A stretch of DNA of 64,000 nt from Hydnum rufescens UP504. Lineage: Eukaryota; Basidiomycota; Agaricomycetes; Cantharellales; Hydnaceae. A model generated the notes under the pieces. It saw only the letters and a list, made by a program, of their open reading frames with translations. It was not told the DNA's origin and did no database searches. The stretch is taken from assembly GCA_014904985.1 (NCBI GenBank), contig MU128965.1, positions 37,494 through 101,493 of the forward strand, in the 5' to 3' direction. Every line of letters begins with the position of its first letter. Positions within the stretch are counted from its first letter, which is position 1. Both the position numbers and the translations under genes were made by a program. Below are positions 1 to 64,000 of this stretch, in pieces.

Positions 1-440
1 ACCCACCGATTCGCAAGCAAACTGCGATTCGGTCACCCGCAAGGTGGGAGAATGTAAAAGAGGAACAAGCTCACCAGTGGGCTTCAAGAAACTTCACAGG
101 CCCACCGATTCCCAAGAACTTGGGATTCGGTTCTCCTGGTGAAGCGGGGGGTCGCAGAAACAAATCACAAGCACGGCAATAGCCGATACAAACTTCGCGC
201 CTTCTCCTGCGAGGAGAGTTATGGGCCCGGCATTGGATGTGATTACGTGGTGACCCTGTAAGCGAAAAAATGCCGGGCTGGACCCTCGTCATTCAGGACC
301 CCTCAAGAAAAACAGCCTGCACGGAACTCACTGGTCAAGCCCTGTCAAAACCATGGCCTAGGAGCTACAGGCGAGGCGCAAACGTAATTACGTGGTGACC
401 CTGTAAGCGAGAATCACCAAGCCGGGCTCCTAGGCCACTC
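1..440. repeat. Block of hairpins with exchanged stems
   Basis: Four inverted-repeat structures are visible. Hairpins at about 5-33 and 102-129 begin ACCGATTC and end GATTCGGT and lie next to CCCACC. Two larger hairpins have unrelated perfect stems (GCCCGGCATT 225-234 with 269-278; GGCCTAGGAGC 355-365 with 426-436) but share a 27-bp loop segment (239-265 and 384-410, one mismatch). A related hairpin recurs inverted at 1.63 and 1.80 kb. No coding region is recognised. Confidence 0.6.
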
Positions 441-1106
441 CATGAGGCCAAAAGCCCCCTTTTCCTTATGAGAAACGTCGCGGGCTTAGCAATAAATAAT
501 TTTGGCGGCGTATTTCTTTGGAGGCTGAAGTTTGCCCAACCTTCTCAAGACTTACTAGGGCTCTGGGTGGGTTCTTGTAAACCACACAGGCTCTGATTTA
601 AACTTCCCCTTTCCTTGGCTTTTCACTAGACCCCTGTTTACTTACACTGCAGACTGTTGATGGCCTTCCTGGGGAAGGCCCATGTTCCAGAAGACTCTGT
701 ATCCTAATGAAGGAATATCTGGATACTCAGAATTTTGAGGGTGCAGTATGAGTGGGACAGTACTGTTGGGCTTGACGATCCAAGAGATTACATGAGTTTC
801 TATACAGTCTTTTCACCACTCAATGAGCCATATTTTGTATTTCCTCTCTCACTCCTGTAAACCTTCAACAATTTCCCTCAAATTTTGATTGGCAAGTAGA
901 GAAACTTCCTGTGCATCCCTCTGTGTGATTATATAATAATAGAGTGCTCCCAGTCCTGGAGCCACCCAGTCCCCTACCAGCCTAGTGCTCATCAATCTCA
1001 CCCTCCCTTCCAAACTGGAATCCCCAGTGCTTTCCTTCTACTGTTCCCATCTTGATGGACTTCACTCTTGCATCTTAAGTGACTTGATCCAAGACACTTC
1101 AGAAAC
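441..1106. other. Non-coding stretch, nothing recognised
   Basis: AT-moderate sequence without a convincing ORF, terminal repeats or RNA gene. I see nothing in it that I can name. Confidence 0.4.
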
Positions 1107-1312
1107 TTCAAGATCTTTGACTCAAGTGTGCAAGTATGGAAGGAATTAGTGATACCCCCCAATATGTCATTTATAGGGAATGAATCAATTACAGATACTT
1201 CCTGCTCACTCTTTGGTCTCAAGATCTTTGCTCAGGTGTGCAAGTATTGGAAGGAACTAGTGATACCCCCCAATACTGTCATTTATTAGGGAAATGAATC
1301 AATACAGCATAG
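1107..1312. repeat. Tandem duplication of about 95 bp
   Basis: Two diverged copies (about 1107-1199 and 1219-1312) share TCAAGATCTTTG, GTGTGCAAGTAT, AGTGATACCCCCC and GAATGAATCAAT. They differ by small indels and are not coding. Confidence 0.6.
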
Positions 1313-1536
1313 CCTTCCATGCTCACTCCTTTGGTCTCTCTTGAGAGAATAATGAGAAAATATCCTTTTCACAGCATCTTTACCTGCCCAGTCTAGTAGT
1401 CTGGCAGAACTAATAGGGGGTTTCAGGCTACAGGAATTTGCCTGGAATTGAAGCTGGAATCACAGCAGGAATTTTCAGGTAATACAATTCTCTCTTGTCC
1501 GTGAGGCTGTTGTGGGCACCTATTTGAATGCTACTG

Positions 1537-1870
1537 ACCTTTGCCTCTGGAATGTTGGTGGCACAGGTTCGCCTTCCCCCCTTTCAAAAGTAAGTTTATT
1601 TCCTCCTTTGAGAACGCTGTTGACTTCACCGGGTGACCAGATCACAGTTTGCTTGCGATCTGGTGGGCCCGTGAAGTCAACCGACGATTGCTTTACTATT
1701 TTACTGACCTTGCCACTGGAATGTTGGTGGCATAGGCTCGCTTCACCCCCTTTCAAAAGTAAGTCCGTTTCCTCCTTTGAGAATGCTGTCGGCTTCACCG
1801 GGTGACCAGATCACAGTTTGCTTGCGATCTGGTGGGCCCGTGAAGTTGACCGACAATTGCCTTACTATTA
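1537..1870. repeat. Tandem duplication of a hairpin module, about 165-bp unit
   Basis: Two copies (about 1537-1690 and 1707-1870) each hold a GTAAGT segment, then GGTGACCAGATC and GATCTGGTGGGCCCG. The hairpin is the reverse complement of the type at 1-140, with the stem changed on both sides (ACCAGATC/GATCTGGT instead of ACCGATTC/GATTCGGT). This suggests inverted arms of a degraded element spanning roughly 1-1870. Confidence 0.6.
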
Positions 1871-1910
1871 TCTGACTGGGGCGGCATTGGAAGGATAAAA
1901 AGTCATCCTT

Positions 1911-2735
1911 ATGCCCGCCGACGATACTCTGATTCCCAAACTTACCCAGGGACTTCTGAAGAAGTGCAACTCCTTTGCCCCAGTCTCAATTTTACATACA
2001 GGCTGGCGTTCATTTAGGATTCAGAGTGCAAACGTACAGACAGCAGGCTGGTTGGTTCAGGATGCCGTTGCTCTACTCTACACGGCCACCGGTGGAAGCC
2101 TCCAATTCCAATCATCCAGATGTCAGTCCCCTGCAGGATGTATGCACTCCCGCCTCTTTCATAGGACAAGTCTTGGGGCAATCTCCATTAGATCGGGTCA
2201 GATGCTACCTCACAGCTGCCGTTGGGACCGGATGTTCCAGAAGATGATCGCAGGCTTATGTTCAGAAGCTGATGCGTTGGGTGACGGCCCTTTACTCATG
2301 GAAGAGACTGCTTGTTTCCCTTTATTGGACTCATTAAGGTCAGTCTACGCAGTCCCATGCATCAGGAATCTGCCTGTTGATGCCCTCTCTGTTTATCAAT
2401 GCCCCTCAGTGATTTGTGGTTTGCTCAGCACAGCGAAAGCGACGAGCATTTATTGCCAACCTCAGTGGGGAATCCTGGGACTTCAATCTCAGCCGCCAGT
2501 CATAGTGTTCTGCCTGCATCCCCTGACCATGCAAAGCAGAGAAAGCTGCGGTCTCAGGAGGCTGCTAAACAGTATCGGCAGAGGCCCGAAATTTCGGAAA
2601 GGAATAAAGCACGATCGCGGAGATGCCAAGGACACCAGTCAAAGAGAGTGCGGTTGTAGTGTCTGCCGCCTCAGGGATGCAGGATCTACAGCCATTGCAG
2701 TCGGGTCTCACCGGGTCTACCAAGGTGACTAAAAG
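1911..2735 (+). pseudogene. Possible 5' part of the oxygenase gene, coding frame uncertain
   Basis: A 273-codon frame is open here, but a shorter frame at 2399-2659 is the more protein-like. It ends in a basic stretch (KQRKLRSQEAAKQYRQRP, then ERNKARSRRC) of the kind seen in the N-terminal regions of many mushroom transposon-linked proteins. The segment lies directly upstream of the oxygenase-like exons on the same strand, so it may be their first exons, broken by frameshifts. No catalytic motif is present. I cannot fix the start codon or the splice sites. Confidence 0.3.
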
Positions 2736-2769
2736 CGTGGAGGACGCGCTTTCGCAGTCCCAACTCTCT

Positions 2770-3980
2770 GCCACTCTGGAGCAACTATGACTGGTGGAAT
2801 ACAAGTAAGTCTACCGGCATTCAAGGGAATCGCTTTGAGCCTGACGTATTTGCCCCTAGTCCCTTTCTTCGCTTCCCAACGTTTATAGTGGACAAGCATA
2901 GCCGTTTGTTCGCTGTTCGATCTTTCATTAGCCCAGCTATGGACGCGGAGTGGATGGAACGTTTTGTACGAATAATCGACCGTTTTATTTCGCAAACAAA
3001 AGTCAAGGAGCGACCTCATGCCCGATGGTCATTACTGGAGCTGCAATATTGGGTTTAACCATGCCAGTGGGAACAATAGTGCTGTGAGTTAATAATCTCT
3101 TGAGGATCCGCCCCATGGTCCAGTGTCTAACAGCCCGTGCGGTGGGCCTCAGATGCCCTTCATGACGAAGTTCCATGAAAGTCACCAAGAACCCATCGAA
3201 GAATTACTAAATACCAAAGAATGGCAACTTATCAAGTAGGTACATAGACCTCTGTGGCACTGCCCTAGGTCTGACCGTATTGTTTCAGGTCCCTCCTCAC
3301 CAACATGATGGATACGTACTTCCCAGCCATTGCAAAGAAATACTGCTGCTGCGATGAGTATTGGTGAGGCCGTACGAATGGAGCAATCAAGGCGATCTCA
3401 TCGCTGTTCTTCCTTGTCTCCATCAATGCCTCTCTATCAGAACATGTAAAGACATGGCCGCACCATGACAGAAAGAATGTCGCTATAGGGATTTGCGCCG
3501 TATTTATCTTTGGTAAGCCGACAGGAGGGCCGTAGGAGTGTGTGTAGTGTGCTGAATTCAATGTTTTCAGGTTTTTTTGATGACACAGAGCAGGCATGGC
3601 TGGTGAATCTGGAGGCCAACATTGTGGTCCAACTTCCCACCAGGGTATTCTTCCTTTTCCCCTCCGCTTTGGTTACCCATTGGAATTTGGACAAAAAGGA
3701 GTTTTATTCTGGCCAATATCCTCTGCAATTCATCATGACTCTCAAAGGACAGCGTCCCAATGGTCTAAACGAACAGCCTTTGCACAAAATCGACAGTGGA
3801 AGGGGAAGCCTCGTCTTCTTCACCCCGGGTCAGATGTTCGTCCCCTTATACTCTGGCGGATTGGACTCAGTGGGCGAAGCCCTGCAGGCGAGAAGAACTG
3901 GCACCCCATGGTTGGACGTTCGTCAAGACATGGAAACATGTTTCCCCTGCTTGGATAGGGGCAAGCCATCGGACTTGTGA
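2770..3980 (+). CDS. Probable TET/JBP-like 2OG-Fe(II) dioxygenase (KDZ-linked), start uncertain
   Basis: Spliced conceptual protein with introns at 3084-3133, 3236-3288 and 3513-3570 (50, 53 and 58 bp, all GT-AG). After a region reading RFPTFIVDKHSRLFAVRSF come WPHHDRKN (about 3450-3475, candidate HxD iron ligands), FIFGFFDD, LEANIVVQLP, RVFFLFPSALVTHWN (second histidine, near 3675) and RGSLVFFTPGQ (candidate 2-oxoglutarate arginine). This order matches the double-stranded beta-helix of the large mushroom family of TET/JBP-like oxygenases, which oxidise 5-methylcytosine and are known to travel with KDZ transposons. The gene sits about 400 bp upstream of a KDZ transposase on the same strand, which fits. 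One TGA interrupts the exon near 3365. It could instead be another 2OG oxygenase family; the family call is from motif order only. Confidence 0.55.
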
Positions 3981-4386
3981 ATCGTGAAGAGTCCGCTCTG
4001 GGATAGAAGGACGGGCATGGTCGGGTTAGGCGGTGGGCCCGCTGACTGGGAGGGGGTTTTAGTTTATTTTGATGCCTTCCCCTTCATGTCCTTTGGGTAT
4101 ACCACAAGGTTAGCCCTGAGTATCCGGGTGTGATATATCTAAGCCTTTATTTTGAAACCGTGCCTTCTTGTCTTTGCTGCCTACTGTAAGATTGCCAGTT
4201 TCCCAATCGGTCAATGGAAATCTCTGGCAATGGGAAATTTCCGTTCAAGCCACCTCCATCGCTGCCTCATCATCAAATCTCACTGCTCTCCACAATTGAT
4301 TGCCAGATCCGCACAGTCTTCTTTAACAGAGACTGTTCTTCTGCTGTCATATCATACAATCTGCCTATTCCCGGACTCCTTAACCC

Positions 4387-7300
4387 ATGGCATCCTCCAC
4401 CAAACAAAAATTTGATGCTCGCCAGGATTTCAGCATTGAGGAGAATGGGGTAACCCACCACTACCACTTCATCCCCTCCCCAACCAAGAAACATCGCCGA
4501 AGATATCCTGTTGGCACTGCATACAAGGGTTGCATCATCCAGCCCATAGTCTATGAGGGTGCCAGCAACACTCCCGCCACCCCTGTCAAAGCTCGAAGCC
4601 GGGCAGTTATCCAGCCATCTCCCAGTCATCAACAGACCATCTGAAATTCTTCGCCTGGGGGGGCCTTTGGGGCTGCCAATGAGGGATGGGAGGACATTCA
4701 AGAGGAGGACATTTGAGAGGACAGTTGTACCCCTGGCTTGCCATGGCCGGACAGTCGTACGCCTCTACTGGGAAGTACCGCAACGGCTTCCCACCCCCGA
4801 TGGGAGAAATGGAAAGAAATTTCTGCAGACCACTGGAAGCACCTGATTCCCACCCTTGTCAGACCGTTCATGCACTGGTGCCAGGAGACATCATATGGGC
4901 GGCACGAGGGGTCTCAGCGCATCATACCCCTAAATTGCAAATGTGGGAAGAGTGCTCGCCGTGTGGAGGTGACGGCGGTGTACACGGACCGTGAGTTCAG
5001 GGAATACGACGCTTCCTTCCTAGCATTGAGGGATTTTTACTACCAGGACTGGAACACCACTCCTTGATGTATTGCGAATGTTGCCCTCTGGCCTTAACTT
5101 TAGTGGCCATGGGGCTATTTCCAGCCTCGCCGATTCGCCCTTCCATTGCCTTCTCCCTTAGCCATCTCCTCTTTGCCAGTAAACTCTTTGTCTATATATC
5201 CCCCAACATCACTGCCTGGTGCAGCACAATCAGTTCCAACCTCATTGAAAAGGGATTCACCCCTTCTGCTACCGTGAGTAAATTAATTACCCCTGGGGCT
5301 CTGATTTGAAGAGACTGAACAAGGACTCTAGGATGGTTTCCGCAAATCGTTCTCTACTGCATTGCAGCAGTTTCAACTAGTGCAACAGCGTGCGAATGAA
5401 TTAACATGGAATGTCGTCCATGCCTCCCACAGTGGTCCAGGGGGAGGGAACCTCTCTTCTGTAATGTATACCCCGGAACTGGTGAATGCCCTGTCTCAAG
5501 ACCCCATAGCCACTGGTTACTTCTTGAATGTGGAAGACCATCGGCCGCTTAGGGAGGATAGCGCCCCTAGTGCCCATCTCCATTCGCGTTGTCCATTGTG
5601 CTTTCCCATGGCAGAGGATTGTCTGGGGCTTCTACGAGAAGGCAATCACCTGTGGGCCTTTTCTACTCTCACTGGGATTGAAGGACACTAGGCCTAACTG
5701 TTCTGCACCCCTTGCGTAGGTTCCACTCTGTGCTATGTCTAGACGCATGCTTCGAACAGCAGCAATGTAAAGGGGTGGGATTACAAGACATTCGACTGGA
5801 TCTACCACGGACATGTTTCCTACTGACTGCTGAAGTGGAGAAGGCAAGACTTTATGTGGAGTCTCTCCGCCCTACTCAGGGCAAGCGGGGTAGAAAGAAG
5901 CTTGCCTCTGAATTGAATGAATTTGATGAAGAAGACTGGGTGGAACCAGGTTTACACCTCCCAAACTCAGTGGTCAATGGGTGCAAGACCTCCTTCAAGG
6001 CGGTGAACGAGAACCGTGAAAAGGCCTCGACCACAACCTTTGCCTCTACTGGCCTAATGGCTGCAATCTGTCGTCATGATAGGGTGCTACGGCTAGTCAA
6101 CATGACCACTGCAGGAGAGAAACAGTACTATGCAATAGCTCTTTTGAGTTCTCTTTTTGATGAGCTGCCTTCTTGGTGGAGGTTGGGGGTCCTCTACGAC
6201 ATTGCTTGTGTTTTGCATAGAAGCATGAACAAGGTAAATTTCCTGGTTTTGTTACCCCAAGAGGAGATATCCTGATTGTTCTGTGTTTGTGTTGGCAGTG
6301 GAAGATACTGCCATTGCTTCTGCCCAGGATTGATTGGGGTGTCTCAGTGTTTCATGCCTTTGGGCACCAGTGGCCTTGTCAATGTGTGTACCACCCCCAA
6401 AAACGAAAAGGGTTTGGGTTCTCTGATGGTGAGGGGTGTGAAAGGTGCTGGGGAGCATTAAAAAAGCTGGCCCCAGTGTTACGAGTGTCAGGGGTATGCC
6501 TTTTTATCTCAAAGTTGCTTTCTGAGACTTACTGCCCAATTTCTAGCACCACCGACGGCTGTTTGTTCTGAGTACTCAAGTGATACATTGGGATGAGATA
6601 ACAGCTCAATCACAAGCTGTGTGGTTAATGAAGCATTACATCTGTGCTGTTGTTCGATTGGAGGCTGCAAAGAAATGAATTGGGGAGAGTGGTGTGTCCA
6701 TTCTAACCCTTTGAGCCAGTTGGAAAGATCAGTTGGAGACCCAGTCTAAACCTCTACCCCATCAGTTGATGTTCTCTTCAGTGCAAAGTCTTGGAATGCT
6801 GACTCCCTCATAGCTGTTGCCAAAAATTTGGCAGGGGAGTTTGTGAACAAGATTGTCACCATGCTTGCAACCCATGCCAATGAAGAGGCTAGCCATAGGA
6901 AGTTACTCAAAGAGATATCACTGCTGGGAGAAGATGAAATAAGTGCTGATGCAAAGTTTGACCTCACTTTGCAAGCACAAAACAGGCAGGATTTCTTGAA
7001 CAGGCTGGCTACAAGAATTAGGAGGGCTTGTCAGCAGTTGGCACAGAAGGACCGGCCCACATACAGTGCCTTGGAGAAGGCCCGTAAAGACAAATTCCTG
7101 GGATTGCGGCTTCAAGCTCAGGCAGTAAAGCACCGATTACGAAGTCACATTCGAGAGCGCTGCTTTGAATCAGAGCGATTGGAGAGGTCTTATTTCCGGT
7201 CAACTCTAGGTAGGATTGTCATGATTGGGTAAAGGCCTTCTAAAGCTGACCTAGTGGTTCATTCATAAGATCATAAAGCACATGCACAGACAGCAGAGGC

Positions 7301-8070
7301 ATTGAAGCGCCGAATGCCTGGGATAAGAGCCTTGGCCAAGAGATATAACACCTTGTGTGCTCAGCTATCTGACATGAAAGCCCGGTCTGCAATTCACAAG
7401 AATGCTGTGATTCCAAAACCTGTGGACATCAATGGGCTGTTTGACATTGGAGTGGATGATGCTATCTGGGAGGATGCAGGCCTTGATGGTGATGCTGAAG
7501 AAGCCCCCCCTGCATGGTTAGCAGATGAAGGGATCAGGGAGGGAATCAAGGCAATGTTGATGTATGACCAGGGAAGAGGAGGAGATCCAGAGGCTGAGCA
7601 TTGAAATGCATGCTCTTGTGGCATCCTGTTGCACAGCAATGCCTGGCTATAGAGAAGGCTGTGGCCACATGCACAGGTGGGAGGCCTGTGGTCCTTGCAA
7701 GTGAGAGGCACTGAGTGCTGATGACCAGGTAGATGATGTACTTTTGTTTGAACTACAGCGCAAAGAAACAGCCCTGCAGTCCAGTGCAACCCAGGCTTGG
7801 AAAGCCTTGGGCTCTCTTCCTGTGGATCCTGCCTTGCAATGGCCATCTTTCATGGTTACACAGCCTCCAGAAACTGATCCTCCTCAGATGGATGATGAGG
7901 ATACCATTCCTGCTGTGGAAGCAGAGGAAGATGGATGGCCAACAGGTGGGGACATAAATGTGGTTGGAGAGGAGGAAGAACTGGATGATGTGGTGATTCA
8001 GGAATTGGAAGGGGTTGAAGGTGACAACTCACAAGATGATGATCTGGAGGATTGGATTAATTCCATTTAA
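4387..8070 (+). CDS. KDZ transposase with CxC1 cysteine cluster (KDZ element 1)
   Basis: Multi-exon gene starting at the ATG at 4387. Introns I can place are 4991-5046 and 5274-5331. In order: an N-terminal region, a CxC1 cluster (CKCGKSARRVEV, then YCECCPLALTLVAMGLFPAS across the first intron), SRCPLC (about 5590), LCLDACFEQQ (about 5733-5762), then the conserved core GLMAAICRHDRVL, TTAGEKQYYAIALL and LYDIACVLHRS (about 6053-6225), followed by VFHAFGHQWPC and FSDGEGCERCWG (about 6345-6455). The C-terminal part runs through several exons to an acidic tail DDDLEDWINSI and stop at 8070. KDZ enzymes are DDE-type DNA transposases of fungi. The CRHD motif is intact. Two TGA codons (4642 and about 4714) sit where arginine would fit and look like CGA decay, so the copy is probably inactive. 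Confidence 0.85.
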
Positions 8071-8109
8071 CCTATGCACATGGATGAAAAGAGATACTGG
8101 ATAAATCAT

Positions 8110-10945
8110 GATGTAGCAGATAATGCTGAGGTGGTAGCAGGTAACCCTCATGCTGTGGCAGGTAATTCCCATGTGATAACAGGTGGTGATCCCCATGCTG
8201 TAGCAGGTAATCCAAATGTGGCAGTAGGTAATCCTGATGTGGTAGCAGGTAATCTGGATGTGGTAGCAGGTAATCTGGATGTGGTAGCAGGTAATCTGGA
8301 TGTGATAGCAGGTAATCTGGATGTAGCAGGTATGGATGCAGGTAATCTGGATGTGATAGCAGATAATCTGGATGTGATAGCAGGTAATCTGGATGTGGTA
8401 GCAGGTAATCTGGATGTGGTAGCAGGTAATCTGGATGTGGTAGCAGGTAATCTGGATGTGGTAGCAGGTAATCTGGATGTGGTAGCAGGTAATCTGGATG
8501 TGGTAGCAGGTAATCTGGATGTGGTAGCAGGTAATCCTGATGTGGTAGCAGGTAATCTGGATGTGGTAGTAGGTAATCCTGATGTGGTAGCAGGTAATCT
8601 GGATGTGGTAGTAGGTAATCCTGATGTGGTAGCAGGTAATCCTGATGTGGTAGCAGGTAATCTGGATGTGGTAGTAGGTAATCCTGATGTGGTAGCAGGT
8701 AATCCTGATGTGGTAGCAGGTAATTCCCATGAGGTAGTAGGTAATCCTGATGTGGTAGCAGGTAATTCCATGAGTAGTAGGTAATCCTGATGTGGTAGCA
8801 GGTAATTCCCATGAGGTAGTAGGTAATCCTGATGTGGTAGCAGGTAATTCCCATGAGGTAGTAGGTAATCCTGATGTGGTAGCAGGTAATTCCCATGAGG
8901 TTAGGTAATCCTGATGTGGTAGCAGGTAATTCCCATGAGGTAGTAGGTAATTCCTGATGTGGTAGCAGGTATTCCATGTAGGTAGTAGGTAATCCCTGAT
9001 GGGTAGCAGGTAATTCCATGAGTAAGTAGGTAATCCTGATGTGGTAGGCAGGTAATTCCCATGAGGTAGTAGGTAATCCTGATGTGGTAGCAGGTATTCC
9101 CATGAGTAGTAGGTAATCCTGATGTGGTAGCAGGTAATTCCCATGAGGTAAGTAGGTAATCCTGATGTGGTATCAGGTAATTCCCATGAGGTAGTAGGTA
9201 ATCCTGATGTGTAGCAGGTAATTCCCATGAGGTAGTAGGTATCTGATGTGGGTAGCAGGTAATTCCCATGAGGTAGGTAGGTAATCCTGATGTGGTAGCA
9301 GGTAATCTGAATGTGGTAGTTGGTAATCCTGATGCTGTAGCAGGTAATCCTGATGCTGTAGCAGGTATTTCCATGAGGTATAGGTAATCCCCATGATGGA
9401 GCAGGTAATTCTCATGTGGTAGTACATAATTCACATGGGGTAGTAGGTAATCCCCATATGATAGCAGGTAATTCCAACAGGGTAGTAGGTAATCCCCAGA
9501 TGATAGCAGGTAATTCCAACAGGGTAGCAGGTAATCCCCATATGATCACAGGTAATTTGTACAGGGTAGTAGGTAATACCCATATGATAGCAGGTAATTT
9601 GTACAGGGTAGTAGGTAATACCCATATGATAGCAGGTAATTTGTACAGGGTAGTAGGTAATACCCATATGATAGCAGGTAATCTCAATATAGTAGTAGGT
9701 AATCCTTATACAATAGCAGGTAATCTCAATATAGTAGTAGGTAATCCCCATACTATAGCAGGTAATCTCAATGTGGTAGTAGGTAATCCCCATGCTGTAG
9801 CAGGTAATCCCAATGTGGTAGCAGGTAATCCAAATGTGGTAGTAGGTAATGCTGATGCTAGAGCAGGTAATTCCCATGTGGTAATGGGTAGTCTCCATAC
9901 CATAGCAGGTAATTTCAATGCAGTAGTAGGTATTCCCAGTGCTGTGGCAGGTAATCCCAGTGTGGTAGTAGGTACTTCCCATGCTGTAGTTGATAATCAC
10001 AATGTTGTAGTAGGTAATTCCCATGTAGTAACAGGTATTCTCCATGTGGTAGTAGATAATAAAAATGTTGTAGCAGGTATTCCTCATGCTGTAGCAGGTA
10101 ACCCTGATGTGGGAGTGGGTAAGGCTGAAGCTGCAGTAGGTAATACTGATGCAGCACAGGTAATGTGAATGTGGTAGCAGGTAATACTGATGCAGTAGCC
10201 AGTAGTCCTAAAGCTGTAGCAGGTACTGCTGATGCAGTAGTAGGTGATCCTGATGCTGTAGCAGGTAATGCAGATGTGGTGGCAGGTAATCCCAATGTTT
10301 TAGCAGCTAATGCAGACGTGGTAGTAGGTAATCCCAATGTTATAGTAGGTAGTTCCAATTGTGTAGCAGGTAATCACAATGTGGTAGCAGATAATCCTCA
10401 TGCTGTAATAGGTAAACCTAATATTGGAGTAGCTAATGTCAACACTGTAGCAGGTGATACTGCCAGTAATAGGTGATCCATATGCTGTAGTAGGTGATCT
10501 TGACTCTGTAGCAGGTAATCCCATGCTGTAGCAGGTAATTTTTGTGGTGTAGTAGGTGATCCAGATCTTGTAGTAGGTACTCCATCAGCTTCAGTAGGTG
10601 ATCCTGGGCCTGTAGTTGGAGATCCATGATGTGTTGCAGGTGATCAGGATCCTATAGTAGGTGATCAAAGTTGGATAGTGAGTGATCTGGATGGGGTAGT
10701 AGGTAATCCAGATTCTGTAGCAGGTAATTCTAGGCCTGGAGCAAGTAGTCTGAAGGCTGTAATAGGTGAATTGGCATCAGGCATAGGTGATCTATATCCC
10801 ATAGTAGGTGAATCTGAATCTGTAGTAGGTGATCCCCACTCTGTAGTAGGTAACCAATGTCCTGTAGTAGGTGTCCAGGATCTCAGAAGTAGGTGTTCAG
10901 GATCATGGTAGTAGGTAATATGGATCTGGCAGTAGGTAATAACCT
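8110..10945. repeat. Minisatellite array of a 21-bp unit, 3' subterminal region of KDZ element 1
   Basis: About 130 units of 21 bp, each with a core AGCAGGTAAT or AGTAGGTAAT, begin 40 bp after the transposase stop codon. Units are nearly identical at 8230-8760, carry single-base indels at 8760-9400, and are progressively diverged to 10945. Because 21 is a multiple of three, the array produces long open frames encoding repeats such as AGNLDVV; I treat these as by-products of the repeat. E1 has an analogous 21-bp array with core AGCAGGTGAT. Confidence 0.9.
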
Positions 10946-10954
10946 GATATCCTC

Positions 10955-11025
10955 ACCCCCTTCAAGGGGGGGGTTTCATACGTTAAAATGGGGCCTTGAA
11001 GGGTCAATGTAGTTGCCCTCTTATG
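10955..11025. repeat. Right terminus of KDZ element 1 (terminal inverted repeat)
   Basis: Read inward on the minus strand from 11025 it starts CATAAGAGGGCAACTAC, then about 23 bp in has CCCTTCAAGG and a C-rich tract followed by CCCTTGAAGGG, a hairpin. It matches both ends of E1 over about 70 bp. The matching left end was not found upstream. The following 8 bp, TATGGCCT, would be the target duplication. Confidence 0.7.
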
Positions 11026-11266
11026 TATGGCCTGCTGTCCTGCAAGTCTGAGAATCTCTAAGTTCTAGTCTAAGGTGAGAGGGGCCCCCAGGGGCCCCTA
11101 GGGGCTCCATGGGGCCCTTTGTCTCATGCCATGAAATCACCCAGTGGGCCCCAGGGGCCCCCACCTAAAAACCTGCTCTTAGATTGAATAAAAGCAAGGC
11201 AAAAGGGCCTAACTAAATATACAATTATGGCTGACTGGTTTGATTAAGATACACCTTGTATGATGT
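11026..11266. other. GC-rich block, no gene
   Basis: The first 45 bp (ATGGCCTGCTGTCCTGCAAG and onward) recur in inverted orientation inside E2 at about 36860-36905. The rest is rich in GGGGCCCC-type runs resembling those just inside both KDZ element 2 termini (about 24975 and 45125). No ORF. Confidence 0.5.
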
Positions 11267-11779
11267 TCAACCATACCCTTGAAGTTTCTTGGGTCCTGTG
11301 ATATGAGAACAATGTTTGTGCAAGTAGAAGCATTTGGGTATTTTGAGCTGGATGCATGACTTGCCATTGCATGTGTCCATGGGAGTGGATGCTTTGTTTG
11401 ATTGCAAGGATGTCAGTTTGGAATCCATAATGTGAGGATTTGCATCATCAGGAGGTTGAGTTTCAACAGAGGCTTTGAGTCTTTGTACAGTTTCCTTGAC
11501 TTGTGATGTTAGCTTGTTTTTGTAATGGAAGTTTTCTAAGAATTTTACCATAATATTAAACTTCTTGATTTGTTCAGCAAGGGTATGCAGGTTTGGAATC
11601 AGGACTCCAAGAGATACAGACATTTGAGCACTCAATGGCTCCAGTGAAGGAGTTTGAGGAACTACTGTGACCAGCTCATGAAGAGGAAGAAGTGGGGTAG
11701 GATTCATAGGGATTAGAGTCAATAATGAAGAAGAAAGGACAGTGGGTTTCTCGTTGTTGATTTCATCAATGTCTATCAT
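11267..11779 (-). CDS. Unidentified 170-aa ORF downstream of the gypsy 1 integrase
   Basis: An intact frame with a proline-rich N-terminal third (LTLIPMNPTPLLPLHELV) and a helical middle (LAEQIKKFNIMVKFLENF). I do not recognise a domain. It lies on the same strand as gypsy 1, 0.45 kb beyond the last integrase motif, so it could be a trailing retroelement ORF or an unrelated fragment. Confidence 0.35.
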   Translation of the reverse strand: MIDIDEINNEKPTVLSSSLLTLIPMNPTPLLPLHELVTVVPQTPSLEPLSAQMSVSLGVLIPNLHTLAEQIKKFNIMVKFLENFHYKNKLTSQVKETVQRLKASVETQPPDDANPHIMDSKLTSLQSNKASTPMDTCNGKSCIQLKIPKCFYLHKHCSHITGPKKLQGYG

Positions 11780-12225
11780 TCCCTGTTTTCAGTTCTTCTT
11801 TATACTTGTCATTTGTTGCTTACTTACAGGATTTTTAGCAGATCCTGCAAAGATTATGACTCCTCTACATCATAGCTTTCTTCCATCATATCACAAGCAG
11901 ATTTTTCTACGGGGCCAGATGCCATGGTCCAAGAAAGTCAGGTTTCATGATTAGAGAAGGAATCAGTGGGAAGGTGGAAAGCAGATAGCAAAGGTGGAGT
12001 TTTTGATCACATCTTGTTGTAGTAGCAATTTAGTCATAGTTTTCGGCAATTGCCGAATCCTTGCAGTTAACATCTGGTTCTTGGATCTTTTCAAATTTGG
12101 AGAAGTAGGGCCATAGTAGAACTGTAGCTGTGGGCTTATATTCTTAAATAATCCTGGGGCAAAGAAAATGAAAAAAAAAAGCAAAAAAAAAAGCAAAAGA
12201 TGCTTTGGGGATTGAAAACATCCAT

Positions 12226-13366
12226 TTAAGGTGGATTCACCAGTGGCAGCAGTGAATCCAGCTTCTCTGATGTGACTAAGCCAATAGTAGTCTCTAAATT
12301 CCATTGTTTCCACTTGATGTACTTGTCTTCCCAATAAGCCCATGTGTCTGTGGCTTTTGGAGGTGGCCACATGTAATATTGTAATTGATTTATTGGTCTG
12401 AATGAGATGGGAGGTCTATCCATGTATTCATAATCTCTAGGAATATTGTCTTCATATATATCATCAGAAAACATAGCTATGGCAGCACCAGTTTGAGCTT
12501 CAAGAGAATCTTCATTAATTGATTTGTCACTGCCATATTTGGTATTTTCTGCCTTAGGGATGTGATCACAGGAATGATACTTTTTTAGGTGATTCCCTGC
12601 AAACACTGTACTAATTGGAGTCCCATCCAATTCACTGAGCTCATAGGAACCTCAGGTATTTTGTTTTAGCACATGGTAGGGTCCCATCCATCTAATGTCC
12701 CCCTTTTGTCCATGCTGCATGACTAATGCAGAGTTATATACCAATACCATGGTTCCTGGTTTGTAATTTCCCTCAACTAGCATGTGTTCATGTCATTGCA
12801 CATACTCTTGAGCACTTCAGATTCATGCCTGTAACAATGTTGTGGATGCCTCCTTAATGTCATCATCTCTATGTGCTAATTGAATTGCCTGGGTTGCCAA
12901 TAATTCTTCTGTTGATTTAATTGAGTGCCAATTCAAGGTATACCATGATGCATCAGTAATGTCAAACAGAAACAAATGATGCTTCCCATGCAATAGATAA
13001 TAGGGAATATAGCTGGTGGTCCACTTGACTGTGACTCGATCTGCCCACATGTATGTGTGAAAATAACTAGACCAATGACTTGGATTTCCCTTGCACACAA
13101 TGAATAAAGATCCTATCCAAGTTCAGTGGTGGCATTCAATCATTCTGGTGGCTTCGGGGTGGTAGGGCATGGCATGTGCTATAGGAACATTGTACATGTC
13201 TGCCATTGTTTGTACTATCCCTTCAAATTCTGCCCCATTGTCCATAGTTAACTATAATATACACCCAAAGCAACACATCATGTCTTCAAACAAAAATTGG
13301 GCTATATTCTTTGATGTAGCATTTTGTAGCATTCAAGCTTCTAGCCACCCAGACAGATCATCCCAG
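12226..13366 (-). pseudogene. Gypsy 1 integrase, C-terminal half
   Basis: Frames carry LTMDNGAEFEGIVQTMAD, PYHPEATRMIE, YMWADRVTVKWTTSYIPYYL, FDITDASWYTLNW and LAHRDDDIKEA, then DGTPISTVFAGNHLKKYH. These are the second half of the catalytic core and the C-terminal domain of Ty3/gypsy integrases. In-frame TGA and TAG codons fall where Arg or Gln is expected. The N-terminal half lies beyond the solo LTR at 13367-15423. Confidence 0.75.
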
Positions 13367-15423
13367 TGTAAGCAGGTTGGTTATGAACCAATCCAACTAC
13401 TGTCTGCAAGGTTGAGCTGGGGACGAAGGAGGGAATCACAGAACTAATCCAGATGTTCAGGTCCAAGTGGGGGAAGGTCTTTTGAACAGGGGAAATTGCA
13501 GTGAGCCAACAAACCCCAAGCAATTAAGTGAGAATGTGTGTTTCTGTCAAATTACCACACCCTAAGAATCCCTTCTTGAGACCTTAGTCAAAGTGTAGTT
13601 AGAATTTGCTTGTTGTAGTGAGAAATCACCCAGGGACCAGCAGCTGTTCAAGAAGCTTCAAACTGGAGGGAGGGGGAGAACTAATGAATTTTTGTGCTAG
13701 CTGCACCTAATATACAATACAGACTTCAACTCAATAGAAAGTGAAAAATTTGGACTTAAGGGACACACAGAGAAAAAGAAATGAAGTTAAAATCTTCAAA
13801 ACAGATGGAGATATTCCAATTTTAAGATAAAAGGGGAGATTGACACATCACATGCTATTCCTCCTTCAAATATGGACAAGTTCCCTTAAGGAAAGGTGGA
13901 ATAGGTTACCCTGAGGGTCTTCTCCATTGGCCATAAGAGGGCCAGAAGTAATTCATTATTTTGAATGGTGGAGCAAAGGGGGAGTCATGGAGAGGGAGTT
14001 GTCTTGTGAAAAATGGAGTTCGCATCCGCTCATTTTTCCCTTGGTACCGTTCGATGTGCATTTTCAACATCTTTCAGGGCATGGTACTTGCAAACAAATT
14101 CAATAAGAATTGGCTTCAAAAATCAAGAAATACTCCTTCAGAGTAGGAATCATGGCAAGATATTGTTACAGGGACCGCATTTTTTATCCATTCATTGCGC
14201 GTTTGGTACTGTTCAATAGGTACAATTCATGTCTTTCTGGGCGCGGTTGTTTCGAGTCAATCTGATCAAAACTGATGGAGGAATTCGAAAAAAATACTCC
14301 TTTAGAGTAGTGCAGCCCCTATCTGGATCATGTGACAGATCTGCAAGTCCAGAATTGGAACTAGGCCCGGTCCGCATTGTTACATAATCACAATTCATCA
14401 CACTTAAGGCAGTAGGATGGCTTGGAAGAACAGACAAGTCATACAGTCTTGAGGAAGAATGGCAAGTTGAATTGCCTTGTCCAAAGGAAATGGACTTGAT
14501 GTAGGGCATAAACTGCCCCTTTTTGATAAGGACTGTTGAAGTCTGACAGATAGTCAATAAATCAACTGGTGTTCATGGTAAAGGAATGAGGCAATATTAT
14601 GGGTTGGAAAGGGGTAGGAATCCAATTGATTTCTTGAATAAACAAATGACAATAAATTTAAATGAACCCAGTGACATGTAATTGATTCATTTGTAAGGGA
14701 AATAGGCCTTGGATGAGGATTCTATGGTGTAGGGATTATGGATGCTGCAGTTCAGGTTTAAACCTGTGGAACCTGAGTTTAAACCTGAACCTGACCCAGG
14801 TCAGGTTCCATTGGGGTCAGGTTTCATTTCATTTTCATCAGGTCAGGTTCAGGTTTTGCCCTTGCCCTGAATCCAAAAACCGGTCTGAAACCAGGTTTAA
14901 ACCTGAACCTGAAAGGTAGGGTGTAGGTTCCATTCCATGTAAATTAACCACTATTCTGGCACCAAATCTGGCAATTTACACATGTGACTATAGTTCTGGA
15001 GTCAGAAGTCACATGACTTGGCCATCAAATGAGGTAATTGGCACAGGTCACAAGTCACATGACTGAATGTAGTGACTAAATACCATCTCCAGAAGAGGTG
15101 TGAGCAATAAATTGAAGTGAAAGGGGGCTAGGAAGGAGATGTGGATCTAAAGCAGGATGTAAAGGGAGTGGCAGAGGCAGATACTTGAGCAGAGGGTGTA
15201 GATATTTTGTAGTACCCCCCTGAAAATGTTGGCTTCCCTCATACCTCAGGTTTCAGGTTTAAACCTGAACCTGACCTGAATGGAACCGAACCTCAGGTTA
15301 GGTTCAGGTTTTGCCCTCATGGGTGATTTTGGAACCTGGTCAGGTTTAGGTTTTGCCCAAATTGGGCAAAACCTGACCAAAACCTGACCATGGCAACCAT
15401 AGTAGGGATTTATCCCTCCAACA
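13367..15423 (-). mobile_element. Long solo LTR (family R) inside the gypsy 1 integrase
   Basis: On the minus strand it begins TGTTGGAGGGATAAA (15423) and ends CTTACA (13367), with a 4-bp target duplication CTGG on both sides. Removing it and one CTGG joins integrase FKYIVNLW to DDLSGWLEA in frame. Without the nested MITE and its duplication it is about 1.38 kb, close to the copy at 48819-50185 (1,367 bp). Confidence 0.8.
14737..15401. mobile_element. hAT-like MITE nested in the long LTR
   Basis: 665 bp flanked by the 8-bp direct repeat GTAGGGAT (14729-14736 and 15402-15409). Ends are similar inverted repeats (TATGGATGCTGCAG and TATGGTTGCCATGG). The interior is built of AGGTTTAAACCTGAACCTG palindromic repeats and lacks coding capacity. 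The 8-bp duplication and TATGGTTGCC-type ends suggest the hAT superfamily. Confidence 0.75.
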
Positions 15424-16382
15424 CCAGAGATTGACAATATATTTGAATCTGTTAGATACTGGCATATGGACCATGTCCATATTAAACTTTCAGAGAATTG
15501 TGTGTATGTAAGTCAGACTCAAAGTTATTTTAGGGCAACTAGCTGACTGCTGTTGGCATGTGTGCAAGTTCAGCAAAACCAAGCCACCTGCTGTCAGGGC
15601 CATGCTGCAACAAGAGCACCAAACAAATATAAACACAGATAATTCCGGCTAAGTCCGGTGTAAGTCCAGCTAAGTCCAGGAGAATCTGGGCAAGAATGAG
15701 ATAACAAGGATAAGAGGGGACAGAGAGGCAGTCCAGCAGCCTGGAGGGGACTAGGCAGAAATGAGCACAGCAGTCCTTAAGCTCATGGAGTCAACTGGAA
15801 AGTACTCGGACCTGTAGTCTGGAGTAACAGCAGAAATCCTGAGAGACCAAAGCTGGGGTCTCTGGACTTTTCTCTTGGACTACTTATACATGATGACTAT
15901 ACTACAGGGGAGTGATCACTAAACTGGGGGTGGTTACAAGGGGGACAGGAACAGGAACAGGAACTCAGCCAGGGCAAACCAGAAGCAATGGGAAATGAAA
16001 GGGAAATGAAAAGGAAATGAAACCAAGATAGGGTTGGACCGGAGTCAAACTGGAATCAAGCTGGAAACAAAGTGGACTTGGGCAAAGGAAATAAGTGGAG
16101 AACCAGACTGGAGGTGGGTGGACAAGGACTGGAGTGATCCGGAGTAGACCAGAGTTGACCGGAGTAAGGGGCAGACCCTGACACCTGCATCCACATATTC
16201 AGCCAATAAAATCTATCCACAAGCTTCTTAAACATGGGGTCTCTCCCTTGGTGTCCTGAGTCATCATGCGCAGCTGTGCAAAGTCTAAGCCTTTCATTTT
16301 TGTCTTGGATCACTTTCTGTGGAAGTCCATTTCTATTCTGTTGCCACAACATGTCTTCATACAAAAAGTACCTTTGAGTCAT
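15424..16382 (-). pseudogene. Gypsy 1 integrase, N-terminal half, split by a solo LTR
   Basis: The minus strand reads RLCTAAHDDSGHQG and MFKKLVDRFYW (zinc-binding H2C2 region, about 16200-16290), is interrupted by the solo LTR at 15592-16183, and resumes to MDMVHMPVSNRFKYIVNLW at about 15425-15480 (first catalytic Asp region). The segment between has several stops. Confidence 0.7.
15592..16183 (-). mobile_element. Solo LTR of the TGTCAGGG gypsy family
   Basis: 592 bp, TGTCAGGG to CCCTGACA, flanked by the 5-bp target duplication CCTGC (15587-15591 and 16184-16188). Same family as the LTRs at 24239, 43856, 47263, 51205 and 52482. Confidence 0.9.
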
Positions 16383-16673
16383 CGTGATGAATGCTCACTG
16401 ATTTTCAATGTGGGACAGGACCTGCAGTGTCTCTAGATATGTTTCTATCTCTTCCCAGTAAGTAGGACTGTCTTTGTCTAGTTTTTTATGCTTGTGAGTC
16501 GAGTTCACATTGTTTTCTTTCACTAGATCTTCCCAGTCTTCATTTAGCCTTGTTGTCACACACATCAGCCCCACAAATCCTCTGTTGATTGGTCTTTCAG
16601 TTGTCTTTCACATCATATATGTCAACCATCAGTCACTTAACTCAATCAAATCCTTGTATGCCTCACTTTTTAA

Positions 16674-17354
16674 TCAGGTTTTTGTACTCATACTGACAGC
16701 CTTTAACTGCCCTTGCTCTTCCTCCCACTCTGCTAGATACTGTGGCCCAGAAAGAAAATGGCCCAACTCTGTGACCTCAAGTTCTTCTTCCATATCATCC
16801 ATATCATTCCCATCCTTTGGCCATTGTGATAAACCATCCAGCCCCACATGTCTTGTAGCCAGCACATGCATCAGTTCAAAATCAAACAATTGTATATACA
16901 AAATCCACCTTGACATCACCTGATTAGGTAGCCCTGGAATGTTGATAGTCTGTTTCAAGAATTTTGCATCTACTTCCACCTTGAAGTGGATGCCCCATAA
17001 ATCATTTCTCTGTGCCATTAGGGCTTTGTATAGACCTTTCAGTTCTAGCTGAGGTTGTGAATACTGCAACTCCACCTCATTATTGGTGATTGAGCCAAAC
17101 ACAAGAGGGTATCTGCCATCTTCTAAAGTCTGGTATTCTATCCAGCCCACTGCTATGACTGAACTGTCCACTGCAAGGGTAACCAAACCATAATCTGAGG
17201 TTCTCTCACCAAGGGGCTTAACATTGGCAATTGAGATATCCAATGACTTTCTGGTGGGTAAATCTGATGCTAATTCTTTCAACCTTTGCATTGCTTGTGT
17301 GGCTTCTTCAGTCCATTCAAACTCCTTCATGGTCTTCTTTGTCAATTGTGTCAA
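16674..17354 (-). pseudogene. Gypsy 1 RNase H region
   Basis: An open frame with EEATQAMQRLKEL (connection), LVTLAVDSSVIAVGWI (RNase H start), SQPQLELKGLYKAL (glutamate region), FKVEVDAKFLKQTIN and MHVLATRHVGLDGLSQWPKD (C-terminal motif). It lies between the reverse transcriptase and integrase fragments as expected for gypsy pol. Confidence 0.8.
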
Positions 17355-17399
17355 AGGCTTGGCTATCTCAGCATACTTCCAGATCCAATTTCTTGTGAC

Positions 17400-18725
17400 T
17401 CCAACTGTTCCCAGAAAACCTCAGACTTCCTTGACATTGGTTGGCTGTGGCCAATTCAATATCTTTGTAACTATTCCATGGTGAGGGCATCTTCCTTCCA
17501 TTGAACACACATTTCCTACTATATTGACCAGTGGTGTTGCTAGGACCAGCTTGTTGCCTGAAGCTGTACATTTGGCTTCTGCAAAAGTTGCAAATAATTG
17601 ATCCACTGTATGTGCAAATTCCCAAATAAATCATCAAATATTGGGGTTTTCTGGAATTGCTTCATCCCTATATCTTGTCTTTGGTCCTTTTCCAGATACA
17701 TCATCAACAAATGCATCTGCTTCATGCAGAATCATTGGTTTGATCATATGCCTTACTGTCCACATAAATTCTTGCATGCTATTGGTATACCCTTGGGGTA
17801 ATGATGTTAACTTTACTGGTCCCAATGGTGAATCTGATGTTGTCAATTCTTGCAACTCTTCTGCCACTCATTGTCCATCATATCCAGCAAACAGGTCAGC
17901 AACAATATACACTGAGTGGCCTACAAAGCTGTCTGCGAAATCATTGATGTTTGGGGGTAGGCTTGAATCTCTGACTGACACTGCATTGAGAGGTTGAAGA
18001 TCATGAACAATTCAAAAACCACCTTTTGGCTTGGCTACCGTGAACATCTGAGAATGATAAGAAGACCAGGACATTTTATACTTTCCTGCTGCCAACTGTT
18101 CTTTGATCATCTGTATCATTTGAGCTACAATCGCCTTGGGAGGTTTGATGGGGGGCAATTCCCATGGTATATGAGGAATGGTTTCCATAACATAATCTGG
18201 GAAATATTCAGGTTTGAAGATCCCTCTTTCAGATTCATCAAAAGCCAATCCTTTTTCTTGTTGAGCCACCACATGAAGAAGCAAATCAAGTTCTTGTTCT
18301 GTCAGAAAATCATTAGGTATGTTTGAGATGATCTTCTTTATTTGTTCAGGTGTTAATTTCTTGGTGTATTGAAAGTCCCTTAATTGTGGAGGATGCATAG
18401 GCAATGGGGAAAGGTTTAATGGTGGTAAGTCCTTGTATGGTTCTTGTACAACTGATCTCTGAGTTACCCCAAGTGGAACAGGATTCTTCTTCTTATCCAC
18501 TGTCTTGTATTGTGTCTTATGGTTAGTTTGTATGATCTGGGCTAAGTGTTGACTGGCTACTTGACTTATTCCTTGAGGTAAGTGGCTTCTTATAGTCTTC
18601 TGTATTTGAGCTTCAAGGTTGTTTTCTGCAAATGAGGCTGATGATCTCCATGCATCTTGTAGATTTCTTGCAGCAATTCCACACTTGTTTACCAAGGCAT
18701 CCATGACATACTTGTTTTCCTTCAA
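17400..18725 (-). pseudogene. Gypsy 1 reverse transcriptase
   Basis: 18725-18012 holds the N-terminal RT region (PEYFPDYVMETIPHIPWELP, then AKPKGGF). 17867-17634 holds the core with LPQGYTNSMQEFMW and AFVDDVSGK, a variant of the usual YxDD motif. Frames are interrupted between the blocks. Confidence 0.8.
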
Positions 18726-18755
18726 TTCTTCAACCTTTCTTTTAACCTCTGGGAG

Positions 18756-19304
18756 TCATAAGGCTTCTGAAAGTTCTTTTCCAAATGTTGGGATCGAAGG
18801 AGCATCTCCTTTTAATGAACTATATGATGGGGTGGCCTTCACTCTCTGGTATTGGTCCAACATCATCTCCTCTTCTGTTGTGCTGGTTGGTTCTTGTTCT
18901 ATGGGTGATTTTGGTGGAATGACTGAAATGGAGTTGACTAGCTTTGTCTTTTCCCACGATTCATTCACTAGTGCTTGCATTAATACTGATGATTGATCCA
19001 TATCTCCATTCTGGAAAGCCTGGATCATCATTCCTCCTTTTCCTTCTTTTACTCCATATGATATCTGGGCACCCATATCCATTAGCCAAGGTTGACCCAA
19101 CAAGACATCATGGTCCACAAATTTCCCATTTCTGATGAAGAAATGATGATCAAAACATATTCCACCTATCTCTACTTGGACATCTCGACAACATCCTAAT
19201 AGGGGTTCAGGTCCACTATTGATTCCTTGAAGTGACCAGTGTTCTCCATCATGATCCATTGGGATGTTCAGTTTTTCCATGGCATTGCTTGAAATTAGAT
19301 TCAA
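18756..19304 (-). pseudogene. Gypsy 1 retropepsin-like protease
   Basis: NLISSNAMEKLNIPMDHDG, then VEIGGICFDHHFFI and HDVLLGQPWLMDMGAQISY, the C-terminal hydrophobic-G motif of retropepsins. The active-site DSG-like region lies at a frameshift near 19310. Confidence 0.65.
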
Positions 19305-19305
19305 T

Positions 19306-20720
19306 TCAGATCCCCAAGTTGATCATAAGAGACACATCTTCTCTTCCCATCACCTTGCCATTAACCTTCCCTGTGGCTACTGCGAACATCCTCCTCAGTT
19401 TTCCATGAATCCGATGAGCCCTATACAACCATTCCCATGGTTCCTTTGCATCTTCTTCAAGCTCTGATCCTCCTTCTGATGATTCATCTGATGATTCACT
19501 AATCTCTCCTTCTTCATATGTTGCAGAGTTCACAGTGAGAGGGTCCCTATGCTTGTTTGTTGGTTCCCTTTTTAACTTTAGTCCAGCAGCAAACAACTTA
19601 GCAGGCCCAGGTGCTATTCCAAGAAAGTCCCCTAAAGATATTTCTATCTGTTGATTTAATACCTTTTTTACCACTTCCTTGTCTTCACATGCATCCTGAA
19701 ACTCTGTTGTAAACTTGAATGCTGGTCCACTCTTAGGCAAACATTTCTCTGGTGAGTCCACTTCCATTTCTATGTCCTCCTGTTGAATGTTGTTTTTGAA
19801 CTTCACATTCTTTGTCTTCTCTTCTACTGGAAGCAGTTCTTTTGGGAGTGATTCCTTGGGTTTATGATTTCTTTGCAATATCACCACTTGGGGATGTTTC
19901 TCTTCAGTTTTCTGAGTATCAGCTGATGTAGTCTTTGTCCTTGCATCAAGAAATGGAGTTAAAATGACTGGGGGTGGTGGAAAATGCGGAACATAGGCTG
20001 GTTTTGGCTCTTTTTCTGGGCCCCTTTTAGCCTCTTGTGGCCGCATTTTCGCAATTTCATGTTCATCATCTACTTCCATTTCTACAGCTGGTTGTTGGGG
20101 TGGACTGGGGTGAGTTTCTGGTACAGGACATGCTACATTTCATGGCAGTATCTCAACACTGACTTGATGCTTAGGCAGGCAAGAAACTTTATTGTGTGGC
20201 CTCTCACCCATGGGAGTATATCTGACTTCAGGTTTGTCAGACTTTGTGACTGGATTGGCTCTTGGCTCTGCCATTACTGTGTATGATTGTCCTTGAAAAA
20301 GCAGTTGTCCATATTCATCCACCACACTGCAAGCACTAACAGTTCAAGCATTTGGAGGGGTAAGACTCTGTAGCTCATTTATTATTGCTTGCTTAATCCC
20401 TCCTTGTCCTGGAATTCCTCTTGGCAAATGTGTTCCATGACTCTTAATATTCCATCCACTGCATACTTGATCATCCCCTGATGAATCATTGCCTGCACAT
20501 CTGGGCAATTCCTCATTCCTACTGCATGAACTCCAGTCTTGTCACAGAACCAACAAATAACCACACTCCTTGATCCTTCCAGAGATCTGTCAGTATAACA
20601 ATTTGAATTCCTTGGGATATTATTGGGATAAGTAGCAGGACTGTTGATTCCCTGGTTTTCAGTTCATGTTTGGTGATCAGGTGTAGGTAAATTGCTGTTT
20701 GGATAAGATTGTGCAAGGTG
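19306..20720 (-). pseudogene. Gypsy 1 linker and zinc-knuckle region
   Basis: A 257-codon frame with acidic and Pro/Lys-rich sequence, then QQIEISLGDFLGIAPGPAKL, a segment found before the protease in many fungal gypsy polyproteins. Upstream at 20382-20564 is ICWFCDKTGVHAVGMRNCPD, a zinc-knuckle-like C-x2-C-H-C. Confidence 0.55.
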
Positions 20721-20726
20721 TATTTT

Positions 20727-21181
20727 TGTTAAGGGTTGTACCCAAGGCAAAAGATATGATAATGTAATCGAGTAAAATATAAGGAAATGCCCTTAAGGCG
20801 ATTGACGAGGGAGCTGCAAAGTGGGGATTACGTAAGTCACAAGAGATGAGTACGTACGAGGAAGACCAGCTTCTTGAGACTTAATATGCAAAGGTTTTAA
20901 GATGAGAGTTGTGAGCGATAACTGAGATCGCGAAAGGGGAATTCAATTGGTTGACAATATATTCTCGATCTTCTAAAGAGCGAGTGTACATCAAGTAACT
21001 ACTTATACTATTAGAGATCAAAAGGGTTTATGGATAAAGGGGTGTTGAATAAAGGAAGGATGTATATAATAGGAAATGCTGAAAGAGGAAGGCACAATGG
21101 TGGCAAGGGGGAAGGTCACATGATGGCATGATTGGCTTGGTTATTTGTACATAAGCGAGGTTACAAGTACAACTTGTAACA
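20727..21181 (+). mobile_element. Solo LTR with ATTTT target duplication
   Basis: 455 bp, TGTTAAGGG to TTGTAACA, flanked by ATTTT (20722-20726 and 21182-21186). It interrupts the gag region of gypsy 1. A different LTR family from the TGTCAGGG type. Orientation is arbitrary because no internal sequence remains. Confidence 0.8.
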
Positions 21182-21186
21182 ATTTT

Positions 21187-22056
21187 CATTTCATTAAATG
21201 ATTTTGTCAATTCACCTACTTGATCTGAAACTGTTTTCAGGGCTGGAGTAGAGGCTGATTTATGTGGGGCTGATCCTCTCCTTGGGGGCATTTCCATCCA
21301 CATTTTTACACTATCACTATCACTACTTGACCTTTCTTCCTCTGATTCATCATCACTGGAATCTGAATCTGAAGAATCTGAAGAATCTGAGTCCAATTTT
21401 GAGTGTTTGTAATAGGTCTTCTTGAATCTGACTTTTCCCTTGTAGTAAGTCTTTCCCTCATGCTTATGCAGATCTTGAATGTTGTAATACACATCATCCT
21501 TAAGGCAGGACTTTATGCATTTATAAGCTGCAAAATGGCTGAGGGGTTTAGAGTCATAAAAACCTGGGAGCACTGAAAGGTAGGGTAATACTACTTGTTG
21601 AACTTCTCAAGGTATTCCTTGCCAGAATAAATTGTTTTCATCCCTCTCTGCAATCATTCCTTTTGCTTGTAAGTGATGAGCTTGAGTCACAAACTTTTGA
21701 TAGTATGTGTCAAGGTCTGCTTCACTCTTAATTGAATGAGGCTTGAAACAATAGCAAGCTAGACATTCCCTGGTGTACCTCTTCCTGTTGTCAGTTTGTC
21801 CATAGAAATCCCTAAGCCTGTCCATGAGTTCTTTAAAGAAATTTCCTTTCACTTCAGGAAGATTCATTAACAACTCTGCAACTTTCCTTCCACAATATTT
21901 CACCAAATGCTTACACTTCTCCTCATCTGTATATAATGCTTCTTCACAGCATGCTTCATAATCAATAAGAGACTTGTCCAGTCACTTTCCTTTGAAATAT
22001 GGAGCATCCTTGGCAGAAGGCCTTGGCATCAATTGAGGGGTTTGAGGTGTTGTCAT
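21187..22056 (-). pseudogene. Gypsy 1 gag
   Basis: Start ATG at 22056 (MTTPQTPQLMPRPSAKD), 65 bp after the LTR. The frame continues through HLVKYCGRKVAELLMNLPEV, DRLRDFYG and DLDTYYQKFVTQAHHL, then an acidic serine-rich stretch (DSSDSSDSDSSDDESEEE). In-frame stops occur, one near 21987. Confidence 0.6.
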
Positions 22057-22120
22057 ACTGAATTAATTGATTTAGACTTGATTTGAATGCACAAAATTGA
22101 TCAAAATTGAAAAATCCCCC

Positions 22121-22991
22121 TGTAAGGACCACCAATTATAGAAGAGACCTAATGGGCTTTATTTGTTTTGATCAGTTAAGATGTTATGAGACATTTGTTT
22201 AGATTGTTTTAGATGAGGACAGATCAGTTTTGATGGGTTATGTGCCACTCAACTGTTATTTTGTATCAGTTTTGTTGTTGTTTTGACTCTAGACTCTGAA
22301 CACAAACTCCAAGATAGATGCTTAGCACAAGATTTGAACACAGGACCTTCAGATACTCCAAAATGTGGATAGTGAGACACCAAGATTCAAACTCAAGACC
22401 TTAAGACACTTCCAAGACACTTCAAGACTCAACTGCAAGACTCAGGATTCAAACACATGACTTCAAGAATGGATGTCCTACTCTAAGGGTTATACAACTA
22501 TCCACTATTCTTCACACAACTAAGCAAGACTGACACACTCTGATTCTCTTATTCCCTTTTATACCCTTCTCCTTGTTCAAGATACTATTATTCTCTCTAC
22601 TAATGGATACTTGGATATTAGGGTACTGTGATCCTCAGGGGGCACCTTGATCCTGGAAGGATGCTCCTCTACACTAAATCCTCCCTCTCTTTATACCTTT
22701 CTGAACCCTCCACATGACTCATCCACTTACTAATCCCCTTACTCATCCTTTAGTTATGCTCACTAATCACCTTACCCATCCATTTCTAATGCCTTACCAA
22801 TCATCTTACTCATCTCCCTCCTTACTAACCTCTTACTAGATCACCTGCCCTTAAGTCAGGTGCCAAAATGCAGACTTCCTTAGTGTAAGTGGTTATACTT
22901 CTCTTCTAGAGTTTGATGCTGGTAAGACACAGATTTTCTTGAAGAGCTTAAACCAAGGGGTTTTTGAGGCTCAAACATTTTTTCTTCTACA
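22121..22991 (-). repeat. Probable 5' LTR of gypsy 1
   Basis: On the minus strand it begins TGTAGAAG (22991) and ends GGTCCTTACA (22121), 65 bp before the gag ATG. No second copy was found in the window, so the limits are inferred from TG..CA ends and position. Confidence 0.5.
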
Positions 22992-24238
22992 CCAGAACAC
23001 TCTACCCTAACCTGGTCCCAGACTGCTGATGGCAAGTCATATCAGTGGACATGATCATGGAGCTCCCAGAGTCACATGGATTTGACAGCATGAAGATTGT
23101 TATTGACCAACTCTCCAAACAGATTCATGTGATGCCCACAACGACCACTGTGGACTCCACCAGAGTTGCCCATCTTTTCCAAGACAATGTCTGGAGGCAC
23201 CATGGCCTGCCAGAGACCATCATCAGCAATTGGGGCACCACATTCACCTCCAAGTTCATGAAGGAACTCAATTCACTCCTTGGAGTTAAGACCAACTTCT
23301 CCACAGCATTCCACCCTCAGACAGACAGGCAGACAGAGCAAGTCAACCAGGAGATCGAGCAGTACCTCTGGATCTTTGTCAACCACAGACAAAATGATTG
23401 GGCAGACTGGCTCCCTATGGCAGAGTTTGCATACAACAACTGGATTCACTCCTCCACCCAGGAAACCCCATTCTGCCTTGACTCCAGCCAAGACCCTCAC
23501 CTGGGTACTGAACCAGTCTGTCCTGGAGTCATCAAGGCAGCCATGGACTTTGTCACATGGATGCAGAGAACCTCCAAGGAAGCCCAGTCAGCTCTCTGCC
23601 AAGCAGCCAAGGACATGGCTCATCACTATGATGCTCACCGGATGGAAGCTCCAGAGTATGCAGTCAGAGACTCAGTATGGCTGGACACTCACAACATCTC
23701 CATTGACCACCCAGCATGGAAACTCTCAGACAAGTGGTTAGGCCCATACAAGGTAGACAAGGTGATCTCCCACTCTGCTATCTGGCTCAAACTCCCCTCC
23801 TCCATGCAAGTCCACCCAGTGTTCCATGTCTCCAAGCTCTGCCCTTTCTGGCCTGACCCATTATGGATCACATTTCAAATCCTCCACCCCCTCCTATTCT
23901 CTGTGGTGGTGAGGAGGAGGAGTATGAGGTAGAACAGATTGAAAACTCCTGCTATTTCTGAGGCCAACTCCAGTACTTGGTGAAATGGAAAGGTTACCCA
24001 CCCTTGGAGAACCAATGGCTTCCAGAGACCAATCTAGGTAATGCCCCAGAAGTCATTACAGAGTTCCACCATGCTCATCCAGAAGCTCCATGACAGATCA
24101 GCCCCATTGAATTCTCCTCCATTGGGTTCCAGACATGTCCACTCCTAACATAACCCCTTTCAGACCTCCCAGACTGGTCAGCCCACTGAATCCTGCTCCT
24201 CCAGCCAATTGGGACAATCAGCCCTAAGAGGGGGGTGA
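22992..24238 (+). pseudogene. Chromovirus (gypsy) integrase and chromodomain, 5'-truncated
   Basis: From about 23000: ISVDMIMELPESHGFDSMKI, TTFTSKFMKELNSLLGVKTN, STAFHPQTDRQTEQVNQ and FAYNNWIHSSTQETPF (integrase core), then HPVFHVSKLCPF. After a frameshift near 23900 comes a chromodomain with EYEVEQIENSC, LQYLVKWKGYPPLENQW and PEVITEFHHAHPEAP. A TGA before GQLQYLV fits decay of an Arg codon. It abuts gypsy 1 on the left and ends in a purine-rich tract before its LTR. Confidence 0.85.
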
Positions 24239-24849
24239 TGTCAGGGTTTTCCTGTTTCTCTGGTCCACTCCAGATCACTCCAATCCTTGTCCACCCCCTC
24301 CAGTGCAGTCCCTACTTGTCTACTTCACCCAAGTCCAGTTTGGTTCCAGTTTGGTCCTATCCTGATTTCATTTCCCTTTCATTTCCCATTGCTTCCAGTT
24401 CACTCCCTGGCCAAGTTCCTGTTCCTGTCCCTGCCCCTGTTTGCCTCCGCATTCCTACCCCTGCCTGCTTTCCTGTTCCTGTTCCTGTCCCCCTTGTAAC
24501 CATCTCTAGTTGAGCAATCACCCCCAGTAGTATAGTGATCATGTATAAGTAGTCTGGGAGCAAAGTCCAGAGACCTCAGCTTTGGTCTCTCAGGATTTCT
24601 GCTGTTACTCTGGACTACAGGTCAGCCTTCTTGTATTCCTTGTCCATATTACATAATCTCAGGATTTCTGCTGTTACTCCAGACTACAGCTCTGAGTATT
24701 TTCCAGTTGACTTCACCAGCTTAAAGACCACTGTGCTCATTTCTGCCTAGTCCCTTCTGGGCTGCTGGACTGCTCCTCCAACCTCTCCAACCTTCTTATC
24801 TCATTCTTGCCTGGATTCTTATGGACTTAGCTGGACTTACACCAGACTT
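24239..24849 (+). repeat. 3' LTR of the chromovirus, interrupted by KDZ element 2
   Basis: TGTCAGGG family LTR that ends abruptly at ACACCAGACTT. The last 8 bp, CCAGACTT (24842-24849), are the KDZ element 2 target site. The missing LTR 3' part appears, inverted, at 44973-45039. Confidence 0.85.
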
Positions 24850-25639
24850 CAGGCTGGTCAGTCACTTTTGCCCATCATATTAGATATAATGCACATTGCA
24901 TTTATTATATCTAATTAGATGTATTTACTGTGGTCCCCTGGGAGGTGTTTTGGAGGCGGGTATCCTACAGCCAGGGGCCCCTGGGGGCCCCAAGAGACTT
25001 TTAGGGGCCCCAAAATGGCCTTGGGACTGCCTCCAAAGACCTTGTTCTAATAATGGATATTTTCTAAGTTCACTGGCACAAGGGGAGGGGCCCCAATTAT
25101 TATTCAAAATTATGTAAGTATAAATCTCTATGAGTCAATACTGGAGTCCCAGTCACTACTTCCTGCATCGGAGGCCCCATCATCTGAGCACTGCTGACAG
25201 ATTAGATCTGAAGCAGCAAGGATATCCATATCTGCCAGAACAGGAGCAGGCTCCAGTTCTAGATCTTCATCATCATCAGAACTATCAACATCGCTCTCAA
25301 TGCCATTGGAATCTAGTTTCCTGGGCCTATCAGACTGCTGTGGTCTTGCATGGGCTGGAGCCTGTATCTGTTCTGCCAAAAGTCCTACACTGTGCAACAA
25401 TGGGTGTCGAGCTGGCAATGATGGAGCCATGGCATCAGATATGACCAAAGCATCCAGTGATCGCCCCCAAGTCTGGCCAAGATTGCAAACAACTCGAAGA
25501 CGTTCCAAGAGGAAGAATTTCACGTCTGAGTCTTAGATTCAAAGCATTCATTAGAAGAATTGGCCAAACTAAGAAGAAAGATATCATACCTGTAGAAGAA
25601 TTCAATAGAGGCATCATTGCAGCTGATTCCTCATCAAAC

Positions 25640-26279
25640 CAATGTTCGAGAGAATGTCTTTCTCTCCAACAAAGCTCGAGTTCATCCTGACAGATATAAA
25701 GGACAATGCGGAACTTCTTGACCAGTTAAGTCATACCATTGCCAATCACAACCTTCAAATGGATTCTCTCATGCCACCCCTCTCTCTTCTTTTGGCAACC
25801 CTACATCAATGAGAAGCCAACCTCAAGGCAAAAGCCAAGGACCTCAACAGATGTGACCTCAAACTCTTACAACATGAGCAGTGTGTAACCAATTGGCACA
25901 ATCAGTTACTCTATCCATCTACATATCACCACATTACCCAAGTTGACTGTCTCACTAAAATCTTTATCCAAGCAGCAGATATCATGTGACAACAGCATCG
26001 CTTAGACACCCCATATACAGCATTCATCCTTCATCACCACATTGCTCCCACACTCACAAAGCTAGCTGAATCCCTCTGTGCTCCACATGATCTCGCCCCT
26101 TCCATCTTGACCAATGACCGAGCCATCGAATATTACAAGAAATATGTGCATGACATTCAGTATGACCTAAAGGACGATGAATGGGCCAAATTTAAGGACA
26201 CCCCAACTGTGTATGAACTAATGGAACTTGCATCCAACCCAGTGACTGACAAATCGGATGACAACACAAATGGTTGGTA
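25640..26279 (+). pseudogene. Gag-like fragment in the last KDZ intron
   Basis: A plus-strand frame with two stops reads MSFSPTKLEFILTDIKDNAE, MDSLMPPLSLLLATLHQ, STYHHITQVDCLTKIFIQAA, APTLTKLAESLCAPHDLAP and DDEWAKFKDTPTVYELMELA. I do not recognise it securely; composition and helical pattern resemble an N-terminal retroelement gag. It sits between the last two KDZ exons and explains the roughly 1-kb intron. Confidence 0.4.
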
Positions 26280-26560
26280 GCCCTACATTATGACTCATCC
26301 TTGTCTTGTGGTACCATATGTCTCACCCAATACAGTCCTCCATCCTCTCTCCTTCGTCCCCTATCCTCTCCCCTTCTTCCATCCTCTTCCTCTCTCTCAT
26401 TAAAAACAAAAGAAATATGTGCTCACCCCAATGTACCATCTCTCTCACCTGAAGGAAAAACCCCTCCTTTGCCCTTCTTCCTCTCCATGTAAAACTATGT
26501 TGCCTGTTGGCAAAACAATGTCCATTTCTCCTGACTCTCATTTCTTTCAAAGTCTGAAAG
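26280..26560. other. Pyrimidine-rich intronic sequence
   Basis: C/T-rich sequence (CCTCTCCCCTTCTTCCATCC and similar) between the gag-like fragment and the penultimate KDZ exon. No coding signal. Confidence 0.5.
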
Positions 26561-29194
26561 CCTTTATGTCACTTGAATCTTTTTCTTAAAACTGACCTCA
26601 CCTGGCAATGTGAACTTGTCATGGACAAGTCGTATTCCATTTTGAACCATTTCATCACCCAGCCAAGGCGGAACATCACCGTCGAACTCATCATCAGCAA
26701 GACTGATGTCCTGCCAAATGTCATTATCAACATCCAGGCTGAAGAGCCCTTTCATATCGATAGATGGTGGAATGAGAGCATTTCGAGGGATACCTTGATG
26801 ACCACAAAGCTTCTTCATACTTTCTCGGTGTTTATTGTACTCTGCAACAAGACCCTTGACGGATTGATAATGGCACTTGATTGCTCTGCTGGTGTGCTGC
26901 AGGGTACTATGGTCTGTAACACAATCAGATTTGCCAGTGAGCACAAGCAAATAGTGAAATAATAGATTATGAGTACACACCTACAGCCTTGATTCGAAAA
27001 GCACCAGTGAGATTATGAGTTTCAAAATTTTTCTTGCACACCCTTGCGATAATCCGAGCTTTGAGGGCACACATGTTCAGCTGATGTTCAAACCATGCAT
27101 GGTGTTTCATTTTTTGCAGTTGCTTGAATGAGACTGGATCACCAAGCTGCAACATTGCCGTCATATCCTCATCTTGTTTTGATAAATGTGAGATGACTTT
27201 CTCTTGCTCAGCAATTGCGGACATTATCTCACCAATCTCATTCCTACTGGAAATGCTGTCCACCACTGGGGCAGCAACAAGCTGTTGCTGGAGAGCTCTG
27301 ACCAAATCACGAGCCACATTAATGTGTTGACACACAGCAAGGATCTTCTCAACAGCATGGAAACCCTTTTTCTTGGATTGTCATTCCAAAGGTCAGCTTT
27401 GATATGCTCGTTGTTCTTCAAATTGTGCTTGAAGGTACTCGTCACTGTAGATAATTGCTGACCTCTTCTGCTGAGCAAGAAAAAGATGTTCCATCATTGA
27501 CTTCACACATCTCTCCAACCAGATTCCAGCCTGGGACAACTTAACATCATCTAGGTGTTCAATTTGGAGATCAAGGATGAACAACCGATGATGATATCCG
27601 GAAACATGCAGGTTGGGAATAAGACGCTGAAGGTCACTCCACAGATGCTCACAACCCTCACCATCCGTCAGCCCCCAGACATCCCCCTTCTGAGGATGAT
27701 ACCATAGCTGGCACACCCATTGATGACTGTATGCATGAAAAACACTGATGGCAAATATGATGCGTGGCATCCACTGTGGCAGAAGATCCCATTTGAGAGC
27801 ACTGCGGTGGATCTGGTAGCCAATGTCATACAGGATACCAACTCGCCAATGCTCAGGAAGCTCAGCCATGACCACATCGATAAGGGTGAAGGCATAGAAC
27901 TGCTGTTCACCAGGAGTCCACATACTGGCATAGACAATCACATGATCATGTCAGCAGACCACAGCTATCACTCCAGTGTTGGAGAAATGGTCCCCAGGTG
28001 TCTTTATTCTGTTTCCATCGGCTGCCACAAAGGACTCACCACAGGAATCAAGAGACGAATTGGGGACTTGTAGCCCTGGTTCGATTGCGTCTCCATGATC
28101 ATCATGAGGTGCATACTTGCCTTTGTTAGATCGTCTTGGGGCTTTGGCATTATTGCCTTCATGTTGCATGGAGTGTGCAGCCTCAACTCTCACTTTCCAA
28201 GCTTCCAGGAAACTGTGGGGTACTTCACGTGTTCCTGGTGCAACAATGCGAGGATATTGGACACCAGGTTGTTTCTTGTGGCCTGGACGTCAGTCATAGT
28301 CCTTGTTTCGGTGCAAAGCAAAGCAAGCATCAATGCATATGAAGAGTTCAGGGCTACAAAGGGTGCTTCATAAGTAAGAGTTAAGAACTATGTAGACATT
28401 ACTTACAGCTTGCTTCCTGTGGTCTGACCACCAGCTCCAGCACATAATGGGCATTGAGAACGAATATAATCAGATGGAGTAAGACAAGGATTACAAGGGG
28501 GTCCAGGTTTGGGACATCAGTACTTGGCAAATCACCATGAGAAACAGTGGGCACACTCTGAGAAGCAGTGGGCTTGTGAATAGTGAGGCTGTCGCTGCTC
28601 AGGGCACTGACATACAGCCAGTGTGTGATAGGGGTGATCACATCAATCTTTGGTAAAGGTATCACTTCAGACATGACAGCCTCTCATTCGATGGGGTCTC
28701 AGGATAGGACTTCCTGACGGGCAATGCCTATTTGCTTGTCCATTTCAGCATTGACAACTTGTATCAGAACTTGATACTGGTGCAGTGCAGTCCCAAATAT
28801 CCAACGGAATGAGTCTTTTGCATCGAATACATGTCCTCTCTTTGACAAGAACATTGTGAGAGCATCACACCATGTGGCTTCATTCAGAGCGAGATGGATG
28901 AATAGTGTCACAGTGAATTCCAGCATTTCCAGGCTGATTGCAAGGGCTGGATAAACAGGTGAGCAAGGAAATAGTCCTTGCTTTACTAGTTGAACTGGAG
29001 CACTCGCAGTTGTACATCGACACACAGCTTAGGGCGACTACTATGACCCCTTGAAGGTCCAATTTTAATGTATGAAACCCCCCCCTTGAAGGGTATGTTG
29101 GTAGCAGGTTATCACCTGCTATTCCTGGATGCTACAGAATGACATTCTGTACCACCTGCTATGGTGGATTAATAGTACCTACTATCAAATCCTG

Positions 29195-30235
29195 TTCACC
29201 TACTATGAAATGCATATCACCTGCTATGAAATGCATATCACCTACTATGGAATTGATATCACCTACTATAGAATCACCTGCTATGGAATGCATATCACCT
29301 GCTATGGAATGCATATCACCCTGCTAGGAATGATATCACTGCTGTGGAATGCATATTCACTGCTATGGAATGCATATCACCTCTGGACATGTAGGAATCA
29401 TATCACCTGCTATGGATGCATATCACCTGCTATGGAATGCATATCACCTGCTAGGAATCCATATCACTGCTATGGATTCCATATCACCTGCTAGGAATCC
29501 ATATCACCTGCTATGGATTCCATAGCAGCTGCTAATGGAATCCATATCACCTGCTGTGGAATCCATATCAGCTGCTAAGAATCCATATCACCTGCTAGGA
29601 ATCCATATCACTTGCTATGGACTCCATATCCAGCTGCTAGGACTCCATATCAGCTGCTAGGAACTCCATATCACCTGCTAGGAACTCCATATCACCTGCT
29701 ATGGACTCCATATCAGCTGCTAGGAACTCCATATCACCTGCTAGGGAATCATATCACCTGCTATGGATTCCATATCACCTGCTAGGGATTCCATATCACC
29801 TGCTATGGATTCCATATCACCTGCTAGGGATTCCATATCACCTGCTATGGATTCCATATCACCTGCTATGGATTCCATATCACCTGCTAGGAATCCATAT
29901 CACCTGCTATGAATTCCATAGGAGCTGCTATGGAATGCATATCACCTGCTATGGATCAAATCTGCTATGGATGCATCCTGCTAGAGATGCATATCACCTG
30001 GTAGGAAATCATAACCTGTATGGATTCTAGCGCTGCTGTGGATGATATCACCTTATGGAATGCATAGCACTGCTATGGAATGCATATACTTGTAGGAATC
30101 CATATCCCTGCTAGGAATCCAATATCACTGCTGGAATGCATATCACCTGCCTAGGTCTATCCTGCTAAGGAAATCCATGCATCACTGCTATGGATTATAG
30201 CAGCTGCTATGGATGCATATCCTGCTAGATCATAT
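29195..30235. repeat. 21-bp repeat array, left arm of E1
   Basis: Degenerate units containing CACCTGCTATGGA and CATATCACCTGCTA, with many 1-2-bp indels. It is the mirror of the right-arm array, which is much cleaner. Confidence 0.85.
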
Positions 30236-30629
30236 CACCTACTATGAAGATATATCTACTACAGCATGATATATACAGTGCTTTGTAATTTCTAATATGG
30301 CATAATGGCCACATTACATAACAAATTATAAATGTGGATGACTAATATATTCTTATAATAAATTACTAATTTGGCTATTACCTAATCTGGCTATTACCTA
30401 ATCTGGCTATTACCTAGTCTGGTATTACCTAATTTGGCTATTACCTAATTTAATTATCACCTAATTATGGAATTTAATAATTAGTTAAGCTTACTTTGAG
30501 TCGCTGGGCACTTTCAGCCAGTTACCCACCACAGGGAAGATGGGGGGGCTGGCTCTGAAGTTGAGGGGGGACCTGAGGGGGCACTAAGAGGGTGAGGAGG
30601 CATCTAGGAGTCAGTCAAGTGGGGGGGGG

Positions 30630-30727
30630 CTGTATTGGGGAGACAATAGTCACTAAAAAAATATCAAGAGTCATGCAAAAAGAGCAGCCAGAGGCTGCTC
30701 TTTTTGCACCAAGCAATCACAACATAC
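30630..30727 (-). other. Hairpin intron in E1 left arm (98 bp)
   Basis: Minus-strand donor AAG/GTATGT at 30727, acceptor AATACAG at 30630. The interior hairpin (30674-30708) pairs TGCAAAAAGAGCAGCC with GGCTGCTCTTTTTGCA. The preceding exon ends in a palindrome around CCAGT/ACTGG. Confidence 0.65.
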
Positions 30728-31181
30728 CTTATCACCACACCCAGTCTCTACTGGGGTGGGGTGGCTTCTCCTGGGCTCTCAGTAGGGGATGAGGTTGAGT
30801 TGGGTCAAGTTGATAAAAAAAAACTTTCAGCTCTTGCGGAAAATTGAATCTGCGACTCAACACTGGCAATTGCCTGGTTCCAACAGCATATGATGTGCGG
30901 GTCAATACCACATAGCACAATGCAGTAAATAAATAAATAAAACAGTATATAATATCTATACTGTTTTATTTATTTATTTACTGCATTGTGCTATGTGGTA
31001 TTGACCCGCACATCATATGCTGTTGGAACCAGGCAATTGCTGGTGTTGAGTCGCAGATTCAATTTTCCGGCAAGAGCCGAAAGTTTTTTTTTTATCAACT
31101 TGACCCAACTCGACCCTCATCCCTACTGAGAGCCCAGGAGAAGCCACCCCACCCCAGTAGAGACTGGGGTGTGGTGATAAG

Positions 31182-31278
31182 GTATGTTGTGATTGCTTGG
31201 TGCAAAAAGAGCAGCTCTGGCTGCTCTTTTTGCATGACTCTTGATATTTTTTTAGTGACTATTGTCTCCCCAATACAG
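31182..31278 (+). other. Hairpin intron in E1 right arm (97 bp)
   Basis: Mirror of the left-arm intron: donor AAG/GTATGT, acceptor AATACAG. The hairpin TGCAAAAAGAGCAGC / GCTGCTCTTTTTGCA is at 31201-31234. The exon before it ends ACCCCAGTAGAGACTGGGGT, a perfect hairpin. Confidence 0.65.
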
Positions 31279-31724
31279 CCCCCCCCACTTGACTGACTCC
31301 TAGATGCCTCCTCACCCTCTTAGTGCCCCCTCAGGTCCCCCCTCAACTTCAGAGCCAGCCCCCCCATCTTCCCTGTGGTGGGTAACTGGGCTGAAAGTGC
31401 CAGCGACTCAAAGTAAGCTTACCTAATTATTAAATTCCATAATTAGGTGATAATTAAATTAGGTAATAGCCAAATTAGGTAATAGCCAGACTAGGTAATA
31501 GCCAGATTAGGTAATAGCAGATTAGGTAATAGCCAGATTAGGTAATAGCTAGATTAAGCAATAGCCAGATTAGGTAATAGCCAGATTAGGTAATAGCCAA
31601 ATTAGGTAATGTTTATATAATGAAGTATATTATGTCATCCATACATTATATAATTGGGTATTATGTAATTGTGTGCCATATTAGGAATGATTACAAAGCA
31701 CTGGTAAGGATATATCATGTCTGT

Positions 31725-32815
31725 AGTAGGTGATATGGATTTCCTAGCAGGTGATATGCATCCATAGCAGGTGATATGCATTCCATAGCAGCTGCTATGG
31801 AATCCATAGCAGGTGATATGCATTCCATAGCAGCTGCTATGGAATCCATAGCAGGTGATATGGATTTCCTAGCAGGTGATATGGATTTCCTAGCAGGTGA
31901 TATGGATTCCATAGCAGGTGCTATGCATTCCATAGCAGGTGATATGCATTCCATAGCAGCTGCTATGGAATCCATAGCAGGTGATATGGATTTCCTAGCA
32001 AGTGATATGCATTCCATAGCAGGTGCTATGCATTCCATAGCAGGTGATATGCATTCCATAGCAGCTGCTATGGAATCCATAGCAGGTGATATGGATTTCC
32101 TACCAGGTGATATGCATTCCATAGCAGGTGATTTGGATTCCATAGCAGGTGATATGCATTCCATAGCAGGTGATATGCATTCCATAGCAGCTGCTATGGA
32201 ATCCATAGCAGGTGATATGGATTTCCTAGCAGGTGATATGGAATCCCTAGCAGGTGATATGGATTTCCTAGCAGGTGATATGGAATCCCTAGCAGGTGAT
32301 ATGGATTTCCTAGCAGGTGATATGGAATCCCTAGCAGGTGATATGGAATCCCTAGCAGGTGATATGGAATCCCTAGCAGGTGATATGGATTCTGTAGCAG
32401 CTGATATGGATTCCACAGCAGGTGATATGGATTCCATAGCAGCTGCTATGGAATCCATAGCAGGTGATATGGATTTCCTAGCAGGTGATATGGAATCCAT
32501 AGCAGGTGATATGGATATTCCTAGCAGGTGATATGAAATCCATAGCAGGTGATATGCATTCCATAGCAGGTGATATGCATTCCATAGCAGGTGATATGCA
32601 TTCCATAGCAGGTGATATGCATTCCATAGCAGGTGATATGCATTCCATAGCAGGTGATATGCATTCCATAGCAGGTGATATGCATTCCATAGCAGGTGGT
32701 AGGGATTCTATAGTAGGTGATATCAATTCCATAGTAGGTGATATGCATTTCATAGCAGGTGATATGCATTTCATAGTAGGTGAACAGGATTTGATAGTAG
32801 GTACTATTAATCCAC
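31725..32815. repeat. 21-bp repeat array, right arm of E1
   Basis: About 52 units of 21 bp with core AGCAGGTGATATG followed by CATTCC, GATTCC or AATCC variants. Interspersed GCAGCTGC palindromes add local symmetry. Units vary by substitution, not length. Confidence 0.9.
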
Positions 32816-33825
32816 CATAGCAGGTGGTACAGAATGTCATTCTGTAGCATCCAGGAATAGCAGGTGATAACCTGCTACCAACATACCCTTCAAGGGGGGG
32901 GTTTCACACATTAAAATTGGCCCTTGAAGGGTATTTGTAGTTGCCCTGTTATGTCGACACATGCGTAACTCAATGCTACCAAGACCTATGGAAGTCTGTC
33001 TGTTAGTTAGAATCTAACCATGATATTAAGGCAAAACTACATACGATCCATGTAAACAGTAGTAACCACCTTAAATACTGCAGGGCCACCACATGAACAC
33101 TTGACTGACACATGATCTATGTGAGATTGGCCCCACTTCGACTGGCATATGTACTGCATATATGGACGAATTAAGGAGGGGATAATCTTGTGATCCCACC
33201 TCTGTGCTGTGGCAGCCCAGTGACATGCATGACAAGACAGCACCTGCTCCACTGAGAAGTGATCTAAACCTCTGGCGTATGTTGGATATTGTACAGAAAA
33301 CGGGCATTCCACAGCTTCTGGCAATGGAGCCTCATGATGAGGGGTACTATCACCACCTACTGCAGTAGAAAACAGCGATGTGTGGCATTCCTTGTCATGG
33401 AGATTGATGGATGACATGGCAGATGATACAGGTCGATGATAATGGGGTGCTGAGATTGCTGGTCGTGCAGGCCGGTTAACAGCCTTATGCACTGGCACAA
33501 TGGTAACAAATGTGCCAGTCTCCTTGTCCAACTTCCACACAGAAAAAGTTGCAATCAGTGCTAGTTTCTTAGGGCCTTTACGACCTGTCAAACTTGAGGG
33601 CTCCTGCAGAAGAATTGTTTTGGGAGCCACCGATTTCTTTGAGATCCCACAATGGGCACATCTGGGAGGTTTTGGACAAGTATTGGCCACATCCTGGAAC
33701 AAGGCCACGCCTGCCTTGAAGGCATTTGTATATGTGGAGGAGGGGTCAGTCATACTGTCTTGTGGTGGACTGGACCCCCATTTTCTCTTTCTCAAGCCAC
33801 TGGTATTTGGGTCATGGGTTGACAT

Positions 33826-34200
33826 ATTCTCACTAAGAGAAGATTGTGAGGTGAATTTCACTGAGGGCTGCGTAGAGCAGAGATATGCACAGGATAAAAC
33901 AGTTGTGGAGATAATAGTTAACACTGTTACACCTCACTTGACCTGGGGCACACAGACCAACAGAATGCAAGCCCACAGATGAGCACAATGAGCTGTGAGT
34001 GTCGACGAAGTGTGCTGATGGGATGCACCAATGGGATATGCTACCAGAGAGCAATAAGGTGATATCCAATAGCACCTCCTGCTGACAGAAAGCCACGACA
34101 CGAAGTGTAGCCTGACATCTAGCTTGAAGTTGCAATGGAGCAAATGCCAAAACACAATGGAAGAACCATGGGACCCGGAAAGTGATAGGATGAGATTATG
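33826..34200. other. Spacer between the Ulp1-domain and KDZ genes
   Basis: Open frames here are unconvincing. It lies between the apparent 3' end of one minus-strand gene and the KDZ ATG at 33825, so the KDZ promoter is probably here. Confidence 0.35.
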
Positions 34201-35359
34201 AGTCCTGCCGACAGATGGAGCTGTTCAACTCCTCGGATTCTGCCAATGAGGGGTACCAAACAAGTAATAATAACATTGTTGCAGAGAACAAACGATGTAG
34301 GAACAAGCAACATAGATAAAAAAAAAACCCATATGTCAAGGCAGCTCAACGACCAGATGCCATTTCATATTGGATTTAATCCCAAAAGTCTCTGAGACTC
34401 CAAACTCTTCAGTGTACCCAAACCAATCCAAAAACCTGACCAGCTCATTGCGAAGAACCACATGTGAGGAGAGAGTCTGGTCTTAAATGTTGCAGGCTTT
34501 CTTGACCAGAAGGCATGAAGCAGCATCATAAACTGTCGAATCCTGAGACTGATAGAGTCGGGGCCTTCATTCTGCTCTTGGAGGGTAATATGCATCTCAA
34601 AATCATCGGTGGTGAAGGAACATGTGGCCATTTTGTGTACATTGCCAGGCGATAGTTGGGGGGAAGAGGGTGGAGGTCATGCTCAAGAAATTGGGCCCCA
34701 TCTGTGCTGAGTCGATGTGAATACTGGGTGCAACAGTAAGTAAGGCATCCCGTTCCTCCAGTGACCATGCTCAATCATACACCACAGAGGCATAATGCAA
34801 GTCCATAGCCTTGCACCCAATTCCAGCATAATCAACATTGGGGAGTGTGATAAACTCAACACCTAGATAATTTTGCGCCTTGGCTATTGCATGAATATTC
34901 TCCAAGGCACTTTGTGCCCATATCTGGTCCTTAAAATAGATGAACATCTTGTACACAATATGTCCTTGACTCTTTGACTGTTTTTTGTTGGCACGAGAGC
35001 AACTCATTGCCAATGCACCCATCGGATGGAATTCTTCCAAGGCCTCCCACTCATATAGGCGAGCATTCTGTCCTTCAGCTTCATCAACCTGCCATTTGTT
35101 GATGGCAACAACATACCATGTCCCCAAAGCAGGGATGGAAGCCATGGCAGCAGGGGAAACAGCAGGAAAGGCAACAGGAGCAGGAGGAATAACTGAAGAG
35201 GGGGGGCAATTGCAGTGGGGGGGCAACTGCAGTGATGGGGGCAATGGGTGTGGGAGGGGTGATGGACGCAGGAGGGGTAACCCAACGGGGGAGGCAACTG
35301 CAGCAGTGAGGGCAGCTACAGCAGGTGGGGCAACTGGAGCAGGAGGGGCGACAGGAACA

Positions 35360-36115
35360 AGGGGGATGACAGGAGCAGGAGGGACGACAAGAGTGGGAGG
35401 GATGATGGGAGTGGGAGGGATGATGGGAGTGGGAGGAACAACGGGAGTGGGAGAACAATGGGAGTGGGAGGAACAATGGGTGTGGGAGGAACAATGGGTG
35501 TGGGAGGAACAATGGGAGCGGGAGGAACAATGGGTGAGGGAGAAACAACGGGTGAGGGAGAAACAATGGGTGAGGGAGGAACAATGGGTGAGGGAGGAAC
35601 AACGGGTGAGGGAGGAACAACGGGTGAGGGGGGAAACAATGGGTGAGGGAGGAACGACAGGTGAGGGAGGAATGATGGGAGCAAGAGGGGCAACAGGAGC
35701 AAGAGGGATGATGGGAGCAGGATAGTGGGAGTGGGAGGGACAGTGGGAAGTGGGAGGGACAGTGGGAGTGGGAGGGACAGTGGGAGTGGGAGGGACAGTG
35801 GGAGTGGGAGGGACAGTGGGAGTGGGAGGGACAGTGGGAGTGGGAGGGACAGTGGGAGTGGGAGGGACAGTGGGAGTGGGAGGGACAGTGGGAGTGGGAG
35901 GGACAGTGGGAGTGGAGGGACAGTGGGAGTGGGAGGGACAGTGGGAGTGGGAGGGACAGTGGGAGTGGGAGGGACAGTGGGAGTGGGAGGGACAGTGGGA
36001 GTGGGAGGGACAGTGGGAGTGGGAGGGACAGTGGGAGTGGGAGGACAGTGGGAGTGGGAGGGACAGTGGGAGTGGGAGGACAGTGGGAGTGGAGGGACAG
36101 CAGGAGCACAAGGGA
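35360..36115. repeat. 18-bp coding minisatellite in the Ulp1-domain gene
   Basis: Units containing GGGAGTGGGAGGGACAGT, nearly perfect at 35725-36115 and diverged before. On the coding (minus) strand they encode alternating Pro/Thr/Val (PPTPTV) or, shifted, Ser/His/Cys-rich repeats. Several units have lost a G, switching frame, so the long Pro-rich frames on this strand overlap. Confidence 0.85.
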
Positions 36116-37074
36116 CAGTGGGAGCAGGAAGGGTGACAATAGGAAGCAGAGGCGGACTATCAACTGAGATGGAGCTGAACTTCATCTCCATTGCAGATTG
36201 CTCTCCAGCATCCACAGTGTTCAGACGGCTCCTATGACAAGAGGACTCAGCATCCAACTGTGAATCCTCTCGTTGAACAGATGAGGGGGCAATGGAGGTC
36301 ATGTCAGCAGGAATGTAATCAGACTCATTGGGGAGGATGAGAGCTGGAGGCCTGCAAGATGGAAAAATTGATTCCAATGCGGAATCATGTTGACAGGGAT
36401 AGTCGATGACCCCTTGAATTGTGTCAACTGTAAACTGAACCCTCACCGCAACAACCTCAGTTGGGCAGAGAACCTTCCAAGGCTGAATCCCAGCACAGTT
36501 ACGAAGGTTGGCCATAACAAAAACCCCACAGTCTATGACTCCCATCTGCTGTGGAGACTAAGTAACCATGGTCAGAAAAGAACTAGTGACAAAAGATCTC
36601 ACTCACAGTCTCCTCGGACCCAACAAAAGTCCATGCCTCAAGGTCAAAAGAACATGACTCATGGGCAGCGAGGTCTGCCAAGTATTTGGCCACCACCTTG
36701 GTCAGTCATCTAAGCCTACCTAGTTAGGTACCACTTTTGGGGCAGATAATGGTACCTAAGTAGGTCCCATCACTATTCTGGCCGAAATGGCCATTTTATG
36801 GCCTGCACCTTCTAGCCCAGAATTGGCTGAAATGGCCAAAAATTGGCCAAAAATTGGCCGAAACTGGGACTTAGAGAATCTCAGACTTGCAGGACAGCAG
36901 GCCATATGAACTTATTGGTGATAATAGTGTTCCATTTATAATTATTTATTTATTATCACTTATTATACATATATTTGAGGCCTGCCTAGGTGGGCTTTCT
37001 GGTTACCCATTTGCATGTTGAGCACTCGCCCAATTAGGACTTATTTATTTATTTATTTATTTAAAAATTCAATT

Positions 37075-37460
37075 AGTAAAAAAATACCACACCCACTTGG
37101 GCGGGTGTGGTACCATCCATAGAAATAAAATAAAAAAACTACTTAGTAGCACCACACACCTGCATGGGTGGGTGTGTGGTACTGTCCTTAAAAATAAAAA
37201 AATAACAAAACTACTTAGTAGCACCACACACCCACATGGGCAGGTGTGTGGTACCATAAAAATAAAATAAAAATAAAAAATAAAAAAAACTACTTAGTAG
37301 CACACACCCGCTTGGGTGGGTGTGTGGTACCACCCATAGAAACTTAACAAAAAACTAAGTAGCACCACACCCACTCAAGCGGGTGTGGCACTGTCCATAG
37401 AAATTTAAAAAAAAAAAAACAACCTAGTAGCACCACACACCCGGCCTAGTGGGTGTGTGG
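37075..37460 (-). repeat. Tandem exon-type palindromes in E2 left arm
   Basis: Six copies of a palindrome (CACACCCGC / GGGTGTGTGG type) spaced about 75 bp, separated by A-rich sequence with CTACTTAGTAG. No intron hairpins here, so these look like amplified exon-end palindromes. Confidence 0.7.
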
Positions 37461-37768
37461 TGCCTTCCACTTCTTCATCGGGACTCGGTGGGCTCATCGC
37501 TGGCCATTTCAAGGGAAGGGGGGCCATGGCTTGGCAGTTCACCATTGGGCCAGTCGTTTGGACTGGTCCCTAGTGTCTGTTGGGGTGGGCACACCCATGG
37601 TAGTGGGTGTGTGGTCTGGCCTGGTTTCACTCCTCGGTTCAGCAGGTTTCGTTCAGCACTTGTTTTGGTGGGTCGCATTGTTGGTTTCCATGTGGCGGGG
37701 GCATTGTCATTCCCTGGGGGGGGTTCCTTTGGCAGGTCTTCATTTTGGTGTTTGTGGTAAGGCGGTAC

Positions 37769-37870
37769 CTAGAATAATAAATAATGTGTTAGTAAAAAAT
37801 TAAAACCAGCGTAAAAAGAGCAGCATCTGCTGCTCTTTTTACGCTGTTGTGGGTACACGAGGTTACTTAC
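37769..37870 (-). other. E2 left-arm hairpin intron (102 bp)
   Basis: Donor AAG/GTAAGT at 37870, branch-like ACTAAC, acceptor TATTCTAG at 37769. Hairpin 37808-37845: AGCGTAAAAAGAGCAGCA with TGCTGCTCTTTTTACGCT, where the usual C/G pair in the outer stem has become T/A on both sides. Confidence 0.75.
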
Positions 37871-37959
37871 CTTGTATAGAACCACACACCCACCATAGCG
37901 GATGTGTGGTTCATGCGGTATAGAAGAAGGATTGGAGCTCCGATGACTGTCAAATCAAA

Positions 37960-39400
37960 CTCTGGTTCAGCCAGTGTGTAGATGGGAGACTGTATTTCTG
38001 TTTTTATTCAATGGGCTGGTTCACTCTGATGGTTGATCACTCTCTAACAAGTTAGGTATGGTATTCAGTGGAGGATAAGATTGTGGTATGGACTAGCTAT
38101 AGTCAATGATATATCGTGGATGCTTGTGAAAGGCTTATACGTGTTGTATTGAACTGTTTACTGCTATTTGTGGGTACCTATTTGTGTCCTCCTGGTCAAA
38201 ATGCGGATTCTAAAGAGGACTCTAGACTAGTTTAAGCTTGATTTAGTATGTCAATGTGTTTCTTTCTTCTTCTGACCTAACTTTGTTTTTACTCACCTTT
38301 CCTTGGATGTCCAGCAACTCTAACCTTAGGTCCTGCAACTATCCTTGGCTCAGTATTTCACGTAGAGGGCTTCCAGTGACTTAGTCTTAACAACCTTGTA
38401 TATGACTTAGCTCCAGATGGCTTTAGATCAGTACTCTCTTAAGATGCAAGCAGATTTGTAGACAGTAGTATATTCCAGTAGTGAGAAGATGATGGGGGGA
38501 TACAGAAAATCTACCAAGCTTTTATAAACCTTTTGATAGTGCTGGTTTAAAAGAATATGACCTCACTCCTAGGTGATCATATGTGAGGGACAATTAGGGT
38601 TGTCAAGGGGGTGAGTCATTCATAAAGTGGTTGCATGATGGTGAGTCCATTCATAAAGGGTTGCAAGGAGGGTGAGTCATTCATAAACAGAAACAAAAGG
38701 GTAGTCAAGGGAGTGTTTTTATCTTCTTATCATGTTTCTAGAAGTTATTTGTGGCAATGGGAGATGAAATCAAAGGATATTTCTTGAGTTCTTGGGAGAT
38801 TATTTGTTTGTAGTCCAGTGTTAAGATGGTTTGTTGGTTGATAATGGACAAGTGCATGGGATGGGATTTGGACTGCAGAAACAACAATTTACATCCGTTA
38901 ATAGACGTTCTTGGGTATCAATTCGATTGCGATTTTAACCAGGCTTTCTGGGCGCGGTGGTTCCAAAATCCGGTGTAAACGACAAGAGATTCATTTTTTA
39001 CTGATGGGTGTTGATTCTGATAGTAATATTGTTCTGTAGAGTTCAGTTTTGATCTGTTCTTCATGTGCTCAGTACCGTTGGATGCGGATTTTTTATATCT
39101 TTTCAGGCGCGGTTGTTCCGAGAGGATTGGATGTGAACTGATGGAGAAATTCATTTTTTACTGAAAATCCAGATTTTGACAGTAATATTGGTCTGGAGTG
39201 CATTTCTGGTCCGTTCAACTTGTGTTTGGTACCATTTGAAAGGTATGAATCGTGGCTTTCCAAGAGTTAATGGGCGTACCTCTCCGATCAAAACTGACGG
39301 AGTTATAGAACGAATTCGATTTCTGTGCATAGCCATAATTGATTTCATAATAGGTCACATGATCATTCCAATGGCTGGATCAATGGATATTCGCATTTTC
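37960..39400. other. Foreign insert in E2 left arm
   Basis: About 1.4 kb without palindrome modules, between one intron donor (39536) and the next module. 38890-39330 resembles the interior of the long LTR family R (GGCGCGGTTGTTCCGAG, GATCAAAACTGACGGAG), so it is probably a related LTR or fragment. I could not fix its ends. Confidence 0.45.
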
Positions 39401-39663
39401 TGATACTGGATGTTTTTATCTTCCACAGCGGGTTCCGGTGTTGTTTCATGTCTTCATTTGGCATGTCGTCGTCATGGTTTTGCGGTTATTGTTTTGGGGG
39501 GGGGCTGTTTCCTTTCACGTGTACAGCTTTACTTACCTTGTAGTACCACACCCACCGAAGTGGGTGTGGTACTCATTCGTACTGCAGTCGCGTGCCTTCC
39601 TCTATCGGGTTTTCATATGGGGCTCAGGTGGGTTTGGGGGTTGTTGGGCGCGGACTCGTTAAC

Positions 39664-39769
39664 CTAGAAACTATAATAAAAAATGAATAATATGTTAGTA
39701 AAAAAGAAAGAAAAACCTACATGCAACAGGAGCAGCGTATGCTGCTCCTTTGGTGCAATAAAAACTTAT
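39664..39769 (-). other. E2 left-arm hairpin intron with mutated donor (106 bp)
   Basis: Acceptor TTTCTAG at 39664 and branch-like sequence are normal, but the donor reads AAG/ATAAGT (G to A at +1). Hairpin 39723-39756: GGAGCAGC pairs with GCTGCTCC; the A-T pair next to the core in other copies is G-C here. Confidence 0.6.
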
Positions 39770-39983
39770 CTTAAGATTACCACACACCTGCCAAAGCGGG
39801 TGTGTGGTTTGTCTGGGGGGTTCCATGGTCCTGTGTCATGCGTCCTCATTCCTGGGTTTTGTTTGGCGCTCGTTCTTTTGGCGGGGCGCGTTTGTGGCTT
39901 TCGTTTCGCGGGGGCATTGTCATTTGCGGGGGGGGGTTCATTCGGCGGGTCTTCATCTTGCTGAATGTACTTCAGGCGATAAC

Positions 39984-40076
39984 CTAGAATAATAAATAAC
40001 GTGTTAGTTTTAAATTAAAACCAGCGCAAAAAGAGCAGCATTCACTGCTCTTTTTGCGCCGTTAGACCTTACTTAC
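39984..40076 (-). other. E2 left-arm hairpin intron (93 bp)
   Basis: Donor AAG/GTAAGT at 40076, branch-like ACTAAC, acceptor ATTCTAG at 39984. Hairpin 40024-40059: GCGCAAAAAGAGCAG with CTGCTCTTTTTGCGC. Confidence 0.75.
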
Positions 40077-40326
40077 CTTATGTAGAACCACACCCGCCTC
40101 AGCGGGTGTGGTTCTGTGGGGCGTGATGTCGGCAGTGTCATTGGGCATGGTGTCGTTGAGCCGCTCGATCGGCCCGTCCCCATCGCTGGCATCCTCGTCG
40201 TATTGCATTGTCGTTTGGCATGGTTTTGCTCAGCGGGATTTCATTCGGTGGGGTTCATTTGGCGTGGTGTCGTTAGTTTGGTTCATTTGGCGGGGTTTCG
40301 TTCGGTACCTGGGACCAGGCCATGAC

Positions 40327-40429
40327 CTGGAATAATAAAAGTATGTTAGTAGAAGAATTGAAAGCAGCGCAAAAAGAGTAGCTTGCACTACTCTTTTTGC
40401 GCTATTGTATCTATTGGGATAAAACTTAC
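40327..40429 (-). other. E2 left-arm hairpin intron, first of the minus gene (103 bp)
   Basis: Donor AAG/GTAAGT at 40429, branch-like ACTAAC, acceptor ATTCCAG at 40327. Hairpin 40366-40403: AGCGCAAAAAGAGTAG with CTACTCTTTTTGCGCT. The core C-G pair of other copies is T-A here, changed on both sides. Confidence 0.8.
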
Positions 40430-40509
40430 CTTATGACCACACACCCGCATCAGCGGGTGTGTGGTCGCTGTGGTCGTGGTCATGCACTGTTGCCATTGCT
40501 GCTGCTGCC

Positions 40510-40576
<67 letters not shown>

Positions 40577-40741
40577 TTGCTGCTGCTGTTGCTGCTGCTG
40601 TTGCTGCTGCTGTGTGCCATGCGGTCGCATTCCTGTTGCTGGGTGTGGCTGCATAGTTGCGAAATTCAATGCCAGGCAATTGCTGACACTCGAGAAGCGC
40701 CCAAGCGCTGGCACTGCAAGCACAGTACACAATAGGAACAA
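40430..40741 (-). CDS. First exon of the E2 left-arm minigene, with a CAG-type repeat
   Basis: 104 codons from the ATG at 40741 to the donor at 40429/40430. It starts MFLLCTVLAVPALGRF, signal-peptide-like, then a run of about 37 Gln encoded by CAG/CAA, and ends HPLMRVCGHK, encoded by the exon-end palindrome. The mirrored right-arm exon keeps the same N-terminal coding (LCAVLAAPALGRF) without the Gln run. The downstream exons have stops in this frame, so a functional protein is doubtful. Confidence 0.4.
40490..40615. repeat. CTG/CAG trinucleotide repeat
   Basis: About 40 triplets, mostly CTG or GCT with TTG interruptions. It is present only in the left arm; the mirror position in the right arm lacks it, so it expanded after the arms formed. 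Confidence 0.9.
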
Positions 40742-41310
40742 GCATGTATATTTAAAATAAATACTATATAATAAATATTTGCCCAGGAAAACCTGAAGAA
40801 GCCAATGATAATGAGTCAGAGCTCAATAAGGCATGAGATGGCTAATTGCAGAGTGGATTGGGCCACTTCTACACATCAGAATTGGCCCAAATTTAAATAT
40901 AGTAATGGCATATATACACCCTACATGGGCGATTGATTATCTCGGATGATAATCGCATTTTTCAATTTTTCACGCCTTCAATTCCCTATTTAGGGAATTG
41001 AAGGCGTGAAAAATTGAAAAATGCAAGGATCGTCCGAGATAATCAATCGCCCATGTAGAGTGTATATATAACACTACTATATTTAAATTTGGGCCAATTC
41101 CGATGCATAGAAGTGGCCCAATCCACTCTGCAATTCGCCATCTCATGCCTTATTGGGCTCTGACTCATTATCATCGCCTTCTTCAGGTGTTCCTGGACAA
41201 ATATTTATTATATAGTATTTATTTTAAATATACATGCTTGGTACTATTGTGTGCTGTGCTTGCAGCGCCAGCGCTTGGGCGCTTCTTGAGTATCGGCAAT
41301 TGCCGGCATT
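40670..41310. repeat. Central palindrome of E2
   Basis: Two arms of about 310 bp (40670-40986 and 40993-41310) around CAATTCCC-TATTTA-GGGAATTG. Arms differ by scattered substitutions and short indels. The two divergent minigenes start in the outer part of each arm. Confidence 0.9.
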
Positions 41311-41411
41311 GAATCTGCATCTTGCTTCCATCTCCGCAACCACAACAAGCAACTGCCCGAAAAGGCAAGCACACGACCACGCACCTGCCTCTGCGGGTGT
41401 GTGGTCACAAG
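41234..41411 (+). CDS. First exon of the E2 right-arm minigene
   Basis: ATG at 41234 opens a frame (CCACSASAWALLEYRQLPA) up to the donor at 41411/41412. The frame homologous to the left-arm exon (LLCAVLAAPALGRFLSIGN) is also present but lacks an ATG and hits TGA. The exon ends in the palindrome CCTGCCTCTGCGGGTGTGTG. Coding status is doubtful. Confidence 0.35.
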
Positions 41412-41517
41412 GTGAGTATTTTTTTTAGTAGATACAATGGCGCAAAAAGAGCAGTGAAAGCTGCTCTTTTTGCGCTGCTTTAGAATTTTTTTACTAACGC
41501 GCCTTTATTTATTTTAG
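41412..41517 (+). other. E2 right-arm hairpin intron 1 (106 bp)
   Basis: Donor AAG/GTGAGT, branch-like ACTAAC, acceptor ATTTTAG. Hairpin 41440-41475: GCGCAAAAAGAGCAG with CTGCTCTTTTTGCGC. Confidence 0.8.
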
Positions 41518-41871
41518 ATTGAGGCCTCACAACGAGAGCCCAAACGGGAACCGACGCACAGGGAATGTGACATGCAGCGCAACGCACGGGAACGCGACAT
41601 GGCAGCGCAACGTATGGCAATGCGACACAGCAGCACAGTGTACGGCAACGCGATGGCAGCGCAACGTATGGCAACGCGACACGCAGCACAGCGTACGGCA
41701 ATGCATGGCAGCACGATGCATGGCAACGCAACACAGCAGCACACACATGCAATGTGACACAGCAACCCAACGACGCGATATATGGCACTGCGCCAAACGA
41801 GGACACGACCGCGTCAAATGACGCGCCAGGAATCACACACCCGCCACAGCGGGTGTGTGGTTCCATATCAG
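41518..41871 (+). CDS. E2 right-arm exon 2, Arg/Ala/Met-rich open frame
   Basis: Open for 79 codons in phase 0 (REPKREPTHRECDMQRNARE, then repeats of MAAQRMA), ending at TGA (41755) before the palindrome CACACCCGCCACAGCGGGTG. Internal GGCAACGCGA-type repeats. No known domain. Confidence 0.35.
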
Positions 41872-41978
41872 GTGAGTTCCTCCCCCCCACTACCTACAGC
41901 CATGCAAAAAGAGCAGCGAAAGCTGCTCTTTTTGCATGTTCTTTAATTTTTAACTAATTTAAAAGTCGTATTGTCTAG
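41872..41978 (+). other. E2 right-arm hairpin intron 2 (107 bp)
   Basis: Donor CAG/GTGAGT, branch-like AACTAAT, acceptor TGTCTAG. Hairpin 41901-41938: CATGCAAAAAGAGCAGC with GCTGCTCTTTTTGCATG, closed by a GAAA (GNRA) loop. Here the outer pairs are CATG/CATG instead of GCG/CGC, again changed on both sides. Confidence 0.8.
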
Positions 41979-42149
41979 GTCTCGAGTCTCTTTGCAAATG
42001 AATACCGATGCAAAACCCCCCGCAACCCCACTTATCGACACCTGAACGACGGGGCACAGAGAAGACCTGTACGACCAGTCATACGGATGACCTGGAGTAC
42101 ACGGTCCCAGTACCCCACACTCCCGCAGCGGGTGTGGGGTACTACAAAG

Positions 42150-42265
42150 GTATGTCTCTTTTATTTTTTTTATTTCTTATTCTTGTGGCGCAAAAAGAGC
42201 AGCATAGGCTGCTCTTTTTGCGCTGCATTGCTGTTCTACTAACATTTCATCATTTATTTCTCTAG
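42150..42265 (+). other. E2 right-arm hairpin intron 3 (116 bp)
   Basis: Donor AAG/GTATGT, branch-like ACTAAC, acceptor TCTCTAG. Hairpin 42188-42223: GCGCAAAAAGAGCAGC with GCTGCTCTTTTTGCGC. The exon before it ends ACACTCCCGCAGCGGGTGTG. Confidence 0.8.
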
Positions 42266-43855
42266 ATTCTGAACCAGAACCCCCGCAAGCCCCCAAGGAG
42301 AACCCGCCGAATGAGACGCGGCAAACAATTACCGCGAACGAAGCCCCGCAAATGAAGACCGACCCCTTCAAGGGAGCGCCCAAATGGAACCGACCCTGAC
42401 TGGGGCATATGGACCCCACCCACTGCGGCGGGTGTGGTGGGTATATGCAGGTGTGTGGCCTGCATGAACTATGCCCCCCCCTGTGGTGGCAAACCCCAGG
42501 GGGGGGGGGATAATATGTATATAGCATAATATGTATATAATAATAGTAGTAATAATAATACATAGTAAACAAACAATAGTAAATAAACAAATAATCTAGC
42601 ACAGCCATGGATTGGCCGATAGATGGCCAAAAAAACTGAATTGGAATGGCTTGATTTCGGCTGAAAGGTCTGGGGGACCTCTTAGGTACCATTTTCTGCC
42701 CTGAAAGTGGTACCTAAATTAGGTCCCCTATGTGACTGACCAGCCTGTTGGCCACAATCATCTTCATAAATTCGAAGTTGGGAAGCCAAAATATTGAGTC
42801 CAGGTATGTGACAATGCATCTCTTGAAATCAATAGAGACAACTGCCCAGTGGTTCTGGGATCCAAGATGGATTGGCATGGCAATTCGCTCCATGTACATA
42901 AAGACAGGATGACAAAGATTTTTGTGCCATGATGCCACTTTGGTGAAACCATCACGCAAGCATGAGAAGAAAAAAGTGTTGAAGACATGGACAGTAGGGC
43001 GAGCAAACATCTTCAGCACATCAATATACAAGTTGATGGCATCATCATTGACCTGACTGACTTGAAGCATACTGAGACCTTCAGGAGAAGGGAGGTGGTG
43101 AGGCCATGGCTTCTGCCCATACTTCCTGTTGGCGACATTCTGAATCTGAGCCAGGAAAAGGGTTGTTAAATTCAGCTGCACAGAAAAGTTTGAAATCCAC
43201 TTACAGTCATTAGGACTATCTGGGGCAGATCTGAATAAAGATGGCAGGCTGCAAGGTCCCCAAGAGCCAAAGTCGTGAGCAATGGATCCAGCAGAGGATT
43301 GACCTGTGCTGATTCTAGTGCACCAGGCGCATTTGGATTCAGAAGCAGGAAAGCAGAGGGAGGAAAACTTTGAGCGCAGAAGAAGGGGCCCGGACCCAAG
43401 AACTTTGCCACCACTTTGTAGGACTTCATCGTAAGTGGTATGAAAGGGCGTTGGGGGGTTGCAGCCATCAAGGTTTTGAGAAGCGCCTGCTCTTCATAGC
43501 ATAGCTTCTGTCCCCATCCCCTGGATCGGGAGTAGTCCCCTGGGTAGCCATGACTAGGGGCTGAGAACCAAGGGAAAGGATGTTCAACGGGGGGACATAC
43601 TCCACTGATATGGGGAGGAAATTATCCCCAGGTGCGAGTGTGACATTCGTCAGGTTCTCCCAAGGTATCTTCGCACAACCCACCCTGTCCCAAACTGTCT
43701 CCGACTGTGGTACAAAAACTGAGACAACAAACACAGGAACTCCATCTCGCTCTAATCCCTTGACGACCCCAAAGACACGAGAGTCCTCCATGTCATCCTC
43801 ATGGAAGACAGCACCAATAAGTTTGTTATCTACCCCAAAATGGGGACAAGGCATC

Positions 43856-44575
43856 TGTCAGGGTTTGTCCCTTACTCTGGTCCACTCTGGTCCACTCCAG
43901 TCCACTCCGGTCCACTCCGGTCCACTCTGATCCACTCCGATCCACTCCGGTCCACTCCGGTCCACTCCGGGTCACTCCAGTCCTTGTCCACCCACCTCCA
44001 GTCCAGTTCTCCACTTAGTTCCTTCGCCCAAGTCCACTTTGCTTCCAGTTTGACTCCGATCCAACCCTATCTTGGTTTCATTTCCCTTTCATTTCCCTTT
44101 GCTTCCAGTTTGCCCCCTGGTCGAGTTCCTGTTCCTGTTCCTGTCCCCCTTGTAACCACCCACAGTTTAGCGATCACTCCCCCGTAGTATAGTCATCATG
44201 TATAAGTAGTCTGAGAGCGAAGTCCAGAGACCCCAGCTTTGGTCTCTCAGGATTTCCGCTGTTTACTCCAGACTACAGGTCAGCCTTCATGTATTCCATA
44301 TTCATATTACATCAGGATCTCATATCTCAGGATTCTGCTGTTACTCCAGACTACAGCTCCGAGTATCATCCAGTTGACTCCATGAGCTTAAGGACTGCTG
44401 TGCTCATTTCCGCCTAGTCCCTTCCAGGCTGCTGGACCGCTCCTCCGACATCCCTAACCTCCTTATCTCATTCTTGCCTGGATTCTTGCAGACTTAGCCG
44501 GACTTACACTGGACTTAACTGGAATTATTTGTGTTTACATTTGTTTGGTGCCCTCGTCGCAGCATGGCCCTGACA
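43856..44575 (+). mobile_element. Solo LTR of the TGTCAGGG family without matching target repeats
   Basis: 720 bp, TGTCAGGG to CCCTGACA. The flanks GCATC and CAAAA differ, unlike the clean solo LTR at 15592. This suggests recombination between two LTR copies, and it may be a rearrangement breakpoint. It terminates the Ulp1-gene frame at its left. Confidence 0.75.
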
Positions 44576-44972
44576 CAAAATCTATGGAATGAAATCAAAC
44601 AAACAGAAAATTAAGGGTGAACTGGATGAGAGCAACATGCTCATAAGAGCCCAGCAGGAGTGCCCAGTAGTAGATCTTGATTCTTGAAAATATCCAGGCC
44701 TGGGAACTGCAAGAAATCAATGTCAACATTGGATGTTGGAAGTCATTTATGTCTGTAGGCATAAATTCAAAGGTTGAATGATATGTAGACAATGCCACCA
44801 AGGTCATGTCAACATCAGCCATTGGGGGGCCCATGGCGCCAACTCCAAACACAGGCAATGGGGATGGTAGAGTAGAGGTAGATGACAATGCTGGGCCTAT
44901 TGGGTGAGTGGACATATGGTTGCTGAAGTCAGGTTTTGGTTCAGTTTCACTGCTTTGGGCCAAAACCATAAC
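44576..44972 (-). other. Unidentified sequence with a minus-strand open frame
   Basis: The frame (within 44595-45017) reads GPALSSTSTLPSPLPVFGVG and MADVDMTLVALSTYHSTFEF. No domain is recognised. It lies between two LTR pieces of opposite orientation. Confidence 0.35.
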
Positions 44973-45039
44973 TGTCAGGGCCACACTGCAGTGAGGGCAC
45001 CAAACACATATAAACACAGATAATTCTGGCTAAGTCTGG
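44973..45039 (-). repeat. LTR 3' fragment, inverted complement of the LTR at 24239-24849
   Basis: 67 bp of the TGTCAGGG LTR end, ending AAGTCTGG (45032-45039), the reverse complement of the target site CCAGACTT at 24842-24849. It supplies exactly the LTR part missing there. Confidence 0.75.
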
Positions 45040-45105
45040 CAACCCAGTCAGCCACTTTTCCCCATCACCTTAGATATAATGAGCCTTGCTTTTATTATAT
45101 CTAAG
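45040..45105. repeat. Second terminus of KDZ element 2
   Basis: CAACCCAGTCAGCCAC, then CTTTTCCCCATCA and the hairpin TTAGATATAAT / ATTATATCTAA. Aligns with 24850-24914. It is oriented in the same direction as the left end rather than inverted, so one end has been flipped. Confidence 0.75.
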
Positions 45106-45474
45106 TAGGGATTTCACCAGGGGCCCCCAGGGGCTGGATAAGGTCATTTTCAGATTGAGACATGGGGCCCAGGGGCCCCTTCAAGGGAACTTTGGCAATT
45201 TTCCCTGCAGCTTAAGGTGCTCTTTTGTGGATGGACTCAGTAGTGAGGAATCAAATTTTATTGACTGGGCTGTGGTATTAGTTACACAAGTAACAAAAAC
45301 TACTGTAGATGAGAGGGGGGTGGACTAAAGATGAGAAAATTAAAGAATGATAGGGTGAATGAATTAAAACATGCAGTGAGAGTCGGTCAGCCTACTCTGG
45401 CATGTTCCCAAATGAACTATACATCCCATGCTGCATCATATCTCAATAGAGTATAGACCAGTCAACTTCACTTT

Positions 45475-46490
45475 TCACCCCAGGTACAGAGTTGGATGGT
45501 GCAGGGAGACCAAAGACAGAGTTTGATTGGTGAGGGACGAAGTTGGATGGTCCAGCTGGTCCAGCAAGACCAATGGAAGGATCAGAATTTGGTTGGCAAG
45601 GGACAAAGTTGGATTGTCCAGCGAGACCAAAGAGAGGATCACTGTTTGATTGGCCAGGGACAAAGTTGGATTGTCCAGCAAGACCAAAGAGAGTGTCACT
45701 GTTTGACTGGCCAGGGACAAAGTTGGATTGCCCAGTGAGACCAAAGAGAGGATCACTGCTTGATTGGCCAGGGACAAAGTTGGATGGTCCAGCGAGACCA
45801 ACAGAATGATCAGAATTTGGTTGGCCAGGTACGAAGTCAGATGGTCCAGCAAGACGGAAGAGAGGATTAGACTTTCTGAATGTGTGGCCAGAAGTTGGAC
45901 ACCCACTCCTTGGAGAGCATTCAGACCTAATTCCCCATAGTTCTGGGGGCCATCCAGATGTTGACGCAGAATTGGGTGGGTAATCGTCAATTCGGTTGGC
46001 TTATTGGGAGCATCCAACCCAAGGGAATCATCATCCATCTCATCTCCTGAGGTGATCACCTCAGTGGACTTTGGCTGTGCTTTCTTGCCCTTTTGGCACT
46101 TTGAATTGGGCGGATTAGTACTGCTCAATCCTTCAGACTTGGCACTCTGGGTGAAGCGCCTGCGGGAGTCCTTTGATAAGTGTTGAATGTTTGAAGGTCC
46201 AGCAGTATTCAATGAGGAGTGTTCAATGGCAATATCGTGAACACGGTGGACAACTGTACCAGTCCGGTCAATGATTAAGGCAATATCATCATCTTCATCT
46301 TCATCTTCCAAATTCCAAGACTTGACCTTGATGGAACAGTCTTTGCCTTTGTGGAATTCGCTAATGAGATATCTCCACTCTCCACCTTCCCATGTTTTGT
46401 GGCCTTGTCAAGGGTGGGGGGCAGGGCACTCTGCTTCCAGTGGCCAACCAACAATGCACACATGATGCTGGGCCAACATGAATAGTAGGC
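45475..46490 (-). pseudogene. Unidentified repeat-containing ORF near the KDZ 2 terminus
   Basis: The frame from 46490 reads LPPTLDKATKHGKVESGDIS, shifts near 46311, then LEDEDEDDDIALIIDRTG, a Lys/Ser-rich middle (SKCQKGKKAQPKSTEV), and a C-terminal run of about five 60-bp repeats encoding units such as LLDNPTLSLANQTVILSLV. Not recognised. It is cut at its 5' end by LTR family R at 46493. Confidence 0.45.
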
Positions 46491-46492
46491 AT

Positions 46493-47262
46493 TGTTGGAG
46501 GGACAAATCCCTACTATGTACAAACCCTATCCAAGGATGATCTTTCAAACAAATGAACCATTTTCTATGTCAATCCGGACGTCAATTCCCACGCCGTCAT
46601 TCATTTGAGAACAAGCCTGAATCCCATACACCTAATACCCATGAATCCGTGCCATTCCTTTGTTTGCGCACAAGCCAATTTATTATGTATCTGCGGCACT
46701 TCAACAGGCCACCCTAAATTCCACTTCTTTATGCCGTACCTCAATGTGGCAATAGCAATTCAACTTGCTTGCTTTGTTTGACCTTCAATCAGTCTCCACT
46801 TCCGATACACGCTTCCTGTTGCCTCAAGGGCGACTCTAACAAATTGTGATTATGTAACACAACGGATTACACACCCCGGGCCTTGATTCCGACTCGCAGA
46901 CTTGTCACATGGCAAATAGGGCTAATGCAGTGCTCTCAAGGAGTAAACGCGGAATATCTCCCTCAGTTTTGATCAGATCAACTCGGCAAGATAGCGCCCA
47001 GAAAGCTACGATCCACACCTTTCCGACGATACTAAACACGAGCCGAACGAATCAAAACTGCATGTTCCAGGTCAATTTTACTATGTGTTTCATATATCCC
47101 TTCAGTATTTTTCGATTTTCTCAGTCAGTTTTGATCCAATTCATTCGGGACCAGCACGCCTAGAAAGCTGTCGACAGTCCGCATCCAATGGTACTGAGGG
47201 AAAAACAAGCGGATTAAAACTCGGCTCTCTACAATTTAACTCCCCCATGTCTCATTAAATCC
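46493..47262 (+). repeat. LTR family R, 5' part
   Basis: Starts TGTTGGAGGGACAAA and follows the copy at 48819 up to CATGTCTCATT, where it stops next to a TGTCAGGG-family LTR fragment. The missing 3' part is at 51870-52481 in inverted orientation. Confidence 0.7.
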
Positions 47263-47686
47263 TGAGATTATGTAATATGAATACAGAATACATGAAGGCT
47301 GACCTGTAGTCCGGAGTAACAGTGGAAATCCTGAGAGACCAAAGCTGGGGTCTCTGGACTTCGCTCTCAGACTACTTATACATGATGACTATACTATGGG
47401 GGAGTGATCGCTAAACTGTGGGTGGTTACAAGGGGGACAGGAACAGGAACAGGAACTCGGCCAGGGGACAAACCAGAAGCAATGGGAAATGAAAGGGAAA
47501 TGAAACCAAGATAGGGTTGGATTGGAGTCAAACCGGAATCAAGCCGGAAGCAAAGTGGACTTGGGTGAAGGAACTAAGCAGAGAACTGGACTGGAGGTGG
47601 GTGGACAAGGACCGGAGTGATCCAGAGTGGACTTGAGTGGACTGGAGTGGACCGGAGTGGACCGGAGTAAGGGACAAACCCTGACA

Positions 47687-48727
47687 TCACCCCCCTCTTA
47701 GGGCCGATCGTCCCGATTGGCTGGAGGAGCAGGGATCAATGGGTCAACCAGTCTGGGAGGTCTGCAGGGGGTTCGGTTAGGAGTGGATATGTCCGGAACC
47801 CAATGGAGGAGAAGTCAATGGTGCTGATCCGCCATGGAGCTTCCGGATGAGCAAGGTGGAACTCCATGATGACTTCCGGGCAGCCTCCACCAGTCTCTGG
47901 GAAGGGGTGCTTGTTGCTCGGACAATCTCGGAGTGCTCAGTGTCACTGGGGAAGTAAGCTGCAAAGATGGCATCTCCTTTTTCCAGTGTCAGGGACTCAT
48001 TAATGTCATCAGCATCATCCTCCATAGGAGTGGGAGGTGTCCGGGGTTCTTCCAGTGTCTTCCTGGAGGTTCTCCCTTGCCGACGCTCTGCATTCCACAT
48101 CTTCCGGATCACTATGTGACAGTCGGATGGGCACCGGGTCAGTGTGACTACCCCGGTTGTCCAGTCAATCTCCGGGTTGTGATGGTGAAGCCATGTGTGC
48201 CCTATGATCAGCTTGGTTTTCCCCAGTCCAATCACGGAGAACACTACCCACTCGGAGTGATCATTGATTCGGAGGATGACCTCAACCTCTTCATGGACAG
48301 ACCCCATTTCATTCAGTGTTCCATCAACATTGTAGACAGGGATTGGGTGTGCAAGGGGTCATATGTCTAGACCATTTTCCTTTGCGAAGGTTGGGTCCAT
48401 GAACATTCCAGTGGCTCCGGAGTCCAGTAGGGCCTTTCCAGCACAGATCACTCTGGTCCACAGTGATTGGATTTTCACCTTGATCTCTGTGGCTTGTCTG
48501 GGGTCTTCGGAAAGGAGGCGGATAGAAGGGGGAGGGTTATAGACAGGGTCAACCTCAGTTGATATGCTTTCAGATTCGTCACTCTCATCATCGGAGAAGA
48601 ACATGTCATTTCCAACTCCATATGTACAGTTTTCAAGAGGGGAGAATCTGTTGGTCAGGCAGGACGCATCCTTCACTGCTGACCCTTGGAAAATCCTGCG
48701 GAGGTGATCCCTGAGCTTCTGAGGCAT
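47687..48727 (-). pseudogene. Retropepsin-like protease of the deleted gypsy
   Basis: 48727-48359 ends with AGKALLDSGATGMFMDPTFA (active-site DSG) and 48307 continues FSVIGLGKTKLIIGHTWLHH. It then runs through a Glu/Ser-rich stretch to SEIVRATSTPSQRLVEAARK and joins, at about 47860, sequence like that following the chromodomain at 24095. Confidence 0.75.
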
Positions 48728-48818
48728 TCTTCAGGGCTGGGAATAGTTTCCATAACTCCTCACGGATGATTGCTCCAATGTCTTCCATGGCATGGATGAA
48801 TTGTTGTGGCTTCTGCAG

Positions 48819-50185
48819 TGTTGGAGGGATAAAACCCTACTATGTATATTCCACTTCAGGACCCAACTACCTCCTCAAATGAATCCAAATTATTCAATTC
48901 CAATCCTTCAAATACCTACCATTCCTTTGATTGCCATATGACGTGGATTTCAATTCTCCAAGACCCATTTTATTTCTCTTTCCTCCACCTTGTACACGAG
49001 ACATTTATTTGTCCATCTCCAAGTCTTCAACAGACTACCTCAAATTGTAGTTACTTCAAGCCCAGCCAACTGTGGCTCAGGCAATTCAACTTGCCCTGTT
49101 TGTTTGGTACCCAATCCATTGTGCATTGCTCATTGCCTCGGCGGGGATATACGAGTCCCAATTATATAATCAAGATTGCCTAATCCTTTGGATCCAACTC
49201 GCGGATTAGTCACATGTTAAATAGGGGCTATTCCCATACTCTCAAGGAGTATTTCGCGAATATCTCCCTCATTTTTGATCGGATCGACTCGGCAAGATGG
49301 CGCCCAGAAAGCTACGATCAATACCTATCCAACGGTACCACATACGCGTTTATCGGATGCGAACTGCACCCTCCAGGTCGATTTTACTTCATGCTCCACA
49401 CTATCCTTCAGTATTTCATGAATATCTCCACCAGTTTTGATCTGATTTGTTAGTAATGACCACCTCTGGAAAGATGCTGAAAATCCGCATCGAATGGTAC
49501 CAAGGGCAAAACGAGCGGATTAGAACTCGGCTTTCTGCAATTTAGTCTCCCCATGTCTCATTTCACTTTTACCTCCGCTTTTCTGATTATTAAAGGCAAT
49601 TATGGTTCCGGCACCCTATGTCCGATGGAGGGTACGTCCAGGGCGACCAGTTCCACCTTTCCCCAAGGGATTCTGTTCAGTAGGAGAGGAGGGATACCTT
49701 GGTTAAGCCATATTCCCCCATTCTGACTTGTTAATTGAATATCTCCTTCAGTTTTGAAGCCTTTGACTCAATCTCTTTTTCATCATTTTCGCCTTAACCC
49801 CACCTTTCTGCTGGTTACCATGGCATTATTCCAAGATGTATATTAAGTGCAGGGGATGCGAATTTTGATTGATTTCCCCCTCACCCTCAGTCTCTAAAGT
49901 CTTGAAGGACAGCTGTTGGCACCAGGGTGATTTCCAGACCATATCTAGTATTGTTCATGCTTTGGATAGGCCCTCAAGAGGAGAGCCATCAGTGTGATTT
50001 CTGAATCAAATCATCCATTCATTCATTGTTAGAGCAAGCCTGCCCTAGCAAGACAAATTCTCAACCTCAAGGCCTTTCATTCAATCGGACCTTAACCTAC
50101 GGATTGACTCTGTGGCCCTCTCCTTTCGTCCTTGATTCAACAATCTTGGACTGTGGCATAGTCTCTTAGGAGATTCCTGCTTACA
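48819..50185 (+). mobile_element. Full-length solo LTR, family R, in the gag region
   Basis: 1,367 bp, TGTTGGAGGGATAAA to CTGCTTACA. The 4-bp flanks GCAG and GCGG are nearly identical, consistent with the 4-bp duplication seen for the copy at 13367-15423. It separates gag from protease. Confidence 0.7.
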
Positions 50186-51204
50186 GCGGATGGGGGCAGT
50201 CATGAGAGATGTGTCCCAACTCTTGACAGTTATAACACCATCATGCCTCTCATTTCTGAGTCGAGTCTACATCCCATGGGAGTGAATGAAGTTGACAAGG
50301 AGGGGCGGTGCAGAGGGAGTGTGGTTGTCTAGAGTGGGGTGCTGCTTCCGGGGGGGGGTTTCTCCATGATTCAAGGGGGTTTCCTCAGAGTGTATGGGGT
50401 GTAGCCAGACATGGCTTGTCACAAACCAGAGATATAGGTTATCCAGATGCCCCATGTGTCCTGCCATCCTCCCGAGTGTCTCACAGATCACTGAGGTGCA
50501 TTTTTTCCCAACAGTCTTTTGTTGAGGGCCCACTGATATGCATCAATCAAACCTCCTCTCCGAATCCCGGTTGTCCTGCCAAGGTGTCAAAGTGGCGCAG
50601 TGTATTCCCTCCGCAGACATCTTCCCTTGTTCGATCAAGTTGGATCGTGCAGTGAACTCCTGGTCTGGTTCTCGAAAGCATTTTCAAAGGCAACCAGGAA
50701 TCCTTCAAAGGTCCTTGTATGAATGTGGGTTTCCGGATCTAGGAAGGAGGTGGAGAGACTTTCGCCCATCATGCCTGGCAGTTCCATCCTTCATCCAGGA
50801 GAGTGTGTACAGGAATTTTGTGCAACTCGTCGAAGACTCTAGTTGAGGGCAATGTTCAGCTGGACGGAGCATAGGAACTCTCATTTCTTCCGATTGCCAG
50901 AGAATGGTTCGGGGTTCGCTCCCCTTGGCCTCGCAAGCAGACTGGGTAGGTGAGGTGCTGGCTGGAGTGATCTGCTGGACTGCAGCTGACACAGAAAGCA
51001 GCAACCATGCATCCCTTGGTTCCACATGTCATTCGCAGCTCCTCACAGAGGGCAGCATTTTGTTGTTGGAGTTGGGTGAGGTGTTGGAGGTGGTCGGCAG
51101 TAATGATACTGGAGCACCATCGGACATTTCGGAATGAGGAGAGAGAAAGTCGGCCAAACTAAGCCAATCCAGATGGGTGGGCTCATGAGAGAGCTTTGGT
51201 CCTC
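50186..51204 (-). pseudogene. Gag of the deleted gypsy, with zinc knuckle
   Basis: Minus-strand frames include PEPFSGNRKK, RVFDELHKIPVHTLLDEGWN and, near the left end just inside the LTR insertion, WCYNCQELGHISHDCP, a canonical CCHC knuckle (about 50185-50232; its last residues run up to the LTR junction). Several TGA/TAG stops break the frame. Confidence 0.7.
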
Positions 51205-51265
51205 TGTCAGGCCCCACCTGCAATGAGGGCACCAAACAAATGTAACACAAATAATTCCGCTAAGT

Positions 51266-51290
51266 NNNNNNNNNNNNNNNNNNNNNNNNN
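51266..51290. other. Assembly gap (25 N)
   Basis: The gap lies inside an LTR copy, so the join of the two flanks rests on scaffolding. Confidence 0.95.
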
Positions 51291-51830
51291 TCAGTAGGAA
51301 CACGTCCTAATAAGCATCTGTCTATAGTGCCCTTCAGCAAATTGAAGGATGTGTACCTTAAAGAGAAGGAAGCTTTCAATGGTGATCCCAAGGGTCTTGA
51401 GTCATGGCTTGAGGACCTACATATCTTGGCTCAAACCGCAAGGGTGGATAATGACATCAAGCTGACCCAGGGGTCCAAAGTTGCCAGTTCATGGCATGAA
51501 AGAAGAGGCAATGAAGGCTGAAATGGCCACATGGCCAAATTCAATGTCCATACAATACTATTTGTTGTTGCAGGACAAGCAGGCACTCATGCGGCACATG
51601 CCCAAAATGCTGTAATCTGCAGATCTCCTGAAATTGAAAAGATTGCAATGGCAAATTCAACCTGGATAAGTGTCTCAATGACCTCTTTGTCAAGGTCTTG
51701 CATCAACGCCTCAACGGACGTGGTCTATTGAAGTGGCATGAAGAGACCAAGAAGGCAGAGAAAGCAAAGGAACTCAAGTCCCATGATGCTGCCACTCTGC
51801 TTGCCTCGAATATATTAGGAACCTTTTTGT
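51291..51830 (+). pseudogene. Retroelement gag fragment
   Basis: SKLKDVYLKEKEAFNGDPKG, then LESWLEDLHILAQTARVDND, resembles the N-terminal gag region of fungal retrotransposons. Stops and frameshifts follow; a later frame reads HQRLNGRGLLKWHEETKK. The left end is cut by the gap. Confidence 0.5.
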
Positions 51831-51869
51831 TGACCATGCATGGTTCCAAATACTGTTCCTTGGACACAC

Positions 51870-52481
51870 TGTAAGCGGGAAACGAAGAGGGGAATCCGCC
51901 ACAGTTCACGATATGGAATCGAGAATGAAAAGAGGGGACCACCGGGATCAATCTGAATGTTAAGGCTCGAAGGAAGGAAGGTCTTTGGTGATAGAAATCT
52001 AATGCTTAAGCAACACCTGCTCAAGCAATAGAATAAAGAATGAATATGGGTCACAAAACCACACCCTAAGGCTCCCTCTTGAGCCCTAGACAAAGTGTAG
52101 GTAGTCTTAGTGGAATTCACCCAAGGAACCAGTGGCAATACATCAGTGCCTCAAAACTGGGGAGGGGGAAAACTATGGAAATTCGCATCTCCTGCACTTA
52201 ATATACATCAAAGAAAAATGCTATGGTAACTGGCAGAAAGGTGGGATTAAGGCGAAAATGATGAAAAAGAAATCAAGTCAAAAGCTTCAAAACTGAAGGA
52301 GATATTCCAAATCAAATCAGAATAGGGGAATATGGCTTAACCAAGCTATTCCTCCTCTCCTACTGAACAGAATCCCTTGGGAATGGTGGAACTGGTTGTC
52401 CTAGACGTACCCTTGATCGGATATAAGAGGGGCAGAGAATAATTGCCATTAATAATCAAAAAAGCGGAGCAATAATGGCCA
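51870..52481 (-). repeat. LTR family R, 3' part
   Basis: On the minus strand it continues the R consensus from about CTCCGCTTTT to GCTTACA (51870). Complementary in extent to 46493-47262. Confidence 0.7.
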
Positions 52482-52719
52482 CTGTTACTCCAGACTACAG
52501 CTCCGAGTATTATCCAGTCAACTCCACGAGCTTAAGGACTGCCATGCTCATTTCCGCCTAGTCCCTTCCAGGCTGCTGGACTGCTCCTCCAACACCCCTA
52601 ACCTCCTTATCTCATTCTTGCCCAGATTCTTGCAGACTTAGCCAGACTTACACCGGACTTAGCCGGAATTATTTGTGTTTACATTTGTTTGGTGCCCTCA
52701 TTGCAGCGTGGCCCTGACA
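52482..52719 (+). repeat. TGTCAGGG-family LTR, 3' part
   Basis: Begins CTGTTACTCCAGACTAC and ends GTGGCCCTGACA. Complementary in extent to the 5' part at 47263-47686. Confidence 0.8.
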
Positions 52720-54415
52720 AGCTAGAAGAATGTTGAGGATTGATATTCATAAACAGAAAAGGGGCTGGCTTACCATTCCCCTTTCTGTAGATCCCCAATA
52801 CTCAGCGGGCGAAGGAATCCATGGCAGGCACAAACAACAGCACCAACTCCAGTGGCCCGAAGACCCTTAGAGTCCTTCATATTTGCATGATCGAGAGCAG
52901 AGAGACCACTGCACATCGATATCTAGTGTGATCAGCCTGTCAGTACTATCCAGTATCTGAACTGTATGGTGGCTCATGTCTTTCTGGGCAGCATGGCTAA
53001 GGACAAAGGCTTTGTAAGGTTTGGTCTCTATGAAATACAACCAACCAGTGCCCAATCCTGGGTCTGGAAGAGGGCCGAGAGCATTCTTAAGATGAAAGTT
53101 AGCATCAATGGCAAGAAAAACTTTGTATAGGTATCTATATGATGTTTAAAGGTGATTAATATCTTTATTACATACTTGGGGGAAGACGACATACTGAGAT
53201 GAAGCAGGCACATTCTTCCAGTCATTTGGGAGGTTCACTGTAGGGTGCAGACAAGCAGGACAGAGAATAGCAAGTTCACCACTCTGGGTTCCTGCAACAC
53301 CATCTGGGTCATGTGCTTGCCCCACTCGCTTGAGCATTTTGAGATGCCACCATTCCCATATCATGCGAAGTAGCTCCTTATACCGAGACTACAGGAATAA
53401 ATTGATGAGTCCTCATCACATGGGAATACTCCACAAAAACATGCCTTCAGAGGTGTCAAACCTGTATTGTCAGTCTCTCGTATGAGAGCCTTGTAGAAAT
53501 GATAAGCTGATATGTTTGACTGAAGAGTTTGCAAGTGAAAATGGTGAAGAAGTTGAAATGTTGCGCAGGTCTGGGGTCGCAGCACTGTGGCAGGGAACCA
53601 ATGGCTACGCAGCAATTGCTGGTATGGTGGCACCGCTTGGGTACAGTCACAAAAACAGACATTCAATGCATGAAGGCCATTCATATGGAAGACGACAAAT
53701 GATGTTGGCCCTGCCTTTGGGTTGGGGCAGAGTGCGTTGGGATGACTGAGTTCGATGATTAGACCGAGATCCTTGAGGGAGGTGTTATCGAATGACTGGC
53801 CATTCCATACCTCATAAGGTGTGAGGATTAATAGTGCCAGAGGGATATAAAGGGACATACTTTGATTCAATGGAAAGGGAGATTTTGGTGCCATCGAATC
53901 AAACACAAAGGACATAGTAATGCCCCTCCAAAGCATTCCTCACAACGAATGGTCCCGCTTTGGCCGGGTGCCTCACAATCCGGGCACCCCAGAGTTTCCA
54001 ATGCATAGCCCCATCTGTCTCCCCAAAGCATACTATCCAGAAAACTGTTGTGCATAGGGATCCATGTCTTCAGAGGCTCATCCTGTAAGAGTACACTACC
54101 GATGTTAAAGTCAGTTTCAAATAAGAGATTAGCACTTACTGATGCAGTGTTGTGCTTTCGACGTGAACCAAAAGATGGTGCTGGGATATAGTGAATAGTT
54201 CCCAAATCACTTGAGGTGTCGGGACCTGGATCATCAGGCAGGTGTTGTGTGGAAGGAACGAGTCGATCAGGTGAAGCAGTTGTAAGAACAGAATGGGACT
54301 TTGCTACAGTTCGGTTGTGGCAAATCGTGACATGTTTGACTACTGTCTCTACATGGGTTTCATGTTGCCAATATGTGGAGATAATTGAGGCTTTTGGTGG
54401 TCGGCCTCGAGGCAT
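52720..54415 (-). pseudogene. KDZ transposase with CxC2 cluster (KDZ 3), 3'-truncated
   Basis: Start MPRGRPPK at 54415, an AT-hook-like motif. Then TWIPMHNSFLDSMLWGDRWG, LGCPDCEAPGQ, CEECFGGALLCPLCLIRWH (zinc cluster), FVVFHMNGLHALNVCFCDCT, LLRSHWFPATVLRPQTCATF (CxC2 region), MIWEWWHLKMLKRVGQAHDP, AILCPACLHPTVNLP, AIDANFHLKNALGPLPDPGL (DANF motif) and GVGAVVCACHGFLRP, DLQKGEW. Introns split the blocks. The catalytic-core equivalent of CRHD reads CACH here. The 3' half is missing, cut at an LTR end at 52719. This is a different KDZ branch from KDZ 1 and 2. Confidence 0.85.
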
Positions 54416-55350
54416 ATGCACATCCACCCTCGGATCCAATTTTACTTTACTCAATTCACAAGTTGAGGTTACTCGGAGTCCTGGACCGTTTTCTGCAGTC
54501 GAAGGAGAATTCGTTCGAACTGGCTGCAAGTTGCAAAATTGCCAGCAAAATAGACGGTGTAATATTCTAAGATATATAACTCTATGCTCAAAATAAATGG
54601 ACTCAAGTTGCAAGTCACAGACTTCGAGTCAGAAGTCACAACAAGTTGCTGGGAGTTGAGTCAAGCTGGGTCAAGTCATGCTGTGGCAAGGCTAACCATA
54701 ACTGTCTGTTCAATGTGAGAAAAACTTTTTTGCAATATAAAAAGTCGGAGCCAGCAGTGCCACAGGCAGGTGCCTGCGACCTTGTTTGCCAATCATCCTG
54801 GGTGTGTGGAAACTGTCATGGCTAGAAAACTAATGCAAAACTGAATGTCCAAACAATCTGAAGCCAGAGATTTATTATATAATTGCGTGGATGGAAGTGA
54901 CCACAAGCAAGGTTATAATAGGGGTAGAGGAATAGCTGAAAATTTTGAAACCAGAATATACACATATATATAGAGGGAATTGGGACTACTTCAGGAAAGT
55001 GAGGGTTATATCTGATTTTCTCAGCTAGCATGGAATGAAGGTGTCTGATATATGCTAGTCCTGCGTTATAATATATGATCTCTGTTTCTGCACTATTTGG
55101 ATATTACCATATAGAATCTAAGTCATTTCTTGGACCAGTTGAACATCATTCAGGTTGTTATAATAAAATAGGGGATAGCAAGCACACAGTTGGTCTCATA
55201 TTGAGCTACCGTCTACTTCTACCTGCCATGAGGGTCTGCACGTTTCCGGCCCTCTCAGCGACATGGAAATGTTCCCATCCCTCACTCTCCAATCTCACAC
55301 AATGATAGATACTGCCTCGAACACCTGTAACTAAAGGGGAGGCAGTGGAC
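54416..55350. other. Intergenic sequence, no gene recognised
   Basis: Includes short repeats of CAAGTCACAGACT / AGTCAGAAGTCAC type (54600-54660), also seen at 14990-15060 and 59250, and AT-rich sequence with TATATATAG. The KDZ 3 promoter should lie near 54420-54600. Confidence 0.4.
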
Positions 55351-55740
55351 CTAAACAAAACAAAAGAATTTGCCTAAGATGTCAACAAAGATTTCAATGG
55401 ACTTACCATGATTCAAACACCCCAACCTGAGTTCCATGTGTAATGACATACCAATGTTCAGGAATATCTCTAGGAAATGTTGAGATGGGGATGGGAGTGC
55501 CAGCGGGGGTGCGACAACAGCAGGAGATATGACAACAGCAGGAGATGTGACAACACTGGGACATGAGACAACACTGGGACATGAAGGGACAGGAGCAAGG
55601 TGAAAGTTGGAGGGAGGGTCAACAGAGTTGTTCTCTGCTCCCAGGGTTGACGACAGCGGTAGCTGCATTTGATCTGCCTCCAACATTGCAATAAGCCTCT
55701 GAATAGCTGCAATGATCAGGTACAATAGAGAGACTACCAC
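55351..55740 (-). CDS. Unidentified 129-aa ORF
   Basis: An open frame with a Pro/Ser/Val repeat segment (PSCPSVVSCPSVVTSPAVVI) and MLEADQMQLPL near the start. No domain recognised. May be a gene fragment. Confidence 0.3.
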   Translation of the reverse strand: MVVSLLYLIIAAIQRLIAMLEADQMQLPLSSTLGAENNSVDPPSNFHLAPVPSCPSVVSCPSVVTSPAVVISPAVVAPPLALPSPSQHFLEIFLNIGMSLHMELRLGCLNHGKSIEIFVDILGKFFCFV

Positions 55741-56010
55741 GTCTCATTAGTTCCCATACACAGGTAGGGCATAGTGCTCTCACCGAGAGTAGAGCCCTTG
55801 GGCTCACTGTCACCTGGGGAAGTATCCTCTCTTCTGATATTCACTGCTACTCATTGTGTGTTAGTTCTCATACTAACATGGAGGAAGCAGTACTTCCTCA
55901 CTATTAGGGGAACAGTCACCCTCAATTGAGTCAGGGTCTTCTTGTTCAACGTTGTGGCGCATGAAATTTTGGTGGTGTTGATTTGTGATGGAAAATACCA
56001 TTAGTCCTAC

Positions 56011-59000
56011 ATGCCCCCAACCATGAGGCACTCACTATTGGGGACAGAGGTGGGCATTCCTTCCACAATGCATCTTGGGCTCAGACTGACGGCTCTGGAT
56101 GTGAAGGCTAATCAATGTCTCCAAGAGGCTGGGCTACTGGCATGTCCAGGAAATCGTTCCTGGACAAGCATGGCCCGGAATACCAGAAGGCAGTGGAAAG
56201 TGGATCCAAGTCTACTTTCTTTATTAAATTGTGCCACAACTATTTCGAACAATATCACTGGAGTCTCCCTGACAATGTCGAGCCTGTTGAGGGGGCTACA
56301 TACGAGGAGCCCACTACCCAGGACGGGATCAAGGAAAAGGGATCTCGAATCAAGGCGAAAAAAGAAGTACAACTTATGCTTGCTATTATCTACTATCTTA
56401 CTGTTAACCTGTACCTCTAGGGAATTATTTGGTGGTACGGACTACACTGGAGTGCCACACGTCACTCTGGAAACACGTTGGTCACCCCCACTCTGGGCCC
56501 AGCGACTATATGGTGGGGTGGAAAATATTCCAAAGCCTTATTGCCAAAGCCCAGGATCAAGCGTCTTGAACAAGTCTACTCCAGTCTTTATTACGAGACA
56601 AAGATCCAGCCTGAGGTCAAAAAGAAGAGGTGATCAGAGCAGAAAAGGCTTGAGCAGGCTTGCAATGCAAGGAGCCAGTTGCACTATGGTCAGAAGTCAC
56701 CACTCACCTATTCAAGCAAGAGTCTGCTGAAATCAAAGCGAAAGTTGCACATGAACACGAATGACAGCACGAGGAGGCTCTGGCAGTGTGGGATGAAGCT
56801 CAGAAGGTGCCAGAGACAGTGGAGCAGCTCCAAAAGTGAGTTTAATTGCCTGAGCAACTTGCATTCATCTAATTTTTCCTTTCAGAGGAATCAACAACAT
56901 GATTCCTTTCATCACAGAGTTCATGCATGACTTGAGAATGCTGACAGGCATGTTGTGCTCAGTTATTGTCAGAGGGCCTTCATTAGCTACAGAAGGAGAG
57001 CTCACTGTGACTCAGTAAGTTCAGATTCCTTGCCTGTTGCTGTTGTCGTTGATTCTCACACCGCTTAGTCTTCATGAAGGAAAAACCATTGGTGATCAAC
57101 CTCTTGACTTTGGTTCCCATGCGCACAATCTTTTCCTGTCGTCTATAATCCCTTCATATGTTGAATTTCTGAAGCTTGTGTATCGTAAGTAATTTTGTGC
57201 CCCTCGCTGACGCATCATTGACAACATGCTTCAGCGAAATCTGAATGCTTATTGCAATTCTCGCCTGGCCCTGAGTGATTGCCAACACCTGGTCCCTCTG
57301 GTCGTACTTCGCCAGTCATGCCCCATACTCCTTCCTCATCATTTGCACCCCTCTCGTGTTTTTCACCTGTAACACCCTCTCCACTTTGTTTGTCAACCAC
57401 TGTTGATCATGCTGCTCCGCCTGAAGATGAGATGCCAATCGATAGAGTGTGATGAGTTGGATGAGCTCGCAGAGCCTCCCCTTGATTTGGAGATGATTCG
57501 GCAATGAAATATAGCACGAAACAAAGAGCTCATCAAAGAGCTAGGTCTTGAAGAGCCTCTCATTCCATCCCCAATGGATAAGGGGAAGAAAAAGGCCGAC
57601 CATAGTCACAAACGCAGGGCAGCTGACGTTCCTGAGGGCAGCACCTGTCCTAATACACGAGCTCAGCAGATAGCAAATAGCACTGCTTTCCCCACTATTC
57701 CCCTGACTCCTGTTGCACCTGTGCAAGATGATACTTCAGTAGGTCCTCTCGCTTCATCTGCGGCCTGCTGATTGGACCACCTACTGGGCCTGGCACTCCA
57801 TCGCCGGTCCCACCTCATTCGAGCCCTACAGTGGGTATGAGTTTGACACCCACGATCTCAACACTAGAGCCCCTGGTAACAAAACCCTCATTGCCTGTCA
57901 ATGAGGTTCAAGTCACTGTCAATCCAGTGACTCTAACTTCATCAGTGCTGCCTTTGTCAGTGCCCCATGCATCAGCATTGCCTCTGTCTGTGTTGCATCC
58001 TTTGCCTGCGCCTGTGTCGTCTCCTTTGCCTGTGCCCATGTTGCCTTCTTTGCCTGCGCCTGCATTGCCTTCTTTGCCTGCACCCGCGTTGCCTTCTTTG
58101 CCTGCACCCATGTCACCTTCTTTGCCTGTGCCTGCACTGCCTCCTTTGTCTGTATTGCATCCATCTGCATTGCCTCATTCACCTGCATCACCTTTGCCTA
58201 CAGCTGTGCCACCTCCTTCATCTGCATTGCCCCATTTGTCTGTGTTGCCCACTTTGTCCCTGCCACTTGCTTTGTCCCTGCCACTTGCTTTGTCTATCCC
58301 ATCCCCTTTGTCTGTCCCATCCCCTTCATTCATACCACCCATTTCGTCCATACCGCCCATTTCATCCATACCACCCATTTCGTCCATACCACCCATTTCG
58401 TCCACACTGCTCATTTCGTCCACACCGCTCATTTCGTCCACACCACTCGTTTCATCTGTACCATTGGTTGCATCTGTACCACCCATTTCATCCACTTCAT
58501 CTGTGGAGTTGCCCCTTCATCCATCTCATCCCCTTCATCTCTTTTGACAAACCCAACTGGACAGAAGGACACCTGGCTGTGCCAGGGACAGTTGTAGATT
58601 GTCCAAAGTACCCCATTTGGTTGGAGACACAATACTGCCATCTTGAGAAATTAGATAATAGTTGCAACTGGCTTGAGACACTTCAACACTGGGGCTCTAT
58701 TGAGGAAACCTTTGGTTTCACTGAAAAGACAGTACATCTCATATAGTTGTCTGTGTTTAATATTTATGCATCCTAATTTTTGTAGACACTGAAGAACCTT
58801 GGTACATATGGCCGACCACCCGAGATTGCAATGTGGATCAAGAACTATCGCAAGTTGACGTTTTCCCCACACATCTCCGATGTCAGCAAGTACGAGAATG
58901 CATGGTGGCAGTGGTGGACAAGCTGCCAGCCGCTGTGGCGCCCAAAGGATCTTTGCACAGACCTGCCCCACCGTACTGTGCCCCCTGAAGCCAACTGGTC

Positions 59001-59160
59001 AGTGGTCAAAAAGGGTGGGCTGAATGGGTTATTGAGTGTCATGATTGCTCTTGGATTTTGGAGAGAGCATATCCAAGTTGGGCATGAGGAGTACTCACAC
59101 TGGCTATTGGCCATGTGGGACGTCGCCTGGGTAATGAAGTCATGTGTTTAGGGTCCCCCA
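56011..59160 (+). pseudogene. Gene of an expanded mushroom family of unknown function, decayed
   Basis: The conserved frame from 56115 reads RKSFLDKHGPEYQKAVESGS, then FFIKLCHNYFEQYHWSLPDN. Later frames give RIKRLEQVYSSLYYETKIQP (about 56545) and FITEFMHDLRMLTGMLCSVI (56900). Then ARNKELIKELGLEEPLIPSP (57510), a Pro/Leu-rich repeat (57950-58500), and after an intron ending near 58785, PPEIAMWIKNYRKL, YENAWWQWWTSCQPLWRPKD and KGGLNGLLSVMIALGFWREH. The W-rich C-terminal motif and the KxGPNGxx-like segment recur in many Agaricomycete hypothetical proteins. No catalytic role is known to me. Frameshifts and TGA stops indicate a dead copy. Confidence 0.6.
57950..58510. repeat. Coding minisatellite in the mushroom-family gene
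   Basis: Two arrays: CTTTGCCTGCACCCGCGT-type units (57990-58145) encoding SLPAPAL, and TTCGTCCATACCACCCAT-type units (58325-58480) encoding SSIPPI. Units are 15-24 bp and stay in frame. Confidence 0.75.
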
Positions 59161-59640
59161 TCTTTTTTTGCTTGCCCTATGTGCTAAGCATAGAATTTCA
59201 AGAGTCTAAATTTCAAGAGTCTGACTTAGAGAATTTTGGCACATGGAGTCATATGACTTCTGACAGAACGGAGAATTCTGAAGCAGAATTCCAATGGAGC
59301 ATGCCAGATGTGGACTTAGAAAATTTCAGAAGGTGGAATCACATGATTTCGGAAATGGCCTTGGATATACTGGTGCATTCCAGACCAGTCACATGGTTAA
59401 TTGCCCCATATATCCAGTGGAAATCCCCGACATATGCTATTCCCGCCTATCCTGATATGATATATAGCTAGCCTGGTATGATATATTACCCCCTGGTATG
59501 ATATATCACCCCCTGGTATGATATATCACCCCCTGGTATGATATATTGCCCCCTGGTATGATATATTGCCCCCTGGTATTTGTTACTTACCACCGTTGAT
59601 GTATGAATTTTCATGGCAAGTTATCAGTTTATTATGTATC
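59161..59640. repeat. Non-coding stretch with a short tandem repeat
   Basis: 59470-59580 holds six units of about 20 bp around CCTGGTATGATATAT. The preceding 250 bp is AT-rich with no convincing ORF. Confidence 0.7.
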
Positions 59641-59660
59641 ATTTTACAGCATAGGCTGAT

Positions 59661-60832
59661 TTGGCAGAAAGACCGGCCAGGCAGACAGGACCCAAAGAGG
59701 CCATACTGGAGCCTGAGGAGCTTGACGAACTGTGGGGCCCCAAGATGTCGGAGCCCCCAGATCCTATGACGTATCGGGAAGAAGACCTAGAAGCAATCAT
59801 CGACATCTCCCCCAATGCACCCCCAGAAATCTGGAAACAGACCTTTGCCCTGGTCCACAAGTGTATTAAGGCGTTTGGCTTTGATGATCATCTTGGAATG
59901 CTGGAGACAATAGCCAAGATCCATTTGAAAGAAAGGGTGGACCCTATTTCTCTGCCCATGTATGGAGTGTCCCTGGCAAAAAGGAAGGTGATCAACAAAC
60001 AGATGGAGAAGTGGATCAGGCAGGAGGTCGTAGAGCCTTCTAAGAGCCTGTGGGGCGTGCCAGTAGTCATAGCGTACCGGAACGGGAAACCTAGGTTCTG
60101 TGTAGACTCCCACAAGTTGAATGCTCAGACCATCCCTGATGAGTTTCCAATTCCCCGCCAGAAGGAGATCCTGCAGGCACTATTGGGGGCGCAAGTGCTA
60201 TCAGCAGTGGATGCACTGAGCAGATTTCATCAGATGAACATGGAGGACAAAGATAAGGAAAAGATGGCATTTCATTCTCATTGGGGACTGTGGCAGTTCA
60301 AAAGAATGCTGTTTGGACTGCGCAATGGCCCCCCCATCTTTCAGACTTATGCAGTCAATCCTATCACTGTATCTCTGGATATTTGCCCTGGTCTACATTG
60401 ATGACATAGTCATCTACTTGAGATCATGACGAGGATCATCTGGAGCATCTCAACGCGGTACTTCAGGCATGCGAAGAAGCCCACCTGACCCTAGCACTGA
60501 AGAAATGCCACTTCATGTATACTTCGATACTGCTACTAGGGCAGAAAGTGTCAAGACTAGGCTTGTCTACACACAAAGAGAAAGTCCGCACAGTGGTCGA
60601 CCTGGCCTGCCCCTCCACATGCTCCACCTTACAGATGTTCCTAGGAATGGCCATCTATTTCTCGCACTATATCCCATTCTACTTAGATCGGGCAGCCCCT
60701 TTGTTCAACTTACTCAAGAAGGACAGCCCTTGGACATGGGAGGCAGAGCAAGAGCGGGCCTTCCAGGATATCAAGGAAGCATTGACTCAAGCCCCAGTTC
60801 TCGGCCACCCAATGCAGGGACTTCCTTATTGA
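59661..60832 (+). pseudogene. Gypsy 3 reverse transcriptase
   Basis: The frame from 59661 includes WGVPVVIAYRNGKPRFCVD, YRxLN-like SHKLNAQTIPDEFPIP, SAVDALSRFHQMNM, WGLWQFKRMLFGLRNGPPIF, and after a frameshift near 60380 VYIDDIVIYL, an intact YxDD catalytic motif. 60515-60832 gives the thumb/connection (TLQMFLGMAIYFSHYIPFYL, then KDSPWTWEAEQERAFQDIKE). Confidence 0.85.
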
Positions 60833-61735
60833 ATATATTCAGATGCTTCAGACATAGCAATAGGAGCAAGCCTGCAGCAGGTGCAGCCCTTAGAGCTCAA
60901 AGATCTGAAGGGTATGAAACTATATGAATGAATAAAACTTGCATATCAGAAAGGGGATCCCATACCAAAGCTAGTACAACAAGCCTCGAAGGCAATGAAT
61001 GATGTTCCAGACCCAGGGTCTTGGGCGCAAGAATTTGAAAAGATGATCATTTTTGTCAAATGAGTCATAGCATACTGGAGCCAATCATTGAAGAGCACCA
61101 AGAGGAACTACTCCACTATGGAATGGGAGGCCCTAGGAGTCAAGGAAGCCCTAGTCTGCTTTCAGCCATTTATAGAAGGAGAGAAAAACATAATCATCAC
61201 GGACCACTCAGCATTACAATGGGCTCGGACATATGAGAACGCCAACAGATGACTAGTGGCATGGGGGGCAGTGTTCGGAGCATTCCCAGGGCTTGAAATC
61301 ATACATCAAGCAGGAGTGACCCACTCAAATGTCGACCCTCTATTGAGGCTGAGCAGGATTCCACCGCACCAGTCACCCATGGAGGATCAGACGCTACCTC
61401 TACCAGCTTCACTACCCAATCAACCCCTACAAGCATGGGAGATGAACCTGGAGCGAATGCCAGCACAAAAGGCAGTATTCCTAACAACGAGGGCACAGTC
61501 CAGGATTGCACCTGAATTGGAAGGAGCGCGAAAGGGCAAACAAAGCTCCATGACTACAGAAGAAAGGTTAGAGAAGGAAATGTCATGGGCCACACAAGAG
61601 AGAAGTAGGAGAGCCAACCCTCCAGGAGGGTAATGGCTCCCTCGCAGCCTATCTATCAGCATAAGCCCGGGAAGACTCCAGGCCTTCGTAGATGGCTACA
61701 AGGAGGACCCAAGCTTCAGCCAAACCTGGGGGGCT
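60833..61735 (+). pseudogene. Gypsy 3 RNase H and linker
   Basis: IYSDASDIAIGASLQQV directly after a TGA at 60830, then VIAYWSQSLKSTKRNYSTME, EALGVKEALVCFQPF, IIITDHSALQWARTYENANR and GLEIIHQAGVTHSNVDPLLR, the C-terminal DxLSR-type motif. TGA stops at 60929, 61061 and 61250. Confidence 0.8.
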
Positions 61736-62950
61736 GTGGAGCCAGAGGGAGCAGAAGTCTCAGCTGCCCAATGGTTTTATAAGTTGCCAGAAGGACTGCT
61801 CACATTCCACAACACAGATTGGGTAGCCAGGTTATGTGTCCCGAGATCGGAAATCCAACGCCTGCTATGGGAGACACATGACAGCCCATGGGAGAGTGCT
61901 CACACGGGCTCATCACATCTCTACCACCACCTAGCTGCCCGATTTTACTGGCCCAGGATGTGGGCTGACATCGTCCAGTTTACAAGGACCTGCGACATAT
62001 GCCAGAAAATGAAGCCCAATAAGCGGGGGCCTAATGGCAAGCTGCTGCCCCACTCAATTCTGCTACTACCCTTTGAGGTCATCTCACTGGACCTTATCAC
62101 GGGTCTCCCCAAATCGCTGGGCCATGACACAGTGCTGGTAATCATGGACAAACTCACGAAATACGTACAATACATCCCAACAGTCTCAACGCTGAAACAG
62201 GAAGGATTCGCCAAACTATTCATCGACCATGTGGTCTACAAGTATGGTATACCCAAATGAATGATCGCGGACAGAGACGTGCAGTGGGCTAAAGCCTTCT
62301 GGGCTTCAGTAGCTAAGCACTTGGATCTAAATCTCCTGCTCTCAACCTCACACCACCCTCAGACCAATGGGCAGACAGAGAAAGCCAACGACATGCTGGA
62401 AGTAGTGCTTAGGGCATACATTGCAAACAATAGGGGAAGTTGGGCACAGTGGCTGGGACCCTTGGCATTAGCTTACAACTCCACCCCTCACTCCTCTACA
62501 GGATACTCACCCAATTTCCTTCTCATGGGCTATTCTCCCCGCACAGGCATGCAGGCCATTGACCCCATCCCACAAGGGATACAGCACCTCTTCACACACA
62601 GCATGGCCACGACTCCCTTCATTGAGGAATTGGATGTTCACTGGGCTAAGGCGAGAGACGCATTGGTGCGAGCGCAAGCCAGGCAAGCGCAAGCATACGA
62701 TGCGAAACAAAGAAAGGAGGAATTCGAGGAAGGGGATGAGGTCCTCCTCAATCCTCATTCCCTAGAATTGGTGGATGTTAAAGGTACGGGACAGAAGCTC
62801 CTGCAGCGGCACATGGGCCCTTTTACAGTCACCGAAAAGATAAACCCAGTTGTCTATTGTTTGAACATCCCACCGGAATATAAGCTGCACCCCATCATTA
62901 ATATCCAGCACCTGACAAAGTACTATAGAGCCCCAGATGAGAGTGAATGA
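61736..62950 (+). pseudogene. Gypsy 3 integrase
   Basis: H2C2 zinc region (HDSPWESAHTGSSHLYHHLA, then CDICQKMKPNKRG), core with FEVISLDLITGLP, VIMDKLTKYVQYIP, and after a TGA at 62258, MIADRDVQW, SHHPQTNGQTEKAND (third acidic residue) and AYNSTPHSSTGYSPNFLL, ending with the C-terminal HPIINIQHLTKYY. One TGA separates the two open halves. Confidence 0.85.
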
Positions 62951-63208
62951 GTGAAATTGCCCGACTTAAGAAAACTAGCAATGGAAGAGGAATACGAGGT
63001 GGAAAAAATAGTAGGGCATTGCTACAACTCTAGCCGGAGGCGTAAGGAGTACTTAGTGCGTTGGAAAGGATATGGCCCCAAGCATGACACATTCGAGCCT
63101 GAAGGTGTCCTCCACAATGCGTTCTCAAGACTAAGGGAATACAGAGGGAACGTGGCCACCAGGGGCCCTGACGAAGCCGCAGGCGGAGATCCTGGAGTGG
63201 AGATATGA
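62951..63208 (+). CDS. Gypsy 3 chromodomain
   Basis: 85 codons after a TGA that replaces an arginine (62948-62950). EEEYEVEKIVGHCYNSS, then EYLVRWKGYGPKHDTFEPEG, a typical chromodomain fused to the integrase C-terminus; it would direct integration toward methylated histone H3. Confidence 0.85.
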   Translation: MKLPDLRKLAMEEEYEVEKIVGHCYNSSRRRKEYLVRWKGYGPKHDTFEPEGVLHNAFSRLREYRGNVATRGPDEAAGGDPGVEI

Positions 63209-63254
63209 GCCATGAGTATACAATGAGGCAGCGCCCCACCTATCTCAGCCAACC

Positions 63255-63976
63255 CCACCATGCCATCTGACCAGGAGTTGCAACAACACTTAGGAATCCG
63301 GGAGGGCCACTGCTATGCAATGCTGGGAAAGAACATGGACAGTGACAACTACAACCATGAGCAATACGCAGATTGGTCAGACAACCCTGCACAATGGCCT
63401 GGTGATAGTCCTAGCCTCCCCCGCTCAGCATGATTCTTTGACTATGAGATACACTCTCTAAATCTCCCAGGCCCCCTTCCAAGGGTACAAGGACTTCCCC
63501 CTTACCACTGCGATCCATACAGCTACAGCTGGGCAGATCTGGATGAATGGGGGCATTTAGGGAAGTTCGACTGGATGATGAGAACTCAGCTCTTCCTGAT
63601 GAGTAGCCCCTTCCCCCTACACCGAGCCTGTATTCCACTGGATCTCCACTCCTTCAACTTCGACCCATGTTCGCACCTCATCCCTTCCACCGGCCCCAGG
63701 CCCAACCTTTTCATGCTAGCCACAAGCTGCGTCCAATACTTGCAAGCATCAGGCTCAATCGTCTTGACTAACATGATGAAGCTCGAGACTGCCACCAAGG
63801 AAAATGCCCTCACTCTGCCTTCTTCATGGGACCCTGACTGGCACTTCGGGCAATTGTGGTCTACCCTATTAGGACAGGCTGTTCAGCTGGCCCCTCCTTG
63901 GAAGATCACACAGATCACACAGGAGCTACGCCGATGGCTCATGGACAGTCTCAGTTTCCTGACCCTAGGAATTTGA
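63255..63976 (+). CDS. Extra ORF downstream of the gypsy 3 chromodomain
   Basis: Reads from about 63259: MPSDQELQQHLGIREGHCYA, MLGKNMDSDNYNHEQYADW, a TGA at 63431, FFDYEIHSLNLPGPLPRVQG, PYSYSWADLDEWGHLGKFDW, then PFPLHRACIPLDLHSFNFDP and a Trp-rich C-terminus ending TLGI. Rich in W, Y and D. I do not recognise it. It is on the pol strand and carries the same single type of decay stop, so it was probably an accessory protein of this element. The start is uncertain. Confidence 0.55.
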
Positions 63977-64000
63977 TTCCTTCTATACTTCAGACTATAC

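Follow-up and report, generated by a model that had tools for sequence, protein, structure and literature searches.

The window analysed here, a 64,000-nucleotide stretch of Hydnum rufescens UP504 contig MU128965.1, raises the question of why a series of similar putative introns should each enclose a hairpin whose arms change together. The initial annotation had placed seven such introns in one repeat element (E2) and two in another (E1), and all nine were found. The E2 hairpins lie near 37814, 39726, 40029, 40372, 41445, 41907, and 42193, and each belongs to a unit of exon palindrome, donor, hairpin, branch site, and acceptor. Four units occupy the minus strand, at 37765-37911 (intron 37769-37870, 102 nt; 139.5 bits against our unit model), 39667-39809 (89.6 bits), 39980-40115 (93 nt; 132.9 bits), and 40323-40466 (103 nt; 140.2 bits); three occupy the plus strand, at 41375-41521 (106 nt; 138.1 bits), 41831-41982 (107 nt; 123.8 bits), and 42111-42269 (116 nt; 107.2 bits). 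The third, fourth, sixth, and seventh units were part of the model's own alignment. These six intron lengths fall in the range of 93-116 bp given earlier, and the mutated donor that had been reported is that of the second unit (AAG|ATAAGT, with AT in place of GT), the intron of which spans 99 nt with one acceptor and 106 nt with the other. The E1 hairpins, at 30678 and 31205, lie in a reverse-arm unit (30626-30763, minus strand, 68.8 bits) and a forward-arm unit (31145-31282, plus strand, 83.7 bits) on either side of an inversion centre at 30952. All of the compensated stem variants were recovered: GCGTA/TACGC at 37814, GGAGCAGC/GCTGCTCC at 39726, GAGTAG/CTACTC at 40372, and CATGCA/TGCATG at 41907. 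The statement that loop sequences vary freely was somewhat too strong, as 59 of 184 four-nucleotide intron loops read GNRA on the sense strand and none on the antisense strand; by our own rough estimate, most of this excess reflects the A-rich composition of the loops.

The full unit consists of a T-poor exon, a CACACACCCGC..GCGGGTGTGTG palindrome that stops about 12 nt upstream of the donor (10-14 nt for the middle 50% of 186 units), the donor, the intronic hairpin, a TACTAAY branch site, and a YAG acceptor. On the sense strand, T makes up 11.9% of the exon bodies and 49% of the introns. In the genome of a relative of Hydnum rufescens (63 Mb), the exact hairpin pattern occurred at 2355 places, which scales to approximately 6,900 hairpin introns given that 70 of 205 sampled units carried the exact pattern. 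That sample comprised the units that passed a splice-score filter from 286 candidate places (the intron hairpin was not placed in one of them, nor the exon palindrome in 19); loci L001-L004 were omitted because L005-L007 covered them, and 10 of the 72 units chosen for the alignment were removed by hand. A search of viral contigs gave no matches, and one of bacterial contigs matched six, which we took, without inspection, for ordinary intrinsic terminators.

The units form arrays that point outward from a central inverted repeat within a transposon bounded by terminal inverted repeats. Neighbouring filtered units formed 169 pairs, of which 149 had the same direction, 16 were divergent, and four were convergent; a long inverted repeat lay in 13 of the 16 divergent gaps, and a terminal-repeat motif separated three of the four convergent pairs. 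The window copy of the element spans 36694-42747 and is flanked by a perfect 8-bp target-site duplication (TTGGCCAC at 36686-36693, repeated at 42748-42755). Its ends are of the CAGGCTGGTCAGTCA type. The left terminal inverted repeat (CACCTTGGTCAGTCAT..., 36694-36780, plus strand) was delimited by an alignment border common to loci L016 and L024; the right one is CAGGCTGGTCAGTCAC... (42648-42747, minus strand), and both inner limits are approximate. The right repeat gave 42 matches from the 40 candidates scored among 646 first-look genome candidates. The central inverted repeat (40675-41304) has 314-nt arms that are 92% identical and separated by 2 nt, and similar centres were seen in other elements. 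Also within the element are short minus-strand tandem units at 37049-37462 (repeat families D11/D14, with weak model matches), in which the exon-type palindrome and a T-rich spacer occur without the AAAAAGAGCAGC hairpin, and a 1.5-kb insertion of a different repeat at 37918-39433, a block shared with L005 and L009. Joining the flanks with one copy of the duplication restored a continuous C48-protease frame matching protein P0001. Homologues of the interrupted protease comprised five proteins, three of them named Hydnum rufescens UP504, and P0001 matched the searched genome at no more than 91% over its main part and at 96% over residues 1-78, from which we took that genome to be a relative's and not the UP504 assembly. 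Seven shared base pairs flank the L016 and L022/L024 copies (three copies examined, including that in the window). Multicopy terminal inverted repeats and a target-site duplication identify a TIR DNA transposon, probably a non-autonomous one: nothing obvious as a transposase appeared in the open reading frame lists of the window, L026, L028, L029, and L030 (L026, L028, and L029 being mostly N), and the KDZ domains of the window (5682-6272 and 27393-27950) both lie outside the element. The element carries no reading frame of its own. The apparently non-coding, divergent arrays within such a transposon, and the second covarying palindrome in the exon of each unit, were absent from the initial annotation.

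In both hairpins, covariation exceeded that of the shuffled and slid controls. Across 66 diverse units, to which the window contributed four, 92.4% of cells were paired and 25 of 32 pairs showed two-sided changes; 500 shuffles gave 12.9 (sd 1.5) such pairs, and slid partners 7-12. For the core of the intron stem, an excess of compensatory over single changes was found on deep branches (nine versus four, with no two-sided changes in four slid controls) and not in clades of two or three copies (two versus eight); terminal branches mostly carried broken pairs. Pair-preserving two-sided changes in the exon palindrome numbered 2 of 15 on deep, 16 of 32 on mid, and 11 of 76 on terminal branches, with 0-1 in slid controls on deep and on mid branches. 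Shifts in repeat length may account for some of them. Of the 81 cases that could be read, 67 had the same CA-repeat length in both arms, against an expectation of about 43.5 that we calculated from the margins. The initial interpretation is partly supported: pairing has been kept in the lineages that multiplied.

Of 211 strong hairpins, 150 had a splice score of at least 9 in one orientation and one in the other (20 of 2000 at random sites), with donor, branch site, and acceptor in spliceosomal order. The least-changed columns on deep branches included the donor, hairpin core, branch site, and acceptor, and key donor, branch, and acceptor columns had 0-1 deep-branch changes as compared with 8-15 in downstream exon columns, a comparison that is partly ascertained in that hairpins were picked by core similarity and orientation by splice score. 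From this comparison of copies, both the splice signals and the hairpins seem to have been important in the lineages that multiplied. The median putative intron measures 106 nt, or 69 nt without its hairpin, and the few host introns that could be placed measure 58 nt (with one more 58-nt candidate) and 49 nt. The earlier suggestion that the hairpin shortens the donor-to-branch distance fits this geometry roughly and agrees with these few host introns. Judged by the limits for zipper-stem introns of Saccharomyces cerevisiae (PMC12350175), of which the 20-nt stem-to-branch limit is a modelled value, 203 of 204 introns had at least 10 nt to the donor, 88 had at least 20 nt to the branch site, and 158 had a linker sum of 42-85 nt. 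Only 68 introns satisfied all three, chiefly owing to the short distance from the stem to the branch A (median 19 nt, below the modelled limit).

The pairing could instead act in DNA, the palindromes serving as dimeric protein sites or as single-strand hairpins during transposition or replication. Selection for symmetry, or template switching that copies one arm from the other, would then keep the arms alike. Upkeep of a sense-strand RNA predicts more single changes leaving G.U than A.C. No such bias was seen in the stem core (G.U:A.C of 3:2 on internal and 19:17 on terminal branches) or at pairs 13-15 (14:17 and 28:29), and the CpG pairs of the exon palindrome were similarly strand-symmetric (32:39, terminal). 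Outer pairs 16-18 did show a G.U excess (20:7 internal, 14:7 terminal), which we did not count because it was not clearly beyond the C>T:G>A bias of the flanking intron (148:83 on internal branches, deep plus mid); that of pair 1 (7:0 internal, 16:4 terminal) is confounded by a CpG at the loop. The strand symmetry of these single changes speaks for DNA-level symmetry or arm-to-arm copying, as does the deep-branch excess of two-sided changes in the core. Selection and a copying mechanism were the right pair of alternatives to have named, and near-equal G.U and A.C counts do not separate them. Splice signals common to all units would follow on the DNA-level account from duplication of whole units; however, the placement of the hairpin between donor and branch site is constant in E1 and E2 alike, the splice signals are conserved independently on deep branches, and sense-strand composition changes at the splice sites. 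We regard action in DNA as unlikely, yet the most serious competitor. Less probable still is that the RNA pieces are themselves the product, the intron hairpins yielding small RNAs or the exonic hairpins masking the presumed exon-junction-complex site and stabilising a non-coding spliced RNA. The 18-pair stems, with 94.6% of cells paired, agree with this possibility, as does the distance of the exonic hairpin from the donor. Against it, Rfam gave 11 weak matches in 36000-43000 and none at gathering score.

Thousands of similar introns might also suggest introner-like elements, each hairpin intron being mobile and creating an intron where it lands. Among the first 50 listed exact places (on four contigs only), however, 47 had another family hairpin within 800 bp, two had the nearest at 1.0 and 2.0 kb, and the last (L019 near 4015; nearest hairpin 4.7 kb) lacked splice signals. 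No single intron inserted in a gene with its own boundaries was seen among these places, and the terminal repeats and target-site duplication belong to the whole element, which makes individual mobility very improbable. Scarcely better is a decayed array of protein-coding genes. Sense exons are indeed poorer in stops than dinucleotide shuffles (summed minimum stops of 82 versus 124.7, sd 8.2; an open frame in 69 of 130 exons versus 48.7 expected), but open frames continue through the splice in only 7 of 26 pairs (13.7 expected by chance), the lengths of 131 exons are mixed modulo 3, and paired CA/TG length changes in the palindromes shift the frame. A spliced coding product was accordingly judged unlikely from the exon reading frames.

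We favour, with some confidence, a non-autonomous DNA transposon bearing two non-coding transcription units that diverge and contain several introns each, the hairpins of which would loop out about 40 nt. Both would start in the central inverted repeat, with the exon, its hairpin, the donor, the hairpin of the intron, the branch site, and the acceptor repeated in that order. Folding of the intronic hairpin in the pre-mRNA would draw the donor towards the branch site, and the introns, at about 106 nt, could then splice more like the shorter host introns. More speculatively, clean splicing could let the transcript escape splicing-coupled silencing. Poorly spliced transposon-type transcripts feed siRNA production in Cryptococcus, according to PMC5851062, which makes an element of clean introns a testable counter-strategy. 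A bolder proposal, which we hold only tentatively, is that splicing itself is the selected cargo: the element would encode no protein and produce divergent pre-mRNAs of hairpin-zipped introns and paired exonic hairpins, and its spread would need clean processing by the host spliceosome, for example to stay transcribed and unsilenced where badly spliced transposon RNA signals silencing. If the introns are spliced, transposon success would be tied to splicing without any protein. The hairpin introns also offer, within a single genome and in non-coding mobile DNA, a natural collection of intron variants, with splice signals and a stem varying by compensated changes, in which conservation in spreading lineages stands beside later decay.

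The titles and abstract openings surveyed described no non-coding multi-intron arrays in transposons, which is weak evidence of absence. Most of the introns (158 of 204) have a linker sum in the range of the yeast zipper-stem introns; they differ from these in their median stem-to-branch distance, in being a family of repeats whose stem is almost identical across thousands of copies, and in lying within transposon arrays. Like introners, as described in PMC9860276, they are high-copy, similar introns tied to transposons; unlike introners, the terminal repeats and duplication bound a whole array element. Zisupton makes 8-bp target-site duplications and hAT usually does, according to PMC12730594. 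The element resembles the non-autonomous members of these groups (Zisupton belonging to KDZ) in its terminal inverted repeats, the 8-bp duplication of the window copy, and the lack of a noticed transposase, agreement with hAT being limited to the duplication; it differs in an interior of apparently non-coding intron units facing outward from a central inverted repeat. Foldback-type, or palindromic, transposons have long internal symmetry. This feature recurs here mostly in E1 (approximately 29.1-32.9 kb, by eye), whereas the central repeat divides two intron-bearing arms and E2 has short terminal inverted repeats of its own.

Seven hairpins in E2, a transposon at 36694–42747, and two in E1, a second element, were borne out in the window sequence, as were the compensated stem variants named in the initial annotation. 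The canonical borders it described were present in all hairpin introns except the copy near 39726, the donor of which is AT. Across twenty loci, the hairpin was found to be part of a larger unit comprising an exon, exonic palindrome, donor, intronic hairpin, branch site, and acceptor. Median distances were 12 nt from exonic palindrome to donor and 24 nt from branch motif to intron end, and the median intron length was 106 nt (69 nt once the stem was removed). Searching the organism's own genome (63.2 Mb, 539 contigs) revealed 2355 exact places for the intron-hairpin pattern AAAAAGAGCAGC-N(0-30)-GCTGCTCTTTTT and 1007 for the exon palindrome CACACACCCGC-N4-GCGGGTGTGTG; each pattern read backwards yielded 0 places in this genome. 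The first twenty loci came from the surroundings of the first 50 places and of the window (one locus was all N), and the addition of six more provided 286 loose candidates for scoring. A splice-score filter retained 205, with the intron hairpin placed in 204 and the exon palindrome in 186. Scaling 2355 by the 70 of 205 units with an exact match gives approximately 6,900 hairpin units in the genome, a rough figure that is probably an underestimate because exact matches guided the choice of most loci.

When hairpins were collected without selecting on splice signals (both arms matching at at least 8 of 11 positions), 215 were obtained, 211 with enough flanking sequence. A splice score of 7 was attained by 195 of these 211 in the better orientation and by 7 in the opposite one, and a score of 9 by 150 and 1, respectively; random control sites away from hairpins reached these scores in 180 and 20 of 2000 cases. 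The sense-strand T content was 49% in introns and 11.9% in exon bodies (131 exons). A tree built from 208 units placed 0–1 changes on deep branches at the GT of the donor, the A, T and A of the branch site, and the AG of the acceptor, 0–3 over most columns of the exonic palindrome 3′ arm, and 8–15 in downstream exon columns. Most hairpin-core columns also had 0–1, a conservation partly ascertained by the choice of hairpins, with unit orientation fixed by splice score. Terminal branches likewise exhibited fewer changes at splice-signal and hairpin-core columns.

Covariation of the two stems was assessed with 66 diverse units (62 of 72 chosen plus four from the window), in which 92.4% of 2079 cells were paired. 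Two-sided changes occurred in 25 of 32 pairs, compared to 12.9 (SD 1.5) after shuffling and 7–12 after displacing the pairing partners (slid controls), and in 142 cells (shuffled, 52.3; slid, 18–50). RNAalifold recovered both stems unaided, with 25 pairs. By branch-wise parsimony on the intron-stem core (202 units, pairs 2–12), we observed 9 two-sided pair-preserving changes versus 4 single changes from paired states on deep branches, where four slid controls gave 0 two-sided changes. The corresponding values were 2 versus 8 in small clades and 6 versus 73 on terminal branches, as expected of copies decaying after insertion. For exon palindrome pairs 4–11, two-sided pair-preserving changes were 2/15 on deep, 16/32 on mid, and 11/76 on terminal branches, with 0–1 in slid controls at both the deep and mid levels. 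Some of these changes may be repeat-length shifts; the CA repeat number equaled the opposite TG repeat number in 67 of 81 readable cases.

The initial annotation had interpreted the compensated changes as selection on, or copying that preserves, RNA or DNA pairing, and the two-sided changes in excess of controls support this in part. Covariation alone does not separate RNA pairing from maintenance of the stems as DNA symmetry or by arm-to-arm copying, because the sense-strand bias of G.U over A.C was absent from the intron-stem core (19 versus 17 on terminal and 3 versus 2 on internal branches) and CpG-bearing pairs were likewise balanced. Such strand balance is consistent with DNA symmetry or arm copying; however, E1 and E2 alike have the hairpin at a fixed position between the donor and the branch site, and the predicted splice signals are independently conserved, so we lean toward a role for pairing in the RNA.

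The E2 limits were set by alignment borders, and its ends are inverted repeats. The right-end repeat type had 646 first-look candidates in the genome; scoring 40 gave 42 matches. TTGGCCAC adjoins both ends, and the flanks joined with one copy of it read FEFMKMIVAKYLADLAAHESCSFDLEAWTFVGSEET, differing at two residues from P0001, a protein matching the interrupted C48-protease frame. The closest homologues of the interrupted protein are Hydnum rufescens proteins, and P0001 matched the searched genome at no more than 91% (96% over residues 1–78), so this genome is taken to belong to a relative. Two further copies with both ends share 7 flank bases (GATGTTC at L016; TCCCACT at L022/L024), and E2 itself contains a 1.5-kb foreign insertion. 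E2 is a transposon of a known general type, with an interior organization for which no description was found in the literature searched. Among filtered units at most 1.6 kb apart, neighboring pairs were same-direction (149), divergent (16), or convergent (4). The terminal-repeat motif lay between the units in 3 of the 4 convergent pairs; the fourth is probably due to one miscalled L018 unit, which also creates one of the divergent pairs. Inverted repeats with arms of 116–328 nt occupied 13 of 16 divergent gaps, including that of E1; an ungapped scan found none in two, and one more was too short for scanning.

Several structural details accompany these arrays. E1 lies inside a near-palindromic element (29100–32890, center near 30952, limits by eye); tandem repeats of 21 bp and 16 bp occur on either side, and each arm has one hairpin intron. 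Distally in the E2 reverse array (37049–37462), short tandem units combine an exon-type palindrome with a box resembling CTACTTAGTAG and a T-rich segment; they lack the AAAAAGAGCAGC hairpin. A long CTG/CAG run (40487–40615) adjoins the first reverse unit, and a similar CAG run occurs in an L030 exon. Near 6251 of L010, an exon of another copy seems to harbor a nested insertion of a related element that has CAGCCTGGTCAGCCAA ends. A four-unit block is present twice in tandem in L030 (4568–7212), hinting at how arrays grow unless it is an assembly artefact.

Exon lengths modulo 3 were 0, 1, and 2 in 41, 57, and 33 cases. An open sense frame was present in 69 of 130 exons versus 48.7 (SD 4.9) in dinucleotide shuffles, which overstate significance as the exons are related to one another. 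Despite this excess, only 7 of 26 testable pairs (among 88) kept a frame open across the predicted splice, against 13.7 expected, and we read the spliced product as non-coding. For the first 50 listed exact places, the nearest family hairpin was within 800 bp in 47, at 1.0 and 2.0 kb in two, and at 4.7 kb in one (L019 near 4015), where splice signals were absent.

A host intron in an RNA-polymerase gene is 58 nt, with a second 58-nt candidate in the same gene, and one in the C48 gene is 49 nt; placement of the first agrees with what we take to be a conserved protein motif. The intronic stem would shorten a 106-nt intron to 69 nt, nearer to these host lengths. According to a yeast study, stems between donor and branch point help splicing, with modeled limits of 10 nt or more on the donor side, 20 nt or more on the branch-point side, and 42–85 nt in all (PMC12350175). 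The hairpin introns are near these limits, with the branch side slightly short (donor, 203/204; branch, 88/204; total, 158/204; all three, 68/204). Considered as a whole, the sequence patterns make it moderately probable that E2 is a non-autonomous transposon with two divergent non-coding units whose predicted splicing is aided by hairpins that shorten the donor-branch distance, a confidence slightly reduced by the less clear signal on deep branches of the exon palindrome and in small clades; the DNA-level and introner-like readings gain marginally. RNAi in Cryptococcus is fed by badly spliced transposon transcripts, as described in PMC5851062, and this link may be one lead as to why a transposon would retain such introns.

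Elsewhere in the window, KDZ transposase fragments (5682–6272 and 27393–27950) are possible relatives of the mobility source. Inverted repeats of 225 nt (44039–44263 and 47318–47542; 96% complementary, 3 kb apart) perhaps belong to another transposon, and an 18-bp minisatellite (35200–36100) overlaps long open frames, one of them containing the final portion of the C48 gene.
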